Source of the DNA: an uncultured Gammaproteobacteria bacterium
Lineage (GTDB): Bacteria > Pseudomonadota > Gammaproteobacteria > UBA4575
NCBI GenBank assembly: GCA_951812785.1
Contig: OX638335.1
Location: forward strand, 2,037,712 to 2,101,711
Direction of reading: 5' to 3'
Length of the DNA stretch: 64,000 bases
Part shown: in pieces, positions 1-64,000 of the stretch
How positions within the stretch are numbered: the first letter of the stretch is position 1
Layout of the letters: each line of letters opens with the position of its first letter
Made by a program: the position numbers and the translations under genes
Notes under the pieces: generated by a model
What the model was told of the DNA's origin: nothing
The model's database searches: none
What the model saw: the letters and a program-made list of their open reading frames with translations, nothing else

Positions 1-807
1 CATCCGCACATGCGATTGTTGAGAGGGGAAATCTACATGTTCTTTTGTTTCTACCGAAGGCTTCACTGCTGTAATTTTTTCTTTTGCACTTCCTTTCGCT
101 AACGAAGCACTTATTTTATTCGCAATGTCTTTAGCTTGTTTTTGCGAGACATCACCCACAATCGCCAAAATAGAATTTGTCGCGACAAAATAATTTTTGT
201 GAAATTGTTTTATATCTTTGAGTGCAATCTTGTTTGCACTTTCTTTAGTGCCGCTTCGTGGCTGCGCATAGGGGTGTTGCTGGTAGAGAAGTTCGGAAAA
301 TTTTCGCCCAACAATATCACTTGGGCGTTGATCACTATCTTCCAAGGCAATTAACAATCTCTTCTTCTCTCTATCAAAATCCCGCTCAGGGAAAGAAGGT
401 TTTGATACCACATTAATAAACATGGTTAAGGCATCGTTAAAAAACTCATCATCAGTAAGGCTACGCAATATCACACTGGACCGATCTAGATCTACGTTCG
501 CGCCAAACTGTGCACCGACATCTTCAAACCTTGAGGCAACATCATCAGCATTAAGTTTTCCTGTGCCCTTGTCAAGCAAGCCATGTGTCATCGCTGACAG
601 GCCTGCTAGCTCATTATCACGCGCGCTACCGGCGTCAAAGGTTAGTGCCAAATCTACCATGGGGAGTTCTGGTGAATTGACATATAACACCTTAATACCA
701 TTGTCAGTTGTCCATGTATTTATTTCTGATAGGGCATAAACAATGGAAGACATGCTGACACACAAAAATACAATTACAGCTCGAATTGACATAGTGGTTT
801 TAATCAT
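1..807 (-). CDS. M16 family peptidase-like protein, non-catalytic partner (partial, C-terminus beyond window)
   Basis: The minus-strand frame is open from the ATG at 807-805 to base 1 (269 codons), so the C-terminus lies outside the window. The N-terminus has a hydrophobic signal-like stretch after MIKTTMSIRAV. At the place where M16 proteases carry HxxEH, this protein reads THGLLDKG: the first His remains but the Glu-His pair is gone, as expected for the inactive subunit of a two-protein M16 pair. Its ATG overlaps the stop of the upstream catalytic-type gene (ATGA, 804-807), which implies translational coupling. It probably acts in the periplasm as partner of that gene; substrate unknown. 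Confidence 0.85.
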   Translation of the reverse strand, partial: MIKTTMSIRAVIVFLCVSMSSIVYALSEINTWTTDNGIKVLYVNSPELPMVDLALTFDAGSARDNELAGLSAMTHGLLDKGTGKLNADDVASRFEDVGAQFGANVDLDRSSVILRSLTDDEFFNDALTMFINVVSKPSFPERDFDREKKRLLIALEDSDQRPSDIVGRKFSELLYQQHPYAQPRSGTKESANKIALKDIKQFHKNYFVATNSILAIVGDVSQKQAKDIANKISASLAKGSAKEKITAVKPSVETKEHVDFPSQQSHVRM

Positions 808-2156
808 TTTTTAACCCCTAAGCCTTGACGCGCTTGCGGCGTTAAATATGCAACTGTTTTAAAGTCATCGACCAAATATTTCTTAGCGACTTCGCGTACA
901 TCTTCAGCGGTAATTTTTTGTATGTTGTCCGCATAGTCATTCATTGCTTTCCACCCTAGACCAACGGTCTCTAAAGAACCTATCACATAAGCTTGTCTTT
1001 GCACAGAATCTTGTTGATACACTTCGCCTGCCACCACTTGTGCTTTCACACGCTTTAGCTCTCTCTCGCTCACCAGTTCGGTTTGTAATTTTTCTATTTC
1101 CTGACTTATCGCTTGTTCTAATTCTTCTAAGGTATTTTCCGCATTTGGTGTGCCATCGAATAAGAACATACTGTTTCTTGCAGAATATAGATCGTATCCC
1201 GCCCCCGCACTGGCAGCGACTTCTTGCTCACGCACTAGGTGTTTACTTAAGCGAGAACTTCTTCCACCATCGAGTATTCCAGAGAGAATATTTAATGCAT
1301 ACGCTTCGCGGCTATCTTTAACTGTTTTCAATGTTGGCACTTTATAGCCAATGATCATATACGGAAGTTTTGCCACCGCTTTGACTTCAACGCGGCGTGT
1401 CCCTACTTGTCTAGGCTCGAGTCTGGCCTTGAGCGTTGCCACCTCTCTTGATGGCACTGGCCCGTAGTACTTCTCTGCTAACGCGAACACTACCTGGGGG
1501 TCAACATCGCCAGCCACAACCAAGGTGGCATTGTTGGGTGAATACCATTGCTGATACCAATCACGCAGATCTGACACTTGCATATTATCAAGGTCGTTCA
1601 TCCAACCGATCACTGGGTTGTGGTAAGGACTACTATTAAATGCCGTGGCATTGAATTGCTCATAGGTAAGCGCATTTGGGTTGTCTTCTGTGCGCAGTCG
1701 TCTTTCTTCTTTCACCACCTCTAGTTCTTTTGTGAACTCTGATTCGTCTAAATTTAACTGCGCCATACGGTCTGATTCAAGGTCAAAGCTGGTTTCTAAC
1801 TTTGATACATCAAACAATTGGTAATAGGCTGTAAAGTCTCTGCTGGTAAACGCATTATCACGTGCACCGATACTGGCCAATATCTCTGAGAACTTTCCCA
1901 CTGGATACTTAGGCGTCCCCTTAAACATCATGTGTTCTAACACATGAGATACACCGGTAATGCCACCATATTCACTGGCCGATCCGACTTTGTACCAAAC
2001 CTGAGCAGTCGCTACGGGTGCTCGGTGATCTTCCTTAACAATGACTTTCAGTCCATTTTCTAATGTTTTTTCATGTACAGTTGCCCAGCTATTTGTCACT
2101 AATAAAAAAGAAACCAGAACTGCATTTATTGATAAAATAATTTTCTTCATTCGCAT
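804..2156 (-). CDS. M16 family zinc metallopeptidase, secreted
   Basis: 450 residues. It begins with a signal peptide (MRMKK, then a hydrophobic core ending near NSWA). The zinc site HVLEH lies in GVSHVLEHMMFKGT at about residues 70-85, with the downstream Glu region (EVVKEERRLR) around residue 150. This is the catalytic-type member of an M16A/B pair. Such pairs are common next to ftsY in gammaproteobacteria; they degrade or process short peptides in the periplasm, but the substrate here cannot be read from sequence. The gene is divergent from ftsY and overlaps the following inactive partner by 4 bp. Confidence 0.9.
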   Translation of the reverse strand: MRMKKIILSINAVLVSFLLVTNSWATVHEKTLENGLKVIVKEDHRAPVATAQVWYKVGSASEYGGITGVSHVLEHMMFKGTPKYPVGKFSEILASIGARDNAFTSRDFTAYYQLFDVSKLETSFDLESDRMAQLNLDESEFTKELEVVKEERRLRTEDNPNALTYEQFNATAFNSSPYHNPVIGWMNDLDNMQVSDLRDWYQQWYSPNNATLVVAGDVDPQVVFALAEKYYGPVPSREVATLKARLEPRQVGTRRVEVKAVAKLPYMIIGYKVPTLKTVKDSREAYALNILSGILDGGRSSRLSKHLVREQEVAASAGAGYDLYSARNSMFLFDGTPNAENTLEELEQAISQEIEKLQTELVSERELKRVKAQVVAGEVYQQDSVQRQAYVIGSLETVGLGWKAMNDYADNIQKITAEDVREVAKKYLVDDFKTVAYLTPQARQGLGVKK

Positions 2157-2263
2157 TGACTAACTGTGGTTACGTTACAATAAGATTCATGTCTTACGAC
2201 AGCGGGTGAATTCGTTTGTTCAACCCAAGCATAGCATTATATTTCTTACCATTATTTACTTAT

Positions 2264-3181
2264 ATGACTGACCAAAATTTGCTCGACCGATTAAAACAAG
2301 GCTTATCTAAAACGCGAGGCATCCTCGCTGAAGGTGTCCAGGAGGACTCATCCAAGTCCGTTGAAGAAATTATCACGGATGTTGAAGATGGCTTATTGAT
2401 GGCGGATGTAGGAATAGAAACGACCGACAAGCTAATTACTCAACTAAGAGCATTAGTAGCACAAGACAAAAAGAATAACTCCCACCTGAATATTTCCGAA
2501 TTATTATCGCAATGCATATTCGACATTCTTGAACCAAGCAACAAACCAATGTTACTTGGCAGGATCAAGCCCTTTTCAATTTTAGTGGTGGGAGTTAACG
2601 GTGCCGGCAAGACAACAACCATTGGAAAACTTGCTAGACGCCTGAAGAAGAACCGCAAATCAGTCATGTTAGCTGCCGGCGATACCTTTCGCGCGGCGGC
2701 TGTAGAACAATTAATTACATGGGGAGAAAGAAATGATATTCCTGTCATCTCACAGTCCACTGGCGCAGATAGTGCCTCGGTGGTGTTTGATGCGCTCGAG
2801 TCTGCGACTGCTCGTAACATTGATGTATTAATCGCAGACACGGCTGGTCGTCTCCACACCCAAAACGATTTAATGGCCGAATTGCAGAAAGTGAAACGCG
2901 TAATGAATAAAATTGATGCCAACGCGCCGCATGAGACATTACTAGTACTCGATGCCAGCATGGGCCAAAATGCATTACGCCAAGCAGAAGAGTTTCATCA
3001 ATCTATGAATGTGACAGGTTTATGCATCACTAAGTTAGATGGCACGGCAAAGGGAGGGGTTGTCATGTCCATTGCGGATCGATTAGGGTTACCTATTCGT
3101 TATATTGGTGTCGGCGAAGCGATTGAAGACCTACAGGTATTCGATGCAAAAGAATTTACCTCAGCACTCATTGGTAACTAG
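2264..3181 (+). CDS. ftsY: Signal recognition particle receptor FtsY
   Basis: SRP-receptor GTPase that docks SRP-ribosome complexes at the inner membrane for co-translational protein insertion. The NG domain is complete: G1 GVNGAGKTTTIGKL, the insertion-box motif DTFRAAAVEQL, G3 DTAGR, G4 TKLDGTAKGG, and the C-terminal GVGEAIEDLQVFDAKEF. I start it at the ATG at 2264 (305 residues) because the in-frame TTG at 2216 adds 16 residues that do not resemble FtsY. The long acidic A domain of the enterobacterial protein is absent, as in many bacteria. It is first in the ftsY-ftsE-ftsX order and is intact, unlike its two followers. Confidence 0.96.
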   Translation: MTDQNLLDRLKQGLSKTRGILAEGVQEDSSKSVEEIITDVEDGLLMADVGIETTDKLITQLRALVAQDKKNNSHLNISELLSQCIFDILEPSNKPMLLGRIKPFSILVVGVNGAGKTTTIGKLARRLKKNRKSVMLAAGDTFRAAAVEQLITWGERNDIPVISQSTGADSASVVFDALESATARNIDVLIADTAGRLHTQNDLMAELQKVKRVMNKIDANAPHETLLVLDASMGQNALRQAEEFHQSMNVTGLCITKLDGTAKGGVVMSIADRLGLPIRYIGVGEAIEDLQVFDAKEFTSALIGN

Positions 3182-3196
3182 CACACAGACTATTAA

Positions 3197-3852
3197 ATGA
3201 TTCGTCTTCAAAAACATTTGCAAGCGTTACCCTGAAAGCGGCGAAATTCTCGCTCAAATTGATCTGCAACTAGATGATGGTGAGATGTGTTTTATTACTG
3301 GCCCTTCTGGTTCTGGCAAAAGTACTTTATTAAAAGTAATTGCATTAATTGAAGCGCCAACCCGTGGCAAACTTTATTTTGACGAAAGGAACGTTACTGG
3401 TCTTAATAAATCTAGCATTTCTACTTTCCGCAAAAAAATGGGGTTAGTATTTCAAGATCACCGATTACTCAATGATCGTAACGTATTTGAAAACGTTGCT
3501 CTGCCACTGCGCATTAATGGATTTAATCCCAAGGACATTCCCATGAAGAACAAGAGCAGCTCTTGATAAAGTAAATTTGCTGAATAAAGAAAAATCTAGC
3601 CCCATTTCTTTATTAGGTGGCGAACAACAACGCGTGGGCATTGCGCGCGCTATTGTGCACAGACCGCGCCTATTATTAGCAGATGAGCCAACAGGTAATC
3701 TTGATCCAGCACTATCATCAGACATTATGAAATTATTTTTAGACTTTAATCAGGTTGGCGTCACCGTATTAATTGCCAGCCACGATATAAGCTTGATTAA
3801 AGATTTTAATAAAAAAATATTGAATTTAGATAACGGCCGCTTAGTGAATTAA
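3197..3852 (+). pseudogene. ftsE: Cell-division ABC transporter ATPase FtsE, broken by two +1 frameshifts
   Basis: FtsE is the ATPase of FtsEX, which couples the divisome to peptidoglycan hydrolases. Reading from ATG 3197, the protein is recognisable only if one A is removed from the A5 run at 3210-3214, giving NICKRYPESGEIL instead of KHLQALP then stop, and one A from 3546-3547, giving [13 protein letters not shown] instead of MKNKSSS then stop. Otherwise the ATPase is well kept: Walker A GPSGSGKST, Q-loop VFQDHRLL, signature [14 protein letters not shown], Walker [14 protein letters not shown]-loop ASHD. The lesions therefore look recent. As written, only pieces 3285-3566 and 3577-3852 can be translated. 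A base-calling fault is the alternative. Confidence 0.88.
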
Positions 3853-3861
3853 TCCCCAGTC

Positions 3862-4792
3862 ATGAAAAACAAAACCACTCAGGCAATTCTTTGGCTTGAG
3901 CATCATATCGATAGTTTTAAGCTCAGTTTTACTCGTGCAATCACCAGCCCAGTTTCATTTATTTTCACCGCATTAATGATTGCTATTGCGCTTTCAATTC
4001 CAATCAACCTTTATGTAGTATTTTCAAGTGTGCAGCAATTAACTAACCAGTGGGATAATAACAAACAAATTACATTGTTTTTAGCTGACAACGTTAACCA
4101 CAAACAAGCACAACAACTAGCAGAATCTATTGCCAGCAAAAGTGAAATTGCTAACGCTTCTGTAATAAACAAACAAACCGCACTAGATGAATTCAAGCGG
4201 CAAATGGGCTTGGACTCAATTGCAGAAAATTTACCGCAAAACCCTCTTCCTCATTTGATTATCGCTAATCCTGAAACAACCATTTCAGATTTCGCATCAT
4301 TACAAACATTAGAAAATGAGCTACGCAATATTAAGCAGATTCAACAAGTACAGTTTGATCTACTTTGGTTTCAGCGCTTACAAGCCATGCTAGCAGTGAT
4401 CAATCGCATCCAATGGATAGTCGGTATTGTGCTGTTATTAGCGATAGGACTAATTATTGCCAATGTGGTTCGCTGGGAAGTAGCAAGTCGTCATGCAGAA
4501 ATTGAGATTATAAAATTAGTCGGCGCCAGTGATGCTTATGTCAGACGACCTTTCTTAATATTCTGGTTTTTGGTTAGGAATCGCCGGATCCTTACTAGCA
4601 CTCATCATTGTTTCACTATGCAGTTGGCTTATCCAACAATCGACTACAAGATTATCTTCACTGTTTGGCAGTGATTTTCAATTAACCACACTATCAATAG
4701 GTTTGGCCAGCTTAATTATTATTAGTGTTAGTTTATTAGGTGTAGGAGCCGCATGGGTTTCGGTCACACATAAACTCAAACCTTACAGTTAA
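3862..4792 (+). pseudogene. ftsX: Cell-division ABC transporter permease FtsX, frameshifted near codon 233
   Basis: FtsX is the four-helix membrane partner of FtsE. The N-terminal part is normal (first membrane segment SPVSFIFTALMIAIALSI, periplasmic loop, second segment IVGIVLLLAIGLIIANVV). At 4557-4558 one extra A changes the frame. Without it, reading continues as LYSGFWLGIAGSLLALIIVS through two more membrane segments (IGLASLIIISVSLLGVG) to HKLKPYS and a stop at 4790-4792. As written, translation stops at 4674 after an unrelated tail, removing the last two helices. Both subunits of FtsEX are thus broken. The perfect family match after the shift argues for a recent lesion or a sequence error. 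Confidence 0.88.
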
Positions 4793-4815
4793 TGCTCTAC
4801 CAATCTTCAACAAGA

Positions 4816-5010
4816 TTATGAATCTGTTAATCGCCAATTGATTGCATCAGCAGTATCGAAGATTAACTCTCGAGTAAACGATTGGTGTTCTTGATCTTAA
4901 ATTCTTTTTTGCATATGCGGCAAACCTTTTTCCAACCATCCATCAATAGTTGATTGGTCTACACCAAAAATGTGGGCAAGATCAGCCTTGCTAACTTGGA
5001 CTCCTGGCAT
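4816..5010 (-). pseudogene. Remnant of phage terminase small subunit (Nu1-like N-terminal HTH)
   Basis: On the minus strand, ATG 5010 opens a 37-residue frame containing VSKADLAHIFGVDQSTIDGW followed by LEKGLPHMQ. This matches the winged-helix DNA-binding head of lambda Nu1-type terminase small subunits (pattern KKQLADIFGVS..TI..W...G.P). After an in-frame TAA at 4897-4899 the same frame continues with ELIFDTADAINWRL, corresponding to the YDSAAVIKW-like segment of Nu1, and stops at 4816-4818. The rest of the gene is missing. I read it as a decayed prophage fragment; the neighbouring bases carry no other recognisable phage gene. Confidence 0.6.
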
Positions 5011-5211
5011 GAATCTATCTCTTTTTTTACATTAACCGTGGTACAGAAAATTGGTCTATTGATCTCAGTATATGACACGGGGTAGCTAACGATAATTACC
5101 GACTATCTCACGATGTAGACCAGAAATCGGTATTGCTATCGCACCCTATGCGCTAAGACGAGCAATCCTTTTCTCTAAACTAGAGTATAGAGATGAACGG
5201 TACCTGAATAG

Positions 5212-5249
5212 CCTGCCAATACCCATAGTCAGCTTCTTCTATGGGCAGG
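5212..5249. repeat. Imperfect hairpin upstream of the rpoH promoter
   Basis: CCTGCC (5212-5217) and CCCATAG (5222-5228) pair with CTATGGGCAGG (5239-5249), giving an 11-bp stem with a small internal bulge on the left arm. No T-run follows, so it is not a clear terminator. It could end ftsX transcription weakly or be a relic of the lost prophage. Confidence 0.4.
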
Positions 5250-5271
5250 TATGGTCGATAAAGTGAACGCC

Positions 5272-5300
5272 TTGACCTGAGGCGCAGCGGGAACTATACA
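5272..5300 (+). promoter_or_regulatory. Sigma-70 promoter of rpoH
   Basis: TTGACC at 5272-5277 and TATACA at 5295-5300 are separated by exactly 17 bp. The predicted start (about 5306-5308) falls on the first bases of the CIRCE element, the usual geometry for HrcA repression. Confidence 0.75.
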
Positions 5301-5305
5301 GCTGG

Positions 5306-5332
5306 TTAGCACTCTAAAAAGGAGAGTGCTAA
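5306..5332 (+). promoter_or_regulatory. CIRCE operator (HrcA-binding inverted repeat) in front of rpoH
   Basis: TTAGCACTC (5306-5314), nine spacer bases, GAGTGCTAA (5324-5332): a perfect match to the CIRCE consensus (9-9-9). It overlaps the predicted transcription start of rpoH and lies 34 bases before the start codon. HrcA, the heat-inactivated repressor of groE/dnaK operons in many bacteria, is the expected ligand. Its gene is not in this window. Confidence 0.93.
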
Positions 5333-5366
5333 ACTAGCCTAATGTATCAATTGGAGAGTACAAGCC

Positions 5367-6230
5367 ATGAGTAACAGCTTGGTCATTTCACACCCACATG
5401 AGCTAACTTTAACAGCTGGAAGTCTGGATGCCTATATCAATGCGGCGCACCAACTGCCTATCTTGTCTGCTGAAGAAGAGCGGAACCTGGCGACTCGCCT
5501 ACGAGATCATCAAGATCTTGAGGCTGCGCGCACTCTAATTACTCACCACCTACGTTTTGTTGTGCGGGTTGCACGCGGTTATAGCGGTTATGGCCTGGCG
5601 CTGGCTGATCTTGTTCAGGAAGGCAACATCGGGCTTATGAAAGCCGTTAAACGCTTTGACCCCACCATGAATGTTCGTTTGGTGTCGTTTGCTGTGCATT
5701 GGATTCGTGCTGAAATGCATGAGTTCATTCTGCGTAACTGGCGCATTGTAAAAGTAGCCACCACCAAGGCTCAACGTAAGTTATTTTTTAACTTACGTAG
5801 TAAGAAAAAGAGACTTGGCTGGTTAAACAATGAGGAAGTAGAATCTGTCGCCATGGAACTGGGTGTTAAACCTAGTGAAGTACTAGAAATGGAATCTCGC
5901 CTTAGTGGTCAGGATTTAGGATTTGACGCGCCGAGTACCTCAGACGATGAAGACAGTATTTTTTCTCCATCTGCCTATTTAGCACATGAGAGCGAAGACC
6001 CTGCCACCAACTGCGAGAAAGACAATTGGTCTGGGCACCAGACTGATCGACTGTTAACCGCAATGGGTGAATTAGATGACCGCAGCCGTGAAATTATTCA
6101 GGCTCGTTGGTTATCTGACAAGAAGCAGACATTGCAAGAACTTGCTAAGCATTATGGCGTCTCAGCAGAGCGTGTACGCCAACTAGAGAGTAATGCGATG
6201 AAAAAACTTCAGTCTTATATAGAAGCTTAA
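5367..6230 (+). CDS. rpoH: RNA polymerase sigma-32 factor RpoH
   Basis: Heat-shock sigma factor directing RNA polymerase to chaperone and protease promoters. 287 residues with region 2 ([38 protein letters not shown]), the RpoH box QRKLFFNLR directly after it, and region 4 ([20 protein letters not shown]). A ribosome-binding site (GGAG) precedes the ATG. Its own leader carries a CIRCE operator, so transcription is probably lifted on heat stress by HrcA inactivation. It ends in a 4-bp convergent overlap with ctaB. Confidence 0.97.
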
Positions 6231-7144
6231 GATATAAACGGTAAATACCGATCTATTAGCAGTACTGCAAATAACACCATCAAATAAATAATCGAGTAAA
6301 CGAAGGTATTTGTTGCCTTCGCATTACTCTTAGTTATTTGCAAACTGATGGCGTAATACAAAAAGCCTGCATTCAGCAGCAATACACTCACTAAATAGAG
6401 CCACCCTGACATCCCGGTTAAAAATGGGAAAATGGTGATGACACACATCAACACTGTGTAGAGGGTAATTTGTAAACGCGTAAAGTCATCCCCATGTGTA
6501 ACAGGCAACATCGGAATATCTACCTTGGCGTATTCTTCCTTGCGATACAGCGCTAACGCCCAGAAGTGTGGTGGTGTCCAAGTGAAGATAATTAATAACA
6601 GTAGAAGTCCATTTGCTTCAACTTGTCCTGTGACAGCAGTCCAGCCGAGTAATGGTGGGGTCGCACCTGCAATACCACCAATGACGATGTTTTGTGGTGT
6701 CGCCCGTTTCAAATACATGGTGTAAATAATCGCATAACCAACTAACGAGGCAAACGTAAGCACCGCGGTAATAACATTAATCTTGATGATCAATATCGCC
6801 ATGCCGATGGCACCGATAATGCCAGCAAAGGCTAGTACGGAAGTTTTGCTTAATGACCCAGAGGGTAGTGGACGTAATTTAGTTCTATCCATTGCTGCAT
6901 CAATTCGGCTATCAGCCACATGGTTTATCGCGGCGGCAGAACTGGCGACGAGCCCGATACCCAAGGTGGCATAGATAAACATCGCTAACGCAACATTGCC
7001 AGGATCTGCCATCAACATACCGACAATTGCCGTAAACACCATCAACGCGACTACTTTTGGCTTACATAGCTCTAGATAGTCTTGCCAGCGAGCCAACGGG
7101 CCGAAGGCTAAACTCATTAATGATGAAGATGGTTTTGTAGACAT
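6227..7144 (-). CDS. ctaB: Protoheme IX farnesyltransferase (heme O synthase)
   Basis: UbiA-family membrane prenyltransferase that converts heme B to heme O, the first step to the heme A of cytochrome oxidase. 305 residues, several membrane helices, N-terminal [17 protein letters not shown], the prenyl-diphosphate Asp-rich motif [15 protein letters not shown], and the second loop [11 protein letters not shown] region after [12 protein letters not shown]. Last gene of the minus-strand cluster ctaA-ctaB. Also called cyoE in enterobacteria; the aa3-oxidase context favours the cta name. Confidence 0.95.
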
Positions 7145-7154
7145 ATTGATGTGG

Positions 7155-8165
7155 CTAATAGCTAGTGCGGGCGGATCTTAGCATATATATACTCGCCACA
7201 AGACTAAATAACAGTAATAAGGCCACACCATTGTGTAGCACCGCCACTGCCAATGGCAACTTAAATACGACATTGGAGATGCCCAAACTGACTTGTAAGG
7301 TAAGCAGCCCAAGCATGACTAACGCATTCATTTTTAACAAACCCTGTGCATCAGCGTGCTTCCACAACCGAGTTGCATAAAAAAGAAGTGCCACTGTGGC
7401 CACCACAGCCCCTATTCTGTGGACATAATGAATTGCCACACGCGCAGGATGATCTAGCACACCAAATTCGTAATCAACTCCTAACCCTCTCCATAAAACA
7501 AAGGCATCTTTAAAGTCCATGGGTGGCCACCAGGACTGTTGGCATTGAGGAAAATCAACACAGGCTAATGCGGCATAATTAGAACTTACCCAGCCTCCCA
7601 AAGCGATCTGGCCGACCAAAATAAACGCGGTTAGCACAGAAATATTAAATAAAGACTTAGCTAGGTTTAAACTTAGTTTCGGCTTCCGTGAGGTGGTTCG
7701 TAAAAATTGCCAAGCAATTAAATTGAATAGAAAAAACCCACCCAATAAATGTCCCATCACAATTAGCGGTTTGAGTTGCAAAGTTACAGTCCACATACCT
7801 AACAACGCCTGAAATAATAAAGCACTGGAAAGCAACACTCCGGCAAATATATGGCGTTCACCATTCTCATCTTTTCTAAACAAGAAAATAGAAATAATAA
7901 AAATCAATACACCCAAAGTGCCTGCGAAATAGCGGTGAATCATTTCTTTCCACGCTTTGGGCGCTTCTACGGTGCGATCAAAGTTAGTATTTGCATTTGC
8001 CACTTCTGTGTCTGTCTCTGGCACACCAATAATATGTCCGTAACAACCTGGCCAATCAGGACAGCCCAGACCCGCATCAGATAGACGAACATAAGCACCT
8101 AGCACGACTACCACAAAAGCTAGCAGTAAGGCCGCTAATACAATATTACGAAATATAGTATTCAT
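7155..8165 (-). CDS. ctaA: Heme A synthase (COX15/CtaA family)
   Basis: Integral membrane monooxygenase that oxidises heme O to heme A. 336 residues with eight predicted helices and the conserved heme-ligand histidines: EMIHRYFAGTLG, VMGHLLGGFF, IHYVHRIGAVV, VLHNGVALLL. The periplasmic Cys pair region reads CVDFPQC. It lies 10 bp from ctaB and follows the SCO/SURF1-type assembly genes, so all are probably one transcript serving the aa3 oxidase encoded upstream. Confidence 0.95.
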   Translation of the reverse strand: MNTIFRNIVLAALLLAFVVVVLGAYVRLSDAGLGCPDWPGCYGHIIGVPETDTEVANANTNFDRTVEAPKAWKEMIHRYFAGTLGVLIFIISIFLFRKDENGERHIFAGVLLSSALLFQALLGMWTVTLQLKPLIVMGHLLGGFFLFNLIAWQFLRTTSRKPKLSLNLAKSLFNISVLTAFILVGQIALGGWVSSNYAALACVDFPQCQQSWWPPMDFKDAFVLWRGLGVDYEFGVLDHPARVAIHYVHRIGAVVATVALLFYATRLWKHADAQGLLKMNALVMLGLLTLQVSLGISNVVFKLPLAVAVLHNGVALLLLFSLVASIYMLRSARTSY

Positions 8166-8171
8166 TATGGT

Positions 8172-8750
8172 TTATCCGATATTAGAAATTTTAAGTAGTT
8201 TCTTGATGTCCTTTAACATGCCTCTTGATGTTGTAGAAGTATTATATTTCATCATCAAATTGCCGATCGGATCAATAAGATAAATAACTCCCTGCTCAAG
8301 TTGTTTTTGCTTGCCAGATTCATCTTCAATTTCAAGTTTAAGCAACTTGCCAATACGAGTACGTTGATTACGATCAATAACACCTGAGCTAACTTTATTT
8401 ACATCAGTTAATAATGCCGATTGAATTCGATTTGTTTCTCTGCCCGTCGCTTTTTTTGTTTGGCGCAATTTAAATAAAGATGCTTCGCATCGAAGATCAC
8501 ACCCATTAGGCGAATACACAAGATACGTCCACTTGCCTGCAAAACTTTGAAAGTCAAGGATTTCATTAGCTGGCAACTGTATGACTAAAGTTTTTATGGG
8601 TTGCGCAGGATGAATTAATTCTCCGTGAGATACAGATTTTGTTGTCGGCATCTGATCACGCAATGCATACATAGCAATCGCAATCAAAAGTGGAACAACG
8701 AATAGTGCTATTAATAAATAGCCAGACAATTTTGAATTTTTAGTTTTCAT
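8172..8750 (-). CDS. SCO1/SenC-like membrane-anchored thioredoxin-fold protein of oxidase assembly
   Basis: About 192 residues: one N-terminal membrane helix (YLLIALFVVPLLIAIAMYAL), then a periplasmic domain with GKWTYLVYSPNGCDLRCE and the late strand IYLIDPIGNLMMKY, both reminiscent of thioredoxin-fold copper chaperones. The cysteines form CxxxC as in SCO proteins. I start at the ATG at 8750, not the in-frame one at 8765, because it gives a 4-bp ATGA overlap with the SURF1 stop. Its position between SURF1 and CtaA is typical of gammaproteobacterial cox clusters. A copper-delivery or redox role is inferred, not proven. Confidence 0.7.
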   Translation of the reverse strand: MKTKNSKLSGYLLIALFVVPLLIAIAMYALRDQMPTTKSVSHGELIHPAQPIKTLVIQLPANEILDFQSFAGKWTYLVYSPNGCDLRCEASLFKLRQTKKATGRETNRIQSALLTDVNKVSSGVIDRNQRTRIGKLLKLEIEDESGKQKQLEQGVIYLIDPIGNLMMKYNTSTTSRGMLKDIKKLLKISNIG

Positions 8751-9490
8751 TCTTTCAGTTTCCATTTTTTGGCCATCGGTCTAATACTGTATAACCACCA
8801 CAAAACAACAACAGCAAATGCCATGGCATACCATTGAAATGCATAACCGTAATGTTTTTTAGATGACAAATTATTTGCCACCCAATCTCTTCTATAACCA
8901 TTTGGTTCTTGCTCATCCAATCTAAGCGTAAATGGTTGCAGCGTTTCTCCCAATCGTGTTGCTAATTGCGCATAATTTACAAATTGTATTCTTCTTGGCC
9001 AACGTGAGTCTTCGCCATCGGCAATACCGCCCAAGCTATAAGTGTCATCATAGGGCACATAAATACGTCCCGTTATTGTCATTTTTTTACTTTCAAATTC
9101 GACCATCGGCAATTCATTTCTACTGTATCCTTGAGCCAACCAACCTCGATCTACTAACACCCAGACTTTAAATGTCTCAACATAAAATGGTGTCAATACA
9201 CTGTATCCTGTCATACCATCCCTAACTTGATTATCAAGCAGGAATTGTTTTTTTTCTTGGTATCTACCAGTTAACTGAATCTTTTTATAACGCCAGTTTT
9301 CAATGTCACTCAACGGTAAACTAATGGAATCAAATGCTGACTCGTGATCACTAACTGCTCGCTCAATTTCACTTTTAACACCACCCCGACTCAACTGCCA
9401 TGTGCCGAGATTAACAAACAAACTTAACACTACAATAGTGCTTAACTGTACAAGCCAGAATCGTCCTGTATATCGTTTTGAGGAAAGCAT
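8747..9490 (-). CDS. SURF1 family cytochrome oxidase biogenesis protein
   Basis: 247 residues with the SURF1 layout: an N-terminal membrane helix (LVQLSTIVVLSLFVNLGTWQ), the LGTWQLSR motif, a periplasmic domain containing QFLLDNQVRDGMTGYSVLTP and VLVDRGWLAQG, and a C-terminal helix (WYAMAFAVVVLWWLYSIR). SURF1/Shy1 proteins help insert heme A into subunit I. It is transcribed with the downstream SCO-like gene and ctaA, and lies divergent from the DUF2909 gene. Confidence 0.93.
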   Translation of the reverse strand: MLSSKRYTGRFWLVQLSTIVVLSLFVNLGTWQLSRGGVKSEIERAVSDHESAFDSISLPLSDIENWRYKKIQLTGRYQEKKQFLLDNQVRDGMTGYSVLTPFYVETFKVWVLVDRGWLAQGYSRNELPMVEFESKKMTITGRIYVPYDDTYSLGGIADGEDSRWPRRIQFVNYAQLATRLGETLQPFTLRLDEQEPNGYRRDWVANNLSSKKHYGYAFQWYAMAFAVVVLWWLYSIRPMAKKWKLKE

Positions 9491-9545
9491 TTATAAGTAA
9501 TGATCGCTATACTGAGCATCCGACCCCAAATATTCAGAGCTCGTC

Positions 9546-9734
9546 ATGTTAGTTAAAATTTTTGTCGTAATAATCTTCCTACTCATACTTTGGAGTCTAG
9601 CATCTGCGCTGTTTCAGCTTATGGTATCTAAAGAACGTAATGATAAAACTGTACGCGCGTTAACTTATCGAATTAGTCTATCTATCTTCGCCTTTATTAT
9701 ATTAATTATAAGCAAGTCTCTCGGCTGGATATAA
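9546..9734 (+). CDS. DUF2909 family twin-helix membrane protein
   Basis: 62 residues made of two hydrophobic helices (KIFVVIIFLLILWSLASALF and ISLSIFAFIILIISKSLGWI) joined by a short charged loop VSKERNDKTVRA. This family is found between SURF1 and coxC in gammaproteobacterial oxidase clusters, on the opposite strand as here. Function unknown; a link to oxidase assembly is only positional. Confidence 0.85.
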   Translation: MLVKIFVVIIFLLILWSLASALFQLMVSKERNDKTVRALTYRISLSIFAFIILIISKSLGWI

Positions 9735-9764
9735 CCCTACAGTTTATAGTTTAACCTCCAAAAG

Positions 9765-9793
9765 AAAAAAGGCGCCATATAGACGCCTTTTTT
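9765..9793. terminator. Bidirectional rho-independent terminator between DUF2909 gene and coxC
   Basis: AAAAAAGGCG (9765-9774) pairs with CGCCTTTTTT-type bases (9784-9793) around a short loop. The A-run on one side and T-run on the other let it work for the plus-strand DUF2909 gene and for the minus-strand operon. Confidence 0.85.
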
Positions 9794-9811
9794 GCTAGCG
9801 TGCTTTGTTGC

Positions 9812-10684
9812 TTAGATCATATATACGAAAATAAATAATCCTAACCACACGACATCAACGAAGTGCCAATACCAAGCGACCGCTTCAAATGCAAAATGTC
9901 TTTCTGGTGTGAAGTGCCCAGTAATACACCTAAACAAGACGACTGCTAGCATAATTGCGCCAAGGGTCACGTGAAAGCCGTGGAAGCCCGTCAACATAAA
10001 GAATGTCGTACCGTAAATACCAGAACCCAATGTTAGACCCAGTTCTTTATAGGCATGGACATACTCAATTCCTTGGCAGTACATGAAGATTGCACCAAGC
10101 AATACTGTTAAAAATAAGCCTAAGATTAACTGCCCTCGGTGGTTTGCTTTTAATGCATGGTGCGCCCAAGTTAATGTCGCGCCACTAGACAATAACAATG
10201 CTGTGTTGATCGCAGGCAATCCCCACGCAGGCATAAACTGATAGTCTCCACCTATGTTTCCAGGACCATTGGCGTTGTTTGGCCATGAGCCTTCGTAACC
10301 ATTCCATAAGAATGCATTGGTAGTTAATCCACTACCTTCGCCACTTAACCATGGAAGCGAGTACTGTCTTGCATAGAATAACGCACCGAAGAATGCTGCG
10401 AAGAACATGACTTCTGAAAAGATAAACCAGAACATACCCCATCTAAAAGACATGTCGACTTGCATGTTATACATGCCTTTTTGATTCTCTCTTATCACTG
10501 TACCAAACCAACCAAACACCATGAACAACACAATGCCAAGACCAACCAACATTGTTGGTGATCCCCATGAGACGTTATTCAAGAAGTTGGCGAAACCCAC
10601 CATTAGCGTACATACGCCTATAGAGCCAACAATTGGCCAATGGCTTCCGTGCGGGATGTAATATGAATTATCAGCGTGTGCCAT
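9812..10684 (-). CDS. coxC: Cytochrome c oxidase subunit III
   Basis: 290-residue, seven-helix subunit of the aa3-type terminal oxidase. Recognised by YYIPHGSHWPIVGS at the N-terminus, the helix WGMFWFIFSEVMFFAAFFGALF, the segment GTTFFMLTGFHGFHVTLG with the conserved Glu/His positions, and HFAFEAVAWYWHFVDVVWL at the end. Subunit III stabilises subunit I and proton uptake. It lies 10 bp downstream of ctaG in the order coxB-coxA-small gene-ctaG-coxC. Confidence 0.97.
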   Translation of the reverse strand: MAHADNSYYIPHGSHWPIVGSIGVCTLMVGFANFLNNVSWGSPTMLVGLGIVLFMVFGWFGTVIRENQKGMYNMQVDMSFRWGMFWFIFSEVMFFAAFFGALFYARQYSLPWLSGEGSGLTTNAFLWNGYEGSWPNNANGPGNIGGDYQFMPAWGLPAINTALLLSSGATLTWAHHALKANHRGQLILGLFLTVLLGAIFMYCQGIEYVHAYKELGLTLGSGIYGTTFFMLTGFHGFHVTLGAIMLAVVLFRCITGHFTPERHFAFEAVAWYWHFVDVVWLGLFIFVYMI

Positions 10685-10694
10685 GATTTAATCC

Positions 10695-11273
10695 TCAATT
10701 AAATGCTAGTACAGATTCTTTTGAATCAAGTTTATTAATTTTTGCGCTTTGCGTTATATCGAAAAATGTATAAGAGAGCGTGACTACTTTTACATCTTTC
10801 GGCAATTTAGGGTTGATCATAAAACTCAACGCCATTTCAACTTCTTTCCCAGCCTCAATAGGCTGATTCTCAAAGCAAAAACACTCTGTCTTTACTAAGT
10901 GTCTATTTGCCACATACGGAGTGATACTCGGTACGGCTTGCCCAATCATCGCTGATTGAGTTGTATTTTTAGCAATGTAGTTCGTTATATAGACCCGCCC
11001 CGGGTGCACTTGCAATTTACTTATCGCAGGTTTCACTTTCCATGGCATTGATTGATTCATGGAAACATCAAACTCTACCGTGACCAAACGCGTTGTATCT
11101 TCTTGTATTTCTTGTGAGACTAGTTGTTTTGAATCCTGTGTAAAACGTAATCCCGTCAAATCACAAAACACGTCATACAAAGGTATCAATACATAACCAA
11201 ATCCAAACATACATACACACACTAACGCTAGTTTAGTGACAACGGATTTAGAATTTTTAGTTTGCTTATCCAT
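10695..11273 (-). CDS. ctaG: Cytochrome c oxidase assembly protein CtaG (Cox11)
   Basis: Cox11-type copper chaperone delivering Cu(I) to the CuB site of subunit I. 192 residues: an N-terminal membrane anchor (VVTKLALVCVCMFGFGYVLI), then PLYDVFCDLTG, the MPWKVKP motif, and the copper site KTECFCFENQ (CxC). The periplasmic beta-domain ends with LSYTFFDI. It sits directly upstream of coxC. Confidence 0.96.
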   Translation of the reverse strand: MDKQTKNSKSVVTKLALVCVCMFGFGYVLIPLYDVFCDLTGLRFTQDSKQLVSQEIQEDTTRLVTVEFDVSMNQSMPWKVKPAISKLQVHPGRVYITNYIAKNTTQSAMIGQAVPSITPYVANRHLVKTECFCFENQPIEAGKEVEMALSFMINPKLPKDVKVVTLSYTFFDITQSAKINKLDSKESVLAFN

Positions 11274-11276
11274 TAT

Positions 11277-11390
11277 TTAATGTGAGCTGCTAACCAAAAA
11301 GTAAAACCCAACATAAATAACAACGGCAACCAACGCCAGTATTGCTACTGTTTTGTTGGCTGCTTTTTGCTGTTTATGTTTAGCGTCCAT
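11277..11390 (-). CDS. Small single-helix membrane protein of the cox operon (37 aa)
   Basis: A 37-residue frame between coxA and ctaG: a basic, hydrophilic start MDAKHKQQKAANK, one membrane helix (TVAILALVAVVIYVGFYFLV) and the tail SSSH. The ATG is 19 bases after the coxA stop and its stop lies 3 bases before the ctaG ATG, so it fits the operon tightly. Small one-helix proteins are commonly present at this place in gammaproteobacterial oxidase clusters. Role unknown; an assembly or stability factor is plausible. Confidence 0.75.
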   Translation of the reverse strand: MDAKHKQQKAANKTVAILALVAVVIYVGFYFLVSSSH

Positions 11391-11409
11391 TGCTTAACTA
11401 AACTCACTC

Positions 11410-12990
11410 TTATTTAATAACAGGAGGAGTTGTGAAACTATGGTACGGAGGAGGTGAAGGCAATGTCCACTCTAAACCTTCCGCATTTTCCCACACTTGG
11501 CTGGTTGCTTTCTCTCCGCCACGTATTGCCTTAATCACTAAGTACAAAAATAGTAGTTGTGAGAGACCGAAACCAAATGCTCCGTAGGTTGCCATTGCAT
11601 TGTAATCCGAGAACTGCAATGCGTAGTCAGGAATACGTCTAGGCATTCCGGCTAAGCCAACAAAATGCATTGGGAAGAATGTCAGATTGACAAAAATGGT
11701 TGATAACCAGAAGTGTGCTTTACCTAACCCCTCGTTATACATATTTCCGCACCACTTAGGTAACCAGTAATACACTGCCGCAATAATCGCGAAGATTGAT
11801 CCTGGTACTAACACATAGTGGAAGTGAGCCACCACGAAGTATGTGTCGTGATATTGGAAATCGACAGGCGCTAATGCAAGCATTAGTCCTGAAAAGCCGC
11901 CAATTGAGAACATGATAATGAAACCCAGTGCAAACAACATGGGCGTTTCAAAAGTCATTGCGCCACGCCACATTGTTGCAACCCAGTTAAACACCTTTAC
12001 ACCCGTGGGCACCGCAATCAACATAGTAGCGAACATAAAGAACAGCTCACCCGCCAATGGCATGCCCACCGTAAACATATGGTGCGCCCATACGATAAAG
12101 GATAAGAAGGCAATTGAACCCGTTGCATACACCATCGACGCATAACCAAAGAGTGGCTTACGTGCGAAGGTTGGAATGATACTCGACACCACACCAAACG
12201 ATGGCAGAATCAAAATATAAACTTCAGGATGACCAAAGAACCAAAAAATGTGCTGGAACATCACTGGGTCACCTCCACCTGCTGCATTAAAGAAGCTAGT
12301 TTCAAAGAACTTATCTGTCAGTAGCATGGTGATACCACCGGCTAACACTGGCATTACTGCAATTAAAAGATATGCGGTAATTAACCAAGTCCATACGAAC
12401 AGAGGCATTTTCATTAATGTCATGCCAGGCGCGCGCATATTTAAAATAGTTGCAATCACGTTGATCGCACCCATGATGGAAGACAAACCCATAAAATGCA
12501 TAGACAAAATGACAAATGGAAGTGCATCACCTGTTTGCAGTACAAGTGGTGGGTATAATGTCCAACCACCTGCTGGGCCACCACCATCCATAAATAATGT
12601 GGATAACATCATGGCGAAGGCAAAAGGTAGAATCCAGAAACTCCAGTTATTCATACGAGGAAGTGCCATATCTGTCGCACCTACCATCATAGGAATTAAC
12701 CAGTTAGCCAGACCTGTGAATGCCGGCATTACCACACCAAAGATCATCATGATCGCGTGCATGGTTGTCATTGAGTTGAAGAATTGCGGGTCAACAAACT
12801 GTAAGCCTGGCTCGAATAATTCTGTTCGAATCACCAACGCCATTACGCCGCCAATTAAAAACATGATAAATGAGAACCAAAGGTACAAGGTACCTATGTC
12901 TTTATGGTTAGTTGTAAACAACCACCGCTTTATCGAATAAGGACTTTCCTGGTGATCATCATGATGATCGTCGGTAGCAACCGTACTCAT
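11410..12990 (-). CDS. coxA: Cytochrome c oxidase subunit I
   Basis: Catalytic subunit of the aa3-type oxidase, reducing O2 to water while pumping protons. Twelve membrane helices with TTMHAIMMIFG (low-spin heme His), FWFFGHPEVYILILPSFG (CuB His-Tyr pair), AHHMF (CuB His pair), and YFVVAHFHYVL (heme a3 and a His ligands). The proton-channel segments are conserved. The start is set at ATG 12990, preceded by AAGGAG 8 bases upstream; an in-frame ATG at 13038 would add 16 unsupported residues. Length about 526 residues, normal for the family. Confidence 0.97.
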   Translation of the reverse strand: MSTVATDDHHDDHQESPYSIKRWLFTTNHKDIGTLYLWFSFIMFLIGGVMALVIRTELFEPGLQFVDPQFFNSMTTMHAIMMIFGVVMPAFTGLANWLIPMMVGATDMALPRMNNWSFWILPFAFAMMLSTLFMDGGGPAGGWTLYPPLVLQTGDALPFVILSMHFMGLSSIMGAINVIATILNMRAPGMTLMKMPLFVWTWLITAYLLIAVMPVLAGGITMLLTDKFFETSFFNAAGGGDPVMFQHIFWFFGHPEVYILILPSFGVVSSIIPTFARKPLFGYASMVYATGSIAFLSFIVWAHHMFTVGMPLAGELFFMFATMLIAVPTGVKVFNWVATMWRGAMTFETPMLFALGFIIMFSIGGFSGLMLALAPVDFQYHDTYFVVAHFHYVLVPGSIFAIIAAVYYWLPKWCGNMYNEGLGKAHFWLSTIFVNLTFFPMHFVGLAGMPRRIPDYALQFSDYNAMATYGAFGFGLSQLLFLYLVIKAIRGGEKATSQVWENAEGLEWTLPSPPPYHSFTTPPVIK

Positions 12991-13050
12991 TGTGTACTCC
13001 TTAAAGTATGTAACATTAAATAATAATCGTGAATTCATCTGGCTAGTCTT

Positions 13051-13872
13051 TTATTGCGTCACTGCTGCGTATTCTGCGCCATCTTTTTCCAGCGTTGTGT
13101 TATCTGCAAGAAACTGATCAAACTCAGCCTGCTCAACAACACGCACTACAATTGGCATAAACCCATGATCTCGGCCGCATAACTCAGCACACTGTCCTCG
13201 GTAAGTCCCAGGTGTATTAACTTTTGTCCATGCTTCATTGATGAAACCAGGGATAGCATCTTTTTTAACCGCTAAATCTGGCACCCACCAAGCATGGTTG
13301 ACATCATTGGCTGTAATTAAGAAACGAACCTTTTTACCAACTGGCAACACTAGCTCCTTGTCTACTTCTAGGAGATAGTTTTCTGTTTTAGCTTCTTCGC
13401 CGTTAATTTGGCTTCGAGGGGTGTTAAGCACACTATAAAAATCAACTCCTTCGTCAATATATTCATAGTGCCATAGCCACTGATAGCCAGTGATTTTAAC
13501 CGTTAAGTCGTAATCACTTGTATCTTCCATTTCAACTAATGTTTTAGTCGCTGGAATGGCTAATGCAATTAAGATAATAAATGGGATGGTTGTCCAGATA
13601 GCTTCAACTGTCGTGCTTTCATGGAATGTTGCAGGTGTATAACCTTTGGACTTACGGTGAGCAAACATCGAGTAGAACATCACTGCAAATACAAGCACAG
13701 CAATCCACACGCATAACCAGAAGGCAATCATGTGCATATCATAAACATTAGCACTGATATCCGTTACTCCAACAGGCATATTGATTGGCTGTCCGGCATT
13801 CGCAGCTCCCATTGCAGCAAACATACCGCTAACGGCTGATAGCCATTTAAGCCAGTTATTACCACTCATCAT
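13051..13872 (-). CDS. coxB: Cytochrome c oxidase subunit II
   Basis: 273 residues: signal peptide (SAVSGMFAAMGAANA), two membrane helices, then a cupredoxin domain with the binuclear CuA site GQCAELCGRDHGFMPI plus an upstream His (NDVNHAWWVPD). It accepts electrons from cytochrome c. No C-terminal cytochrome c domain is fused. First structural gene of the oxidase after the DUF2244 gene. Confidence 0.97.
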   Translation of the reverse strand: MMSGNNWLKWLSAVSGMFAAMGAANAGQPINMPVGVTDISANVYDMHMIAFWLCVWIAVLVFAVMFYSMFAHRKSKGYTPATFHESTTVEAIWTTIPFIILIALAIPATKTLVEMEDTSDYDLTVKITGYQWLWHYEYIDEGVDFYSVLNTPRSQINGEEAKTENYLLEVDKELVLPVGKKVRFLITANDVNHAWWVPDLAVKKDAIPGFINEAWTKVNTPGTYRGQCAELCGRDHGFMPIVVRVVEQAEFDQFLADNTTLEKDGAEYAAVTQ

Positions 13873-13898
13873 TAATACTCCCTATATAAAAAATCTTT

Positions 13899-14372
13899 CT
13901 AAACTGATGGCAAAAGTGCCCGGTTAATAGATGCCGCTAAACCCCTACGCTCTTCATTATTGAGGCATGCACCGATTTCTAATTCTTTCCCTTTTGATCT
14001 CATGACTAATCGACTTTGCCAATGAGGCCTGACCGGTGGACACAACTCCACGCGAATCCACGCTCGTTGAAAACTATGCAAATGTCGCATTTTTTTTCGG
14101 CCTACCTCAACGGTTATGTTGTCGGCATCGATCGAAATTACTTCACGCCGGGTAGTCTGCAAACTACTCCAGTAAAGTATCCCTGTCAGCATTATGATTT
14201 CAAGACCTGCGAACGGCAGAATGACCCAAAACCCACGTAATGCAAAACCAGCAGCAATCCCAAACGACACAATAGCTAGACTGGCTATTAAAATCTTATT
14301 TTCCCGCCACGACATCGAGTTATTCGGCGTCACTACAAAACGAGAGCGCGAGTTATCAGCTCCCACTCCCAT
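13899..14372 (-). CDS. DUF2244 family membrane protein
   Basis: 157 residues: the N-terminal motif NNSMSWRENK, two closely spaced membrane helices (ILIASLAIVSFGIAAGFALR and ILPFAGLEIIMLTGILYW), then a soluble part with REVISIDADNITVEVG. This family is found at the head of oxidase operons. It lies 26 bp upstream of coxB and probably starts the cox transcript. Function not established. Confidence 0.85.
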   Translation of the reverse strand: MGVGADNSRSRFVVTPNNSMSWRENKILIASLAIVSFGIAAGFALRGFWVILPFAGLEIIMLTGILYWSSLQTTRREVISIDADNITVEVGRKKMRHLHSFQRAWIRVELCPPVRPHWQSRLVMRSKGKELEIGACLNNEERRGLAASINRALLPSV

Positions 14373-14528
14373 GTTACCTGACGACCATGTTGACTGATTT
14401 CATGTGCAGAAATTAATTGTTACTTAGAACATTCAATTACAGTGAATACTTATCCGCAAATATTAGCAATTATTGATGTGAAATTCATAGCGTTTCTTGT
14501 GGGTATTTCTAGTTTGATTTGAGGTGAA

Positions 14529-14542
14529 TTGATCCAAATCAT
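14529..14542. promoter_or_regulatory. Possible FNR/Anr box upstream of the cox cluster
   Basis: TTGATCCAAATCAT matches the FNR/Anr consensus TTGAT-N4-ATCAA at nine of ten defined positions. It lies about 157 bases before the DUF2244-coxB-coxA start and also just after the bioC stop. Oxygen control of an aa3 oxidase makes sense, but the match is short and unproven. Confidence 0.35.
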
Positions 14543-14626
14543 GTCGCACAACATGAACACATTTTAATCAATCGGCCTGAGCATGCTTCTTCGTTAGCCA
14601 AATAGCACTAATTTTAACCTCTTTGA

Positions 14627-15475
14627 CTACTTAAATCGTACCGGTTGCCATTCGTTTACATTATTTTGAGTCGATGCTACCAGAGATTGCTTCCAGCCAT
14701 GCCCATAAATCACCTCATAGCTGGCAGGATACTTACCGTTCGGCAGCACGAATTTTTCATACTCCCTCATAACATCATTTAAGCGCCTTCTAGTCATCAA
14801 TCCACGTGCTCGTTGTTCTAAATGATTAGTAGCACCAGTATCTTGTAAATCTTTTAATAACTGCATGGGGTCAGAATACTCAACTGTAATAGTTTCTGAT
14901 TCCATCACCGGCGATTGGAACCCACTGGCGAGCAACCCATCTCCCAGCGATTGCATATCGATAAATGCACTGACATGAGGATGCTCGTCTACTTGCGCAA
15001 AACAATGGCGTAGTTCTTTTAACGTATCTGGACCAAAACTTGAAAACAATAATAACCCCTGATCTTTTAGAACGCGGCAACTTTCCTGGAAAGCCGCACC
15101 AATATCATTACACCATTGGAAAGTCGATGCAGAAAAAATGATATCCAATGATCTCTCTTGAAATGGAAGTGACTCCACTTCACCACATACTGCATATTGG
15201 TAATTCGCTTTATATTCATTTCTTGCCCACGCCAACATGGGCAGGGCAAAATCAATCGCGTAATAAGAAGTTTCACCGTACTGCTTGCGTAATGAATTGC
15301 TAGCTAACCCCGTGCCACTGCCTATATCCAACAAAGCATGCACATGGCCTTCTTGCAAAACATTTAATTTATCCAACAGACGAACAAGAATCTCTTTTTG
15401 TACGACCGCCGCTTCATTATACGAAGTGGCAGCTTTAGCAAATGCTGTTTTAACTTGATCACGTGAAACTTTCAT
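14627..15475 (-). CDS. bioC: Malonyl-ACP O-methyltransferase BioC
   Basis: SAM-dependent enzyme that methylates malonyl-ACP to start pimelate synthesis for biotin. 282 residues with the BioC N-terminus (VKTAFAKAATSYNEAAVVQK), SAM motif I LLDIGSGTGLAS, FSASTFQWCND (the acidic/aromatic motif IV region) and GLLLFSSFGPDTLKELRHCF. It follows bioH immediately (ATG at 15475, stop of bioH at 15476), so the two are coupled. bioB, bioF and bioD are not in the window. Confidence 0.93.
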   Translation of the reverse strand: MKVSRDQVKTAFAKAATSYNEAAVVQKEILVRLLDKLNVLQEGHVHALLDIGSGTGLASNSLRKQYGETSYYAIDFALPMLAWARNEYKANYQYAVCGEVESLPFQERSLDIIFSASTFQWCNDIGAAFQESCRVLKDQGLLLFSSFGPDTLKELRHCFAQVDEHPHVSAFIDMQSLGDGLLASGFQSPVMESETITVEYSDPMQLLKDLQDTGATNHLEQRARGLMTRRRLNDVMREYEKFVLPNGKYPASYEVIYGHGWKQSLVASTQNNVNEWQPVRFK

Positions 15476-16210
15476 TTATTCGAATAGATAATGTTTGATT
15501 ATCCGTGCAACTGCTTCGGGTTGAGAGACATGTGGTGTGTGACCCGCACCTGAAATGATAGACAGTGGCGAATTAGAAATATACGCCGCATATTGCGCAG
15601 ATTGGAGATTAACAACAGCATCAGACGACCCATGTATAAATGATGTTTTGCATTTAAGCATTGTTAATTCTTCTGACAAATTTAATTGCTGCAACAATCT
15701 CAATCCAATCCCACATTCTACTAAATCGTAACTTTCAAAATCATACACTCTTTTAAGAAAACGCAAACACTCCTTCGCTGCTGCATCATTTTTTACTTGT
15801 AGAGTTAAAAACTTCTTTAGCGCAGTCACTGGCTGTGATTGATATTGTTTTAAAAACTGATTAAACCATTGGTAATCAATGCCTGAATTTTTATTCCCCG
15901 CACACACAAATTTTGGCGTTGAAGATATAAAACAAATATTTTCAACTACTCTAGGAAAACGCACGGCTAACTTTATCGCTAACAATCCACCCATAGACCA
16001 TGCCACGATATTAGTCGGCATCGTGATATTTGCTGCTAATTTTTCAATGTAGCCATCAATGTCACTTAAAGTGCTATCAACCTCAGCACCCTTAAGCCAA
16101 GAAGGCTTTGTACAATTTATCTGGCAACCATCACCCAATGCTGAAATAATTGGCTCCCATACCGTGCATGTTGCACCCCAGCCTGTAAGCAATAATATGT
16201 CTTTTCCCAC
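15476..16210 (-). CDS. bioH: Pimeloyl-ACP methyl ester esterase BioH
   Basis: Alpha/beta-hydrolase that removes the methyl group from pimeloyl-ACP methyl ester, ending the BioC-initiated pathway. 244 residues with LLTGWGATCTVWEPI, the nucleophile elbow AWSMGGLLAI, the acid in FIHGSSDAVV and the catalytic His in SGAGHTPHVSQP. The bioH-bioC order supports the assignment over a generic hydrolase. Confidence 0.92.
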   Translation of the reverse strand: MGKDILLLTGWGATCTVWEPIISALGDGCQINCTKPSWLKGAEVDSTLSDIDGYIEKLAANITMPTNIVAWSMGGLLAIKLAVRFPRVVENICFISSTPKFVCAGNKNSGIDYQWFNQFLKQYQSQPVTALKKFLTLQVKNDAAAKECLRFLKRVYDFESYDLVECGIGLRLLQQLNLSEELTMLKCKTSFIHGSSDAVVNLQSAQYAAYISNSPLSIISGAGHTPHVSQPEAVARIIKHYLFE

Positions 16211-16252
16211 TTCTTGTTTCCTAAAACATCAGACTAAAAGAATGCACCCTTA

Positions 16253-16855
16253 ATGGATTTACACGCGATACATTGGTTCGGTATCATCCTTGCGTACCTG
16301 GCAGGATCTATTTCTAGTTCTATTTTAATTGCGCGCATATTTCAATTGCCAGATCCTCGTAGTTTAGGTTCGGGCAATCCTGGTGCAACCAATATGCTGC
16401 GCACCGGCAGCAAGAAAGCGGCTGCTTTTACTTTACTGGGAGATTTACTTAAGGGACTCATTCCTCTCTTAATTGCGCGCAGTTTAGGCTTTGATCTATT
16501 TGTATTATGCTTGATAGGCTTAGCCGCCACTATTGGCCACATGTTCCCCATCTACTACCAATTTCGTGGCGGGAAAGGGGTTGCGACAACCTTAGGTATA
16601 CTTTTTGGCATCAACTGGCTACTTGCCATTATTTGGATTGCTGCTTGGGTAAGTACAGCAAAATTAACTGGCTACTCTTCTTTAGCTGCACTCGTTGCCA
16701 CTGCGCTGCTTCCCGTTGTTGCATATTTTATGCACTTACCTATGGTCGTTATTTATCTTACTGGCATCATCGCCACCCTGGTGATATGGCGACACCGGCC
16801 TAACATCAAAAATTTACTCGCTGGGAAAGAATCTAAAATTAGCAAAAAAAAATAA
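16253..16855 (+). CDS. plsY: Glycerol-3-phosphate acyltransferase PlsY
   Basis: Membrane acyltransferase that uses acyl-phosphate to make lysophosphatidic acid. 200 residues, five or more helices. Three cytosolic motifs are clear: LGSGNPGATNMLRTG (motif 1), FRGGKGVATTLG (motif 2) and IWRHRPNIKNLLAGKES (motif 3). Convergent with tsaD, the usual pairing in gammaproteobacteria. Confidence 0.96.
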   Translation: MDLHAIHWFGIILAYLAGSISSSILIARIFQLPDPRSLGSGNPGATNMLRTGSKKAAAFTLLGDLLKGLIPLLIARSLGFDLFVLCLIGLAATIGHMFPIYYQFRGGKGVATTLGILFGINWLLAIIWIAAWVSTAKLTGYSSLAALVATALLPVVAYFMHLPMVVIYLTGIIATLVIWRHRPNIKNLLAGKESKISKKK

Positions 16856-16860
16856 CTCGT

Positions 16861-17859
16861 CTATTGTTGTAATGACCAACGTGGATATACCTTTATTTCA
16901 TTGGTACCAACAAACTTTTCTGCCAATGCATACTGCAAACCAGTATAGGCAATCATCACTCCGTTATCGGTACAAAATTTCATGCTAGGAAAGATGACAT
17001 TAACATCATCTAACTGATTAAATTTTTCACGCAGTCCTCGATTAGCGCTAACGCCACCAGCGACTACTAGCGTATCTAATCCTGTTTGTTCGATTGCTTG
17101 CTGGCATTTAGCATACAAAGTGTCAGTCACTGCTTGCTGAAAAGCATGGGCAATGTCAGCTTTCTCTTCTGATAGCTGCTTAGCTTTTTTATACTCCAAC
17201 AGCGTATGAGTTTTTAAGCCACTAAAACTAAAGTCTAGGCTTGGATGGTCAATCATCGGCCTAGGAAAGTCATCTCTCTTTGATATTGACTGCTTCGCCA
17301 ATTTTTCTATCGCGGGGCCACCTGGATAACCTAACCCTAATTGCTTTGCGACTTTATCAAAGGCCTCACCAACTGCATCATCCCGACTTTGGCCTAACAC
17401 TTGGTGATCGCCCAAGCCATTAGCTTGCACCAACATGGTATGACCGCCGGATACTAGCAAACACAAAAATGGGAACTGAAGTCCTGATGCTTGATCTATA
17501 AAAGGTACCAGTAAATGTGCTTCCATGTGATGTACCGGGATTGAGGGAATCCCCAACGACCAAGCCATGGATTGACCAACTGAAGCCCCCACAAATAATG
17601 CGCCCACCAGGCCAGGCCCAGCGGTATAGGCAATGGCATCTAACTGATTCAGTGTTAAATCTGCCGCTTTAAGGGTTTCTTTTATTAATGGCGTTATCTT
17701 GCGGATATGGTCACGAGACGCTAATTCGGGGACCACTCCTCCATATTGCGCATGAAGTTCGATCTGACTATATAATCGTTCCGCAAGTAATTTCCCTTTC
17801 TCATCAATGATCGCCACGCCGGTTTCGTCGCATGAAGATTCAATTCCAAGCACTTTCAT
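16861..17859 (-). CDS. tsaD: tRNA N6-adenosine threonylcarbamoyltransferase TsaD
   Basis: Transfers the threonylcarbamoyl group to A37 of ANN-decoding tRNAs together with TsaB/TsaE. 332 residues beginning MKVLGIESSCDETGVAI; the metal-binding motif HHMEAHLL, the nucleotide loops LLVSGGHTMLV and VVAGGVSANRGLR, and FCTDNGVMIAYTG are all present. Divergent from rpsU. Confidence 0.97.
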   Translation of the reverse strand: MKVLGIESSCDETGVAIIDEKGKLLAERLYSQIELHAQYGGVVPELASRDHIRKITPLIKETLKAADLTLNQLDAIAYTAGPGLVGALFVGASVGQSMAWSLGIPSIPVHHMEAHLLVPFIDQASGLQFPFLCLLVSGGHTMLVQANGLGDHQVLGQSRDDAVGEAFDKVAKQLGLGYPGGPAIEKLAKQSISKRDDFPRPMIDHPSLDFSFSGLKTHTLLEYKKAKQLSEEKADIAHAFQQAVTDTLYAKCQQAIEQTGLDTLVVAGGVSANRGLREKFNQLDDVNVIFPSMKFCTDNGVMIAYTGLQYALAEKFVGTNEIKVYPRWSLQQ

Positions 17860-17913
17860 AAGATATTTTGCACTTCCTTGTAGAAAAATGTGGTGAAAAA
17901 GTCAGTTTTATAG

Positions 17914-17941
17914 TTGTAATCAAGCATAGCGCAATTATAAT
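17914..17941 (+). promoter_or_regulatory. Sigma-70 promoter of rpsU-yqeY
   Basis: TTGTAA (17914-17919), 16-bp spacer, TATAAT (17936-17941), with a start predicted near 17948 and the rpsU ATG at 17985. Confidence 0.65.
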
Positions 17942-17984
17942 CCACCGTCTTTTTGTCAATTCATCACAATAGTAACGAGGATTT

Positions 17985-18200
17985 ATGCCTGGAGTACGAG
18001 TAAAAGAAAACGAGCCATTCGATGTGGCTTTACGCCGATTTCGCAGATCATGTGAAAAAGCCGGTGTTTTAACTGAAGTTCGCCGTAGAGAATTCTATGA
18101 AAAGCCAACAGCAGTGCGTAAACGCAAAGCAGCCGCGGCCGTTAAACGTAACCTTAAGCGTGTTTTCCGCACAACTCTTAAGCGTCGACGTCTATACTAA
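17985..18200 (+). CDS. rpsU: 30S ribosomal protein S21
   Basis: 71 residues, the standard length, with [20 protein letters not shown] and [17 protein letters not shown] and a very basic C-terminus. It belongs to the start of the rpsU-yqeY-dnaG-rpoD macromolecular-synthesis operon, but here dnaG-rpoD lie 13 kb away. Confidence 0.97.
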
Positions 18201-18659
18201 GTGACTGATTCAAGTTCACTGAAAGAACAAATCGTGGCAGAAATGAAATCTGCCATGAAAGCAGGCGATAAAGAACGACTAGCCACAATTCGTCTGATTC
18301 TCTCCGCCGTTAAACAAGTCGAAGTTGATGCCCGCACCGAGCTAAATAATCAGGATCTTATCGGCATTTTGGATAAAATGGCTAAGCAGCGCCGTGAATC
18401 CATTGAGCAGTTTGAACAAGCGGGCCGAAATGATCTTGCTGACAAAGAAAAATCTGAGTTGGCGATTATTGCTGACTATCTCCCACAAGCATTGAGCGAT
18501 GACGAAGTAACTCAACTTATTAATCACGCTATCAGCCAAACCTCTGCCTCATCTATGAAAGATATGGGCGCTGTGATGGGGATACTCAAACCCCAAATGC
18601 AGGGTCGCGCAGATATGCGCCAGGTCAGTAAGTTAATCAAGACAAAATTGTCTAATTAA
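18201..18659 (+). CDS. GatB/YqeY domain protein
   Basis: 152 residues with the YqeY pattern: LKEQIVAEMKSAMKAGDKER, LATIRLILSAVKQVEVDAR, IADYLPQALSDDEVTQLI, and DMGAVMGILKPQMQGRADM. The domain resembles the tRNA-binding tail of GatB, yet the protein's role is unknown. Start codon is GTG directly after the rpsU stop (zero spacing), implying coupling. Confidence 0.93.
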   Translation: MTDSSSLKEQIVAEMKSAMKAGDKERLATIRLILSAVKQVEVDARTELNNQDLIGILDKMAKQRRESIEQFEQAGRNDLADKEKSELAIIADYLPQALSDDEVTQLINHAISQTSASSMKDMGAVMGILKPQMQGRADMRQVSKLIKTKLSN

Positions 18660-18738
18660 AAAATATCACTTCGCATAACCAGCCATCTTCGGCTAGGCTT
18701 TCAATCCATAAAAAAGCAAATAACGACTAGAATTTCCC

Positions 18739-19821
18739 ATGCCTCCATTAAAAAATGATCGTTTCATCCGCGCACTATTGCGTCAACCTGTCGACAAAAC
18801 ACCGATATGGATAATGCGTCAAGCAGGACGATACTTACCTGAGTATCGTGCGACGCGACACAAGGCAGGCGATTTTCTTACTTTATGCAAAACGCCAGAG
18901 TTAGCCTGTGAAGTGACGATGCAACCACTGGAACGATTTGAATTAGATGCTGCTATTTTATTTTCTGATATTTTAACTATCCCTGACGCGATGGGTCTGG
19001 GTTTAGAATTCAGAGAAGGTGATGGCCCGACATTTAGCAACCCTATAAAGACAAGTGCTGATATAGCAAAACTTTCTATACCCGATCCTGGCGGTGAATT
19101 ACGCTACGTCACTGACGCCGTATCGCTGATAAGAAAAGAATTAAATGGCCACGTCCCACTAATTGGTTTTTCTGGCAGCCCATGGACATTAGCCACTTAT
19201 ATGGTTGAGGGTGGTTCTTCCAAGGATTTCAGCAAGGTCAAAGGCATGCTGTACGACCGTCCAGCGGATATGCAAACGTTACTCGATATTCTAAGTGACA
19301 GTGTAACAACGTATTTGAACGCTCAAATTGAAGCGGGCGCTCAAGCAGTGATGGTGTTCGATACTTGGGGGGGAACATTAACGCCGGAAGATTATCGCCG
19401 ATATTCGTTAAGCTCGATGACTCGTATCATCGAACAGTTACACCGTAATTACAATGGAAGCACTATTCCCGTCACTTTATTTTCCAAAGGGGCAAATCAT
19501 TCGCTAGCAGATTTAGCAGATTCTGGCGCCAATGGGGTAGGGCTTGATTGGACCGTCAATATTGCTGATGCCAGCCGTATTGTTGGCGACAAAGTGGCAC
19601 TGCAGGGGAACCTTGACCCGTCTATTCTATATAGCTCAGAAGAATCTATTAAACAGCACGCAAAGAAAGTGTTAGATGATTACGGCAAAAAAACCGGACA
19701 TGTATTTAACCTTGGGCATGGCATTCACCCCCCCATCGAACCGGAAAAAGTAAAAACGCTAGTCGATTTTGTGCATGAATACAGCGCGTCACTCAATCAA
19801 AAAATAATACGCTGTGACTAA
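18739..19821 (+). CDS. hemE: Uroporphyrinogen decarboxylase
   Basis: Decarboxylates uroporphyrinogen III to coproporphyrinogen III in heme synthesis. 360 residues with the signature [32 protein letters not shown] with the active-site Asp, [11 protein letters not shown], and GNLDPSILY / [15 protein letters not shown] near the end. Convergent 4-bp overlap with mrcA. In pseudomonads hemE lies near the pil-aroKB cluster too, so it seems to have travelled with that block. Confidence 0.97.
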
Positions 19822-22274
19822 AATAGCTGTTCTGGCAAACTTTCTGACTGCCCTTGACTGGTATCCAAATTATCGTGATCAATATTTGGTGCAGTAAATG
19901 CTAAGCTTGGTACTTGATCGATATGGAAAGCCTCTTCTATACCAAAGCCACTATCCTGATCAACAATTGAACCTGTTTCTGGATTCACTTTTAGCATCAT
20001 CATATCTTTTGGTAGTGGACGCTCAATACGCGGCTCACTCTGAAGTGCAACACGCATAAAATCAATCCATATTGGTAGCGCGGCAACGCCCCCCACCTCA
20101 CCACGTCCTAATGGTTTATTTTCATCAAATCCTAACCACACTACGGTCGCTACATTAGGGTGATAGCCAGCAAACCACGTATCATGCTGGTCATTAGTTG
20201 TGCCTGTCTTCCCCGCGATATCAGAACGGCTAAGTGCCAGTGCTCGTCTGCCAGTGCCAAACTTAATCACATCTTTAAGCATGCTATCCATTTGATAAGC
20301 GTTCACTTCAGATAGCACTCTTGGTGCAACACGAATTTTTGCACTTTCTGAACCAGTTGATTCAGTGAGTCCCAATTCCACCATCTCTTCCGCATGCATC
20401 AAAATCTCTGCTGATAATCGAACGCATTCTTCATCACAAACCCGCGCAGGATTAGCCATAAACAAAACCTCTTCATCTGGACCTTCTATTCGTTCTATAA
20501 AATACGCGTCCACCTTATAGCCTCCATTAGCGAATACTGCATAAGCATTTGCTAGGGTTAGAGGAGTGACCTCGCCGCTACCTAAAGCAAGCGTTAAATC
20601 TTTAGGTAACTTTTCAATATCAAAGCCAAATTTACTTGCATGTTCGCGTGCGAATTTTCGGCCGATATCGCGTAATAAACGAACGGATACCATATTTCTG
20701 GACTTCGTCAGGGCCAAACGCATTCTCGTTGGGCCAAAAAACTTGCTTGAGTAATTTTGTGGCCGCCATGAGTTTTCTGTTGCAGCATTTTCAAACACGA
20801 CTGGTGCATCGTTAATCACACTCGCGGGCGTAAATCCTGCTTCTATCGCCGCCGAGTATATGAACGGCTTAAATGAAGAACCTGGTTGCCTCATAGCCTG
20901 CGTTGCACGGTTAAATTTACTCGCATAAAAATCAAAGCCGCCCATTAACGCCGCCACTGACCCATCTTCAGGACGCAAAGAGACCAACGCACTAGACGCT
21001 TTGGGAATTTGTCGAAGCTGCCAACCTTTAGCGGTGTTTGCCACTCGGATGATATCGCCGGCTTTTAATACATCTGTCATCTTCTTTATCCTGGGGCCCA
21101 GGCTATTTTGTGATTTATAAGCTCTGGCCCATTTCACACCGTCAATGTCTAATTGAATGATTTCTTTAGACAATGACACGATGGCTGATTTTTCATTTAT
21201 CTCCGTGACAACGCCTGGCTGTAGATCTCCTACTGTTGGCATCTTAGCGACTACTTCGGTGACCACTTCCACATCTGTCAGCTTATCTACAGGAATGCTT
21301 CCTTCTGCCCCCCGATAACCATGGCGTAAGTCATAAGCCAAAATACCACTTTGGACAGCATCAACAGCGGCTTGCTGCTTACTCGCTTCGATAGTGGTAT
21401 ATACGCTATATCCAGCTGAGTAGGCTGCATTTCCATACAGCCCAGTCATATGCGCGCGCACCATTTCTCCTATATATGGCGCATCAACTTCTAAGTTGAC
21501 TGCATAACGCTTAGCCTCTACTGGTGTTGCAATTGCGATCTCATAATCTTCTTCAGATATTTTCTTAAGCTCGAGCATACGTCCGAGAACATAATCTCTG
21601 CGCACTATAGCTCGCTCTAAATTACTAATGGGATTAAATCTTGAGGGTGCTTTAGGCAACCCAGCAATCATAGCGATTTGATCTAAAGACAGCTCGGAAG
21701 CGCTTTTCCCGTAATAAACCTCAGCTGCTGCACCAACACCATAAGCTCTCTGACCCAAATAGATTTTATTCAGATATAACTCAAGAATTTCTTGCTTGGT
21801 CAATTCATCCTCGATGCGCAGCGCCAGCATTATTTCTTTAATTTTGCGCACATAGGTCCTTTCTGGGGTTAAGAAGAAGTTTCGCGCCAATTGCATAGTG
21901 ATCGTGCTTCCGCCCTGTGCCTTTTGTCCGGTGATGACTAGACTTATCAGCGCTCTTAGCAGACCTTGGTAATCGACGCCGGGATGTTCAAAGAATCGAT
22001 CATCCTCAGCAGCTAGGAAAGCATCAACCATTGTCTGGGAGAGTTCCTGATAAGAAAGAGGAATTCGACGCTTCTCACCAAACATTGCAATCAATTTGCC
22101 TTCGCGGCTATAAACCTTCAAAGGTGTTTGTAGTTTTACATCTTTAAGAGAGTCAACGGGAGGGAGTTGAGGAGAATAAATGAGGTACGCAGTCGACAAA
22201 ATTGCCCCCACCGCGACAGACACAACGATTAATCCTATAAAGCCTAGCTTAAACAACTTTATATTCAATGACAT
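19818..22274 (-). CDS. mrcA: Penicillin-binding protein 1A (class A, transglycosylase/transpeptidase)
   Basis: 818 residues. N-terminal membrane anchor ([18 protein letters not shown]); GT51 domain with [36 protein letters not shown] and the [10 protein letters not shown] segment; OB-like insert; transpeptidase domain with SxxK in [12 protein letters not shown], SxN in KSRNMVS and KTG in AGKTGTTND. It polymerises and crosslinks peptidoglycan. Divergent from pilM, as in many gammaproteobacteria. Confidence 0.96.
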
Positions 22275-22443
22275 ATGACTAAAATGTTATTAATCCTGTT
22301 AAGTTACGAGTCTAAGGCAAGAAACAAATGAAAGAGTTCTAAATTAGCTTACATTACTAAAAACTCACACCTTGCATTATAAGAGTTCGGCTTACAATTT
22401 TATAAAAAATATAACTAGACTAAATAACTGACGGAAACTAAAT

Positions 22444-23517
22444 GTGCTTCCATTTACTTCGCGAAAAAATCCAGTCATTGGTATCGATATTAGCTCAACC
22501 TCGGTGAAGGTATTAGAGCTTTCTCACGGTGGCTCCGGATACCGAGTTGAGCATTTGAGCATTATGGTGTAGAGCCTCTGCCAGCAAACTGTGTCACCGA
22601 AGAAAAAGTGATTTCAGATGTTGACGCGGTTGGCGACTCTATACGAAAAGTGCTCAAACGAACAGGAACAAAGTCTAAAAAATGTACATTAGCTGTTACC
22701 GGTCCCACCGTTATTACTAAAGTTATCACAATACCATCCTCTCTATCTGACCAAGAAATAGAAGGGCAGATACAATTTGATGCTGATCAATACATTCCCT
22801 ATGCGCTAGAAGAGATCCACCTGGATTTTAATGTACTTGGCCTAACCGATGGCAACCCTGAAACGGTCGACGTACTTCTTGCTGCTTCACGTAGTGAGAA
22901 TGTTGAAATGCGAGTCGCGGTGGCTGAAGCTGCTGGCTTAACCCATGCTGTAATTGATGTTGAGGCTTACGCAATTGAGAATGTTTACCCGCTCCTTTCA
23001 GCCCAGATACCCTAACCAAAGTATCGATGAAACAATTGGGATTCTAGACATTGGTTCCACCATGATAAGTTTAAATATCATGCAGAACAGCACTATGATC
23101 TATACTCGCGAACAACCCTTTGGTGGCAAGCAACTCACTGAAGAAATTATGTATCAGTACGACCTTACTTACGAAGAAGCCGACCTCGCACAGAAGGAAG
23201 GCGGTCTTCCAAGCAACTACGTCACTGACTTGCTTGAACCATTTAAATTAACAGCGGCTCAACAGGCTAATCGCTTTTTGCAATTTTTCTATTCTGCCAA
23301 CTAGCATTCCATGGTTGACCACATCATATTAGCTGGTGGCTGTGCTTCAATTCCTGGTTTAGATGAAAGAATTCAAAGCGAATTAGATATATCAGTATCG
23401 ATAGCCAGTCCGTTTACACATGTTTCGCTAGGCCCAAAAGTTAATCCTCAAGCACTAAGCAAGGATGCGCCCGCCTTACTAATTGCTTGTGGCCTTGCGT
23501 TGAGGACATTTGATTAA
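22444..23517 (+). pseudogene. pilM: Type IV pilus alignment protein PilM, three lesions
   Basis: PilM is the actin-like cytoplasmic protein of the PilMNOP inner-membrane complex. From GTG 22444 the start VIGIDISSTSVKVLELS is typical, but an 8-bp tandem duplication (22547-22562) shifts the frame just after YRVEH. Taking out one copy restores RVEHYGVEPLPANCVTEEK. A second break is one extra C in CCC at 23010-23012 (AQIP then NQSIDETIGILDIGST). A third is an in-frame TAG at 23302-23304 before HSMVDHIILAGGCASIPGLD. All domains, including the ATP-fold motifs, remain recognisable. Three independent lesions in one gene make sequencing error unlikely. Confidence 0.92.
22547..22562. repeat. 8-bp tandem duplication disrupting pilM
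   Basis: TTGAGCAT occurs twice back to back (22547-22554 and 22555-22562). Removing one copy rejoins the PilM frame exactly (RVEH-YGVEPLP), which identifies it as the causal lesion. Confidence 0.9.
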
Positions 23518-23522
23518 ACACC

Positions 23523-24084
23523 ATGGCTAAAATTAATTTGCTCCCGTGGCACGAATCACAGCGCAAAAAAAAGCAGCAAGAATTTATGATCGTACTGGGT
23601 GTAGGGATGGCAATTGCTGTACTAGCTGTCTTGTTAGTTCACTTTCAAGTAGATGCAAAAATCAAAGGGCAAGAAAGACGTAACATATATTTAGCAAATG
23701 AAATAGCCCATGTAGACAAACAAATAAAGGAAATTAAAAAATTAGATGTTACCAAGCGTGCGCTTATTGATCGCATGGAAGTTATTCAAAATCTTCAAGC
23801 CACTCGCCCCGGCATTGTTCATTTATTTGACGAGATAGTTAACACGCTTCCAGATAGCGTACACCTTACCGAGTTAACTCAAACTGGAAACAGCATCAGC
23901 ATATCAGGGCGCGCAGAATCAAATGCTGGCGTTTCATCATATATGCGCAACATAGAAAATTCGAAGTGGCTAACTAAACCAACACTAAGCGTTATATCTA
24001 CAGAAAAAAAGTGATAATGGGCTTAGAAGTTCATTCTCATTAAATCTAGCGCAAACCAATCCAGATGCAGACCTAAAAGAGTAA
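23523..24084 (+). pseudogene. pilN: Type IV pilus inner-membrane protein PilN, C-terminal frameshift in an A7 run
   Basis: PilN is a bitopic membrane protein whose N-terminal INLLPW motif binds PilM. The sequence starts MAKINLLPWHESQRKKKQQE, has one membrane helix (VLGVGMAIAVLAVLLVHF) and a periplasmic ferredoxin-like domain with GRAESNAGVSSYMRNIENS. As written it stops at 24014 after STEKK. Removing one A from the A7 run at 24004-24010 extends it by about 24 residues (SDNGLRSSFSLNLAQTNP, then DADLKE) to a stop at 24082-24084, only 6 bases before pilO. The extension resembles the normal PilN end. Poly-A slippage during transcription could partly rescue it. Confidence 0.82.
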
Positions 24085-24090
24085 TTCATC

Positions 24091-24678
24091 ATGACATTTT
24101 CTGACATTAATAATGTAGATTTCAACAATATTGGTACTGCACCACTAACTGTAAAAGTGATTGTCGTTGCATTTCTTATTGCCTTCATTATTGAATTAGG
24201 TTTTTATCTTGATATTAAGAATCAACTTGCTAATTTTGATGTAGCAAAAGCGAAAGAAGTTGAGTTGAGAAGTATATTTGAAGTACAAGTAAAACAAACA
24301 GCCAACTTAGATGAACATAAAACCCAGCTAGAAGAAATGAATCGTACATTTGGTACTTTGTTACGCCAGCTACCGAGTAAAACAGAAATTCCCGCCCTAA
24401 TCGTAGATATCTCTCAGACCGCATTGGCAAGTGGATTAGAGGCTAAACTATTTAAACCCGGCAGTGAAACAGAGAAAGAATTCTATGCTGAAAAACCTAT
24501 TAAACTAGTGCTGGACGGGGATTACCACCAGTTCGGTTTATTTGCAAGCGAGGTTTCAGCACTTCCCCGAATTGTAACATTACATGATATTAAACTATCA
24601 CCTAACAAGGATGGTGAGAAAATGACGATGAACGCATCCGCTAAGACATATCGATATTTAGATGGTAACGAAAAATAA
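24091..24678 (+). CDS. pilO: Type IV pilus inner-membrane protein PilO
   Basis: 195 residues: one membrane helix (VKVIVVAFLIAFIIELGFYL), a coiled-coil stretch (about residues 45-85), and a periplasmic domain ending in DYHQFGLFASEVSALPRIVT and the conserved KTYRYLD. PilO pairs with PilN. No lesion is visible, although its neighbours pilM, pilN and pilQ are broken. It overlaps the longest possible pilP frame by 17 bases. Confidence 0.9.
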   Translation: MTFSDINNVDFNNIGTAPLTVKVIVVAFLIAFIIELGFYLDIKNQLANFDVAKAKEVELRSIFEVQVKQTANLDEHKTQLEEMNRTFGTLLRQLPSKTEIPALIVDISQTALASGLEAKLFKPGSETEKEFYAEKPIKLVLDGDYHQFGLFASEVSALPRIVTLHDIKLSPNKDGEKMTMNASAKTYRYLDGNEK

Positions 24679-24715
24679 AATACAACACATAATAAATACT
24701 CAAGTGAAAAATCGA

Positions 24716-25255
24716 ATGACAAGCAAACACTTGAGCTTACTATATATATCAGTATTTTATATCTCTATACTATTAGTCAGCGGATGCACTGAAGATACTT
24801 CCGAGCTTGAAGTTTGGGTGGAAAATGTTAAATCAAGGCCTCAGCAGCGTGTCGAGCCTTTACTGGAAGTTATTCCATATAAAACATTCACCTATAATAA
24901 AGCTGACAAGCGTGATCCGTTTGACGATAGTATATTTCGTCCAAAAATAGGGCAAACAGCTTCCAAACATTTCTCTAGCATCACGCCGGATAATACTCGT
25001 GTTCCCGAGTATTTAGAAAGCTTTCCTTTAGATATGTTACACATGGTTGGTACCATGCAACAAGACAAGAAAACGTGGGCCTTAATTAAAACGCCGGATG
25101 ACACCATTCAACGGGTGCTGCCTGGAAATTACCTTAGACAAAACAATGGGAAAATTATTTCAGTGACTGGCGATGAAGTCAAGCTAGCAGAAATTATCCC
25201 TGATGAATTTGGGGGTTGGCGAGAACGTTCTTCGTCAATCACTCTTAGCGAATAA
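24716..25255 (+). CDS. pilP: Type IV pilus lipoprotein PilP
   Basis: About 179 residues from ATG 24716, chosen because it gives a compact signal peptide and a lipobox (LLVSGC); the in-frame ATG at 24662 would put 18 extra polar residues in front. The mature part has the PilP pattern: KADKRDPFDDSIF, then LESFPLDMLHMVGTMQQD, WALIKTPDDTIQRVLPGNYL and GGWRERSSSITLSE. PilP links the PilNO dimer to the PilQ secretin. It appears intact. Confidence 0.88.
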   Translation: MTSKHLSLLYISVFYISILLVSGCTEDTSELEVWVENVKSRPQQRVEPLLEVIPYKTFTYNKADKRDPFDDSIFRPKIGQTASKHFSSITPDNTRVPEYLESFPLDMLHMVGTMQQDKKTWALIKTPDDTIQRVLPGNYLRQNNGKIISVTGDEVKLAEIIPDEFGGWRERSSSITLSE

Positions 25256-25323
25256 CTTTATTTTCAAACATGGCTAGATACGAGCTCCAATCAAGACTCA
25301 TTAACACCTTAACCGAATGGTAA

Positions 25324-27190
25324 GTGTCATGGACATCTATCACTCAACATTTATATAGTAAAGTCCCAATTAAAAGCATCAGCACGGTGCAATCTAATGG
25401 TCGTACTAGAGTAGTAGTAAATTTAAATTCGCTACAGGAATACCGAACTCAAGCACAAGGAAATAACTATATCCTCAGAATTGGCGGAACTAACTTAGCT
25501 ACAAATGTACAACAGTCAGCAAGTTCACCAAGAAGGACTACATCGGTCAATGCCGATAATAATATTAATCTAATTGACTTCAGACGTGGCAATCACAATT
25601 CTGGCCGGGTGTTAATTAACCTATCAAACCCGAATACACCAGTTAGCCTAAGCGAGCAAGGCGGTAGAATCATAGTCAACTTTGAAGACACCAAATTACC
25701 AGCATCATTGCAAAAACGCTTTGATGTGAAAGATTTTGCAACACCGGTCAACTTTATTTCTTCAATCTTCAGCAGGCAAGGATGTTCAAGTTGTAATCCA
25801 ACCAGATCCAAATATTGATTATGAACATTTGGCGTATCAGTCTGATAACTTGTATGTATTAGAAATAAGAGAAGTCTCTGATGAGTTAGTTGAAGCTAGA
25901 GGCAAGCAAACTTATGAAGGCGAACGCTTATCACTTAACTTTCAAAATATTAAAGTGCGCTCTGTGTTACAGCTAATTGCAGATTTCACTGGCCCGAACT
26001 TAGTTGTTAGTGACTCTGTCGGTGGAGCATTAACTCTACGCCTAAAAAATGTACCTTGGGACCAAGCCCTAGATATAATATTGAAAACTAAGGGCTTAGG
26101 CGTGCGCGAAAACGGAAACGTTCTATACATCGCACCAAATGAGGAAATTGCAGCTCGTGAAAAATTAGAGTTAGAGTCACAACAACAAGTAGAAGAATTA
26201 GCTCCGTTACGCTCAGAATTTATGGAAATTAATTATGCAAAAGCTTCTGAGTTAGCCGAACTCCTAAAAGACAGCGATAACAGTCTACTATCTGAACGTG
26301 GTCAAGTAAGTGTTGATGATAGAACTAACACTCTTCTTATTCAGGATACAGCTTTGAAGTTAAATGAAATGCGCCACTTAATTAATCGCCTGGACATTCC
26401 CGTTAAACAAGTGTTAATCGAATCAAGAATCGTAGTTGCAAATGATGATTTTAGTAAAGACTTAGGCGCCAAATTTGGTGTGTTCAATGTAGATGGAAGA
26501 GATCTTGGTGCAAACAAGGTGTCTGACGTCGCGGGTGGCAACTTAGATCTATTAGAGCCTCTAACCGCAGGCAACCCAGTTCCTATTGAAGATACGCTTA
26601 ATGTCAATCTTCCTTTAGCGGATGCAACTAGAGCTGGGCAATTTACCCTCTCATTCTTGAAACTACCTCTTGGCTTTGCTGTTAATTTAGAACTTTCTGC
26701 TGCACAAGCTGAAAGTAGAGCTGAAGTGATGTCTAACCCAAGAATTATTACCGCAAATCAAAGCACTGCAAGAATAGAGTCTGGCACTGAAATACCCTAT
26801 GTTTCTCAAACATCAAGTGGTGCAACAGACGTAGAATTTAAGAAAGCTGTGCTGTCATTAGAGGTTACACCTCAAATCACTCCTGATGATCGCGTTAATA
26901 TGGAAGTATCTGTCACTAACGATAGTGTCGGAGGTATAGTCTCAGGCATACCAAGTATTAATACCAACGAAGTTACCTCAAACGTGCTAGTAAACAATGG
27001 CCAAACTATTGTACTTGGCGGAATATACGTAGAAGAAAACTCTGAGTCCTATACAAAAGTGCCATTCTTCGGAGACATACCAGTTGCTGGCCGACTATTT
27101 AGACGAGACAGCGTCACTGACGATAAACGAGAGTTGTTGATATTCATCACACCTAAGATTATCGATGAACAGCTAAATTTGACTAGATAG
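25324..27190 (+). pseudogene. pilQ: Type IV pilus secretin PilQ, 5'-truncated and frameshifted
   Basis: PilQ forms the outer-membrane pore for pili. The first readable part (from GTG 25324) begins inside the first AMIN domain (SNGRTRVVVNLNSLQEYRT); no signal peptide or first AMIN half fits in the 68 bases left after pilP, so the 5' end seems deleted. At 25764-25765 one extra A shifts the frame between DFATPVNFISS and SAGKDVQVVIQPDPN. The remainder is a good secretin: STN-like LNFQNIKVRSVLQLIADFTG, N1 domain, then VMSNPRIITANQSTARIESG and the C-terminal pore with VPFFGDIPVAGRLFR. Without a leader it cannot reach the outer membrane. Confidence 0.87.
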
Positions 27191-27215
27191 TAACTAAAGC
27201 AGCCAAATAGTTTCC

Positions 27216-27242
27216 AAAAGCCCCACACCCGCGGGGCTTTTT
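27216..27242 (+). terminator. Rho-independent terminator after pilQ
   Basis: AAAAGCCCC (27216-27224) pairs with GGGGCTTTT (27233-27241), loop of 8, followed by T-rich sequence. It separates the pil genes from aroK. Confidence 0.88.
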
Positions 27243-27288
27243 GTTTAGAATAGGATAACTTTTCATATCCCAGTTGTGAGCTTAGTAA

Positions 27289-27807
27289 ATGCCAACAAAC
27301 ATTATCCTAATCGGCCCAATGGGGGCAGGAAAGACTTCGGTCGGTAAACGCTTAGCCAAACAACTGAATAGAAAGTTTTATGACTGTGACAAAGTCTTAG
27401 AAGAACGAACTGGAGTTGCTATTAATACAATTTTTGAACTCGAAGGCGAACAAGGATTTAGACAACGAGAAACAAAAATTCTTCAGGAGTTAGTAGAAAC
27501 AGAAAATGTCGTCATAGCTACCGGCGGCGGTGCAGTACTTTTGCCAAGAAATATAGCGTTATTAAATCAAAGCGGTATTGTTGTTTACTTAAAGGCATCT
27601 GTTAATTCACAAATCAAAAGAACTAGGCATGACAAAAACCGTCCACTACTTCAGACTCATGATCGTCGTGCTACACTTCATAATCTAGCGGAAACACGTA
27701 ACCCAATCTATGACAAGGTTGCAGATATTACAATTGATACAGATACTCAAAGTATCAGTTCATCAATCGAACAGATAATTTCTCAAATCAATCACACTGG
27801 CATTTAA
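27289..27807 (+). CDS. aroK: Shikimate kinase I
   Basis: Phosphorylates shikimate in the chorismate pathway. 172 residues with Walker A GPMGAGKTSVGKRLA, the shikimate-binding DCDKVLEERTG and QGFRQRET, and GGGAVLLPRN. The lid Arg region RHDKNRPLL is present. It lies 11 bases upstream of aroB. Confidence 0.96.
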   Translation: MPTNIILIGPMGAGKTSVGKRLAKQLNRKFYDCDKVLEERTGVAINTIFELEGEQGFRQRETKILQELVETENVVIATGGGAVLLPRNIALLNQSGIVVYLKASVNSQIKRTRHDKNRPLLQTHDRRATLHNLAETRNPIYDKVADITIDTDTQSISSSIEQIISQINHTGI

Positions 27808-27818
27808 CTCTTACACTC

Positions 27819-28907
27819 ATGCGCACATTGAAAGTTGATCTTGGCTCACGCTCTTATCCAATTTACATTGGCGAAAACTTATTGGCACAAAGTGGCTTAT
27901 TGGCAGCGCATATTAGCGGCAAACAAATAATTGTCATCTCCAATGAGACTATTGCACCGCTTTATATGGATAAGTTGTTAGCTTCTTTAGAAAACCTGAA
28001 TGCACACAAAATAATTTTGTCCGATGGAGAACGCTATAAAACACTAACAACTATTGAATCAATATTCGATCAGCTTTTAGAAATGAGATGCGCGCGCGAC
28101 ATTACAATAATTGCATTAGGTGGCGGCGCTGTAGGTGATATTAGTGGATTTGCAGCAGCCTGCTACCAGCGCGGCGTAGACTTTATTCAAGTTCCAACAA
28201 CATTGCTATCACAAGTGGACTCTTCTGTTGGCGGCAAAACAGGTGTCAATCATCCTCTAGGAAAAAATATGATCGGCGCATTTTATCAGCCTCAATGCGT
28301 GCTAGTTGATATCAGCACTTTACACACTTTACCGAGTCGCGAATTAAGTGCAGGCCTTGCCGAAGTTATTAAGTACGGGCTAATTGCAAAAAAGCCCTTC
28401 TTTAACTGGCTAGAAAATAATATTGACCGCATATTAGAATTTGATAGTGATGCAATAGAGTATGCCGTCGAGCAATCATGCTTATGCAAAGCCGAAGTAG
28501 TGGCAAGCGATGAGCACGAAAAAAATGGTCGACGTGCTTTATTAAATTTGGGCCACACCTTTGGTCACGCCATCGAAACAGGGATGGGCTATGGAAATTG
28601 GTTGCACGGTGAAGCCGTTGGTTGCGGCATGGTGATTGCTGCGCAATTCTCGGCCAAGCTTGGTTGGCTATCTGACAAAGATGTCAGTAAAATTTCCAGA
28701 CTTGTGTCTACAGCTAAATTACCTATTCAACTGCCTAAAGAATTAACCGTGGATAAAATGGTTGAATTGATGGCGATAGATAAAAAGGTCAAGGACGGTA
28801 AGCTCCATCTTGTACTATTAAAAGATATAGGAGAAGCTGTTTTAACAAGCAAATTTGATCACGATTTACTTTACAACACTCTAAACGAGTTACATAACAA
28901 CACCTAA
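27819..28907 (+). CDS. aroB: 3-dehydroquinate synthase
   Basis: Second step of the shikimate pathway, an NAD- and metal-dependent cyclisation. 362 residues with DGERYKTL, GGGAVGDISGFAAACYQRG, TLLSQVDSSVGGKTGVNHP, the metal-ligand segment LNLGHTFGHAIE and WLHGEAVGCGM. Standard aroK-aroB order. Confidence 0.97.
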   Translation: MRTLKVDLGSRSYPIYIGENLLAQSGLLAAHISGKQIIVISNETIAPLYMDKLLASLENLNAHKIILSDGERYKTLTTIESIFDQLLEMRCARDITIIALGGGAVGDISGFAAACYQRGVDFIQVPTTLLSQVDSSVGGKTGVNHPLGKNMIGAFYQPQCVLVDISTLHTLPSRELSAGLAEVIKYGLIAKKPFFNWLENNIDRILEFDSDAIEYAVEQSCLCKAEVVASDEHEKNGRRALLNLGHTFGHAIETGMGYGNWLHGEAVGCGMVIAAQFSAKLGWLSDKDVSKISRLVSTAKLPIQLPKELTVDKMVELMAIDKKVKDGKLHLVLLKDIGEAVLTSKFDHDLLYNTLNELHNNT

Positions 28908-28911
28908 ATAT

Positions 28912-30087
28912 ATGGTCGCTACTACTGTGCATACATCCAGCTCTAAACCCACAAATTCTGGGTTGGCTGAATATGCAGTTACTCAAGACCAATCACCAGG
29001 CAGAAATTTTTCAGAACCTGCTTGCCAAACACGCACTGAATATCAACGCGATCGAGATCGTATCGTTCATAGCACAGCCTTCAGGCGATTAGAATATAAA
29101 ACCCAAGTTTTTATTAACCATGAGGGAGACTTATATCGCACTCGACTTACCCACTCCATTGAAGTTGCACAAATTGCTCGCTCAATATCTCGTGCTTTAC
29201 ATCTTAATGAAGATTTGACTGAAGCCATAGCACTTGCACATGATTTGGGTCACACCGCGTTTGGTCATGCTGGGCAAGACGCGCTGCATCAATGCATGAA
29301 AGATTACGGCGGTTTCGAGCACAACCTTCAGTCGCTGCGGGTAGTAGATTTTCTTGAGGAAAAGTATCCTGACTTTAATGGCTTAAATTTAATGTTTGAA
29401 ACTCGCGAAGGAATTCTTAAACACTGCGCAATTAAAAATGCGCGTAACATGGGGGCGATAGGCCAACGTTTTATAAATCATACCCAACCCAGTTTAGAAG
29501 CACAGTTAACCAATATTGCGGATGAGATTGCTTATAATAATCATGACGTCGATGATGGTTTACGCTCTGGCTTGATCACCATTCAGCAACTTCAACAAGT
29601 AGATTTATTTGACCGTCATTATTCTGAAGTTAACACAAGGTTCGCTGATTTACCGGATAAAAGGAAAGCGCAGGAAACCATTCGCCGCATCACCAACCAA
29701 TTAGTCTGCGACCTGATTGATAACACCTTAAAAAATATTGAGTATAATAATATTAAAAGCATTCAAGACGTCCGTTCATCCAAGACGACCATTGTCGCTT
29801 TTAGCGCCAACCTAAAAAAACAGATGGCCGAATTAAAATCTTTCTTACATGCCAACTTGTATCAGCATGAACAAGTTAATAAGATGAGCACTAACGCAAA
29901 AAAAGTTATTTCCAATTTATTTACAAGCTTCTACAGTAACCCCAAGTTACTTCCGGATGAACATCGAACCAAAGCATTGGCCAGAAAAGAAATAGGAGGC
30001 GACGATGAATTCGCACGTGTTATTGCAGACTATATTGCCGGCATGACAGATCGTTATGCACAAATTGAATATGGTCGAATCAACTAG
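28912..30087 (+). CDS. dgt: Deoxyguanosinetriphosphate triphosphohydrolase-like HD protein
   Basis: HD-superfamily dNTPase, probably splitting dGTP into deoxyguanosine and triphosphate. 391 residues with FRRLEYKTQVF, RTRLTHSIEVAQIARSI (first His), AHDLGHTAFGHAGQ (HD pair) and DEIAYNNHDVDDGL (last Asp). Length and motifs fit the shorter Dgt-like class rather than the 505-residue E. coli enzyme, so substrate preference is uncertain. It sits between aroB and damX, 4 bases after aroB. Confidence 0.88.
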   Translation: MVATTVHTSSSKPTNSGLAEYAVTQDQSPGRNFSEPACQTRTEYQRDRDRIVHSTAFRRLEYKTQVFINHEGDLYRTRLTHSIEVAQIARSISRALHLNEDLTEAIALAHDLGHTAFGHAGQDALHQCMKDYGGFEHNLQSLRVVDFLEEKYPDFNGLNLMFETREGILKHCAIKNARNMGAIGQRFINHTQPSLEAQLTNIADEIAYNNHDVDDGLRSGLITIQQLQQVDLFDRHYSEVNTRFADLPDKRKAQETIRRITNQLVCDLIDNTLKNIEYNNIKSIQDVRSSKTTIVAFSANLKKQMAELKSFLHANLYQHEQVNKMSTNAKKVISNLFTSFYSNPKLLPDEHRTKALARKEIGGDDEFARVIADYIAGMTDRYAQIEYGRIN

Positions 30088-30113
30088 CCATTTGACAACT
30101 TTTCGAAGCATTT

Positions 30114-31703
30114 ATGAGTAAGGAACAAGCACAAACTGCCCCAGCCTCACTAACTGAGGAAGACCTAAGCAAGCTAGGCTTGAGAGAGCATCCGTTCATC
30201 GAACATGCTAATCACTCATATCTGTATAGCGATAGCCAGTTGGAGATGACTTCTAATATTATTATGGAGTATCTAGCTAACCCAACCACTACTATCGTAC
30301 TAACTGGTGAAGACGGTGTTGGCAAAACTACTTTTCTACGTAAAGTGTTACGCTTAGGCCACCAGCAGTACCTGTTTTTCACCCTTCGAGTTAATAATGA
30401 AACTAACTTTGAATTTATTGAAGATAAAATAAAACAACGCTGGGTACTTCCAGATAGAAATGAACATTCATTGGCTGCTGATCTTTCAATCGAAAATTAT
30501 GTCATCACGTACTTAAGAAAATACACTCATGCAGCAATCATTATTGATGATGCACATTTTCTTAGCTCATCTACCCTAGATAAACTACTCGCTTTAAAAC
30601 ACAGAATAAGCTTAGCTTATCCACTTAGTCTTGGTCTTATATTGGCTGGAGAGAACACGTTAAAACTTGCTATTACTGAACTTGAAGATTCAAACCCAGC
30701 TTGCACTCAGGTATACCAAATTAATGTGCGCCCTTTTACCAGAGTACAAACAGGGCACTATATAGAACATCGCCTACAAGCCGCAGGCTTAGAAGGTAAA
30801 ATCTTATTAGATGAAACTGATTTCACAGAAATCCATAAAGCCACTCTTGGAAATATTAGACAAATCCACGAACGTGCAATTTTAGCTTTACAAAATCAAT
30901 GTAGAGAGAGCTCACTTGAAAGTGTATTAAACCCACACATTACAACACGCAACCCTAAGCTCAAGGCGCCAATATTCCTAGTCTCGGTATTAGCGTTTAT
31001 TGGTATTGGTTTTTATATCGCTCAACGCACAGCTAATAATGGCGTCGAAGAGGCTATTATTCCTCTTGAAGGTCCACTCACAAGCGAGCCAACCCTGCCT
31101 TCTATTACACCGGGATCTGATAAGCCCCCCAGTAAGCAAACACCCTCACTACCATTGCCCAATGTATCATCAGATAAGCCGGCAGCCACAGATATAAAAG
31201 CCCCCAAAATAGCTGCGATAAAAGAACGGCAAGAAGAAGTCTCTCTTTTATCAGAATCTATTGAGGTACCAGATGAAAAACAGTTAAAAGAAAAATTAAT
31301 TGAGAAGACTCAAGTAGCCACAAAATCAGATACTATCGAAACAAAGAAAACAGTTATTATATCTGAGCTCATCAACGATGAGCCTGCATCAATAAGTCAA
31401 TCAGTACCAGAAACATATGGTAAAGCTTGGCTAAAGAGCCTTGACCCAACGAGTTATACCTTGCAAGTTGTTGCCACCAAGAAAACCAAACAATTCGAGT
31501 CTCTTCTTAAAAAAGAGAATTTAAAAGATAACTATGCTTATTTCGATAAACCGATTAAAGAGGCTACCTTCCATGTGCTAGTAATCGGCAATTATAAAAC
31601 TCGAGATGATGCTTTAGCCACAGTTGATCAGCTATCTAGCAACCTAAGAAAAAATAACCCCTGGCCCGTCCCATTGAAAAATATCCAAAGTTTTTTGAAC
31701 TAG
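30114..31703 (+). CDS. damX: DamX-like protein: AAA ATPase domain, membrane helix, SPOR domain
   Basis: 529 residues in three parts: a cytoplasmic AAA/ExeA-like ATPase (Walker A VLTGEDGVGKTTFLRKV, Walker B AAIIIDDAHFLSS), one membrane helix (APIFLVSVLAFIGIGFYIAQ, about residue 290), a Pro/Ser-rich linker, and a C-terminal SPOR domain (SYTLQVVATKKTKQFESLL to TFHVLVIGNYKTRDDALATV) that binds denuded septal peptidoglycan. Position after aroKB is that of damX. Note that the SPOR division protein is intact although FtsEX is broken. Confidence 0.85.
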   Translation: MSKEQAQTAPASLTEEDLSKLGLREHPFIEHANHSYLYSDSQLEMTSNIIMEYLANPTTTIVLTGEDGVGKTTFLRKVLRLGHQQYLFFTLRVNNETNFEFIEDKIKQRWVLPDRNEHSLAADLSIENYVITYLRKYTHAAIIIDDAHFLSSSTLDKLLALKHRISLAYPLSLGLILAGENTLKLAITELEDSNPACTQVYQINVRPFTRVQTGHYIEHRLQAAGLEGKILLDETDFTEIHKATLGNIRQIHERAILALQNQCRESSLESVLNPHITTRNPKLKAPIFLVSVLAFIGIGFYIAQRTANNGVEEAIIPLEGPLTSEPTLPSITPGSDKPPSKQTPSLPLPNVSSDKPAATDIKAPKIAAIKERQEEVSLLSESIEVPDEKQLKEKLIEKTQVATKSDTIETKKTVIISELINDEPASISQSVPETYGKAWLKSLDPTSYTLQVVATKKTKQFESLLKKENLKDNYAYFDKPIKEATFHVLVIGNYKTRDDALATVDQLSSNLRKNNPWPVPLKNIQSFLN

Positions 31704-31798
31704 CCCCCGATCAAAGTTAATTGTGTTGACATCCTTACGGCAGCGAGTAGTCTTTCTAAAATGTAACCACTAATTACCTTTTACCGAGACAGCTAACT

Positions 31799-33448
31799 AT
31801 GGCTGGAAAAATTCCGCAGCCTTTTATTGATCAAGTCCTAAATCAGACAGATATAGTCGACCTGATTAACAGTCACATCGATTTAAAAAATAAAGGCAAG
31901 GAATACACGGCTTGCTGCCCTTTCCACGGCGAAAAAACCCCTTCATTTACTGTCAGCCCCGAAAAGCAGTTTTATCACTGCTTTGGATGTGGTGCTCACG
32001 GCACAGCTATCAATTTTTTGATGGAGTATGAAGGCCTACAATTTGTTGAAGCAATTGAAGTACTCGCGAATAGATTAGGTTTGAAGGTTACAGTGGAAGG
32101 TGGTAGCACTCCTCACAATGATCAGCACGTACTTTATCAAGCGTTGGAGGAGGCTAATAAATATTACCAGCAACAATTACGTTCAAATCAAGATGCAATC
32201 TCTTATCTAAAGTCTCGTGGTATTTCTGGCGAGGTAGCTTCTATATTTAATATTGGATTTGCGCCTACAGGTTTTAACAATATCAGCAACGCTTTAGGAA
32301 AGCAGTTTGACCAAGCCACCTTAGTTAACACTGGTTTACTATCTGAAAAGTCTAAAAATAAAACATATGACCGCTTTCGCAGTCGCATTATGTTTCCTAT
32401 TAAAGATACACGCGGAAGAACAATCGGTTTTGGCGGCAGATCTGCTGATGACACTATGCCAAAATATATGAATAGCCCTGAGACAGAATTATTTCATAAA
32501 GGCAATACGCTTTACGGTATTCATGAAGCAAGACAATCGCTAGGTAAGATCAAGCAACTGATAATTGTAGAAGGATACATGGATGTTGTCGCTCTTTGTC
32601 AACATAACATAAGAAACTGTGTCGCTACACTTGGCACGGCAACTACTGCTCAAAATATTCGCAATTTACTTCGCTACAGTTCCGATTTGATTTTTTGTTT
32701 TGACGGCGACCGTGCAGGTAGAGACGCGGCTTGGAAAGCATTGGAACAAATGCTTCCTGAGTTTAAAGATGGTATAAATATTCGTTTTGCATTTATGCCT
32801 CAAGGAGAAGATCCAGATTCTTTAATTCGCAGTTTGGGCGAAGATTCTTTTAATAAATATTTATATGATGCAACATCATTATCAGAATACTTTTTTACCA
32901 ACCTCATAAAAGACATTGACACATCAACGCCGGATGGCCGGGCAAAGCTTGCTAGCACTGCCAAACCCTTGCTCGCTAAAATACCGCCGACTGTTTTTCG
33001 CGACCTTATGTATAAAGAATTGAATGAAAGAGTAGGAACAACAATCTCAGTGGCGCCCTCTGTCATTAACAACAACCCACAATCCTCTCCAAATATAAAC
33101 AGACAAAGTCGTTCCTTAAAATATACTAAAACACGTTTAGCTATTGCGTTACTTATTAGAGACCCATCGCTAGCTGAAAGCTCTTTACCAATTGAGGAGC
33201 TTTCTCATTTATTACCAGTGCCTGACATCGACTTATTAATTCAGCTACTTGAAATTATCGAAGCTGAACCTAATATTAGTGCTATTGCTTTAGTTGAAAG
33301 ATTTCACAATCAAGATAGTTATGCCTCATTACAGAAATTACTTCTGTGGGATCCACCCGACATGGATAATCGTGAACTTTCGTTTAAACAGACAATGGAG
33401 CGTTTCAGAGATGATATTCGCAGAAATGAGCTAGACTTGATTATCTAG
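31799..33448 (+). CDS. dnaG: DNA primase
   Basis: Synthesises RNA primers at the replication fork. 549 residues: N-terminal zinc ribbon (CCPFHGEKTPSF with HCFGCGAHG), RNA polymerase core (FRSRIMFPIKDTRGRTIGF), TOPRIM (LIIVEGYMDVVAL and FCFDGDRAGRDAA), and a shortish C-terminal DnaB-binding region. A good TTGACA at 31726-31731 suggests its own promoter, though no matching -10 is obvious. It is cut off from rpsU-yqeY in this genome. Confidence 0.96.
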   Translation: MAGKIPQPFIDQVLNQTDIVDLINSHIDLKNKGKEYTACCPFHGEKTPSFTVSPEKQFYHCFGCGAHGTAINFLMEYEGLQFVEAIEVLANRLGLKVTVEGGSTPHNDQHVLYQALEEANKYYQQQLRSNQDAISYLKSRGISGEVASIFNIGFAPTGFNNISNALGKQFDQATLVNTGLLSEKSKNKTYDRFRSRIMFPIKDTRGRTIGFGGRSADDTMPKYMNSPETELFHKGNTLYGIHEARQSLGKIKQLIIVEGYMDVVALCQHNIRNCVATLGTATTAQNIRNLLRYSSDLIFCFDGDRAGRDAAWKALEQMLPEFKDGINIRFAFMPQGEDPDSLIRSLGEDSFNKYLYDATSLSEYFFTNLIKDIDTSTPDGRAKLASTAKPLLAKIPPTVFRDLMYKELNERVGTTISVAPSVINNNPQSSPNINRQSRSLKYTKTRLAIALLIRDPSLAESSLPIEELSHLLPVPDIDLLIQLLEIIEAEPNISAIALVERFHNQDSYASLQKLLLWDPPDMDNRELSFKQTMERFRDDIRRNELDLII

Positions 33449-33606
33449 CAGGAAAACTTCTAGGAATTTAATTAGCCTATTCTAACAATCAAGTTATGTA
33501 AATAACCAACTAAGCACATATACACCTCATTTGGCGGGTATAAATACTTTGCACACCCACATATAATGAGCGGTTTGATTAATTGTTATTTCGCACAGGT
33601 AGCCTA

Positions 33607-35448
33607 ATGGAACCAGATTCAAATTCAGAACAGCAAAATACAGAATATAGCCTCAAAGACCTGATCGCCAAAGGTAAAGAACAGGGCTATCTTACCTATG
33701 CTGAAGTAAACGATCACCTCCCTAATACAATCGTTGATCCTGAACAGATTGAAGATATCATCAGCGTGATCAATGACATGGGAATTAAAGTCTACGAACA
33801 AGCACCTGATGAAGACTTGTTACTGATTTCTGAGTCGGCAGCATCTGCCGATGATCTAGCCGAAGAGGCCGCCGCTGCACTGGCATCTGTAGACAGCGAA
33901 TTTGGCCGCACCACTGACCCTGTACGTATGTATATGCGTGAAATGGGCATTGTCAACCTTCTTACTCGTGAAGGCGAAATCAAGATTGCAAAGCGCATTG
34001 AAGAAGGGCTATCACAGGTGTTATTTGCGATAGGTCATTTCCCGCGCTCTATTGAAACTTTATTGCTTCTTTACGCAAAAGTAGAAGCAGAAGAAATGCG
34101 CCTGACAGACCTTATCTCGGGTTTTATCGACCCTGATGCAGTAGAAGAAATACCCACGCCAGCGGTAGTTAATCGTGCTGCTGCTCAAAAAACTAAAGAT
34201 AAAGATAACTCTGAAGAGGAAGAAGAGAAAATTGACACTGGGCCAGATCCAGAACAGGCGAAAGAGCATTTTGAGAAACTAGCGATGCTATACAAGACAT
34301 CTCAATCAGCGACAGTTCTAAAAAATCCCAAAAAAGCAACCTCTTCACGTGCAGAGGTTGCTGAATGGTTCATGCGTCTTAAACTTACTCAAAAAGTAAT
34401 TGATGCGCTTGCCAGCAGCTTACGAACATCAGTAAGCAGTATTCGTAACCATGAACGCTTAATCATGGCTTTATGCGTGGACTACTCACGCATGCCTAAG
34501 AAGAAATTTATTGAATCATTCACTGAAAATGAAGCCAACCCAGAGTGGATTGCTGGCTTAGTTAATGAAAAAGCCAAATACTCAGAAGCGTTACTAGAAG
34601 TCCAAGAGGAAGTAGTTAAAGAACAACAAAAATTAGCTACTACCCAGGAAAGCGCCAAACTGACTATTGCTGAAATTAAAGAAATCAATAGACGCATGTC
34701 TATTGGTGACGCAAAAGCGAGAAGAGCCAAGAAGGAAATGGTTGAGGCCAATCTACGCCTAGTAATTTCGATAGCTAAAAAATATACCAATCGCGGTCTC
34801 CAGTTCTTAGATCTAATCCAAGAAGGCAATATTGGATTAATGAAGGCTGTCGATAAATTCGAGTATCGCAGAGGGTACAAATTTTCGACCTATGCAACTT
34901 GGTGGATTCGACAAGCGATCACTCGATCTATTGCTGATCAAGCACGCACCATTAGGATACCGGTGCATATGATCGAGACGATCAATAAATTGAATCGTAT
35001 CTCGCGCCAAATGCTCCAGGAGATGGGCCGAGAAGCTACTCCTGAAGAGCTTTCTGAACGTATGGAAATGCCAGAAGATAAAGTACGCAAAGTTCTAAAG
35101 ATTGCCAAAGAACCGATTTCCATGGAAACACCCATTGGCGATGATGAAGACTCACACCTTGGTGACTTTATTGAAGATGCTAATATTGAATCCCCTGTCG
35201 AAGCTGCAGCAGGCGTTGGCTTAAGCGAAGCGACTCGTGAAATACTGGACTCATTAACTCCACGTGAAGCCAAGGTACTACGTATGAGATTTGGTATTGA
35301 CATGAATACTGACCATACCCTTGAAGAAGTGGGCAAGCAGTTCGACGTAACACGTGAGCGTATTCGTCAAATCGAAGCAAAAGCATTACGCAAGCTCAGA
35401 CATCCAACTCGCTCTGAACAGTTACGTAGCTTCCTTGAGTTAGAATAA
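33607..35448 (+). CDS. rpoD: RNA polymerase sigma-70 factor RpoD
   Basis: Primary sigma factor, 613 residues from ATG 33607 (the in-frame TTG at 33583 adds eight unlikely residues). Region 1.1 ([20 protein letters not shown]), region 1.2 ([20 protein letters not shown]), the long acidic non-conserved region, region 2 ([40 protein letters not shown]), region 3 and region 4.2 ([20 protein letters not shown]). Follows dnaG by 158 bases and precedes the tRNA-Ile2 gene, as in pseudomonads. Confidence 0.98.
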
Positions 35449-35508
35449 CTACTTGTCGAGTAATAAAAGGTAAAGCCGTATACTTTTCGTAATATACAAA
35501 CCTCTCCC

Positions 35509-35548
35509 GGGCCTGTAGCTCAGTTGGTTAGAACAGAAGACTCATAAT
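35509..35548 (+). pseudogene. Duplicated 5' half of tRNA-Ile2 (pseudo-tRNA)
   Basis: Forty bases match the first 40 bases of the intact tRNA at 35587 with only two G-to-A changes. The match starts at the same 5' nucleotide and ends in the anticodon loop (CTCATAAT). The 3' half is absent and replaced by AT-rich sequence. It lies 78 bases upstream of the real gene. Confidence 0.85.
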
Positions 35549-35586
35549 ACATGAATATGTAATACACTTTTTAACTTGGTTTAAGC

Positions 35587-35663
35587 GGGCCTGTAGCTCA
35601 GTTGGTTAGAGCAGAGGACTCATAATCCTTTTGTCGTAGGTTCGAATCCTACCGGGCCCACCA
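35587..35663 (+). tRNA. tRNA-Ile2 (anticodon CAU, lysidine-modified type)
   Basis: 77 bases with encoded CCA. Acceptor GGGCCTG pairs with CGGGCCC (one G-U pair), D-stem GCTC/GAGC, anticodon loop CTCATAA (CAU), T-stem GTAGG/CCTAC around TTCGAAT. Anticodon CAU could be Met or Ile2. C4-G69 and C5-G68 are the TilS recognition pairs and differ from the elongator tRNA-Met acceptor, so I call Ile2 decoding AUA after lysidine formation. Location after rpoD agrees. Confidence 0.85.
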
Positions 35664-35730
35664 AGCCAGTGTAATGCAGGTTTTACAAAGGATTTCCTTG
35701 GAATTCCATTCAGTCTTACTAGTATCTTTT

Positions 35731-35758
35731 TTGGTCCAAGGCCATGTCCTTGGACCAA
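35731..35758. repeat. Perfect 11-bp inverted repeat downstream of tRNA-Ile2
   Basis: TTGGTCCAAGG (35731-35741) and CCTTGGACCAA (35748-35758) flank a six-base loop. A T-run precedes it rather than follows it, so it is not a normal plus-strand terminator. It may still stop tRNA transcription weakly or be a mobile-element relic. Confidence 0.6.
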
Positions 35759-35809
35759 TTCTGATTGTATTAAATCATGGGATGCCCTAGACTACCATAT
35801 GAATGGGTT

Positions 35810-35830
35810 CTAATACCGTAACGGTATTAG
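35810..35830. repeat. 21-bp near-perfect palindrome
   Basis: CTAATACCGT (35810-35819) and ACGGTATTAG (35821-35830) form perfect 10-bp arms around a single A. The symmetry is that of an operator or recombinase site; no promoter is clear next to it. Confidence 0.55.
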
Positions 35831-35976
35831 TGTAGGTTACGATTTATGCTTCTCCGCATTACAAGACTCTTCGCACACTGTTTAAATGCCGTGTCAATTT
35901 GTCCTGCCGCACTAAGCCTACCAATCAGCTGTTCATGGATAGCTTTTAATTCTTCATCACTTTCAGCTATTTTCAT
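35827..35976 (-). CDS. Small hypothetical ORF (49 aa), possibly a gene remnant
   Basis: Minus-strand ATG 35976 to TAA 35827. The protein is charged and helical (MKIAESDEELKAIHEQLIGR, then LSAAGQIDTAFKQCAKSLVM). The same frame is open for about 15 codons before the ATG (HHKSIYILFDE), which suggests it is the tail of a longer, degraded gene. I do not recognise the family. Its stop lies inside the 21-bp palindrome. Confidence 0.3.
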   Translation of the reverse strand: MKIAESDEELKAIHEQLIGRLSAAGQIDTAFKQCAKSLVMRRSINRNLH

Positions 35977-36028
35977 CTCATCGAACAAAATATAGATCGA
36001 TTTATGATGCCAGTGACAACACAGTTAA

Positions 36029-36073
36029 AGATTGGTATGAGTTGGTCAGGCAGACCAAGCAACATACCAATCT
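36029..36073 (-). terminator. Long hairpin downstream of metY, possible terminator
   Basis: AGATTGGTATG (36029-36039) pairs with CATACCAATCT (36063-36073), and inside it TTGGTC pairs with GACCAA. The structure lies about 95 bases after the metY stop. On the minus strand only three T follow, so termination efficiency is doubtful. Confidence 0.45.
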
Positions 36074-36167
36074 AAAAATAATGGTAGAGACCAACACTGT
36101 TTAGTTAGTAATTTACAGCTCCCCGAGGAAAGTAAAAAATTTGCTATCTAAACAAACTACAAATAAA

Positions 36168-37451
36168 TTAAGCCCGCAATGCTTGGTCTAAATCACTAAT
36201 AATATCTTCAACATCCTCAAGCCCAATTGACAACCTAACCACCTCAGGCCCAGCACCTGCAGAAATTTGTTGTTGCTCTGATAGTTGTCTATGAGTAGTT
36301 GAAGAGGGATGTGTTATGAGCGATCGCGTATCACCAATATTTGCTAGGTGAGAAAATAACTCACAACGCTCAACTATTTTAACACCAGCTTTGTAACCAC
36401 CTTTTACACCAAAGGTAAATACCGCGCCTGCACCATCAGGACAATATTTCCGTGCTAACTCATAAAAAGGACTATCGGTTAATCCCGCATAAGAAACCCA
36501 TTCTACTTGGCTGTGGGTTGTTAACCACTTAGCCACTTCTAATGCATTATCAGCATGCTTCTTCATTCGCAAAGACAAAGTTTCTGCACCAGTCAATGAC
36601 AGATACGCATTCATTGGTGACATGGTTGGCCCAAGATCCCTTAATCCAACTGCATGCCCATACATAGTAAAAGCCATTGGCCCAAATTTCTCATGGAAAT
36701 TTAACCCATGATAAGCACCACAACTTCCCGCTAATCCTTTGAATTTATCATTTTGTGCCCAGTCAAAATTTCCCGAATCGATGACAGCACCACCCATAGC
36801 GTTACCATGACCTGAAATAAATTTCGTGGTGGAATGAACAACGATATCAGCACCGAATTCGAATGGCCTACATAGTGCCGGAGAAGGTAATGTATTATCT
36901 ACGATTAGAGGCACGCCTGCCTCATGAGCAATTTCAGCAATTTTTTCAATATCACACACCACACCGCCTGGATTAGCCAAGCTCTCGGTAAACATTGCTT
37001 TTGTATTTGGTGTAACCGCTTTACGAAAGTTTTCTGGGTCGATTGGATCAACGAAGATCACTTTCCAGCCAAACTTTTTAAACGTGTGGCCAAACTGAGT
37101 AATCGAACCACCATAAAGTTTATTAGAAGCGACAAAGTCATCACCCGGCTCCATCAAAGCAAACAAGGCAAGTAATTGTGCTGAATGACCCGATGCAGTG
37201 CATGTGGCGCCTACACCACCCTCTAGACTAGCAACTCGCTCCTGGAATACACTAACCGTGGGATTGGTTAATCGAGAATATATGAACCCTGACTCCTCTA
37301 AACTAAATAAGGCAGCAGCATGATCAGCATCTTTGAACACAAACGCTGTAGCTTGGGTAATAGGGACAGAACGTGCTCCCGTAGCAGGATCAGGCTCAGC
37401 ACCTGCGTGAATTGATCTTGTTGCAAATCCTAGTTTTGAATTGTCAGCCAC
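36168..37451 (-). CDS. metY: O-acetylhomoserine (thiol)-lyase / homocysteine synthase, MetY type
   Basis: PLP enzyme making homocysteine from O-acetylhomoserine and sulfide. 427 residues, the length of MetY rather than the shorter (about 400-residue) MetZ. Motifs: TRSIHAGAEPDPATGARSVP, YSRLTNPTVSVFQERVASLEGG, LYGGSITQFGHTFKKFGW, and the PLP lysine in VHSTTKFISGHGNAMGG. Monocistronic by eye, with a 200-base gap to the next gene. Confidence 0.87.
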   Translation of the reverse strand: MADNSKLGFATRSIHAGAEPDPATGARSVPITQATAFVFKDADHAAALFSLEESGFIYSRLTNPTVSVFQERVASLEGGVGATCTASGHSAQLLALFALMEPGDDFVASNKLYGGSITQFGHTFKKFGWKVIFVDPIDPENFRKAVTPNTKAMFTESLANPGGVVCDIEKIAEIAHEAGVPLIVDNTLPSPALCRPFEFGADIVVHSTTKFISGHGNAMGGAVIDSGNFDWAQNDKFKGLAGSCGAYHGLNFHEKFGPMAFTMYGHAVGLRDLGPTMSPMNAYLSLTGAETLSLRMKKHADNALEVAKWLTTHSQVEWVSYAGLTDSPFYELARKYCPDGAGAVFTFGVKGGYKAGVKIVERCELFSHLANIGDTRSLITHPSSTTHRQLSEQQQISAGAGPEVVRLSIGLEDVEDIISDLDQALRA

Positions 37452-37651
37452 AGCCTTCCTCTTATAAGTTAATCTTAATTTAAAACCTTATAATATCTTA
37501 TTTTAGATAGCAAGGGTAACTCATACATCTGTACTTAAACACTAGCAATTAGTAATTTCGCCTATCTAGTCAGAATCGTGTTATTAGTTCTCTTCTAGTA
37601 ACTATGTGAGGTTAATCACTCAAGCGAGTTAAATGATTCTGTCTGCTACTT

Positions 37652-38116
37652 TCATACAGTCAATTTAACGGCCAAGCGCTTCTGCAAACTCAAGCATATT
37701 ATTGACAATAAAACCGCAGCTACAAATAAATATAATCCATAATGCGTCTCAGCGGAGGCAAACACTTTCAATTCAATACTTGCCACGAATAGTGCGACTA
37801 CAAACACATCCAGCATCGCCCACCTGCTCACAGCCTCAAGCATCCTATATTCATATTTTAAAAGTATATTTAGTATTACCCCGCTAATAACTAACAGCAT
37901 ATACTTGAGACTTGGCAACAATATTGCAAATATTAATATCACCATAAACAACAACCATTCGCCCTCGTTAAGCAACGTTAATAGAGCAGAATAAATCGAA
38001 ACTGTGTTGGTAAAAATATATAATTCACTTATTGATAACAGCGGACTGAAAATCGAGAATACAAATAGAACAACACCTAATGCGACCAATAGAAGATAAG
38101 TAGCCCTCAAAGTCAA
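37652..38116 (-). CDS. PqiA-like membrane protein (single domain)
   Basis: 154 residues with four membrane helices. The stretch RWAMLDVFVVALFVASIELK is the hallmark of paraquat-inducible protein A domains (R-W-[SA]-M-L-D-V-F). Normal PqiA has two such domains and zinc-ribbon Cys pairs; this one has one domain and no Cys ribbon. PqiA-type proteins act with MCE lipid-transfer proteins, but no MCE gene is nearby. Confidence 0.7.
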   Translation of the reverse strand: MTLRATYLLLVALGVVLFVFSIFSPLLSISELYIFTNTVSIYSALLTLLNEGEWLLFMVILIFAILLPSLKYMLLVISGVILNILLKYEYRMLEAVSRWAMLDVFVVALFVASIELKVFASAETHYGLYLFVAAVLLSIICLSLQKRLAVKLTV

Positions 38117-38453
38117 AATTATATTCTCCCTTTTCTGATATTGAACACCCAGAGACTAGTTCTTACTACTATGCAACACTACTGTGTATCAAAGCACTTT
38201 ACTTAGATGCTGACGCCATTTATCAAATCTCTCTGCCTAATAAATTTAGACAAAGCATGTATTATTAGATATTAATTTCCACACATTGGATACTAACAAC
38301 TATCAATCAATCGTTAAGCGAAAAATTTCTATCCCTTTCAGCATTATGGCAATTACAAAATACACTTGATATTACAAACTTAAATTTAGTGCAGACACTT
38401 ATCAAGACGCGTAGTGACCTTATCCATATATCCGAAGGAAATATAAAAGTCAG

Positions 38454-38855
38454 ATGAACGACAAATTAGAACTTAGTCCATTCGTGGTGACATTAAACTC
38501 TGAAAAAGTCATAGAGTATTTTCGCGATCGCCCGCTAAGCCAAAAACAACAAGATGATTTAACTGCTACTGATAAAAAGTTAAACCTAGGTATTGACCTA
38601 GCAGGCGAATTTATTCAGCAGCCCACAGACCAAGATAAAGCTATTTTTATGGCCAATATAATTGTAAACGCATTAAATAGTGATGATGAGACTACTATTG
38701 CCGTGGCATGTGCTTTCCTAGCGACGAGATATATACATTTGAAGCAACTTAAAATCACAGCCCATGAAGGTCGTATCTCAATTGAGTTAATTAATGATCA
38801 GCTTTATGCTGACCCCGTCCCGATAAGGTTTATACCGAAAAAGGACCTTCTTTAG
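38454..38855 (+). CDS. Hypothetical cytoplasmic protein (133 aa)
   Basis: Not recognised. A soluble, acidic 133-residue protein without signal peptide or membrane helix. It starts MNDKLELSPFVVTLNSEKVI, has a helical middle (IFMANIIVNALNSDDETTIA) and a C-terminal beta-like segment (ISIELINDQLYADPVPIRFI). AGGAAAT lies about 10 bases before the ATG. The upstream gap of 337 bases from the PqiA-like gene holds no other gene that I see. Confidence 0.55.
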   Translation: MNDKLELSPFVVTLNSEKVIEYFRDRPLSQKQQDDLTATDKKLNLGIDLAGEFIQQPTDQDKAIFMANIIVNALNSDDETTIAVACAFLATRYIHLKQLKITAHEGRISIELINDQLYADPVPIRFIPKKDLL

Positions 38856-39510
38856 CCTCTGCTAGCAGCTTATCCATCCCCCTACATTACCCAACCTAAT
38901 ACTCAGCACTAGGATTATAAGGCTATTGTTAAGTTGACCATCATCCTTCCAAACCACAATATTGGTTCAGTAACTATATGATTAAACTTGCTTTTTTACT
39001 TAGCTTATCGATGAAAATACTTTATTCCCTGATGATATAGAGGCATTACCATTCAAGTTAAACCCTCAATCGTTTACTTTATTTTTTATCGTTGTGCATT
39101 TACCACATTAGTAATTTGCTGATAAACAAATAGGACGGTGTTTGTCTTATGAAATTACAGCATTAAAGGCTCCTAATACACTGATCTACATTAAATCCTT
39201 ATATTTTTATCTATCATGCTACGTACCATTTTCTCGTGTTGCGCCCAAACAACACTTTCCTAGTTTTATTGGAGAAATACAAAGTCATTGTGGTAAGATC
39301 GCAACGCTTGATAGGTATTAGGCCATATTCATGATTGTAGCTACATTGTGAATACGCACATAAGGAAATGTTCGAAGTCTAGTACTGAGTGGATTTATTA
39401 AGGAAGGGAGCTCTGGTTGTTCTAACTAAGCAACTATTGCTGCATTATCCATTACAAGCAATTACTCGAGTACATTTAACTTAAATATCAAAAAGATGGA
39501 GTACATCTAA
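38856..39510. other. 655-base gap before the porin, no gene seen
   Basis: AT-rich stretch without a convincing coding frame. A 20-codon frame from about 38979 starts like a leader peptide (MIKLAFLLSLSMKILYSLMI) but ends at once. The last part carries the porin ribosome-binding site (GATGGAG, about 10 bases before ATG 39511). A long porin leader or a small RNA could lie here; I see no decisive hairpin. Confidence 0.4.
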
Positions 39511-40812
39511 ATGAAAACTAAACTATTAGGAACAGCGCTTGCGCTAGGCCTAGCTTCAACAGCTGTGACAGCTGGCGGAGTTGGCGGCGGTAACGCAAAC
39601 TCTAGTTGGACTATCTACGGATGGCAAAACTGGTCATATGAATTTCTTGATATCGATAATGGCGGTGCCGGCGGTAGTGACCGTAAAACCCAACGAATCA
39701 GTGGAAACGCAGCAAATATTGGTTTTGCAGCAACTCTTCCGACTGGCATATCTATGGGTGGACAAGAAGTAAAGGTTAATCTCCAATGTGAGCAATTCAC
39801 TTTCCATAACCGTAACAATGGTTCTTCTGACTTCTGTAACAGAAACAGTAAAATCAGCTTAAGCGGTTCTTTTGGTGAATTCATGTTCGGTCAATGGTTG
39901 TTACCTTACAACGAAATGGTTGCACAGTGGGTTGATCCATTCTATGACGCAGGTGCTGATTCAAGTTCTTCAATCATGGGTAACATCGGTGGTAACCAAT
40001 CATTTTTCTATAATGGTGGTTTCACTGCTGCTGCTGCATTAGGTGGTGTTAACTTCGCTAGCCAAGCATTCAATAGACGCCAAGAAGAAGTTGTCCAGTA
40101 CTGGTCTCCTAACTTAAATGGCTTCACTTTCCGCCTTGCAACAAGTAACGCTACTCCTGGCAGCATGTTTAGTGCAGGTGGTGGTAATGTTGGCGCTAAT
40201 AAGCTTGACCCTCGCATTTGGTCAACTGGTGTAGCGTATGAAAACACTCTTGCTAGTGGTGGTAACGTTTGGTTAGCTGCTACATACGAAGTTCATGATG
40301 AGTGGGCAGCTGTAGAATTTGGCTGTAATGACTCTGATGATGAGTCATATCGCTTAGCTGGTCGTTATATCCATTCGTGGGCCAACGGCATGACTACTCA
40401 AATCTCAGCAATGTGGGAAAACCTAGAGTATGACCATGAAGTTTGTGGTCGTAATACAATCGCAACTCACGTTGCAGATGGTAGTGGTAGCTTAGACCTA
40501 GAACGTGATGCATGGTTACTTTCTGGTAAGCAAACATTTGGTAACGGCTTTGATTTCCGTTTCTCATACATGGATGCTGATGAGTATGATTGCTCAACAG
40601 GTTGTACTACTGAAGATGACACAGATGGAACAGCAATGAACCTAGGTGTTTACTACACAATGCCTGCAGGAACTGAGTTTCGTGTTACTTACTCTGAAGT
40701 AGATAACGAAGACAATGCTGCATATGACTTCGGTATTAGTGGTTCTGGTACTAGTGGCCGTACTGGTGATGACGTATCTATGATCGCACTTGGTATCGTT
40801 CAGTGGTTCTAA
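39511..40812 (+). CDS. Outer-membrane porin (Gram-negative porin family)
   Basis: 433 residues: a signal peptide (MKTKLLGTALALGLASTAVTA), then alternating aromatic/hydrophobic strands of a 16-stranded barrel, starting SSWTIYGWQNWSYEF and ending in the aromatic C-terminus GIVQWF required for BAM recognition. The constriction-loop region is around residues 115-150 (WVDPFYDAGADSS). Six cysteines (in LQCEQF, DFCNRN, FGCNDS, EVCGRN and YDCSTGC) are unusual for porins and suggest disulfides in loops. A strong terminator follows, fitting a highly expressed single-gene unit. Confidence 0.88.
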   Translation: MKTKLLGTALALGLASTAVTAGGVGGGNANSSWTIYGWQNWSYEFLDIDNGGAGGSDRKTQRISGNAANIGFAATLPTGISMGGQEVKVNLQCEQFTFHNRNNGSSDFCNRNSKISLSGSFGEFMFGQWLLPYNEMVAQWVDPFYDAGADSSSSIMGNIGGNQSFFYNGGFTAAAALGGVNFASQAFNRRQEEVVQYWSPNLNGFTFRLATSNATPGSMFSAGGGNVGANKLDPRIWSTGVAYENTLASGGNVWLAATYEVHDEWAAVEFGCNDSDDESYRLAGRYIHSWANGMTTQISAMWENLEYDHEVCGRNTIATHVADGSGSLDLERDAWLLSGKQTFGNGFDFRFSYMDADEYDCSTGCTTEDDTDGTAMNLGVYYTMPAGTEFRVTYSEVDNEDNAAYDFGISGSGTSGRTGDDVSMIALGIVQWF

Positions 40813-40845
40813 GCTAAACTCTTAGAACTGTAGTTCTATACAGTT

Positions 40846-40877
40846 AAAACAGGCACCTTCGGGTGCCTGTTTTTTTT
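40846..40877 (+). terminator. Strong rho-independent terminator of the porin gene
   Basis: AAAACAGGCACC, TTCG tetraloop, GGTGCCTGTTTT followed by further T: a 12-bp perfect stem with a UUCG loop. Confidence 0.95.
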
Positions 40878-40956
40878 GCCTACTATAAACAGCTGATTTT
40901 CACTAAACTATCTTGTAATATCCCTGTCTATAAAAATATCACAACAGGTTACCCTA

Positions 40957-41775
40957 ATGCTGAAGAACCCTTTTTATCCATTAACTATATTGTTTTTAAC
41001 TACAAGTGCATGGGCAGAATGCACCCCAGAAACTGTTGAATTTTACTTGGATAAAGGCTTCACACAGGAACAAATAACGCAGCTGTGCTCTCAATCATCT
41101 TCCGAGGCCTCTTCATATCAACCTTATCAAAAACCTATAGTTATCATGCAAGAGGGAGCATCCCCCTCTAGCCGCGGCTTAACGATTGAAGAAAGAAGAG
41201 CCGTTAATGAACTAAAAGGCGGTATTAATGGCAGGTCTATAGAGGTAACAGACACACATATTAATTTCATACAAAAAGTCTGCATTCGTGCAGGAAACTC
41301 ACCCGAAAAAGAACAAAGAATTGATAAATGTATTGATTCTGCATATTCTATTGCTAGAGATGGCTTACGAGTCACCGAGTCTGGCTCTAGCTTATTATTA
41401 TTTGGTCAACAACAAATTACGATTACCAGTAGTAGCATCCAAAGAAAACTTTTGGTCGCCGATCCTTGGGATGCATATCCACCAGATATTCGTTATCTAT
41501 TAAAACGTAAATATGACTCTCAAGAGGCTGGAAATACTACAGATATACCGCTTCGAAAAAATGCTTCTGCTAGCCAAATAGTTAGCGCAATTAGAACTAT
41601 CGCTTCTTCTACAGAACTTAAAAAAACTGGCTCACATAAAAGTGAAGTAGCGAAAGTACTTGATAAAAATTACGTTCCTCCCACTGAAGAAGAGTATATA
41701 GCCTCGCAACCCACATACAAAGAAATACAAAAAGAAAAGAAAAGTAAGAAAAAGTGGTGGAATCCGTTTGACTAA
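40957..41775 (+). CDS. Secreted hypothetical protein with an N-terminal CTPETVEFYLDKGFT motif
   Basis: 272 residues with a signal peptide (MLKNPFYPLTILFLTTSAWA). The mature protein begins ECTPETVEFYLDKGFTQEQI and TQLCSQ, a short Cys-bracketed helix-turn segment that I associate with uncharacterised gammaproteobacterial envelope proteins. A second Cys pair (KVCIRAGNSPEKEQRIDKC) may form a disulfide. The tail is Lys-rich and ends KKKWWNPFD. Function unknown. The porin terminator separates it from the porin. Confidence 0.65.
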   Translation: MLKNPFYPLTILFLTTSAWAECTPETVEFYLDKGFTQEQITQLCSQSSSEASSYQPYQKPIVIMQEGASPSSRGLTIEERRAVNELKGGINGRSIEVTDTHINFIQKVCIRAGNSPEKEQRIDKCIDSAYSIARDGLRVTESGSSLLLFGQQQITITSSSIQRKLLVADPWDAYPPDIRYLLKRKYDSQEAGNTTDIPLRKNASASQIVSAIRTIASSTELKKTGSHKSEVAKVLDKNYVPPTEEEYIASQPTYKEIQKEKKSKKKWWNPFD

Positions 41776-41786
41776 TAGCTAACGCT

Positions 41787-43325
41787 TTACTTGCTCATTA
41801 GAGACTCTTCTTGCATATTCCCAGGAACTGGGATATTCATTAATTCTAGAATAGTAGGCGTGACAGAGCCCAACCCTTTTCCTTTTTCTAGTGTAATTTT
41901 ATTATTTCTATGATTAATCACCATACACGGCACTGGATTAGTCGTATGTTGTGTATGTGGATCACCGGTTAATGCATCATACATTTCATCACAATTACCA
42001 TGATCCGAGGTTAATAGCACGCTAACCTGTTCCTCAATTGCCGCATCCAGCACTCGCCCCACTTCTGTATCCATCACTTCTAACGCTTTAATAATTGCTT
42101 CTGGGACAGCTGTGTGACCGACCATATCACCGTTAGCAAAGTTGACTATTATTAAACTGTGTTCTCTGTCTTCAATTGCTTTGATTACCACGTCAGCCAC
42201 TTCTTTAGCACTCATTTCTGGCTTTAAATCATAAGTGGCCACTTTAGGCGAGGGCACCATAATACGATCTTCACCAGGATAAGGCGTCTCTTTCCCCCCG
42301 TTAATGAAAAATGTGACATGAGGGTACTTCTCTGTTTCAGCACAATGTAACTGCTTCAGACCCATATTGCTCACCACTTCAGCCAATGAGACTCTAGGGT
42401 GCTCAGAGGTAAACGCAACTGGGCTACAAAATGAAGAATGAAACACTGTCATCGTACACATACTAACTGGTTTAAAGGTTCCTAAATCAAACTCCTTAAA
42501 ATCAGGTTCAGCTAATGCGGCCCCTAATTGTCTTGGCCGATCATTCCTAAAGTTAAAAAATATAACCTCATCGTCTTCTTCAATGCGGCAGGTATCTTCA
42601 ATAGCAGTTGGTAATATAAATTCATCAAACACATCCTTTTCATACGACGCCTTAATTGCATCTCTAGGGGAGTTAGCTTGTAACCCGCCATCATTGACTA
42701 ATGCATCCCACGCAAGTTTAGTTCTATCCCAACGTTGATCACGATCCATTGCATAATATCTGCCAATGACACTATGGATCGCTCCATTAGCAGCTTCTAA
42801 TAATTCGTTAATATCATCAAGGAAACTATATGCACTATTAGGACTGGTATCTCTCCCATCGGTAATCATATGAACCGCTGGTTTTACACCATTTAATTTA
42901 CACATGGCCAGTAACGCCTTTAAGTGTTCAATATGAGAATGTACGCCGCCATCAGAAACCAATCCTAATAAATGTATTGGCCTTGATTTTTCTTTTGCGG
43001 ATTTAAGCGCTTTGATAAGCACTGGGTTTTTAAAAAAACTGCCATTATGGATTGCATCATTAATAAGCACTAAATCTTGATGGATAATATTGCCACAACC
43101 CATCGTAATGTGTCCCACCTCAGAGTTACCCATTTGGCCTTCGGGCAAACCTACTGCCGGACCCGAAGCTTCTAATGTTGTGTACGGATAACTTGAAAAA
43201 AACTTATCTAGCCTTGGCGTATTTGCTTGGGTGACAGCATTATTATCCCCATCAGAATTAACGCCATATCCATCCAGGATAATTAGAATCGCGCGTCGAA
43301 CAGCATCATTTTCATTTACAGACAT
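41787..43325 (-). CDS. gpmI: 2,3-bisphosphoglycerate-independent phosphoglycerate mutase
   Basis: Interconverts 3- and 2-phosphoglycerate; alkaline-phosphatase fold with two Mn. 512 residues: metal ligands in LIILDGYGV and GNSEVGHITMG (catalytic Ser), HSHIEHL, DGRDTSPNSA, and the C-terminal NFANGDMVGHTAV and LLTSDHGNCDEM. It lies 12 bases downstream of tatC on the same strand. Confidence 0.97.
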   Translation of the reverse strand: MSVNENDAVRRAILIILDGYGVNSDGDNNAVTQANTPRLDKFFSSYPYTTLEASGPAVGLPEGQMGNSEVGHITMGCGNIIHQDLVLINDAIHNGSFFKNPVLIKALKSAKEKSRPIHLLGLVSDGGVHSHIEHLKALLAMCKLNGVKPAVHMITDGRDTSPNSAYSFLDDINELLEAANGAIHSVIGRYYAMDRDQRWDRTKLAWDALVNDGGLQANSPRDAIKASYEKDVFDEFILPTAIEDTCRIEEDDEVIFFNFRNDRPRQLGAALAEPDFKEFDLGTFKPVSMCTMTVFHSSFCSPVAFTSEHPRVSLAEVVSNMGLKQLHCAETEKYPHVTFFINGGKETPYPGEDRIMVPSPKVATYDLKPEMSAKEVADVVIKAIEDREHSLIIVNFANGDMVGHTAVPEAIIKALEVMDTEVGRVLDAAIEEQVSVLLTSDHGNCDEMYDALTGDPHTQHTTNPVPCMVINHRNNKITLEKGKGLGSVTPTILELMNIPVPGNMQEESLMSK

Positions 43326-43337
43326 TGCAGTTAAATA

Positions 43338-44165
43338 CTAAGGTTTATTTATTTTATTTTCTGGTTCTATTTCATCTAATTCTAGATCCATCTCTTCATC
43401 CGTCATTGCGCGAAAACGTGTGTCTTCAGGCACTGTACGCTTATCTACAATCTTCGACATAATTAAGCCTAACTCAAACAAAAACCAAACAGGAATCGCT
43501 AACAACACTTGTGAAATTACATCCGGCGGGGTTAACAGCATTCCCACAACAAAGGCCGCAACAATGACATAGGACCTAGCGCCTGACAACGCCTCAACAG
43601 TCGTGACACCAGTCATAACCAATACAAATGTAAGCACTGGTACTTCAAATGCGACACCGAAAGCAATAAACAATTTTGTAACAAAATCTAAATACCGACT
43701 TATGTCAGTCATCACAGCAACACCTTCAGGCGTTACCTTGGTAAAAAAACCAAACACAAGCGGGAATACTACAAAATATGCAAACAACATTCCCAAATAA
43801 AATAATATTGAACTCGATGCTAATAGCGGAAGTACTAAACGTTTTTCATGTTTATACAAACCTGGTGCTATAAATGCCCATAGTTGATATAAAATCCACG
43901 GGATTGTTAATACAATCGCTAACAGCATTACCATTTTAAATGGCGTTAAGAATGGTGAAGCAACATCTATCGCTACCATTGTGCTACTTTCAGGGAGGTG
44001 CCTTAATAATGGCTCTGCTAAAAATGAATAAATTTCATTGGCAAATGGAAATAAGCACAGGAGAACTATTACTACTCCAATTAATGTTTTAATCAGTCGG
44101 TCACGCAACTCAACTAAATGCGTGATTAAGGACTCTTGTTTTTCTTCCTGTGTTTCAGTCGTCAT
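43338..44165 (-). CDS. tatC: Twin-arginine translocase subunit TatC
   Basis: 275 residues, six helices; TatC recognises the RR signal peptide. Motifs: SLITHLVELRDRLIKTLIG, the loop FLTPFKM, FIAPGLYKHEKRLVLPLL and GVAFEVPVLTFVLV with the conserved Glu. The C-terminal tail is acidic. Third gene of tatABC. Confidence 0.97.
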   Translation of the reverse strand: MTTETQEEKQESLITHLVELRDRLIKTLIGVVIVLLCLFPFANEIYSFLAEPLLRHLPESSTMVAIDVASPFLTPFKMVMLLAIVLTIPWILYQLWAFIAPGLYKHEKRLVLPLLASSSILFYLGMLFAYFVVFPLVFGFFTKVTPEGVAVMTDISRYLDFVTKLFIAFGVAFEVPVLTFVLVMTGVTTVEALSGARSYVIVAAFVVGMLLTPPDVISQVLLAIPVWFLFELGLIMSKIVDKRTVPEDTRFRAMTDEEMDLELDEIEPENKINKP

Positions 44166-44232
44166 TGACCTAATCTTTATTACGGATAAATCTTAGTAGA
44201 AAGTAAACAAAGTTAACAACAGGTAATGACGG

Positions 44233-44556
44233 CTAGTCATGTTTATTAGAAATTTCATTATGCTTTGTATCAGTACTATCTAATGCCTTTTGAATTTCCT
44301 CTTGGGTTTCTGACTGTGTATCATTAAGAATATTTCTTAGCTGAGAAATTTCGCTCTGCTGCTTTTCTAACATCTCTTTTAGTTCAGCGGCCTTTAATTC
44401 ATTTTCTATATCTGAACGTACAGACATCATCATTCGTTTACCTTTGCCTACCCAGCGACCAATTTTCGCAGCTAATGCTGGTAACTTATCTGGACCAACA
44501 ACTAATAGTGCCACCATGAGGACTATTGCTAGCTCCCAAAAACTAAAATCAAACAT
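44233..44556 (-). CDS. tatB: Twin-arginine translocase subunit TatB
   Basis: 107 residues: N-terminal MFDFSFWELAIVLMVALLVV with the conserved Glu in the helix, GPDKLPALAAKIGRWVGKGK amphipathic helix, and a charged coiled-coil tail. TatB with TatC forms the substrate receptor. 67 bases separate it from tatC. Confidence 0.95.
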   Translation of the reverse strand: MFDFSFWELAIVLMVALLVVGPDKLPALAAKIGRWVGKGKRMMMSVRSDIENELKAAELKEMLEKQQSEISQLRNILNDTQSETQEEIQKALDSTDTKHNEISNKHD

Positions 44557-44579
44557 ACTAATTAACGTATTCTATTTGA

Positions 44580-44759
44580 TTATTTATCTTTAGGTTCTTC
44601 TGAGTCAGTCGTTTTATCAGCTTCTTCATTCTTAACTGCTGATTTAAAATTCTTAATCGCGCCACCAACATCACCGCCCATATTTTTTAAGCGCTTAGTT
44701 CCAAACAATAGTAAAACTATTGCTAAAATTATCAGCAGCTGCCAAATACTAATACTCAT
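44580..44759 (-). CDS. tatA: Twin-arginine translocase subunit TatA
   Basis: 59 residues starting [20 protein letters not shown] then [19 protein letters not shown]: the short helix, FGTKRL hinge and amphipathic helix of TatA, plus a charged tail. TatA multimerises to form the transport path. The stop lies 23 bases before tatB. Confidence 0.95.
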
Positions 44760-44800
44760 TACTAGTCTCCTACATTCTTGTCTATTATTAAGTCGCCTTA

Positions 44801-45124
44801 CTAATTTCCTCTATTGGCTTTCTCTTCTAAGCCCGAGAGCCCAAATCTTCGATCTAGCTCCGCTAACACGTCATTAATATCCAAACCTTTATTCACAAGT
44901 AATACCATGCAGTGAAACCAAAGATCGGCTACTTCTTTAGTAAGCTCAATTGAACTTAACCCTTTAGCAGCAATAATTACTTCACTGGATTCTTCACCCA
45001 CTTTTTTTAAAATGTGGTCTAAGCCCTTCTCGTACAAACTTGCCACATAGGACTCATCCGCTTTGGCATCTTTACGCGCAATTAATACTTGTTGTAGTTG
45101 TTCCAGTACTTCCCGATTTTTCAT
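44801..45124 (-). CDS. hisE: Phosphoribosyl-ATP pyrophosphatase
   Basis: Second step of histidine synthesis, PR-ATP to PR-AMP. 107 residues with [32 protein letters not shown] and [17 protein letters not shown] (the MazG-like metal-binding Glu/Asp). Here it is a stand-alone protein; the usual neighbour hisI is not between it and hisF. Confidence 0.95.
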
Positions 45125-45208
45125 ACCAATGACTTATATCTTATTGTACTTTTAAGGATATCATACCCGTCTGTCACTAGTGTTCTGATGGTTTAGAGAA
45201 GAGAAAGT

Positions 45209-45982
45209 TTATTCCCGAACGGTAATTCCTTGCTTACGCATATGGGCTTTTGCCTCTCCTATAGAATACTCTCCGAAATGGAAGATACTGGCGGCTAATA
45301 CAGCATCAGCTCGCCCTTTTGAAACACCGTCACTTAAGTGTTGAAGGTTGCCGACACCTCCAGAAGCAATCACAGGAATCGACACTGATTCACTGACTTT
45401 TTTAGTTAGTTCAAGATCAAAACCGGACTTAGTACCATCACGATCCATACTGGTTAATAACAGCTCCCCAGCACCGTAATCCGTCATTTTCACTGCCCAT
45501 TCAATCGCATCAATATTCGTTGGCTTGCGTCCTCCGTGGGTAAATATTTCCCAACTATCTGGCTCGGACGCTGAAGACACTTTTTTAGCATCAATAGATA
45601 CCACGATGCATTGCGAACCCACTTTTTGTGAGGCTTCTTGTACAAATCCTGGGTTATGAACTGCAGCAGTATTAATACCAACTTTATCTGCGCCGGCATT
45701 AAGCATTCTACGAATGTCATCGACATTACGAATACCGCCACCGACAGTTAGAGGAATAAATACTTGTGAGGCGACTTTCTCAACAACATGTTCAATCGTC
45801 TCTCTGTCATCAGAGCTTGCGGTAATATCTAGAAAAGTAATTTCATCGGCGCCTTCAGCATTATACCGCTTAGCTATTTCTACTGGATCACCAGCATCAC
45901 GGATGTCTACGAACTTAACACCTTTTACAACACGTCCAGCATCAACATCGAGACAGGGGATAATACGTTTTGCGAGTGACAT
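45209..45982 (-). CDS. hisF: Imidazole glycerol phosphate synthase cyclase subunit HisF
   Basis: TIM-barrel subunit that uses ammonia from HisH to make imidazole glycerol phosphate and AICAR. 257 residues: [21 protein letters not shown], the catalytic Asp in [40 protein letters not shown] and [12 protein letters not shown]. Spaced 5 bases from hisA. Confidence 0.97.
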
Positions 45983-45987
45983 AAGCT

Positions 45988-46725
45988 TTATGCCATGTGT
46001 TTACTGGCAATTCCTTGGGCTTCCGTTAGATCAATAGTGCCTTCGTATAAAGCTCGACCTACAATCACGCCCACGATTCCTTCTTCATCTGTTTTGCATA
46101 ATCTTTTAATGTCATCGATGTTAGTGACGCCCCCTGATGCAATCACTGGAATATGGATTGCTGCTGCCAGTTCAACCGTTGATTCAACATTTAAGCCTTG
46201 CATCATTCCGTCACGACTGACATCGGTAAACACAATCGATGCCACACCATCAGTCTCAAAGTGTTGGGCCAAATCAACAACATCATGGTGAGATAACTTT
46301 GACCAGCCATCAATAGCAACTTTTCCATTCTTGGCATCTAACCCCACAATAACGTGCCCAGGAAACTCCAAACACAAATCGTTAACAAAGTGAGGTGCGG
46401 TAACAGCACGTGTGCCAATAATGACATATTGCACACCGGCTTCTAGATATTCTTGAACGGTATCTTCATCACGTATTCCACCGCCGACTTGTATTGGAAT
46501 ATCAGGATGGTTGGAAGTAATTGACTTAATAATATCAAAGTTACGTGGTGCACCACTAACCGCACCATCCAAATCGACTAGATGTAATCTTTTAGCACCT
46601 GCTTCAATCCAGCCTTCAGCAACTGCCACTGGATCTTCGTCAAATATAGTTTCATCATCCATTCGGCCCTGACGCAAACGTACGCAGCGGCCTTCTTTAA
46701 TATCTATCGCAGGAATAATAATCAT
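45988..46725 (-). CDS. hisA: ProFAR isomerase HisA
   Basis: TIM-barrel Amadori isomerase of histidine synthesis. 245 residues: [64 protein letters not shown] with the second catalytic Asp, [12 protein letters not shown]. Half-barrel repeat typical of HisA/HisF. Confidence 0.97.
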
Positions 46726-46743
46726 ATCGGTTATTAGCTCTGT

Positions 46744-47388
46744 TTAATTGCCGTTCCAGTTTAGAAAGTTAGTAAGTAATTGTAAGCCATTATCAGCACT
46801 TTTTTCAGGGTGGCATTGCATGGCAAATACCTTACCATCTGTAAGTACAGAAGAGAATTCAACGCCATAATCTGTCATGCCTGCTGACTGTTTTGAGTCT
46901 GCAAGACTAACGTAATAGCTATGTACGAAATAAAAATAGCTGTGCTGGTTAACACCAGCCCATATAGGATGATCAATTTTTTGATCAATAGTATTCCAAC
47001 CCATATGGGGGATTTTATGTGCACTAATATCAGCGATTTTAAAGGTATCCGAGAATGCCTTGACCGACCCTTTCAATAACCCCAGACACTCGGTGCCATT
47101 ATTTTCTTGACTATGTTCTAGCAACACCTGCATTCCCATGCATATCCCCAAAAACGGCTTTTCCGAAGCAGCTTTCTGCACAGAACCAGCTAAATCAAAT
47201 TGATTAATCTGTCGCATACAATCTGCCGCCGCGCCTTGTCCAGGGAATACAACACGATCACTATTGCTGATAACACTCGGGTCTCTAGTGATTTGAATAT
47301 CAAAATTACCATTTGATACTTTTGTCAGAGCACTGAATACGGAATGTAGATTACTCATCCCATAATCAACAATAGCTACTTTTTCCAT
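46744..47388 (-). CDS. hisH: Imidazole glycerol phosphate synthase glutaminase subunit HisH
   Basis: Class I glutamine amidotransferase that feeds ammonia to HisF. 214 residues: VAIVDYGMSNLHSV, FPGQGAAADCM, nucleophile Cys in LGICMGMQVLL, and the His-Glu pair in MQCHPEKSADNG. Confidence 0.96.
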   Translation of the reverse strand: MEKVAIVDYGMSNLHSVFSALTKVSNGNFDIQITRDPSVISNSDRVVFPGQGAAADCMRQINQFDLAGSVQKAASEKPFLGICMGMQVLLEHSQENNGTECLGLLKGSVKAFSDTFKIADISAHKIPHMGWNTIDQKIDHPIWAGVNQHSYFYFVHSYYVSLADSKQSAGMTDYGVEFSSVLTDGKVFAMQCHPEKSADNGLQLLTNFLNWNGN

Positions 47389-47445
47389 GGTATAAATATA
47401 ACGACTAAATTGAGCAGCAGATTGACACTCAATCTAACAGGTGCG

Positions 47446-48039
47446 TTATAGCGCTCCCTTGGTAGACGGTAGTTGATCAGACATACGCGGGTCCATTTCA
47501 CACGCAACGCGCAAAGCCCTTCCCAACGCTTTAAAAATTGTTTCAGCAATATGGTGCGCATTACAACCACGTAAGTTATCGACATGCATTGTCACTTGAG
47601 CATGGTTTACAAAACCCTGCAAAAATTCAATGATAAGGTCTACATCAAAATCCCCAATGCGCGCACGCGGGTAATCTGCGTGATATTCAAGGCCTGGTCG
47701 CCCAGAAAAATCTATCACTACTCTGGATAGCGCTTCATCCAAAGGCACATAAGCGTGCCCATAACGGCGCACACCTTTTTTATCACCCATGGCCTTGCTA
47801 AATGCTTGGCCTAATGTAATACCAGCATCTTCAACCGTATGATGTGCGTCAATATGCAGATCTCCTTTGGCTTTAAGCTTGATATCAAACTGGCCATGGC
47901 GGACAACTTGATCGAGCATATGATCAAGAAAAGGGACACCGCTATCTAACTCACCTTTACCTCTACCATCAATATCTAGTTCAACAGAGATTTGAGTTTC
48001 TAATGTGTTTCGTTCAATTTTTGCAGTTCGTGAAGCCAT
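47446..48039 (-). CDS. hisB: Imidazoleglycerol-phosphate dehydratase
   Basis: Manganese enzyme of histidine synthesis; single-domain form (197 residues) without the N-terminal HisN-type phosphatase of E. coli HisB. Metal motifs [56 protein letters not shown] and [16 protein letters not shown]. First gene of the hisBHAF-E-tatABC run. Confidence 0.97.
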
Positions 48040-48093
48040 AACGATTTATTGTGTAGGTAACAGTTATATTTAAAATCTAATTGTAGTGCTAAT

Positions 48094-48531
48094 TTACACT
48101 TCTAGCCAGAAAGTGACAGGCCCATCGTTAGTTAATGTTACTTGCATATCTGCGCCAAATACTCCGTGCTGCACATTGTTATATTCTTTTTTTGCGTAGG
48201 TAATTAACTGCTCAAAATATTGTTTGCCAAACTCAACTGGTACGTTTTTACCAAAACTAGGCCGGTTACCGCGCGCAGTATCTGCTACCAAGGTAAATTG
48301 TGGGACAAGAATCAAACCACCCTGTATATCTAATAAGCTAAGGTTCATTTTATCAGCATTATCAGGAAATATTCGATAATTTACGATACGTTCAAATAAG
48401 CATAAGCATTTTTTAGTCGTATCATCCGATTGTACTGCTACTAAAGCCACAATACCTGTTTCGATGCATGCCACCGTTTGATCATCTATGCTCACCTGTC
48501 CAGCCGTTACGCGTTGTATAAGTCCAATCAT
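48094..48531 (-). CDS. dtd: D-aminoacyl-tRNA deacylase
   Basis: Hydrolyses D-aminoacyl-tRNA and Gly-tRNA-Ala mischarging products. 145 residues: MIGLIQRVTAGQVSIDDQTV, FRI-type segment NYRIFPDNADKMNLSLLDI, the active-site SQ-like motif appearing as VPQFTLVADTARGNRPSF, and the Gly-Pro motif NDGPVTFWLE. Overlaps pip by 4 bases. Confidence 0.95.
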   Translation of the reverse strand: MIGLIQRVTAGQVSIDDQTVACIETGIVALVAVQSDDTTKKCLCLFERIVNYRIFPDNADKMNLSLLDIQGGLILVPQFTLVADTARGNRPSFGKNVPVEFGKQYFEQLITYAKKEYNNVQHGVFGADMQVTLTNDGPVTFWLEV

Positions 48532-49478
48532 GAGTATCGTACTGCTAGCTCATTGGTTGCCTTCACCAAAGCATGCACAATCTCAGGCTCACTAGCAGAG
48601 TGACCACTGGTGGATGCAACATAATAATCAGCCTGAGGCCAAGCTTGGTGTAGCGCGAAAGCCTGCTGAATAGGACACACAACATCATAGCGACCATGAA
48701 CAATATAACCTGGAACATCCCTCAATAAGTAAGCATTGCGTAATAATTGATCCGGTTTTAAATATGAGTCATGCATAAAATAGTGGCATTCAATTCTGGC
48801 CAAACTGAGTGCAACTTCATCGCTGCCAAAATGATCCGTCACACTTTGTTTAGGGCGCAAGGTAGAAGTGCGGCCTTCCCATATTGACCATTCACGCGCT
48901 GCTTTTAGTTGCTCTTGTTTATCATCACTGGTTAAACGGCGATAATACGCTTTCACCATATCTTTGCGTTCTTCTTCGGGAATAACAGCTTGATAGTCTT
49001 GCCAATACTCTGGAAATATTGCACTGGCACCTTGTTGATAGAACCAGGCAATATCCTCTGGCCGACAAAGGAATATTCCTCTAAGTACTAAGCCTAATAC
49101 CTTATCTGGGTGAGTCTCTGCGTAAGCAATGCCTAAAGTAGACCCCCAGGAACCACCAAACACTACCCACTTATCAATATTCAACTCATTACGTATTCTC
49201 TCGATATCAGCAATTAAATGTTGGGTAGTATTATCTTCTAAGCTTGCATGCGGTTTAGAACGGCCTGAACCACGTTGATCGAAGAGAATAATTCGATACT
49301 TCTCTGGATCAAAGAATCTAGGATGATAACTTTCACAACCTACACCTGGACCGCCATGTAGAAAAACTGCAGGTATCCCTTGTGGATTTCCATACTCGGC
49401 TATCCATAATTCATGTCCTTTTGAAACCGGCAGATAAAATTCTTTGCGTGAGGATATCTCTGGATAAAGTGTTAACAT
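48528..49478 (-). CDS. pip: Prolyl iminopeptidase
   Basis: S33-family alpha/beta-hydrolase removing N-terminal proline. 316 residues: AVFLHGGPGVGCESYHPRFF (oxyanion hole HGGP), LFDQRGSGRSKPHA, nucleophile elbow FGGSWGSTLGIAYA, Asp in VHGRYDVVCPIQ, His in STSGHSASEPE. The start overlaps no gene and dtd follows with ATGA coupling. Confidence 0.94.
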   Translation of the reverse strand: MLTLYPEISSRKEFYLPVSKGHELWIAEYGNPQGIPAVFLHGGPGVGCESYHPRFFDPEKYRIILFDQRGSGRSKPHASLEDNTTQHLIADIERIRNELNIDKWVVFGGSWGSTLGIAYAETHPDKVLGLVLRGIFLCRPEDIAWFYQQGASAIFPEYWQDYQAVIPEEERKDMVKAYYRRLTSDDKQEQLKAAREWSIWEGRTSTLRPKQSVTDHFGSDEVALSLARIECHYFMHDSYLKPDQLLRNAYLLRDVPGYIVHGRYDVVCPIQQAFALHQAWPQADYYVASTSGHSASEPEIVHALVKATNELAVRYS

Positions 49479-49507
49479 TTATAGCATTCAGTGTTTGAGT
49501 TAGTCAC

Positions 49508-50260
49508 ATGCAATATATAAAACCACCTAAGTCGTTATTACACCTGAGCGGCAAAGCCATTGCTGATTATGAAATGATCCAAGCTAATGACCGAGTATTG
49601 CTTGGGCTTTCTGGTGGTAAAGACTCACTGAGCCTACTGCATATTTTATTACATTTAAAAAGACATGCACCGATTTCTTTTGATGTTGGCGTAATTACGG
49701 TAGATCCACAATCGGACTCATTTGATCCATCACCTTTAAAACCATACCTTAAGTCTTTAGGCGTGCCTTATTTTTATCAGTCGGAACCTATTTTAGGTTT
49801 AGCGGATAAACATATGGACAACAAATCTTTCTGCTCATTTTGCTCGCGCATGAAGCGTGGCGTTATTTATAGTACTGCCAGAAAAGAAAATTATAACGTC
49901 ATTGCGCTAGCGCAACACTTGGATGACCTTGCAGAAAGCTTTTTAATGTCTGCCTTTCATGGTGGGCAATTGAATACTATGAAAGCTAACTATGTTATTG
50001 ATGCTGGTGATCTTCGTGTGATTCGCCCATTAGTCTATACACGTGAAAGACAAACACAGGCCTTTGCTGAAGATGCAAAATTACCAGTGATCCCAGAAAA
50101 CTGCCCTGCCTGTTTTGAAATGCCCACGCAGCGGCATTACTTCAAGCAGTTGTTAAACAATGAAGAGAAAAACAATCCAGGGGTATACAAAAGCTTATTA
50201 TCGGCCATGAGGCCATTAATCAGCAAAGACAATACACGCAATCAAGCCGTCAATTCGTAG
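49508..50260 (+). CDS. TtcA-family PP-loop tRNA thiolation protein
   Basis: 250 residues. PP-loop LLGLSGGKDSLSLLHIL, the first Cys pair in SFCSFCSRMKRGVIYSTAR, IALAQHLDDLAESFLMSAFH, and IPENCPACFEMPTQR with a further Cys pair. This is the TtcA/TilS-like fold that uses an Fe-S cluster for 2-thiolation (TtcA: cytidine 32). Identity to TtcA itself is not certain because a paralogous branch with the same motifs exists. Monocistronic start 30 bases from the divergent pip. Confidence 0.78.
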   Translation: MQYIKPPKSLLHLSGKAIADYEMIQANDRVLLGLSGGKDSLSLLHILLHLKRHAPISFDVGVITVDPQSDSFDPSPLKPYLKSLGVPYFYQSEPILGLADKHMDNKSFCSFCSRMKRGVIYSTARKENYNVIALAQHLDDLAESFLMSAFHGGQLNTMKANYVIDAGDLRVIRPLVYTRERQTQAFAEDAKLPVIPENCPACFEMPTQRHYFKQLLNNEEKNNPGVYKSLLSAMRPLISKDNTRNQAVNS

Positions 50261-50279
50261 TATTTTTAATTCAGAACTT

Positions 50280-51155
50280 TTGAAAAATCTTCTTACTAAA
50301 TTAAGCTTGGGATTTTTATCTTGTTTTTCTCTAAGCATGCACCATCGTTTAGGTGGATTTATAGGTTCTTTACTTTTTGTTTTTAAAAATCGGAATAAGC
50401 ATATTGCACAGGTAAATATTAGCCTTTGCTTTGCAAATCTAAACGATGCCGACAAACAACACTTGCTAAAAAAAACATTACAGGAAAATGGTAAAACACT
50501 TATCGAATGTTTTTGGTTATGGCGACATCCTCAGAAAGTATTAGGTGCGTTACTAGGCAATATAAAAAATCATGACTTACTACAACGTGCGAGCAAACAA
50601 GGCACTATCTTTGTTACACCTCATTTTGGATCTTGGGAATTTATAGGCTTACTCACTGCAGCAAATAGCGACTTACTTATCTTATATGCGCCGCCCAAGT
50701 CTGAACATATTACGATGCTTTCTTGCCAAGGCAGAAGCAGTACTGGTGGAACAGTAGTAAGCACTAACAAATTAAATGCTAAACATTTAATGAAGCATAT
50801 TAAAAATGGTGGCAGTGTGGGGATATTGCCGGATCAGGTCCCCGAAGGAAACGGTGGTGTGTATTCCTCTTTCTACGGTAGACAAGCTTACACTAGCACC
50901 TTAGTTTGCAAGCTGGCTAAAAAATTACAATGCCCAGTCGTATTTTGTTATGCCTTACGAAACACGCAAAAATCATTGAAGTACGATGCCTACTACTATG
51001 ACGCACCTGAAGAAATATTTAACGAAGACACAACACTCGCTACAGATGTTTTAAATAAATGTATTGAAGATTTTGTCAATACATCGCCAGAACAATATGT
51101 ATGGGGTTACAAAAGATTCAAAAATCCTGCGCCAGGCGATAGTAATCCTTACTAG
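50280..51155 (+). CDS. LpxL/HtrB-family lipid A acyltransferase
   Basis: 291 residues from TTG 50280; the ATG at 50340 would cut off the N-terminal membrane helix typical of the family, so I prefer TTG. Motifs: the catalytic HFGSWE (His-x4-Glu) in FVTPHFGSWEFIGLLTA, the substrate segment VGILPDQVPEGNGG with the conserved Asp, and the Arg-containing end. Such enzymes add a secondary acyl chain to lipid A at the inner membrane. It lies 19 bases after the TtcA-family gene. Confidence 0.83.
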   Translation: MKNLLTKLSLGFLSCFSLSMHHRLGGFIGSLLFVFKNRNKHIAQVNISLCFANLNDADKQHLLKKTLQENGKTLIECFWLWRHPQKVLGALLGNIKNHDLLQRASKQGTIFVTPHFGSWEFIGLLTAANSDLLILYAPPKSEHITMLSCQGRSSTGGTVVSTNKLNAKHLMKHIKNGGSVGILPDQVPEGNGGVYSSFYGRQAYTSTLVCKLAKKLQCPVVFCYALRNTQKSLKYDAYYYDAPEEIFNEDTTLATDVLNKCIEDFVNTSPEQYVWGYKRFKNPAPGDSNPY

Positions 51156-51195
51156 GTTATTCTTACTGGGCTATCCTTAGAGACAAACTTCTTGA

Positions 51196-51774
51196 TTAAA
51201 TTACTCGTTTAGCCACAATCATTGCCTGATTACGCCATCCCTGTTGGATATCTCCACTCACCCCCTCCTCTCTATACACTAATACTTCCATTCCATCACA
51301 TAGCGTTAGAAGTTCATTTTTCGCTAACAAATAGTCAGGGTTGGTTGTACCAATTTGATGCGCCTTTTCTAGCGTAAAGGTTTGGTAAAACAACAAACCT
51401 CCAACATGCAGGCTGTTACATAATATGGGAAAAGTCGGCCTATGCAAAAACTGCGACACCGTCACTACGTCAAAGCTTTCTTTTTTTGGTGGTGTCTTTT
51501 CCACGTCTCGCACACCTGTACTAATATTTAAATTATTTTTCTGGGAGTAATTATCTAATTTTTCTAGTGCGGTAGACGAAACATCCCACGCATGCACTTG
51601 CAGTTTCTGTTTTGCTAGCAAGATTGCATTTGCCCCCATTCCACAAGCAAGGTCTAATGCCTTACCAGTATTTGGTAATAGATGAGAATTTTCAATCAGT
51701 ACTGTGCTTGGGGTAATGTCCTCACAGCCCTGCTGAAAATAAATATTATTCCACTTATCAGAAATGGAACTCAT
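51196..51774 (-). CDS. SAM-dependent methyltransferase (TehB-like)
   Basis: 192 residues, class I Rossmann methyltransferase: SAM motif I ALDLACGMGANAILLAKQ, acidic motif II VHAWDVSSTALEKL, motif IV FDVVTVSQFLHRP, and the late-strand segment GGLLFYQTFTLEKAHQ. It resembles the TehB/thiopurine-methyltransferase branch; substrate unknown. It lies 7 bases after trkH on the same strand. Confidence 0.75.
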   Translation of the reverse strand: MSSISDKWNNIYFQQGCEDITPSTVLIENSHLLPNTGKALDLACGMGANAILLAKQKLQVHAWDVSSTALEKLDNYSQKNNLNISTGVRDVEKTPPKKESFDVVTVSQFLHRPTFPILCNSLHVGGLLFYQTFTLEKAHQIGTTNPDYLLAKNELLTLCDGMEVLVYREEGVSGDIQQGWRNQAMIVAKRVI

Positions 51775-51781
51775 TAGATAC

Positions 51782-53236
51782 TTAGCGTTGCCAAAATACA
51801 GGCGTGAATATAACTAACAGTGTAAAAATTTCAAGGCGACCAAGCAGCATGCCTAAACATAAAACGATCTTGCTAAATCCATTGATACTTGAATAGTTTT
51901 GTGCAACTTCTCCTAAACCTGGGCCTAAATTATTCAGTGTTGCAGCCACTGCTGAATAGGCTGTCACTTGGTCTATACCTGTCGCCATCAACAGTAATAG
52001 CATAACAATAAACACCGCTATATAAGCAGATAAGAACCCCCATACTGCTTCCATAATTCGATTCTCTACCGGCTTCTTACCAAGCTTTACTGCAAATTGT
52101 GCATTGGGATGTATCAAGCGCATAATTTCACGCATACCTTGTTTAAACAAAAGTAGTATACGAATTACTTTCATCCCACCTCCGGTAGACCCAGCACAAC
52201 CACCGATAAAGCTAATCATAATTAACAGAACAGGTAAAACTGTTGGCCAGAGATAAAAATTCTCAGAGGTAAACCCAGTCGTAGTGCCCATTGAGACTAC
52301 CTGGAAAATAGATTTTGTTGCTAATGCAAACCATGCTTGATTGGATTGGTGCATATACAAAACACTAAACGCAAACACACTAACAACTGCCAGAATTGAA
52401 ATGTACATTTTGAATTCAGCATCTCGCCAGTAATATAGCATTGAGCGGTTACGCCACACTATAAAATGCAATCCGAAATTTGCACCAGAAGCCAGCATAA
52501 AAACAATAGCGACCCATTCAATCGTTGCGCTATTAAAGTACTGAATATTTAGATCATGTGTTGAAAACCCGCCAATCGCAATTGTTGAGAAACTATGACT
52601 CACAGCATCAAAGATGCTCATTCCAGCAAACCAATATGTTAGTGCGCACAAAACTGTTAGTGACAAATAGATATACCACAATGCTTTTGCTGTTTCGGTA
52701 ATTCTAGGTGTTAACTTACTATCCTTTACTGGGCCGGGCGTTTCTGCACGATACAGTTGCATTCCTCCAACACCTAACATTGGCAGGATGGCAACGGCTA
52801 AAACAATAATCCCCATACCACCTAACCACTGAAGTTGTTGCCTGTAAAATAAAATTGAATAAGGAAGGTTGTCTAACTGGGTTAATACCGTTGCACCCGT
52901 GGTGGTTAAACCTGAGATAGACTCAAATAAGCTGTCAATAATAGATATATGTACAGCCTCTGAAAGTAATAATGGTAATGCCCCAAATGCGCCTAACACT
53001 GTCCAAAATAAAACAACAATAATAAACCCATCACGCAATCGAAGGTCACCATGATGCTTGTGATAAGGTAACCACAGAAGAAACCCTGTTAGCACTGTCG
53101 CTACAAATGCATTGCCAAAACTATTGTAGACATCTGTTTCACCATAATACATACCCACCAATAATGGCGGCAGCATAGTGATACTAAATACCATTAACAA
53201 CTGACCTAGAATTCGTTGAATGACTGTACGTTGCAT
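51782..53236 (-). CDS. trkH: Trk potassium transporter membrane subunit TrkH
   Basis: 484 residues, ten or so helices in the four-fold M1-P-M2 layout. Filter-region segments: ISGLTTTGATVL, FSTIAIGGFSTHD, VSMGTTTGFTSENF and AVAATLNNLGPGLGE (Gly residues of the K+ filter). It carries K+ uptake with TrkA as nucleotide-binding gate. 33 bases from trkA. Confidence 0.95.
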   Translation of the reverse strand: MQRTVIQRILGQLLMVFSITMLPPLLVGMYYGETDVYNSFGNAFVATVLTGFLLWLPYHKHHGDLRLRDGFIIVVLFWTVLGAFGALPLLLSEAVHISIIDSLFESISGLTTTGATVLTQLDNLPYSILFYRQQLQWLGGMGIIVLAVAILPMLGVGGMQLYRAETPGPVKDSKLTPRITETAKALWYIYLSLTVLCALTYWFAGMSIFDAVSHSFSTIAIGGFSTHDLNIQYFNSATIEWVAIVFMLASGANFGLHFIVWRNRSMLYYWRDAEFKMYISILAVVSVFAFSVLYMHQSNQAWFALATKSIFQVVSMGTTTGFTSENFYLWPTVLPVLLIMISFIGGCAGSTGGGMKVIRILLLFKQGMREIMRLIHPNAQFAVKLGKKPVENRIMEAVWGFLSAYIAVFIVMLLLLMATGIDQVTAYSAVAATLNNLGPGLGEVAQNYSSINGFSKIVLCLGMLLGRLEIFTLLVIFTPVFWQR

Positions 53237-53269
53237 ACTCGCTGGTAGTTCCTATATTACAAGTAGTCT

Positions 53270-54643
53270 CTACACAAAAGTGGCACTAACTTGAAACATT
53301 TTTTCTACATCGCTGACTTTATGCTTATCCGCCAAAAACATAATGACGTGATCTTCAGGTTCAATAATTAAATTAGGCTTAGAAATAAGCACTTCATCAT
53401 CACGGACAATTGCTCCTACAGCAGCGCCACGAGGTAACTTTAATTCTGATATTTTACGACCGACAACTTTTGATGTGTTTTCATCACCATGAGCAACTGC
53501 CTCTATCGCTTCAGCCGAGCCTTTACGTAATGAGTGCACTGCGACTACATCACCTCTGCGAATATGTGCTAACAATGCACCAATAGTGACTTGTTGAGGA
53601 GAGATTGCTATATCAATCATGCCGCTTTCTACTAACTCTACATAACTAGGCCGATTGATTAATGACATAGTTTTTCTCGCACCTAAGCGCTTTGCTAGCA
53701 TCGCTGATAAAATATTTGCTTCGTCATCATTGGTTAACGCACAAAACACATCGACGCTATCAATGTTTTCATCCACTAGCATATTTTCATCCGCGGCATC
53801 ACCATATAGCACAATCGTCTTATCTAATGTCTCAGATAATACCCGCGCCCGATCTGCATCACGTTCAATTAGCTTGACTCGAAAGTGCGGCTCTAGAATT
53901 GCCGCAAGCTGTGAGCCAATATTTCCTCCGCCAGCAATTAACACTCGTCGATTTGGTTTATCCAAGCCCTGTAGCAGGGTTGTTACATTTTTAGCTTGTG
54001 CTGTGGATGCGACAAAAAACAAGTCATCTCCAGCTTCTATAATTGTGCTGTCACCAATGTTTAACGTCTCTTCACCACGGTACATTGCAACTATCGAAGT
54101 ATCCATAGTCTTCATGCCATCAAATATCTTACTAATGGGCTTTCCTACAATTTGACTATTATCATGAACCTTAATTGCGACTAGCTGAACCTTACCATTA
54201 GCAAAGTTTAGAACTTGTAGTGCACCAGGATGTTCTATTAAGTTTTGTACATATCTTGATACCAGCAATTCAGGACTAATCAAAACATCAACCGGCAGCG
54301 CCTCTTGCACGAATAGATCTTGATAATCCAAATAATCTGCCGTTCGTACGCGTGCTATTTTTGTCGGTGTATGAAATAAAGTGTAGGCCACTTGGCAGGC
54401 GACCATATTTGTCTCATCGCTATTAGTCAGTGCCACAATCATATTGGCGTCGCGCGCACCCGCTTGTTCTAAAATACTAGGGTATGATGCGTGGCCTGTA
54501 ATTGTCTGCAAATCGGCACGATCCTGAATTTCTCGCAATACTTTAGGATTGCTATCAACTAAGGTAATGTCGTTGGACTCATTAGCCAAGCTAAGAGCCA
54601 ATGATCCGCCAACTTGTCCAGCACCTAGAATTATTATTTTCAT
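53270..54643 (-). CDS. trkA: Trk potassium transporter peripheral subunit TrkA
   Basis: 457 residues with two RCK/KTN units: the first NAD fold MKIIILGAGQVGGSLALSLA, then TrkA_C, then a second NAD fold RVLIAGGGNIGSQLAAILE, and a second TrkA_C near the C-terminus. Binds NAD(H)/ATP and gates TrkH. Follows the NtrX-like gene on the same strand. Confidence 0.96.
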   Translation of the reverse strand: MKIIILGAGQVGGSLALSLANESNDITLVDSNPKVLREIQDRADLQTITGHASYPSILEQAGARDANMIVALTNSDETNMVACQVAYTLFHTPTKIARVRTADYLDYQDLFVQEALPVDVLISPELLVSRYVQNLIEHPGALQVLNFANGKVQLVAIKVHDNSQIVGKPISKIFDGMKTMDTSIVAMYRGEETLNIGDSTIIEAGDDLFFVASTAQAKNVTTLLQGLDKPNRRVLIAGGGNIGSQLAAILEPHFRVKLIERDADRARVLSETLDKTIVLYGDAADENMLVDENIDSVDVFCALTNDDEANILSAMLAKRLGARKTMSLINRPSYVELVESGMIDIAISPQQVTIGALLAHIRRGDVVAVHSLRKGSAEAIEAVAHGDENTSKVVGRKISELKLPRGAAVGAIVRDDEVLISKPNLIIEPEDHVIMFLADKHKVSDVEKMFQVSATFV

Positions 54644-54703
54644 TGATTATATGAGATCAAATTTGGCTCGAATTGTATCTTCATTCGCAGCTAACAAACA
54701 CCG

Positions 54704-56041
54704 TTAACTTGAATCTTTTGAACCAATTCCTAGAGAACGCAATTTTCGATATAAGTGCGTTCTTTCCATCCCCACCAGTTCGGCAAGTTTGCTAACACTG
54801 CCATCAACTCTTTTTAACTGGCGCAACAGATATTGTTTTTCAAATGCTTCACGCGCCTCACGAAGCGGCATATCTAGTAAGCTTTCAACAATGGTTGATT
54901 TATTTTCTACTTCACTGGATTTGCTTGGAAGTGCCTGTTTAACATCATCGACCGTAATTTCCTCACTTCCCCCCGTTACCAGAAGTTCTTGAATAATTGC
55001 TTTTAATTCTGTGATATTACGCGGCCATTGATAATGCAAAAATGCGTTCTGGGCAGCAATTGAGCACTTACGGTAATCGTAATTATCAGACGCACATAAG
55101 TTATCAATAATGAGATTCACTAATTCAGGGATGTCTTCACTATGGCTTCTTAACGGAGGTACGCTAATACGTGTCATTGATAATGTTGTTTGTAGATCAC
55201 TTAATATTGATGGTGCTTCTGTGGTTATTGACGCGGCAACTTTTACATTAAATCGTTTAAACACTTGCACTGCTGATAGTTGCTGTAAAAGATCAACAAG
55301 TCTTTTCTGTACAACTTGATTTATCTGGTCAGCATTTTCAAAAAATATAGTGCCACCTCGAGCGAGCTTTACTGAATCTATAAGTTCCGTTTTAAGTTTA
55401 GACCAAGTTGATTCATCTGCCCTGGCCATATCAAACTGCTCACTGCTAACCATCACAAAAGGTTTACCAGCACGCTCGCCCAGCTCGTGAATATAGCGCG
55501 CGATTGTATACCTCCCTGAGCCTTCTTCACCAGACACAAACAAATTAGTATTCACTTGAGCGCAACGTTCACAAATCTCAAACAACTTTTTCATGACAGC
55601 GCTTTCTCCAACAGGTGTCACAAAATTCTTATTTACATTCCTTACGAGTGTATTTATATCATCTTGTTTGTTTCTGCTACCTAGAGCTTTTCGAATTGTT
55701 TGGATCAGCTTTGCCGTTGTCGGTGGCTTTTCAACAAATGCGTAGGCCCCCAAACGGGTTGCTTCCACTGCGGTTTCAACCGTGCCGTGCCCTGACATCA
55801 TCACCACAGGACATTGTAAAACTTTATTATCTTTCCAGTCTTTTAATAAAGTAATCCCGTCTTCATCAGGCATCCAAATATCCAACAGCACCAAATCGTA
55901 TTCAGACTGAGTAATTTGTTGGCGCGCACTTGCCGCTGTTTCAGCGGCGTTCACTCGATAACCCTCATCAGTTAAGATGTCACTTACTAGCCCACAAATA
56001 TCTGGCTCGTCATCAACTACTAGGATTCTTTCAGTATTCAT
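54704..56041 (-). CDS. NtrX-like response regulator with degenerate AAA+ domain
   Basis: 445 residues: receiver domain (MNTERILVVDDEPDICGLV, phospho-Asp in LVLLDIWMPDEDG, Lys in AFVEKPP), an AAA+ domain, and a Fis-type helix-turn-helix (SVSKLAELVGMERTHLYRKL). The AAA+ domain is not functional by inspection: Walker A is GEEGSGRYT (Lys replaced by Arg), Walker B is GGTIFFENADQ, the ELFGHEKGAFTGA sigma-54 contact motif is absent, and the arginine-finger segment (GRFREDLYYRL) is lost. It should therefore bind DNA but not drive sigma-54 polymerase. Some NtrX proteins in other lineages also lack GAFTGA. Confidence 0.85.
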   Translation of the reverse strand: MNTERILVVDDEPDICGLVSDILTDEGYRVNAAETAASARQQITQSEYDLVLLDIWMPDEDGITLLKDWKDNKVLQCPVVMMSGHGTVETAVEATRLGAYAFVEKPPTTAKLIQTIRKALGSRNKQDDINTLVRNVNKNFVTPVGESAVMKKLFEICERCAQVNTNLFVSGEEGSGRYTIARYIHELGERAGKPFVMVSSEQFDMARADESTWSKLKTELIDSVKLARGGTIFFENADQINQVVQKRLVDLLQQLSAVQVFKRFNVKVAASITTEAPSILSDLQTTLSMTRISVPPLRSHSEDIPELVNLIIDNLCASDNYDYRKCSIAAQNAFLHYQWPRNITELKAIIQELLVTGGSEEITVDDVKQALPSKSSEVENKSTIVESLLDMPLREAREAFEKQYLLRQLKRVDGSVSKLAELVGMERTHLYRKLRSLGIGSKDSS

Positions 56042-58252
56042 CTAGTTTCTACTCTCAATTTTTTCTTTATCTTTTTTCGCCGCATAATCATATAAAGGAA
56101 AACGTATATTAATAGAGGCACCACCCTGTTTTTGATTTGTCGCTCTTATAACGCCATTATGCTCTTCTATTATTTTTTTAACGATCGCTAAGCCCAAACC
56201 ATTCCCTTTTGGCTTAGTTGTCATATAGGGGTCAAAAGCACGCCCCAAGACGTCGTTAGGAAACCCTGGTCCATTATCAACAATTTCAATACCAGCATGC
56301 TTTGTATTGGCAAATTCAAACAGGAAAGTATTAATCGTTAATATACATTGTTCCCCATCAGGCATAGACTCAATCGCATTCTTGATTAAGTTATGTATTA
56401 CTTGGCGTAGTCTTACAGAGTCTCCTCGTATATTCAGTGAATTTTCTTCTAGATTTAACTTTATATTTACACTCTTTTGGTCACCTTTATATAATTCAAC
56501 TGTATCTAGCACTAAGCTATTTAGGTCTAACGGTGTTGGCTCCATCATTGGCATACGTGCGTAGTCAGAAAAATCATTTACCATTAACTTCATTGATTCA
56601 ACCTGTTGAACAATTGTATGCGTTGCACGATCAACTATCTCAAATTGATCTGTAGCCAGATTGGGCAATAACTTTCTACGTAACCTTTCAGCAGACAGCT
56701 GTATAGGCGTAAGTGGATTTTTGATTTCATGCGCTAGTCGTCTAGCAACTTCACCCCATGCCGAATCCCTTTGTGCTTGAAGCAATGTCGTCACATCATC
56801 AAATACTAAGACACAACCTCGCTGCGATTCTTCCTCACTAGGTAGCTTGACTGTTTTACATAGAATAGTCTTTGTACCCTGCGGGGTGAACACTTCCATT
56901 TCCATCTGCCATTCTTCTGTTTCTTCTCTAATCTTACTATCCACCAATGCGCAAAAGTCTTTTAGAAAACTATACGTTGTCCCTATTTGAACAAACTGTT
57001 TGCCAATAAACTGGTTCATATTGATATGAAATATCTCACTCGCCGCCGCATTAATTGTTTTCAAAGCAAATGAACTATCCAAACTCAAAACACCAGAAGA
57101 CAAATGTTCTAGTATTGTTTGTAAATACATGCGTTGATTTTCAATAATGCGTTGGTTAATGATTGTAGTATCACGCGCAACCGTAAGTCGCTCTGTCATT
57201 CTATTAAATGATGCCACCAACATACCCAGATCATCATTTTGTCTTACTGGTAATTTTTTATGATACTGACCAACAGCTACCGCTTTAGTCCCCTCAGCAA
57301 GTTCTTGAATGGGAGCAACTAAAACGCGCGACCAATAGAATGCAGCAAATACTGCAAATAGTGCACCTAATGCCAATACAAGAGTGAGTACTAATATAAA
57401 GTTTTGTTTAAGCGGGGTACGCAGATAAATTAATTCACTGTATTGTCCAAAGGCAGCTTGCACATTGGTAGCCAAGTCACTTATGCGATCTGAAACTGGA
57501 TATAAAAATTGCAGTAACCTTGTTTCACCTACTGTAGAATCTGAAGGAACTGGATAAACCATTCTAATTTGTAACCCAGCCTCTGTTGTAGGGTCTAATG
57601 CGACATAGCTTTCACCTTGAAGGGCGAGTTGCAAAACACTCTCACCAGGAAGTTGTGTCACGGCTGCGCTTGGCTCAGCATTGCCTGAAGCGATTATTCT
57701 ATTATTAGAATCAAATAGTGCTATTTCAGCAGCACCTGTGCTACTAAGCAAATCATTAATTAATAAAGTTGCATTAAAAGATTCTGCATCCACAAATTTT
57801 AATGCTAGTGGTTCAGCCTGTTGTCGCAAGGTTCTTATATGCAAATCAAGAGAAGAGCGGCTTAGATCCACTGCATCTTGTAAAGCACTTTCCACTTTTA
57901 CATCAAACCAACTATCAACACCGCGTTCTAATAGCCAAATAGAGAAGGTGTATACAATAAACACCGGCATACTTGCAGTGAGCACAAATAACAAAACTAA
58001 GCGCAAAGTTAACTTAGCCCCGGGCGCTTGGCGTCTTAAACGTCCCACTAGACGGCCAATGTTATAAATAATCAGTGCTATAAAAACTGCCAGCAAGGTC
58101 GCATTAATTGGCAATAACCAATTATGCAAACGTCCGAAATAAGCCACACTCTGTGTTGCATCGCCCATTAATAAAATTGCCGCAGCCAATGCTGCAAACA
58201 TGATAGCTAACAGCCATCGTTCGCGTACTAATACTTTTCTTACATCGGCCAT
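56042..58252 (-). CDS. NtrY-like membrane sensor histidine kinase
   Basis: About 736 residues from ATG 58252 (an in-frame ATG at 58279 gives nine more and overlaps DUF4390 by 40 bases). N-terminal membrane helices, a large periplasmic domain, a further helix (LVLTLVLALGALFAVFAAFY), HAMP (VLVAPIQELAEGTKAVAVGQ), PAS, HisKA (RRLAHEIKNPLTPIQLSAER, phospho-His) and HATPase_c (NLIKNAIESMPDG, DNGPGFPND, GNGLGLAIVKKI). Partner of the NtrX-like regulator one base downstream. Confidence 0.9.
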   Translation of the reverse strand: MADVRKVLVRERWLLAIMFAALAAAILLMGDATQSVAYFGRLHNWLLPINATLLAVFIALIIYNIGRLVGRLRRQAPGAKLTLRLVLLFVLTASMPVFIVYTFSIWLLERGVDSWFDVKVESALQDAVDLSRSSLDLHIRTLRQQAEPLALKFVDAESFNATLLINDLLSSTGAAEIALFDSNNRIIASGNAEPSAAVTQLPGESVLQLALQGESYVALDPTTEAGLQIRMVYPVPSDSTVGETRLLQFLYPVSDRISDLATNVQAAFGQYSELIYLRTPLKQNFILVLTLVLALGALFAVFAAFYWSRVLVAPIQELAEGTKAVAVGQYHKKLPVRQNDDLGMLVASFNRMTERLTVARDTTIINQRIIENQRMYLQTILEHLSSGVLSLDSSFALKTINAAASEIFHINMNQFIGKQFVQIGTTYSFLKDFCALVDSKIREETEEWQMEMEVFTPQGTKTILCKTVKLPSEEESQRGCVLVFDDVTTLLQAQRDSAWGEVARRLAHEIKNPLTPIQLSAERLRRKLLPNLATDQFEIVDRATHTIVQQVESMKLMVNDFSDYARMPMMEPTPLDLNSLVLDTVELYKGDQKSVNIKLNLEENSLNIRGDSVRLRQVIHNLIKNAIESMPDGEQCILTINTFLFEFANTKHAGIEIVDNGPGFPNDVLGRAFDPYMTTKPKGNGLGLAIVKKIIEEHNGVIRATNQKQGGASINIRFPLYDYAAKKDKEKIESRN

Positions 58253-58797
58253 ACAGTCCACCCGCTTGATGGGCGCCAACCTGGTGACACATAACTTTTT
58301 ATGCGTAAGGGTAAAGGCAGGTTTTCAGAAACCAAACGCGCACGTGCTCTAAAATAATATTTTTGTTTTAGATCTAATTCATTAGTGTTTGTAAGTGCGG
58401 CATTATGTATTCGGTGTTGGTAGTAAAATGCGGAATATAAATCTGGGAAACTACGTTCTATATGACTTCCCATTTCAACCATTACAAATTGTTTGGATAG
58501 GGCATGGTACTTAACACGGAATTCTCTCTGCAATTGGCTTAATAGCGGATCTAGCCAGTAAAGATTTTCTTGGCGTAACTCTATCTCCAACAAAAATGAC
58601 ATCTCTATGCCATTTGTTAATGCCTCTTTGACTCGATCATCTAGCCTGTATTGAACCTCACAGTCGACTGTAACTTTTTGATCTATCACATCCGATGATA
58701 AATCACTAACAATGATGCCTTCATCTGCAAATACATGTGAGGAATAGAGTGTTAATAAGATAATAAAAGAAAGATGGCATAGAGCTAGTAGGCGCAT
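58240..58797 (-). CDS. DUF4390 family periplasmic protein
   Basis: 185 residues with a signal peptide (LCHLSFIILLTLYSSHVFA). Mature part: VDCEVQYRLDDRVKEALTNG, IELRQENLYWLDPLLSQLQR, FRVKYHALSKQFVMVEMG, and a Trp-rich end. The family regularly sits between rsmB and ntrY in gammaproteobacteria. Function unknown; a role as periplasmic partner of the NtrY-type sensor is inferred from position only. Confidence 0.82.
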   Translation of the reverse strand: MRLLALCHLSFIILLTLYSSHVFADEGIIVSDLSSDVIDQKVTVDCEVQYRLDDRVKEALTNGIEMSFLLEIELRQENLYWLDPLLSQLQREFRVKYHALSKQFVMVEMGSHIERSFPDLYSAFYYQHRIHNAALTNTNELDLKQKYYFRARARLVSENLPLPLRIKSYVSPGWRPSSGWTVWPM

Positions 58798-58885
58798 TAT
58801 ATTTTTATCCTGCCTAAATTTTCTCTATCTTGCCAAAATTCATCACCAGTGTCTTGGTTAATAGACTAATCTGAGATTATTAGCT

Positions 58886-59842
58886 TTAAACAGCTGTTTC
58901 GCCGAGCACTTGGTTTTCTAACTGATTTGAGTTGGAAAAATCTATACCAGACACGCACTTACCACCTTCTGGCACCAACTCGCTTATAACCAGTACACGA
59001 TCACCCGCTGCCACGCATATACCCAACCTAGACACCTCAACTATACGACCTGGTTTATCAGTGCATACATCTGTGGAACCTAATAAGGCTTTTGTTATAC
59101 GCAGTCTTCGACCATTTAACGAACTATATGCTCCTGGCCATGGGTGAAATGCTCGCACTTTTCGTAAAATAACTTGAGCAGACTCACTCCACTCAATTAA
59201 ACCATCAATCTTCTTTAGTTTTGAGCAGTAGCTAATGTTAGAAGGATCTTGAGGTGTTGGCGTACACGATGCTTTAGTGATCTTCTTGATAGCGTCAAGT
59301 ATAGTCACACCTCCTAGCTCAGCTAACTTGTCATGTAAGCTTAGCGCAGTATCTTGGTTCGATATTTCACATTCAGCCTGTAACCAAATATCTCCGGCGT
59401 CCATCGCGCGTTGCATCTGCATAATGGTCACTCCGCTAGTTTCCTCTCCTGCCAAAATAGTATGCTGGATTGGAGATGCTCCACGCCATTTAGGCAATAG
59501 TGATGCATGTATATTTATACAACCCAATTTAGGCAGGTTTAGTAGCTTTTCAGAGAATATTTGGCCATAGGCGGCAACTACTAGAAGATCTATATTTAGC
59601 TCTGATAGCTGTGATAAAACCTCATCATTATTAACGTTATCAGGCTGGAAAATTGGCACATTTCCCGAAATTATCGATTGTTTAACAGCACTTTTTGAGA
59701 CCTTCCGTCCGCGCCCAGATTGTCGGTCTGGCTGAGTAAGCACCACCACCAGCTGATGTTGGCTACACATAATGGCTTCTAACGCTGGAACTGCAAATTC
59801 AGGCGTCCCTGCATACGCAATACGTAAACTTTGCATGGTCAA
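58886..59842 (-). CDS. fmt: Methionyl-tRNA formyltransferase
   Basis: Formylates initiator Met-tRNA. 318 residues: SLRIAYAGTPEFAVPALEAI, QPDRQSGRGRKVSKSAVKQ, the active-site block CINIHASLLPKWRGASPIQ and TSGVTIMQMQRAMDAGDIW, and the C-terminal tRNA-binding domain. Starts 29 bases after def. The usual next gene, rsmB, is missing before DUF4390. Confidence 0.96.
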   Translation of the reverse strand: MTMQSLRIAYAGTPEFAVPALEAIMCSQHQLVVVLTQPDRQSGRGRKVSKSAVKQSIISGNVPIFQPDNVNNDEVLSQLSELNIDLLVVAAYGQIFSEKLLNLPKLGCINIHASLLPKWRGASPIQHTILAGEETSGVTIMQMQRAMDAGDIWLQAECEISNQDTALSLHDKLAELGGVTILDAIKKITKASCTPTPQDPSNISYCSKLKKIDGLIEWSESAQVILRKVRAFHPWPGAYSSLNGRRLRITKALLGSTDVCTDKPGRIVEVSRLGICVAAGDRVLVISELVPEGGKCVSGIDFSNSNQLENQVLGETAV

Positions 59843-59871
59843 ATTTTCTCGGAGTGTATGTAATGCTTATG

Positions 59872-60408
59872 CTAAATAGCGTGAGATGAATTGCTAGAGT
59901 TAGGCAAGTCGCCTGATTTTTCTAGTTTAGTCAGTTTCTTCTTTATTCTCTGTCTCTTCAGTGGCGATAAATAATCTACAAATAACTTACCTTGTAAATG
60001 GTCCATTTCATGTTGAATACATACTGCAAGTAAGCCATCTGCATCTAGTTCGAATGACCCACCATTTTCATTAAGCGCTTGAATTTTAACCTTTTCTGCA
60101 CGCACCACATTTTCATAGAACCCTGGGACAGACAAGCAACCCTCTTGCATTTCCTCAGTGCCATCCGACTCAATAATTATTGGGTTAATCAAACACAATG
60201 GTTGATCTTTGTCTTCAGACACATCCATAACAATCACCTCAAGTTGGATGTTTACCTGAGTTGCAGCCAAACCTATGCCTGGCGCCTTATACATGGTTTC
60301 GAACATATCCTTCACCACTTGTCGCACTTGATCGTCCACCTGAGTAACTGGACGAGCTTTAAGTCTTAATCGAGGATTAGGGAAGTGTAATATTTCAAGT
60401 AGTGCCAT
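59872..60408 (-). CDS. def: Peptide deformylase
   Basis: Iron-dependent removal of the formyl group. 178 residues with the three motifs [17 protein letters not shown] and [12 protein letters not shown] (metal-binding His pair). Divergent from the LysM gene, as in most gammaproteobacteria. Confidence 0.97.
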
Positions 60409-60517
60409 TGAGTTATTAAGGTTGATTAAACAAGTTTCACTTTATTAAATAAATTTCTTAGGTCTACAATTCAGGCCTTATAACTAATGCTAATATTTTA
60501 AACCATCGCAAAGTCCA

Positions 60518-61547
60518 ATGCGCAAAAATCTTAAACGAATTTATAAATTATTACCTGTTGTACTAGGCTTAGTACTTATTTCTTCAGGCTGTAGCACAGC
60601 CCCAAAAGAATCAGATTCAGACATCACGGATACCACGGTTAACAATACTGTGGCTATGAAAAAGGAAAGATCCTCTACAACGGTGTACGAAATAGATAAT
60701 GCTGATGTTGATGCCCAATATTTGCCAACATTACCACAGAATAACCAAGCAATATTAAAGCCCTCTGCACCAGAACAGTACACTGTGAAAAAAGGCGATA
60801 CATTGTGGGATTTATCTAACAAATTTCTAAGCCAGCCATGGTACTGGCCAGAAATTTGGTACATGAACCCACAAGTACAAAATCCTCACCTTATCTACCC
60901 AAGTGATGTTATTAAGATATTTTATGTGAGTGGCCGACCCTATTTAACAGTACATGGTAATAATAGAGTATCCAGTATTGAACGGCTTTCACCGATTATG
61001 CGTGGGCAGCCAATTGAGGCAACAAAAAAAATAATTCCGATTCAAGCTATCGAGCAATTTTTAACACACCCTCTTGTTATTGGCCTTGATGAGCTTAAGT
61101 TTTCGCCTCATATTATTGCATCAAAAGACGACCGGCTAGTATACGGTACACAATGATCTAGTTTACCTTCGAGACTCTTCAAACTTAGTGGTAGATACCC
61201 AATATGGTATTTATAGACCTAGCACGGCATTGACTGACCCCATAACTGAGCAGATATTAGGCTATGAGACAATCCATGTAGGCGAGGGCAAAATTATTAA
61301 AGCTGGCGACCCCGCCTCTCTCTATCTGACAAATGCTAAACGAGAAATACTTCGTGGCGATCGAATTTTAGAGGTTGAAAATCTAGATGTAGATACTGAC
61401 TTTTATCCGAGCCCCCCCAATCAAGATATTGATGGTCGCTTAATCTACTTATATGACGCAATAACCCAAGCTGGCGCATACCAAATAGTCGTAGCCAATG
61501 TAGGAAAGGACCATGGAATAGAAAAAGGTCATGTACTTGATAATTAA
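60518..61547 (+). pseudogene. LysM-domain lipoprotein-like gene, frameshifted and truncated
   Basis: The ortholog of the LysM protein next to def-fmt. It begins with a lipoprotein signal (LLPVVLGLVLISSGC) and a LysM domain (YTVKKGDTLWDLSNKFLSQP). At about 61149-61151 one extra base stops the frame after RLVYGTQ; removing it gives NDLVYLRDSSNLVVDTQYGI and a continuous reading to 61547. There the gene ends abruptly in GIEKGHVLDN, where the family normally continues for another 60 or more residues; IS-like sequence starts a few bases later. I infer truncation by insertion or deletion at this junction. Confidence 0.82.
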
Positions 61548-61549
61548 TA

Positions 61550-62428
61550 AAGCTGGTCAGCTGGCCCCGTTTGTCCTAAGTGTGGTGAAAACGACCGAAT
61601 TACTAAAATGCAGGGAAAGAGCACTCGTATAGGTACTTATAAGTGTCGCGCTTGTCGCAAGCCTTTCACTGTGAAGGTCGGTACTATCTTTGAGTCAAGC
61701 CGCGTTAAAATGCACTTATGGTTACAGGCCATCTATTTAATGTGTGCCAGCAAGAAAGGCGTCAGCAGTAATCAATTACACCGTACTCTGGGCGTTACCC
61801 TCAGGACAGCCTGGTTTATGTCTCACCGAATCTGCGAAGCAATGCGCAGTGACGATCTGGCTAACTTCGGCTCTGATGGCGGCACAGTGGAAGTCGACGA
61901 AACGTACATTGGTCACGACACCAGCATTAAGCCAAAGCATGAAAAGAAAGGCCGAGGTTTCCACCACAAGTATAAAGTGCTATCTCTGGTAGATCGTGAG
62001 ACTGGCCGCGCCAAATCAATGGTGGTTGATCGCGTTAACGCAAAAACACTGATACCACTGGTAAACGAAAACGTAGCCAAGGAAGCTGTTACCTACACCG
62101 ATGAGGCCGCTGCCTACATAAAGTATGTACCTGCACCACAAGCATGACTTTGTGAGCCATGGCGCTGGCGAATGTGGTCGCAGCGTAGTTCACACAAACA
62201 CTATTGAGGGCTATTTCAGCATCTTCAAGCGTGGTAATGAAGGGCGTATATCAACACTGCGGCAAAAAGCATTTACACCGCTACTTGGCAGAGTATGATT
62301 ATCGCTATAACTATCGTCAAAAGAATGGGTTTGACGATGCACAAAGAGCGGACGCTTTACTGGGAGGTATTGTTGGCAAGCGACTGATGTATCGGGATTC
62401 GTCATATCAGATGGTAGGCCAGGAATAG
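61550..62428 (+). pseudogene. IS1595-family transposase, 5'-truncated with two +1 frameshifts
   Basis: Zinc ribbon near the start (VCPKCGENDR and YKCRACRKPFTV), then the DDE-type core: TVEVDETYIGHD (first Asp), YTDEAAAY (second Asp), and HTNTIEGYFSIFKRG (third acidic site). One extra T near 62116-62118 (restoring AAAYKSMYLHHKHDFVSHGA) and one extra A near 62231 (restoring KRG-MKGVYQHCGKKHLH) break the frame. The upstream frame runs into TAATAA at 61547-61552, so the start is lost. The element cannot transpose by itself. Confidence 0.87.
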
Positions 62429-62433
62429 ATAGA

Positions 62434-63246
62434 TTGGAAAAAGCCAAGGCGCAACAAACAGTCGAGTTAAAAATAGATGGCCTCGCTGAGGATGAGGGTG
62501 CTGTCGGCTTTTCTGTGTTTCGCGAAAAACTAGACACGCTTGGCAGGCTCCTTTCAGAGTCTGAGCGACATGTAGAAAATACAGGGCAGGCGAAATCAAA
62601 CTTTCTGGTTACCGATCTCAAGAAGTCTAGCGCATACATAAGCCTTGAGCCTTATGCGAAAGATGATTACTCCGGTTCTATAAATGCGGTTGATTTTCTG
62701 GCCGATGTGCTTAAAGACATTGATTCCGAAACTGAATCTTTGCGAGGCGTAAAGTCTTCTCTCGTTAAAAAAATTGAGGATATTTGCAAAGGCTCAGGGG
62801 ACAAATTCTCTGAGCAAGTACTGCTAATTGGCGGCAATAAGTTCACGCTCAATGAGGCTCTTGCTGATAAGGCTAGAAAGTATCTGGATCAGAAATATGA
62901 AGCCTACGGCTAAGTGAAGGGCGTTCTAGGTCGGGTCAATGTCCATGATCGCGCACAATTCTTTATTTATCCTGAATTTGGTGAAGGCTCAGTTGAGTGT
63001 CACTTTGACGCGGATAAGTTTATGAGCAAGGTCAGGCAGGCGCTTGGCTGTCTCGTCATAGCTGATGGGGTGATGGAGTACATTGGCTCCGATTTGAACC
63101 CTACCTCGGCCTTCATACAAGATATAGACATTGTGCCAGAAGATTATCAGATACCCCTAGTATCTCGTTTTTCAGGGATTGCGCCGAATTTAACGGGCGA
63201 TTTTGAGATTGATCAGTTTATTACGGAAGTACGCAATGGCTGGTAG
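62434..63246 (+). pseudogene. PIN-associated hypothetical protein interrupted by an in-frame TAA
   Basis: Two same-frame pieces, 62434-62910 (TTG start) and 62914-63246, separated only by TAA at 62911-62913. The first has VELKIDGLAEDEGAVGFSVF and a helical region; the second has a small beta-barrel-like domain (KGVLGRVNVHDRAQFFIYPE, VECHFDADKFMSKV). Proteins of this type, as I know them, are one chain with a G-S-V-x-G turn at the junction, so TAA probably replaced a Ser codon (TCA). They accompany PIN-domain genes. Alternatively two coupled genes, the second starting at GTG 62914. Confidence 0.6.
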
Positions 63247-63784
63247 CGCTGAAGCAATATATTGGGATACCTGTATTTTCTATGCACTGTTGTTGGGAGG
63301 AACCACGCACGGCGAGGGCGTGTTCCAAGGCATAGAAGATCAATATAAGAGTTTCATAGCCGGCAGTACAAAGTTGATGACCTTTACCATAGCGGTGGCT
63401 GAAGTTGCTGCGGGGAATTTTGTGTCTTCTGACCACCTTCGAGAATTCAAAGAGTTGAGGTACGCGTCTGGCTTCAATTTTTCTACACCTACTTTCCCAA
63501 TTATGGAGCTAGCCAGTGAAATTAAAGACTACTATTTCAATAACCCATTAGGCTTAGATGGAAAGTATAAGCATCTCGATTTAGGTGACGCAATTCATCT
63601 AGCTACGGCGATTAAGAATGAAGCGAGCAAGTTCGTAACCCTTGATGCGAAGAACAAGTCACGCACTGACTCAATTGGCCTGCTAAAGATTGGAACGGCT
63701 GTAGCTGAGCAGTATCAATTGGATATTGTAAAACCGGAACCCCCTAAGCAGATCCAAATGTCTTTGCCGGAAGGGGGCAGGTAG
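63236..63784 (+). CDS. PIN-domain protein (putative ribonuclease)
   Basis: About 182 residues from ATG 63236, which overlaps the preceding frame by 11 bases; an earlier in-frame ATG at 63203 seems too far upstream. All four acidic PIN residues are visible: YWDTCIFYALL, IAVAEVAAGNF, LGDAIHLATAI and FVTLDAKNKS. PIN proteins of this size are usually VapC-like endoribonucleases, but this arrangement (large upstream partner, small acidic protein downstream) is not the classical vapBC pair. Confidence 0.8.
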   Translation: MAGSAEAIYWDTCIFYALLLGGTTHGEGVFQGIEDQYKSFIAGSTKLMTFTIAVAEVAAGNFVSSDHLREFKELRYASGFNFSTPTFPIMELASEIKDYYFNNPLGLDGKYKHLDLGDAIHLATAIKNEASKFVTLDAKNKSRTDSIGLLKIGTAVAEQYQLDIVKPEPPKQIQMSLPEGGR

Positions 63785-63934
63785 ATGGGTGACAAAGAGC
63801 AATCAAAGAACTTTGCTGACACGGCCAAAGAGCTTGAGTGTGACGAATCAGAGGACGCGCTCGACAAGGCTATGGATGGACTGAAGGTGAAGACCGAGGC
63901 CAATCCAGAGGAGGAAAAGCCCAAAGAGGAATAA
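63785..63934 (+). CDS. Small acidic protein of the PIN cassette (49 aa)
   Basis: ATG 63785 lies directly after the PIN gene stop. The product is highly acidic (MGDKEQSKNFADTAKELECD, then LKVKTEANPEEEKPKEE). Its place and charge suggest an accessory or inhibitor of the PIN protein, but there is no direct evidence. Confidence 0.6.
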   Translation: MGDKEQSKNFADTAKELECDESEDALDKAMDGLKVKTEANPEEEKPKEE

Positions 63935-63958
63935 CCAATTCTGGCTAAACTGCACCCC
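63935..63958 (+). repeat. Candidate right terminal repeat of the IS element
   Basis: The last bases of the cassette read outward ...CTGGCTAAACTGCACCCC; on the other strand this begins GGGGTGCAGTTTAGCC, the G-rich start expected of an IS1595-type end. The left partner is absent, so this remains a proposal. Confidence 0.35.
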
Positions 63959-64000
63959 TAATTCTGTATGGATACGTCAAGTATAATAACGCCAAAAAAA

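Follow-up and report, generated by a model that had tools for sequence, protein, structure and literature searches.

A predicted RpoE promoter overlaps a CIRCE operator upstream of rpoH in an uncultured gammaproteobacterium and many of its relatives

Results

A perfect CIRCE element directly upstream of rpoH

We analyzed a 64-kb stretch of DNA (hereafter, the window) from an uncultured gammaproteobacterium, in which rpoH, encoding the heat-shock sigma factor sigma-32, lies downstream of ftsY, ftsE and ftsX. The features of rpoH and its upstream region are as follows:

5272..5300, forward strand: sigma-70-like hexamers, TTGACC-N17-TATACA; -35 hexamer not conserved
5290..5296, forward strand: predicted RpoE (sigma-E) -35 element, GGAACTA; distance from GGAAC to CIRCE conserved at rpoH
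5306..5332, forward strand: CIRCE operator (HrcA site), TTAGCACTC-N9-GAGTGCTAA, no mismatches; site at rpoH retained across the genus and family
5313..5317, forward strand: predicted RpoE -10 element, TCTAA, after a 16-base spacer; takes in the last bases of the CIRCE left arm and runs into the loop
5322..5326, forward strand: predicted start for the RpoE promoter, placed by the spacing of such promoters
5353..5358, forward strand: probable Shine-Dalgarno sequence, GGAGAG, read from the sequence
5367..6230, forward strand: rpoH, sigma-32, 287 amino acids; TIGR02392 at 410 bits (cut-off 323) and NF005143 at 430 bits

The segment at 5306–5332 reads TTAGCACTCTAAAAAGGAGAGTGCTAA and ends 34 bases before the rpoH ATG. 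It was the sole CIRCE match in the 64 kb when up to three mismatches were allowed (shuffled sequences gave a mean of 0.02), and a perfect CIRCE is expected by chance only ~1e-6 times per 64 kb. An earlier note on this DNA had reported a perfect CIRCE before rpoH, and that reading was correct: the operator has no mismatch, and TIGR02392 identifies the downstream ORF as a genuine rpoH.

Elsewhere in the window, ftsE is present as two ORFs (3285–3566 and 3577–3852), and the frame of ftsX (3862–4790) is lost near 4575, with the FtsX profile match ending at residue 233; in a relative of the same genus (G002), ftsX is open over a long frame at the corresponding place. The split ftsE and the interrupted ftsX frame stem either from indels introduced during assembly or from genuine gene disruption.

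A search of the complete contig containing the window (2,158,385 bases) recovered an intact hrcA, a 347-amino-acid open frame (PF01628, E 7e-68) that stands first in the order hrcA-grpE-dnaK. At two or fewer mismatches the genome has three CIRCE sites, located before rpoH (no mismatches), before groES-groEL (one) and in the hrcA-nadK intergenic region (two); a fourth CIRCE-like match, at 556706, had three mismatches and was taken as chance. The earlier note had held that HrcA control of rpoH would fall if the complete genome lacked hrcA. Because the gene is present and open, that objection falls away, and the suggested search for further CIRCE sites turned up two good ones, before groES-groEL and hrcA. 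The genome also encodes RpoE (TIGR02939, 284 bits; cut-off 236), the gene for RseA (RseA_N) adjoins rpoE, and the region upstream of rpoE carries GAACTT-N16-TCATA.

CIRCE at rpoH accompanies hrcA

CIRCE was found directly before rpoH in each of the five genus members and in all 17 family members that were assessable for rpoH and its upstream DNA. We then counted CIRCE before rpoH, at three or fewer mismatches, among 80 named relatives chosen by RpoH similarity, 78 of which had enough upstream sequence. The element was present in 39 of the 45 genomes with hrcA versus 3 of the 33 without it (Fisher 2e-12, with kinship ignored), and the latter three are metagenome-assembled genomes that are possibly incomplete. 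These counts in the named relatives point to CIRCE at rpoH as a standard companion of hrcA. Regulation of rpoH by HrcA, as originally proposed, is thus a sound prediction from sequence: the genome has an intact hrcA, the operator matches the consensus throughout and is conserved in the family, and its presence tracks that of hrcA across Proteobacteria. The implied rarity of the arrangement did not survive, as the element is present in most of the sampled genomes that bear hrcA, and one case was already in print in 2004: a perfect CIRCE at -51 of the rpoH start in Geobacter sulfurreducens, for which the same control was predicted (Rodionov et al.; PMC545781). That paper was the only one placing CIRCE before rpoH that our literature search on CIRCE with rpoH found, judging from the accessible parts of the sources.

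Several features of individual sites were also observed. In a recurrent CIRCE variant at rpoH, CAGTC replaces CACTC or GACTG replaces GAGTG, the change affecting either a single arm or the two together. The variant was seen in several lineages, including Xanthomonadaceae (G001, G011, G028, G030, L012, L014, L023 and L033), and hardly ever at groES or hrcA, and it is perhaps a weaker or re-targeted operator. Pseudoalteromonas luteoviolacea (L039) has a perfect CIRCE before rpoH, and its sole HrcA-like protein gives a weak match (46.6 bits, in a 316-amino-acid frame), possibly that of a divergent HrcA. At one locus (L179; G028:C61:202567-202625) two CIRCE copies separated by 5 bases precede rpoH. 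One family member has a perfect CIRCE (G017:C4:4980-5006), yet no rpoH was found in it at E ≤ 1e-50; the gene is perhaps truncated or absent from the assembly.

A second conserved block resembles an RpoE promoter

Promoters recognized by RpoE have a -35 element of GGAACTT, a spacer of 15–17 bases and a -10 element of TCNNA, as in the form GGAACTT-N16-TCTNA. When upstream DNA was aligned on CIRCE, a second conserved block, GGGAACTTT, appeared at offsets -17 to -9, together with a conserved T at the first base of the CIRCE loop and a conserved A at the third. The -35 in the window, GGAACTA, differs from GGAACTT by one base. GAAC stood at offset -15 from CIRCE at 29 of 61 rpoH sites, and one base farther off at 6 more; by comparison, the 45 CIRCE sites found away from rpoH, each read in both directions, gave a single match at -15 in 90 readings (p 5e-13). 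The sole control match (G035:C6:23319; L148, L200) belongs to a degenerate CIRCE flanked by groES-groEL on one side and a divergently oriented dsbD-like gene on the other. Its GAAC points toward the dsbD-like gene, in which direction the site reads GGAACCG-N16-TCTAA, and it may therefore be a promoter in its own right; the same stretch may serve both repression of groES and RpoE-driven transcription of dsbD.

To gauge how common the arrangement is in the class, we scanned 369 evenly drawn genomes for GGAAC followed by 7 to 17 bases (11 possible gaps) and then CIRCE. The scan returned 104 matches in 102 of the 369 genomes and 75 of the 272 genera (counts without kinship correction), and reversed control columns returned none. 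Despite the 11 gaps allowed, the gap was 11 bases in 78 of the 104 matches and 12 bases in another 13, and all 30 of the matches that we inspected lay directly before rpoH in the correct direction.

A fixed distance between CIRCE and both GGAAC and the conserved loop bases would also suit an extended HrcA operator that is no promoter at all. Three observations argue strongly against this idea. GGAAC is nearly absent at the 45 other CIRCE sites. Where GGAAC shifts relative to CIRCE, TCNNA follows GGAAC: five loci have CIRCE 2 or 4 bases nearer to GGAAC (gaps of 9 and 7), and in four of them TCTAA or TCACA sits correspondingly deeper in the loop, preserving the 16-base spacer between GGAAC and TCNNA. 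Finally, the GGAAC/TCNNA pair also precedes rpoH on its own where hrcA is missing: in Enterobacterales, which have no hrcA, several rpoH loci carry GAACTT-N16-TCTGA without CIRCE. Because TCNNA moves with GGAAC and the spacer stays at 16 bases, the two are partners of each other and not of CIRCE, and on the control CIRCE sites and the sliding -10 we rejected the extended operator as highly improbable. The base at the third loop position was A in 84 of the 91 loci with gaps of 11 or 12 versus 20 of the 90 control readings, and, among the rpoH sites, in 33 of the 35 with GAAC at -15 or -16 versus 8 of the 26 without.

Not every CIRCE at rpoH comes with the predicted promoter. GAAC stood at the conserved offset in four of the five genus members and in 9 of the 17 assessable family genomes, even though most of the family genomes without it still have rpoE; loss of rpoE is thus not supported as the cause of its absence. 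Most Burkholderiales loci likewise have CIRCE at rpoH without GGAAC. CIRCE at rpoH is thus more general than the RpoE promoter predicted to underlie it here.

At the Burkholderiales-type loci without GGAAC (L054, L056, L058, L064, L065, L073, L075 and others), the right arm and the bases that follow often read TGCTAATAT, an extended sigma-70 -10 element. When all sites were counted, the right arm and next bases gave TAATAT at 13 of 42 and TAAAAT at 14 of 42. Judging from these motifs, the operator may be merged with another promoter at such loci.

Sigma-70 hexamers and RNA elements

The earlier note had placed CIRCE at the start of a TTGACC-17-TATACA promoter. The hexamers are present in the window as first described (TTGACC at 5272–5277, 17 bases, TATACA at 5295–5300), and transcription by sigma-70 alone, starting at ~5307 and blocked by HrcA on CIRCE with no role for RpoE, would draw on their ideal spacing and on the retention of TATACA in two relatives of the same genus (G002 and G003). 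In those same two genomes, however, the -35 hexamer is lost, and neither hexamer is present in G004 or G008, yet all four relatives retain GAAC where the RpoE promoter would place it. Moreover, TTGAC showed no preferred offset from CIRCE at the 61 rpoH loci, and a promoter scan, whose criteria call for T as the sixth base of the second hexamer, found no sigma-70 site at threshold. Comparing the rpoH leaders of relatives, as had been suggested, therefore bore out the operator, which is conserved, and not the sigma-70 -35. We consider the promoter originally described to be probably wrong, since its hexamers are unconserved even within the genus and the conservation fits an RpoE-type promoter that would start near 5323–5325, at the right CIRCE arm; a sigma-70 promoter acting alone is rather unlikely.

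A less exclusive possibility is that rpoH has two promoters, a sigma-70 promoter for basal expression and an RpoE promoter for stress, either of which HrcA would block. GGAACTA and TATACA overlap (5290–5300), CIRCE covers or follows both starts, and in E. coli rpoH is transcribed from several promoters that use different sigma factors. Set against this are the missing conservation of the sigma-70 hexamers and the need for two putative promoters. Additional use of the sigma-70 start is a tentative proposal, to which we give less than even odds; it is compatible with an RpoE promoter contested by HrcA.

The position of the start also matters for whether the inverted repeat might work at the RNA level, folding into a hairpin at the 5′ end of the transcript that influences its translation or stability. 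Transcription from ~5307 would give a 9-bp stem, whereas a start near 5323 would leave the left arm untranscribed and the leader only ~43 bases long. An Rfam search of 4700–6300 returned no match, including to the E. coli type of rpoH RNA thermometer, and the co-occurrence of the repeat with hrcA points to DNA binding. A role as an mRNA hairpin is accordingly very unlikely. An RNA thermometer, in which a structured leader and early coding region would conceal the ribosome site in the cold, is disfavored by the Rfam result and by a leader too short if transcription starts near 5323; folding the leader alone gave little information on this point.

Discussion

Our direct observations comprise the sequence elements with their spacing and conservation, the occurrence of hrcA, rpoE and rseA in the genome, and where the remaining CIRCE sites lie. 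We favor the interpretation, with a probability of roughly 70%, that the region upstream of rpoH is a composite switch, in which HrcA bound to CIRCE would occlude a predicted RpoE promoter. Here we infer HrcA binding, the sigma factor of the promoter, its start site and its response to heat. RNA polymerase with RpoE would read GGAACTA-N16-TCTAA (5290–5317), and HrcA bound at 5306–5332 would cover the -10 element and the start site (~5322–5326), blocking the promoter. Titration of HrcA by GroE and release of RpoE from RseA are established pathways for these protein families. Unfolded proteins in the cytoplasm would draw GroESL away from HrcA, causing HrcA to release CIRCE, and misfolding of envelope proteins would lead to the destruction of RseA, freeing RpoE. 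Transcription of rpoH would be strongest when the two releases coincide, with both needed for the full level. If a second, basal sigma-70 start exists in the overlapping hexamers, HrcA would block that too.

Release of HrcA would also open groES-groEL and hrcA-grpE-dnaK, with newly made sigma-32 adding a second wave. Because HrcA has sites at both chaperone operons, the chaperones would be controlled directly and, through sigma-32, indirectly. The simple two-step cascade of the earlier note, from repressor to sigma factor, is therefore not supported, as HrcA would act at all three nodes (hrcA-grpE-dnaK, groES-groEL and rpoH), and an envelope-stress input through RpoE had been missed.

Parts of this arrangement are already known: CIRCE at rpoH by prediction, and RpoE control of rpoH in E. 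coli. A survey of beta-, gamma- and epsilon-proteobacteria by Permina and Gelfand in 2003, reportedly the source of the CIRCE profile, may hold more cases of the former. The RpoE-dependent E. coli promoter P3 shares a GAACTT-N16-TCTGA-like geometry, carried by the enterobacterial loci compared here, but it has no CIRCE, its genome has no hrcA, and its distance to the start codon is 160–200 bases, as against ~75 in the window. Relative to the HrcA/CIRCE repression of chaperone genes (groESL and hrcA-grpE-dnaK), the locus is alike in its perfect operator near a predicted start, in a genome with hrcA and both usual targets, and differs in its predicted target, the heat-shock sigma factor, and in the merging of the operator with a predicted ECF-type promoter. 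The Geobacter rpoH also has a perfect CIRCE, at -51, with predicted HrcA control, but it belongs to a delta-proteobacterium, and no overlapping RpoE promoter is reported in the accessible part of the paper (PMC545781). Within the searchable literature, which leaves subscription papers out of reach, we found no account of CIRCE and an RpoE promoter as one overlapping element.

The textbook picture of sigma-32 control derives from E. coli, which is without hrcA. We think it somewhat favored that control of rpoH by an RpoE promoter containing an HrcA operator is ancient and widespread in Gammaproteobacteria (taken broadly, with Betaproteobacteria included), integrating envelope stress with cytosolic folding as sensed through HrcA and GroE, and that where hrcA was lost, as in Enterobacterales, the RpoE promoter stayed and the operator did not. 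If so, roughly a quarter of the sampled species of the class, or more, would make sigma-32 from a promoter at which RpoE and HrcA compete for the same bases, and three heat-shock circuits would meet within a few dozen base pairs.
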